Assembly (NCBI GenBank): GCA_031276545.1
Contig: JAISMW010000017.1
Coordinates: 1-6,475, forward strand
DNA from: Tannerellaceae bacterium
GTDB taxonomy: Bacteria > Bacteroidota > Bacteroidia > Bacteroidales > Tannerellaceae
Direction of reading: 5' to 3'
DNA: 6,475 nucleotides
Each line of letters opens with the position of its first letter. Within the stretch, counting starts at the first letter, position 1. Positions 1 to 6,475 of this stretch are shown in pieces. Under the pieces are notes generated by a model. That model did no database searches. It was given only the letters and a program-made list of their open reading frames with translations, and was not told the origin of the DNA. Made by a program: the position numbers and the translations under genes.

Positions 1-672
1 ACGATCGTAAGTAAACCGTACACGGACGAAAACGACCTGATTAGTTGGCACTTGGATCACAGCAAAGGTCGCAATGAGAAAGGCATTAATTTATTGACAG
101 CCTTTTACTATACCCAATTGCCTTCGGCGTTGGAAACCTTGCGGGTTCCGGTGGCCTTTGAATGTGTAAAAAAGACGGTTCGGTTCTGCGAAATTAAAAC
201 CCGAAAGGAAAAGCGTCAAAGTCCGGTAACTAAAAATGAGCTGATGCGTTTGATGCTTCAGCGGGCAGTCAAAGAACAATACCTTCAGTTTCGATATGTA
301 CTGGCTGACAGTTGGTTTTCCTCATCGGACAATTTACTTTTCATAGACAGGCTGAAAAATAAATGTACCTGGTAAGCAACGGTTTGACACTTTCCGCCGA
401 CGATTTCCAAACACTTTACAAAAAAACGGTGGAGTGTGGAATAATACCACAAATCACTCAAACAGAACGCTTCTTTAGCAAAATCGCCTACAAGAACCGT
501 CACAACACAGTCGAATCATTTGTTTGCCTCGTTGTTGGCATATATCAAATTGGAGAAACTCAAGTTCGTACATAAGTTGAATCATTTTGCCTTGAAATCC
601 AAAATTTATTTTCGCGCTCTAAAATATGCCTGGAAGGAATTGGAGGCTATCAAATATTATGAACTTGCGTAA
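1..672 (+). pseudogene. Decayed DDE transposase, IS copy 1, 5' end outside window
   Basis: This is the C-terminal two thirds or more of a DDE transposase. The frame is open from base 1 (TIVSKPYT...) and retains ADSWF (about 307-321), which probably carries the second catalytic Asp. Several lesions are visible against copy 2 at 4968-5928. An internal deletion near 354-362 joins the residues LKN directly to MYLVSNG, losing roughly 65 residues. One extra A in the seven-A run at 420-426 shifts the frame. A stop codon, TAA at 442-444, replaces the codon after the probable catalytic Glu in WSVE. Past that stop the frame runs cleanly from YHKSLKQN to a final YYELA, with TAA at 670-672. The type resembles the IS4/IS701-like DDE transposases frequent in Bacteroidales; the exact IS family is not certain. 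It cannot make an active enzyme. Confidence 0.9.
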
Positions 673-681
673 AATGAGTTA
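666..681 (+). repeat. Right terminal inverted repeat of IS copy 1
   Basis: TGCGTAAAATGAGTTA matches the right end of copy 2 (5922-5937) with one mismatch, at position 673. It overlaps the end of the transposase frame exactly as in copy 2. It marks the right boundary of copy 1; the left end is outside the window. Confidence 0.8.
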
Positions 682-932
682 CTTATTAGAATATTTGCAT
701 CACTTCTTCTAATATTTGCGGAAATTCATTCACTGGTTGACGGAGTTGTTTAAGTAACCTTTTCCCGCCATCCTCAAGAAACTCATCACTGTAAAACACT
801 CCCCTATTGTCGGTTTTAGTCGGTGAAAGTCGTTTCTTTTTCGCTATTATGACAGTGGACAGCCTTCGCTACGCTTCTTTTTATTTTCTTTGAGCAAATC
901 CTGCTTCCTTATCGGGTTGTAATGTATATATA
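682..932. other. Gene-free interval upstream of the channel gene
   Basis: These roughly 250 AT-rich bases hold no intact gene. They contain a minus-strand open stretch described separately, two copies of AATATTTGC (690-698 and 711-719, 21 bases apart), and the leader of the channel gene. I searched for a Bacteroides-type promoter (TTTG, 19-21 bases, TAnnTTTG) ahead of position 933 and found no convincing match. The promoter of the channel/GTPase pair therefore remains unassigned. Confidence 0.6.
686..868 (-). pseudogene. Possible 3' remnant of an unknown gene
   Basis: On the minus strand a frame is open from just after a TAG at 869-871 to a TAA at 686-688, about 60 codons. It contains no ATG; the only reasonable start is a GTG at 797-799, giving 37 residues. 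The translation is hydrophilic and protein-like, with segments such as RGVFYSDEFLEDGGKRLL and VNEFPQILEEVMQIF. It begins a few bases beyond the right end of IS copy 1, which fits a gene tail cut off by mobile DNA. I do not recognise the family, and chance reading is possible. Confidence 0.3.
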
Positions 933-940
933 ATGTATAT
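921..940 (+). repeat. Nine-base direct repeat overlapping the channel gene start
   Basis: AATGTATAT occurs at 921-929 and again at 932-940, an 11-base period of about one helical turn. The first copy holds an ATG (922) that reads Met-Tyr-Ile and stops at TAA 931-933. That stop overlaps the ATG at 933. A small duplication of the start region is the simplest explanation. Confidence 0.6.
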
Positions 941-1733
941 TGAAATGAAACGGAAAGAATTTTTAGGCGAAGCGCTGGGCACATTTATCCTGACGCTTTT
1001 CGGCTGCGGCTCGGTGGCCGTAGCTGTACTGTTCGGCGAGCATAACAGTATCTTCCAGATTGGCCTTGTATGGGGAATCGGTGTTACGCTGGCTATCTAT
1101 CTCACAAGGCACCTGTCCAACGCCCACCTGAACCCGGCGGTCACGCTGGCGATGGTGGCCGGCCGGCGAATGAACGCCGCCCGCATACCGGTATACCTCG
1201 GTGCACAGTTTCTGGGCGCCTTCCTGGCCGGCGCGGTGGTCTACCTGCTCTTCTCTCCCTCCATCGCCGCCTACGAGAGCCTGCACCATATTGTGCGGGG
1301 CACAGAGGCTTCCATCGCTACGGGCAAAATGTTCGGCGAATATTATCCCAACCCCGGATGGACAAATGCCGTGGCCTCTCTGCCACTGGCTATGGCCGCC
1401 GAAGCCTTCGGCACCTTCCTGCTGGCACTCGCCATCTTCGGGCTGACGGAAGATGCCAATGCCGGACGCCCCAGCAGCAGCATAACGCCGCTCTTTATCG
1501 GCCTCACCGTGTCGTCCATCATCTGGCTGATAGCGCCGCTCACGCAGGCCGGACTGAATCCTGCCCGCGACTTCGGCCCCCGCCTGGTGGCCTGGATAGT
1601 CGGATGGGGCGATGCCGCCTTCCCCGACCGCTACGGAGGCTTCTTCTGGGTCTACATCCTGGCGCCCGTTGCCGGCGGACTGGCAGCAGCCCTGATGGAA
1701 CCGTTCATGAAGCGTATCATCGGAAAGAACTGA
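933..1733 (+). CDS. glpF: Aquaglyceroporin, GlpF-type MIP channel
   Basis: Inner-membrane channel of the major intrinsic protein family, expected to let glycerol and similar small uncharged solutes diffuse into the cell. It has 266 residues, or 262 from the alternative ATG at 945, which matches the usual N-terminus better. Six hydrophobic helices lie near 12-32, 41-58, 86-107, 149-171, 186-204 and 236-256. The two pore half-helices carry NPA at 67-69 and NPARD at 209-213; the Asp after the second NPA marks glycerol-type rather than water-only members. Stretches such as WGIGV-LAIYLT, HHIVRG and NPARDFGPR closely follow E. coli GlpF. The selectivity filter by alignment is W47, I197, A206 and R212, where E. 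coli has W, G, F and R. No glycerol kinase gene is nearby. The GTPase gene follows 24 bases downstream, probably co-transcribed. Confidence 0.93.
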   Translation: MYIEMKRKEFLGEALGTFILTLFGCGSVAVAVLFGEHNSIFQIGLVWGIGVTLAIYLTRHLSNAHLNPAVTLAMVAGRRMNAARIPVYLGAQFLGAFLAGAVVYLLFSPSIAAYESLHHIVRGTEASIATGKMFGEYYPNPGWTNAVASLPLAMAAEAFGTFLLALAIFGLTEDANAGRPSSSITPLFIGLTVSSIIWLIAPLTQAGLNPARDFGPRLVAWIVGWGDAAFPDRYGGFFWVYILAPVAGGLAAALMEPFMKRIIGKN

Positions 1734-1757
1734 TTTCAACTTTAAAATAAAGATACA

Positions 1758-2858
1758 ATGAGTGCAACACGTATTATTATGGCCGGCGGTTTCCTGGGCG
1801 CCGGCAAAACAACCCTGCTGTGGGAAGCTGCCCGGAAACTGAAGGAAAGAAGCCTCTGCGCCGGTTTGATTACCAACGACCAGGCGCCCGAACTGGTAGA
1901 CAGCGCCCTCTTGTCGCGCGAGGGAGTGAAGGTGGCCGAAGTGAGCGGAAGTTGCTTCTGCTGCAACTTCAACGGATTTATCCATGCCGTGGAAAGCCTG
2001 CGCTCCGAAATGGAAGCCGCCGACGTCATCATCGCCGAACCGGTAGGTAGCTGTACCGACCTCTCGGCCACCATCCTTCAGCCCCTGAAGAAGTTCCTGA
2101 GGAACGAACTCCAGGTGGCGCCCCTCTCCGTACTGGCCGACCCCGTCAGGCTGGCTTCCATCCTGAACGGAGGAACGGCCGGACTGCATCCCGACGCTGC
2201 CTATATCTACCGCAAACAGCTTGAAGAAAGTGACATCATTCTGATCACCAAAACCGACCTCCTTTCGCCCGAAGAGCTGGCTGTGCTGAAAAAGCGTACC
2301 GCCAAAGCCTATCCGGAGGCAAGGATTATCGCCGTAAGCGCCCTCACCGGGGAAGGACTGGACGAATGGCTGGACGATGTGATGAAAAGCAACGGCGCCG
2401 GGCTGCGACTGGCCGACGTGGACTACGACATCTATGCCCATGGAGAAGCCGTGCTGGGATGGCTCAACGGAACGGTACGCCTGACCGCTGCGGAAGAGGA
2501 TACCGACTGGGACGGCCTTACCTACCGCCTCCTTGCCGCCCTGTCCGAACGCTTCGACAAGGCCGGATATGCTGTGGGACATGTGAAAGTGATTGCCGAA
2601 AACGGCGATCGCTACGTGGCCGGAAACCTGACCGGGAAGGCTTCCACCCTGGCCGTAAGAGGATCGGCAGGAAAAGGAAAGGAGATTAAACTCACCATAA
2701 ACGCCCGCGTGGAAACCGGTCCCGGTGAATTAAATGAAATCGTAAGGGAAACGCTTGATGCGCTGACCGGGGATACGCTTAGCGCAGAAACGGTGGCCTG
2801 GCGTTTCCTTATGCCCGGCCGACCGCAGCCTACGCACCGTTTTGTAGAAGTAGTATAG
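1758..2858 (+). CDS. CobW/P47K-family (G3E) P-loop GTPase, probable metallochaperone
   Basis: Cytoplasmic GTPase of the COG0523/CobW group, whose members insert or deliver metals (Zn, Co, Ni, Fe) or serve cobalamin-dependent enzymes. Visible motifs in the 366 residues: Walker A GFLGAGKTT at 11-19; TNDQ at 39-42 in the switch region; the family CxCC metal site as C66-F-C68-C69; Walker B-like DVIIAEPVG at 89-97; and the guanine-recognition motif as TKTD at 164-167, a variant of NKxD. The C-terminal third (from about 220) does not obviously carry the standard CobW C-terminal domain signature, so the partner may differ from that of classical CobW or YjiA. The start has an A-rich leader (AAAATAAAGATACA) instead of a strong Shine-Dalgarno site. 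It is the second gene of a pair with the channel. Family assignment is secure; the metal and client protein are unknown. Confidence 0.92.
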   Translation: MSATRIIMAGGFLGAGKTTLLWEAARKLKERSLCAGLITNDQAPELVDSALLSREGVKVAEVSGSCFCCNFNGFIHAVESLRSEMEAADVIIAEPVGSCTDLSATILQPLKKFLRNELQVAPLSVLADPVRLASILNGGTAGLHPDAAYIYRKQLEESDIILITKTDLLSPEELAVLKKRTAKAYPEARIIAVSALTGEGLDEWLDDVMKSNGAGLRLADVDYDIYAHGEAVLGWLNGTVRLTAAEEDTDWDGLTYRLLAALSERFDKAGYAVGHVKVIAENGDRYVAGNLTGKASTLAVRGSAGKGKEIKLTINARVETGPGELNEIVRETLDALTGDTLSAETVAWRFLMPGRPQPTHRFVEVV

Positions 2859-2865
2859 AGAGGGT

Positions 2866-3990
2866 TCAGATACCCAGACAAAGGCAATAGGGTTCGAAGG
2901 CATAGCTGTCGTTCCCCGCTGACACCACATTCCCCATACCTGGAAAAGCAATATGCATACCGGCTATGGGGATGTTCTTTTCCGCCACGTAAGACAGGAT
3001 GCGCCTGCGTGTGGCCACCGACTGCTCCGTGTCTGTATCGCGGGCATAAGTCACGCCGGGACAGGGCATCTGGATACGCATCGCATGGGTCAGATCTCCC
3101 CAGACGAGCAAACGTGCGCCCCCCGATTCAAAGAGATAGGCCGTATGCCCCGGCGTATGCCCGTAAGCGGCGATACCCTGCACGCCGGGGAGCAAAAGGG
3201 CCGGCCCTGCGGAAGCCCCGCTGTCCGGAAGGTCGGCAGGCACAAACAGATGCAGCCTGTCTCTGTAAACCTCAATCACTTTCTGTGCCGGCAGAGCCTG
3301 TGCCGATCGGTTGCCCGTCCAGTAATCATATTCCGGCTGTGACAGATAAATATCCGCATGAGGGAAAGCCGCCTTTCCGTCCCTCAGCATCCCTCCGATA
3401 TGGTCGCCGTGCAGGTGGGTCAGCAGGACGGCATGTATATCTCCGGGTTCTACGTCGAGCGCATCCAGGTGGTCGAAGAGCTTGCGCCCGTAGCCGGCAT
3501 CCACCAGGATGTTCCTGTCCGGCATCCGTACCAGAAAAGCGTTGACGGCGCTCGGATAGGAGCCGTCGGGCACGTGGGTCTGAATCATCTGGGGCGTGGC
3601 ACCCGTCAGCGCATCTACCCGTCCGCTGCGCTGTTCTTCGGAAAGCACGGAAACCTGCGCCTGGCCGATTTCGAACGTCATCACAAGCTGTTCGCCGCCG
3701 TTTTGCGCCCTCATCCCGCTTCCCTGGAGGACGGTCAGCAGGAGAAGCACGGAGAGGACAGCCTTCAGCACCCGCCTCTCTTCCGGTTTCTCCGGCTTTT
3801 TGCAGTCGCAGCGGCAACGTCCGTCGTCGCCGGTGCCGCAGTCGCACGTACAGTGGCCGTCGACGGTACAGTCGCAGTCGCACGCCACCCCGTTGCACAC
3901 ACATACGCATCCTCCGACCTTCAGTTCGGAAGGATGCTTTATATTCTTCAGAATATCGCCTATGGCTTTTTGCCTGATGGGAGTTATCAT
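2866..3990 (-). CDS. MBL-fold metallohydrolase with N-terminal CxCxC-repeat domain
   Basis: A 374-residue protein in three parts. Residues 1-27 form a charged helix-like stretch ending in VGG. Residues 28-63 hold twelve cysteines in four CxCxC clusters (C28/30/32, C37/39/41, C47/49/51, C59/61/63) separated by 4, 5 and 7 residues, followed by a Lys/Pro/Glu linker. Residues 74-96 (VLKAVLSVLLLL...MRAQ) look like a signal peptide or membrane anchor. The rest is a metallo-beta-lactamase-fold enzyme with H192-L-H194-G-D196-H197, H278/H282 in HTPGH, D299 and H346, a complete two-metal site as in the lactonase/hydrolase branch. The substrate is unknown. Another CxC (C369, C371) sits at the extreme C-terminus. 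A GTG at codon 74 (3769-3771), preceded by purine-rich GAGAGGCGG, could start a plain secreted form lacking the Cys domain. It follows the reductase gene by 12 bases, so the two are probably one operon. Confidence 0.88.
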   Translation of the reverse strand: MITPIRQKAIGDILKNIKHPSELKVGGCVCVCNGVACDCDCTVDGHCTCDCGTGDDGRCRCDCKKPEKPEERRVLKAVLSVLLLLTVLQGSGMRAQNGGEQLVMTFEIGQAQVSVLSEEQRSGRVDALTGATPQMIQTHVPDGSYPSAVNAFLVRMPDRNILVDAGYGRKLFDHLDALDVEPGDIHAVLLTHLHGDHIGGMLRDGKAAFPHADIYLSQPEYDYWTGNRSAQALPAQKVIEVYRDRLHLFVPADLPDSGASAGPALLLPGVQGIAAYGHTPGHTAYLFESGGARLLVWGDLTHAMRIQMPCPGVTYARDTDTEQSVATRRRILSYVAEKNIPIAGMHIAFPGMGNVVSAGNDSYAFEPYCLCLGI

Positions 3991-4002
3991 AACGGTCAGG
4001 AT

Positions 4003-4845
4003 TTAAAAATCAATTTTATCCGGATGCAGCCCCGAACCTCCGATATAAGGCAGGCTGTTGAGGGTATGCATATCTTCCTCGGAAATGGAGAAGCCGAACA
4101 CATCGGCGTTTTCAAGAATCCGTGCAGGCGTAACGGATTTGGGCAGAGGCAGCGTGCCGTTCTGCAAACACCAGCGGATGCACAGCCGGGCGACAGAGAC
4201 GCCGTAGCGTGCAGCCACCTCCCCGAGCAGCGGACTGTCAAGCAGACGCCCTGTGCCCAGCGGACTCCAGGCTTCCACCACGATGCGGTTCGCCTGGCAG
4301 AAAGCCAGCGTATCGTCCTGCATATAGCCGGGGTGAAACTCCATCTGATTGACTGCCGGCTGTATTTCGGCAGTGTCCAGCAGCGCTTCGATATGATGGG
4401 TAAGGAAATTGCTCAGCCCGATAGCCCTAATCCGTCCGTCCTTATATAGCGTTTCCAAGGCACGCCAGGTATCGGCGTTCGTCTTTTCCCATCCGTTTTT
4501 GTTAGCCGGCCAGTGTATCAGATACAAATCGACATATTCGACGTTCAGTTTCCGCATACTTTCGCCGAAAGCCTTCAGAGCAGGCTCATAGCCCCGCTTC
4601 GTATTCCACAGTTTGGTGGTAATAAAAACCTCCTTGCGGAGCAGACCCGATTCGGCGATTCCCCGTCCCACGCCGGCCTCGTTTCCATACACATCCGCCG
4701 TATCAATATGGCGATAGCCCGCTTTCAGAGCATAGTTCACGGCGTCGGCAGCCACCTGTCCGTCGGGCGTTTGCCAGGTACCGAAACCAATACAGGGAAT
4801 CTCAACCCCGTTAGCTGTTTTAAAAGTGTCAGTCAGTGATTTCAT
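4003..4845 (-). CDS. Aldo/keto reductase, 2,5-diketo-gluconate reductase-like
   Basis: Cytoplasmic NADPH-dependent reductase of the aldo/keto reductase superfamily (TIM barrel), 280 residues, the usual size for the AKR5-like bacterial group that reduces 2,5-diketogluconate, methylglyoxal and other carbonyls. The catalytic tetrad is complete: D48 (HIDTA), Y53, K78 (TTKLW) and H111 (LIHWP). The signature GLSNF lies at 143-147, and the cofactor phosphate-binding stretch PKSVTPARILEN lies at 235-246 with K236 and R242. There is no signal peptide. It is the first gene of the minus-strand pair with the MBL hydrolase and has an A-rich leader before the ATG at 4843-4845. The physiological substrate cannot be read from the sequence; a reactive-aldehyde role is possible. 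Confidence 0.93.
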   Translation of the reverse strand: MKSLTDTFKTANGVEIPCIGFGTWQTPDGQVAADAVNYALKAGYRHIDTADVYGNEAGVGRGIAESGLLRKEVFITTKLWNTKRGYEPALKAFGESMRKLNVEYVDLYLIHWPANKNGWEKTNADTWRALETLYKDGRIRAIGLSNFLTHHIEALLDTAEIQPAVNQMEFHPGYMQDDTLAFCQANRIVVEAWSPLGTGRLLDSPLLGEVAARYGVSVARLCIRWCLQNGTLPLPKSVTPARILENADVFGFSISEEDMHTLNSLPYIGGSGLHPDKIDF

Positions 4846-4871
4846 CTTGTTTTTACTTTTTTAATATGTGG

Positions 4872-4879
4872 CAAACTTA
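4872..4879 (-). promoter_or_regulatory. Candidate -7 element for the reductase/MBL operon
   Basis: On the minus strand these bases read TAAGTTTG, matching the Bacteroides -7 consensus TAnnTTTG, about 26 bases before the reductase ATG. No clear -33 TTTG is found 19-21 bases further upstream, so the call rests on one element. It lies between the gene and the left end of IS copy 2 (4925) and is intact. Confidence 0.45.
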
Positions 4880-4924
4880 GATAAAAATCTGCGATTTATA
4901 AGAGCCTGTTTAAATTTTATTCAA

Positions 4925-4940
4925 TAACTCATGTTACGCA
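4925..4940 (+). repeat. Left terminal inverted repeat of IS copy 2
   Basis: TAACTCATGTTACGCA is the exact reverse complement of 5922-5937. It lies 27 bases before the transposase ATG and 79 bases upstream of the reductase start on the other side. Confidence 0.9.
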
Positions 4941-4967
4941 CACTCAAAAAAAGCCTAACTTAGCGGG

Positions 4968-5928
4968 ATGAAAAAAGAGATGGATTTATACAGCGATTAC
5001 TTGTTGAGCAGTTTTGGCCGGGTAACCGCGACGGGTCTTTCCGGTTTGTTGGACGGGGCCGTGTCTCACGATAAAATCACCCGTACACTGTCGGGTGCCG
5101 AATACACTTCAAAGGATTTATGGCAGGAGGTAAAGACTTTGGTTCGGGAATACGAAAGCGAAGAAGCGTGTTGATATTCGATGACACGATTGTAAGTAAA
5201 CCGTACACGGACGAAAACGACCTGATTAGTTGGCACCGGGATCACAGCAAAGGTCGCAATGAGAAAGGGATTAATTTATTGACCGCCTTTTAGCATACCA
5301 ATTGCCTTCGGCGTCGGAAGCCTTTCGGGTTCCGGTAGCCTTTGAATGTGTAAAAAAGACGGTTCGGTTCTGCGAAGTGCAAACCCGGAAAGAAAAGCGT
5401 CAAAGTCCGGTGACCAAAAATGAGCTGATGCGTTTGATGCTTCAGCGGGCAGTTGAAGTTCAACAGCTCAAATTCCGGTATGTCTTGGCTGATAGTTGGT
5501 TTTTCTCATCGGACAATTTACTTTTCATACACCGGCTGAAAAAATATTTTGTAATGGACATGAAAAGTAAGCGTCTGTGCCTGTTTTCCACGCAGGACAG
5601 GAACAGAGGAGGGTGGACAAGTTTGGATAAATTGCCGATACCGTCGGGACAGGCCGTCAAAGTTTGGATAAAAGACCTTGCAATAGAAGTTCTTTTATGC
5701 AAATTCGTCTTTACAAACAAAGACGCTTCTTCGGCAAAATCGCCTACAAGAACCGTGACTACACAAACGAATCATCTGTTTGCCTCGCTGTTGGCCTATA
5801 TCAAATTGGAGAAACTCAAGTTCGTGCATAAATTGAATCATTTTGCCTTAAAATCCAAAATTTATTTTTGCGCCCTAAAATATGCCTGGAAGGAACTGGA
5901 GGCTATCAAGTATTATGAACTTGCGTAA
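4968..5928 (+). pseudogene. Decayed DDE transposase of IS copy 2
   Basis: The start (MKKEMDLYSDYLLSSFG...) and end (...EAIKYYELA) are both present, but the gene is broken at least four times. One T is missing near 5169-5173, turning the expected EACLIFDDT into a TGA stop at 5172-5174. A TAG stop at 5291-5293 replaces a Tyr codon present in copy 1. One C is missing just after it (ACCAATTG for ACCCAATTG). An internal deletion at about 5723-5735 fuses FTNKDASS to AKSPTRTV, removing some 40 residues that in copy 1 include WSVE with the probable catalytic Glu. The probable first Asp (FDDT) and second Asp (LADSWF) remain. The reading therefore uses three frames: 4968-5174, about 5171-5293, and 5302-5928. 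It is not functional. Confidence 0.9.
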
Positions 5929-5937
5929 CATGAGTTA
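5922..5937 (+). repeat. Right terminal inverted repeat of IS copy 2
   Basis: TGCGTAACATGAGTTA is a perfect inverted match to 4925-4940. It overlaps the last codons of the transposase (the gene ends at 5928). Confidence 0.9.
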
Positions 5938-6111
5938 ATTAAATCAAAACAGTTTCTAAGAAAGGCAGGAAAAAAACAGACCGGCTACCATCGGCGAAAT
6001 CTGAACGAAGCAGTGATGTTCCGGTACAAAACAATTTTTGGTGGAGAACTGGATGCCCGAACATTTGAAAATTAAAAAACAGAAGTTAGTCTCAAATGCG
6101 TAACCTTAAAT
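5938..6111 (+). pseudogene. C-terminal fragment of an IS5-type transposase
   Basis: Directly after IS copy 2 the plus strand, in the frame with ACC at 5980, reads TGYHRRNLNEAVMFRYK and then TIFGGELDARTFEN, a TAA at 6073-6075, and KTEVSLKCVTLN. The string Y-HR-R-NLN-E-AVMFRY-K fits exactly the Y(2)R(3)E(6)K signature around the catalytic Glu of IS4/IS5-superfamily transposases. The TAA probably replaces a CAA (Gln) codon, an inference from related proteins. Nothing of the N-terminal part is found on the other side of copy 2, so this is a leftover tail. It is unrelated to the transposase of copies 1 and 2. No start, no function. Confidence 0.75.
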
Positions 6112-6153
6112 AGTCAGTCCTTATTAAGTAATCATTTCATTGAACATCAATAA

Positions 6154-6475
<322 letters not shown>

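Follow-up and report, generated by a model that had tools for sequence, protein, structure and literature searches.

The locus and its hydrolase

The window analysed in this study, a stretch of 6,475 nucleotides assigned to the Tannerellaceae, carries on its minus strand a gene in which a Cys-rich N-terminal extension is joined to a signal peptide and an MBL-fold hydrolase. The hydrolase gene follows an aldo/keto reductase (AKR) gene and converges with a gene for a CobW/COG0523 GTPase. The features of the locus are as follows:

2866 to 3990, minus strand: whole ORF of 374 amino acids without internal stop, comprising the Cys-rich N-terminal extension, the signal peptide and the MBL-fold hydrolase
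3910 to 3990, minus strand: leader, residues 1-27 (MITPIRQKAIGDILKNIKHPSELKVGG), short and basic, preceding the first Cys and conserved in alignment A2 of extended sequences
3802 to 3909, minus strand: Cys-rich segment, residues 28-63, with four CxCxC clusters; its length varies among relatives
3772 to 3801, minus strand: linker, residues 64-73 (KKPEKPEERR), net positive, from sequence and alignment
3706 to 3771, minus strand: residues 74-95, forming the h- and c-regions of the signal peptide, with probable cleavage between A95 and Q96, from hydropathy, alignment and the Q-rule
2869 to 3705, minus strand: predicted mature MBL-fold hydrolase, residues 96-374 (Pfam PF00753, E 6.6e-20), whose nearest solved structures are of methyl parathion hydrolase and lactonase types
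4003 to 4845, minus strand: AKR gene, directly upstream of the MBL gene (PF00248, E 6.2e-55)
1758 to 2858, plus strand: gene for a CobW/COG0523 GTPase that contains a CFCC (CxCC) motif (PF02492, E 2.7e-23); it runs towards the MBL gene in convergent orientation

Translation of the minus strand agreed with an earlier sequence-only reading of this DNA, which, without naming a strand, had placed twelve cysteines in residues 28-63, grouped as four CxCxC clusters, and beyond them a linker, then a hydrophobic segment, then the full MBL active site. The cysteines stand at residues 28, 30, 32, at 37, 39, 41, at 47, 49, 51 and at 59, 61, 63, that is, twelve in 36 residues with no CC pair, and the other cysteines of the protein are at 310, 369 and 371. 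Shuffling the residues of the whole protein 20,000 times never brought twelve cysteines into any 36-residue stretch, a clustering far from chance; when only the segment was shuffled, 130 of 100,000 trials reached its eight CxC.

The enzyme part contains, in order, the motifs HLHGDH, GHTPGH, WGD and GMH, and the metal-site elements of the MBL superfamily (HxHxDH, a later His, a bridging Asp and a last His) were all found together with PF00753. Across 18 aligned rows, H192, H194, H197, H282 and H346 are invariant, and D196 and D299 are conserved in at least 90%. The nearest solved proteins by sequence and fold are methyl parathion hydrolases, OPHC2-type phosphotriesterases and AidC-type lactonases, these fold and PDB sequence searches concerning the enzyme part only and residues 1-99 being modelled with low confidence, while the AidB model NF047979 gave 141.6 bits, below its equivalog cut-off of 360. 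The protein thus shares with the methyl parathion hydrolase, OPHC2 and AidB/AidC-type dizinc lactonases the fold and the metal-site motifs of the mature part, but none of the closest matches is reported with a Cys-rich N-terminal part.

A further CxC lies near the C-terminus (EPYCLCLG, within window positions 2866-2900). It was correctly recorded by the sequence-only reading and proved to be a separate feature and a trait of the wider family, since among the best 120 of 2265 matches it occurs in 67, and the N-terminal Cys segment, as called, in five including the query. The idea that the C-terminal CxC is a partner of the N-terminal ones was rejected on this count.

Distribution of the Cys-rich extension

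When called proteins and DNA were considered together, the extension was present in seven distinct genes, the window's included. P0002-P0005 are the called relatives that bear the Cys segment, and the DNA of L001, L002 and L021/L028 (genome G020) adds extended copies, L002 being the same gene as P0004 except for the repeat. L001 and L002, the best matches to the window, come from Tannerellaceae MAGs. A search for the segment elsewhere, which had been proposed from the sequence, showed that it recurs on MBL relatives and gave no fusion to other proteins. Regarding standalone relatives, a 73-amino-acid query returned no candidate sharing three words, a region search with residues 1-75 of P0003 retained five proteins of eight candidates, all five being already-known MBL fusions, and the viral contigs searched held no relative.

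The extension is rare even where the enzyme is common. The family of G001 was represented by 123 genomes, of which 53 had an MBL match at E 1e-60 and three had the extension; the same three genomes supplied the three extended copies among the 30 MBL loci fetched, the others having plain starts or being uninformative for the N-terminus (L059 ends with its contig and L044 reads into the upstream gene). The 16 loci from named genomes comprised two extended, 12 without the segment and two (L005 and L016) with an unreadable N-terminus, and readable non-extended relatives start with plain signal peptides. The order sample (393 genomes) and the phylum sample (395 genomes) each gave one true match, G001 in both cases, and their Cys-rich matches L030 and L031 were rejected as chance matches rather than the fusion. 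Similarly, eight of the 123 family genomes gave rows at E 0.1, of which three hold real fusions; the weak rows in the other five were set aside, as L023 proved to be a Cys peptide of the GG type and the remainder look like chance.

In the phylogenetic tree, all eight extended rows fell within one clade of 15 (support 100/99), whose sister, P0013, has a plain signal peptide in its called form. The remaining rows of the clade are five with unknown starts, P0009, whose called protein has a plain signal start, and P0014, which was set aside because by eye it is a chimeric record whose second half equals P0002. Extended and unknown-start rows are interleaved in this tree, with five changes between the two labels, which blurs its reading as to a single origin. 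The extension is confined to one MBL clade and is lineage-specific and young, an addition made by a narrow Bacteroidales group to an otherwise ordinary exported metal-dependent hydrolase. Another member of the clade, P0012, keeps the linker (CKKPQEPDGRR) and is probably a dead or repurposed enzyme, because several MBL metal ligands have been lost (HLHGGH, GPTPGH and WGA).

Translation, repeat variation and selection

The distance from the AKR stop codon to the ATG of the MBL gene is 12 nt in the window and 11-14 nt over the window, L001, L002 and L028. L002 has in-frame starts at codons 1 and 31 and, next, at codon 84, where the hydrophobic segment ends; with no start between codons 31 and 84, its signal peptide needs the upstream part. 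Besides, P0006 is called from a TTG inside the hydrophobic segment, and its own DNA (L001, 4998-6134) encodes the extension. In comparisons of four DNA copies, dN/dS was 0.12-0.34 for the leader (six pairs) and 0.10-0.20 for the MBL part; for the Cys segment, pS was 0.59-1.18 versus a pN of 0.16-0.34, values that come from a simple Nei-Gojobori count over a short, alignment-dependent segment (20-34 codons per pair) in which five of the six pairs are saturated.

The number of cysteines across the eight sequences ranges from eight in L028 to 14 in L001, arranged in two to four CxC runs and never as CC. The description of four CxCxC clusters consequently holds for the window's copy, but the seven other sequences have 8-14 Cys in two or three CxC runs. 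L002 and P0004, otherwise near-identical, have 11 versus 9 Cys and are one unit apart, a difference that may reflect metagenomic assembly collapse. Nine aligned Cys positions are invariant in alignment A2, the Cys codons switch between TGC and TGT with the Cys pattern unchanged, and none of the length changes among the sequences compared is frame-breaking.

As judged from these sequences, the segment is real: it shares the reading frame of the enzyme, is translated as part of the same protein and evolves under purifying selection. This agrees with the earlier assignment of the Cys segment to the protein, which P0002-P0005 and the DNA of L001, L002 and L028 all bear out; the finding that had been named as pointing the other way, homologues that consistently lack a conserved Cys segment and begin at codon 74, is not what was observed, and L002 has no start between codons 31 and 84.

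A probable Cys-rich n-region with putative metal-thiolate chemistry

We propose that the product of this gene is a secreted MBL enzyme, similar to methyl parathion hydrolase and lactonases, and that its signal peptide would have a lineage-specific n-region of about 73 residues, in which a short, basic leader is followed by CxC repeats of variable length and then by a basic linker. Signal peptidase I would cut at A|Q, and the mature enzyme would leave without the Cys segment. The segment, tethered by the h-region, would behave like a metallothionein and bind metal ions of the soft or borderline class (Zn, Cu or Cd-like). For each metal enzyme exported, one metal-thiolate segment would thus remain at the inner membrane or take part in targeting there, and it could buffer metal locally or, in response to metal, serve as a brake or guide on export. 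Taken as a whole, this view, in which every molecule of the exported metal enzyme is made together with one metal-thiolate peptide that is tethered to the membrane on the cytoplasmic side, is a tentative explanation, to which we give somewhat less than an even chance; cleavage, membrane side, metal binding and buffering or gating are what we infer from sequence comparison, and the metal-binding segment is putative.

The dense CxC cysteines are a metallothionein-like trait, and regular CxC spacing without CC is expected of thiolate metal ligands such as those of metallothioneins. Since the number of CxC units varies, loose buffering would be favored over one fixed cluster. No metallothionein family match was found, the only model reported being Teneurin NHL, at E 1.8 or worse, in three of six members. 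Moreover, searches of Pfam, NCBIfam and the PDB gave no family for the Cys segment (weak, chance-like rows only), in accordance with the earlier remark that no standard MBL architecture is known to have this front end, and no fold supports metal binding because residues 1-99 have mostly pLDDT <50 in the AlphaFold model. The lack of matches to metal families and the loose number of cysteines would also suit a thiol/redox or iron-sulfur sensor, or a protein-binding motif directed at a targeting factor or a disulfide partner, in which metal binding is incidental, and the selection that keeps the cysteines and the basic leader would be compatible with such roles. Nevertheless, the regular spacing is kept in all eight sequences in the manner of metallothionein thiolate ligands, and no iron-sulfur family was reported in the library profile searches of the protein and the segment; we consider this alternative unlikely.

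The predicted removal of the n-region draws on several observations. A95 is invariant in 18 of 18 aligned rows and Q occupies position 96 in 16 of 18, relatives without the extension share the A-Q c-region in their plain signal peptides, and the signal peptidase I substrates of Bacteroidetes mostly expose Gln (the Q-rule), according to the account given in PMC5837995. The simplest reading of the extension is therefore as the n-region of a signal peptide that is cleaved. The other Sec/SPI features of Bacteroidetes exported proteins, a basic end of the n-region (net charge of residues 64-77, +3) and an h-region, were likewise found in sequence and alignment, and the basic linker ahead of the h-region would place the extension on the cytoplasmic side. 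The Cys segment is therefore best read as a giant n-region, likelier to be cut from the enzyme on export than to stay with it, and the durable connection envisaged in the sequence-only reading, from a Cys domain in the cytoplasm to an enzyme in the periplasm, is not supported, since the hydrophobic segment ends in A-Q as in plain relatives. An uncleaved anchor, which would make the protein bitopic and keep the cytoplasmic Cys domain attached to the periplasmic enzyme for good, would account for the hydrophobic segment that starts at residue 74 (best 19-residue Kyte-Doolittle mean, 1.83) right after the basic linker, and for the c-region G-M-R-A-Q of the window, which has no clean A-x-A; the hydrophobic core is, however, only about 16 residues long, short for an anchor, and with the conserved A-Q this makes the uncleaved form rather unlikely. 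Tat export was rejected by eye, the RR at residues 72-73 of the window not being kept in relatives.

A more specific version of the tethered n-region would be a metal-gated signal peptide, whose metal-filled CxC segment folds and delays or permits export according to the cytoplasmic metal state, leaving a remnant in the form of a tethered metallothionein; we regard it as improbable.

The segment could alternatively derive from a Cys-rich RiPP-like precursor, with a leader ending in GG or KG and a Cys core, that became fused to the enzyme and is perhaps still modified. In some copies, the window's included, its basic leader, GG and Cys-rich CxC core resemble those of the GG-Bacteroidales peptide precursors (TIGR04149), such as L032 (...LKGGCSCKCGC), which occur in 45 of the 123 family genomes at E 0.01, including G001 and G002, and a weak FibroRumin match (E 0.71) was also recorded. 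The residues before the core are GG in the window, L001 and L028, and KG, NG or GS in L002, P0002, P0003 and P0005. The extension differs from these precursors in its fusion to an enzyme and in having no detectable leader homology: profile comparison gave a probability of 3.3 for the whole and 0.2 for the leader only, the GG-Bacteroidales peptide profile scored no extension above 0.3 bits, and the library profile search of the window's protein contained no TIGR04149 row. In addition, the best TIGR04149 match in G001 and G002 lies elsewhere, G020 is without any, and no radical-SAM gene was identified among the neighboring genes read, for which part of the ORFs was run against the library. Membership in TIGR04149, which had looked promising after L023, was thus rejected because the leader fails the profile comparison, and the mechanism is kept as a quite improbable rival. 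L023/L038 (genome G091) is itself a Cys-rich GG-leader peptide with the core ...GTCACICIGNVCSCACAY..., above the TIGR04149 cut-off.

Neutral expansion of a repeat on a signal peptide, tolerated since the segment is cut off, would explain why the CxC unit number varies even within one gene (L002/P0004), and cleavage would in any case rid the enzyme of the repeat; the low amino-acid change relative to silent change in the repeat segment, the nine invariant cysteines and the frame-preserving length changes argue against it, and we assign it little probability. That the protein really begins near codon 74, where the window's ORF has a GTG, the Cys reading being a by-product, is barely credible despite the clipped call of P0006, as it is refuted for L002, which requires the upstream part, unless a non-standard start is used, and as silent change is far above amino-acid change.

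Comparison with known systems

The usual view of a signal peptide is that of an address tag to be thrown away after use. With a conserved, Cys-rich n-region of about 73 residues, the signal peptide of this one clade of exported metal hydrolases would have a chemistry of its own and, if the segment binds metal, the cytoplasmic metal state would be coupled to the export of a metal enzyme. What is new is the kind of n-region, the enzyme family and the export route being already known, and a limited search of one open library returned no title or abstract opening describing such an architecture.

The segment resembles metallothioneins and CxC-rich metal-thiolate peptides in its high Cys density, CxC spacing and loose unit number, but it is part of a signal peptide instead of a free protein, it lacks a family-model match and its metal binding is only putative. 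A further parallel is found in autotransporters, in which a conserved long N-terminal extension precedes a normal Sec h-region, as described in PMC2805444. The window's extension shares this layout, but it is Cys-rich, longer and carried by a soluble periplasmic-type Bacteroidales enzyme; no autotransporter beta-barrel translocator was found in the window's protein, which only MBL models cover. Besides, gene callers can clip such segments, as in P0006, and other Cys-rich n-regions may be hidden likewise.

Gene neighborhood

The order of AKR, MBL and convergent CobW genes is kept in the window, L001, L002 and L028, and an aquaporin-type gene follows CobW in the first three and not in L028. This CobW was found in 29 of the 123 family genomes, compared with 53 for the MBL at the same cut-off. 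Among the 30 CobW loci fetched, seven have an MBL gene in the flank, three of them extended and convergent and four directly downstream on the same strand; the matches of these four to P0003 begin at residues 63-71, past the Cys segment. In the remaining 23 loci, some of them cut by contig ends, the MBL gene does not adjoin CobW. CobW/COG0523 proteins are described as putative metal chaperones with a CxCC motif in PMC2770081, and the CobW neighbor loosely supports a metal theme, the link being loose because the MBL gene is absent beside CobW in so many loci and is found in more genomes than CobW. The aquaporin-type gene precedes CobW in 22 of the 30 CobW loci (L069-L098), a wider pairing than that of MBL and CobW.

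Window positions 1-685 and 5186-5941 are two direct copies of a transposase-bearing IS region, 89-94% identical over three ungapped pieces. They flank the block of aquaporin, CobW, MBL and AKR genes in a composite-transposon-like layout, and both of their reading frames look broken.
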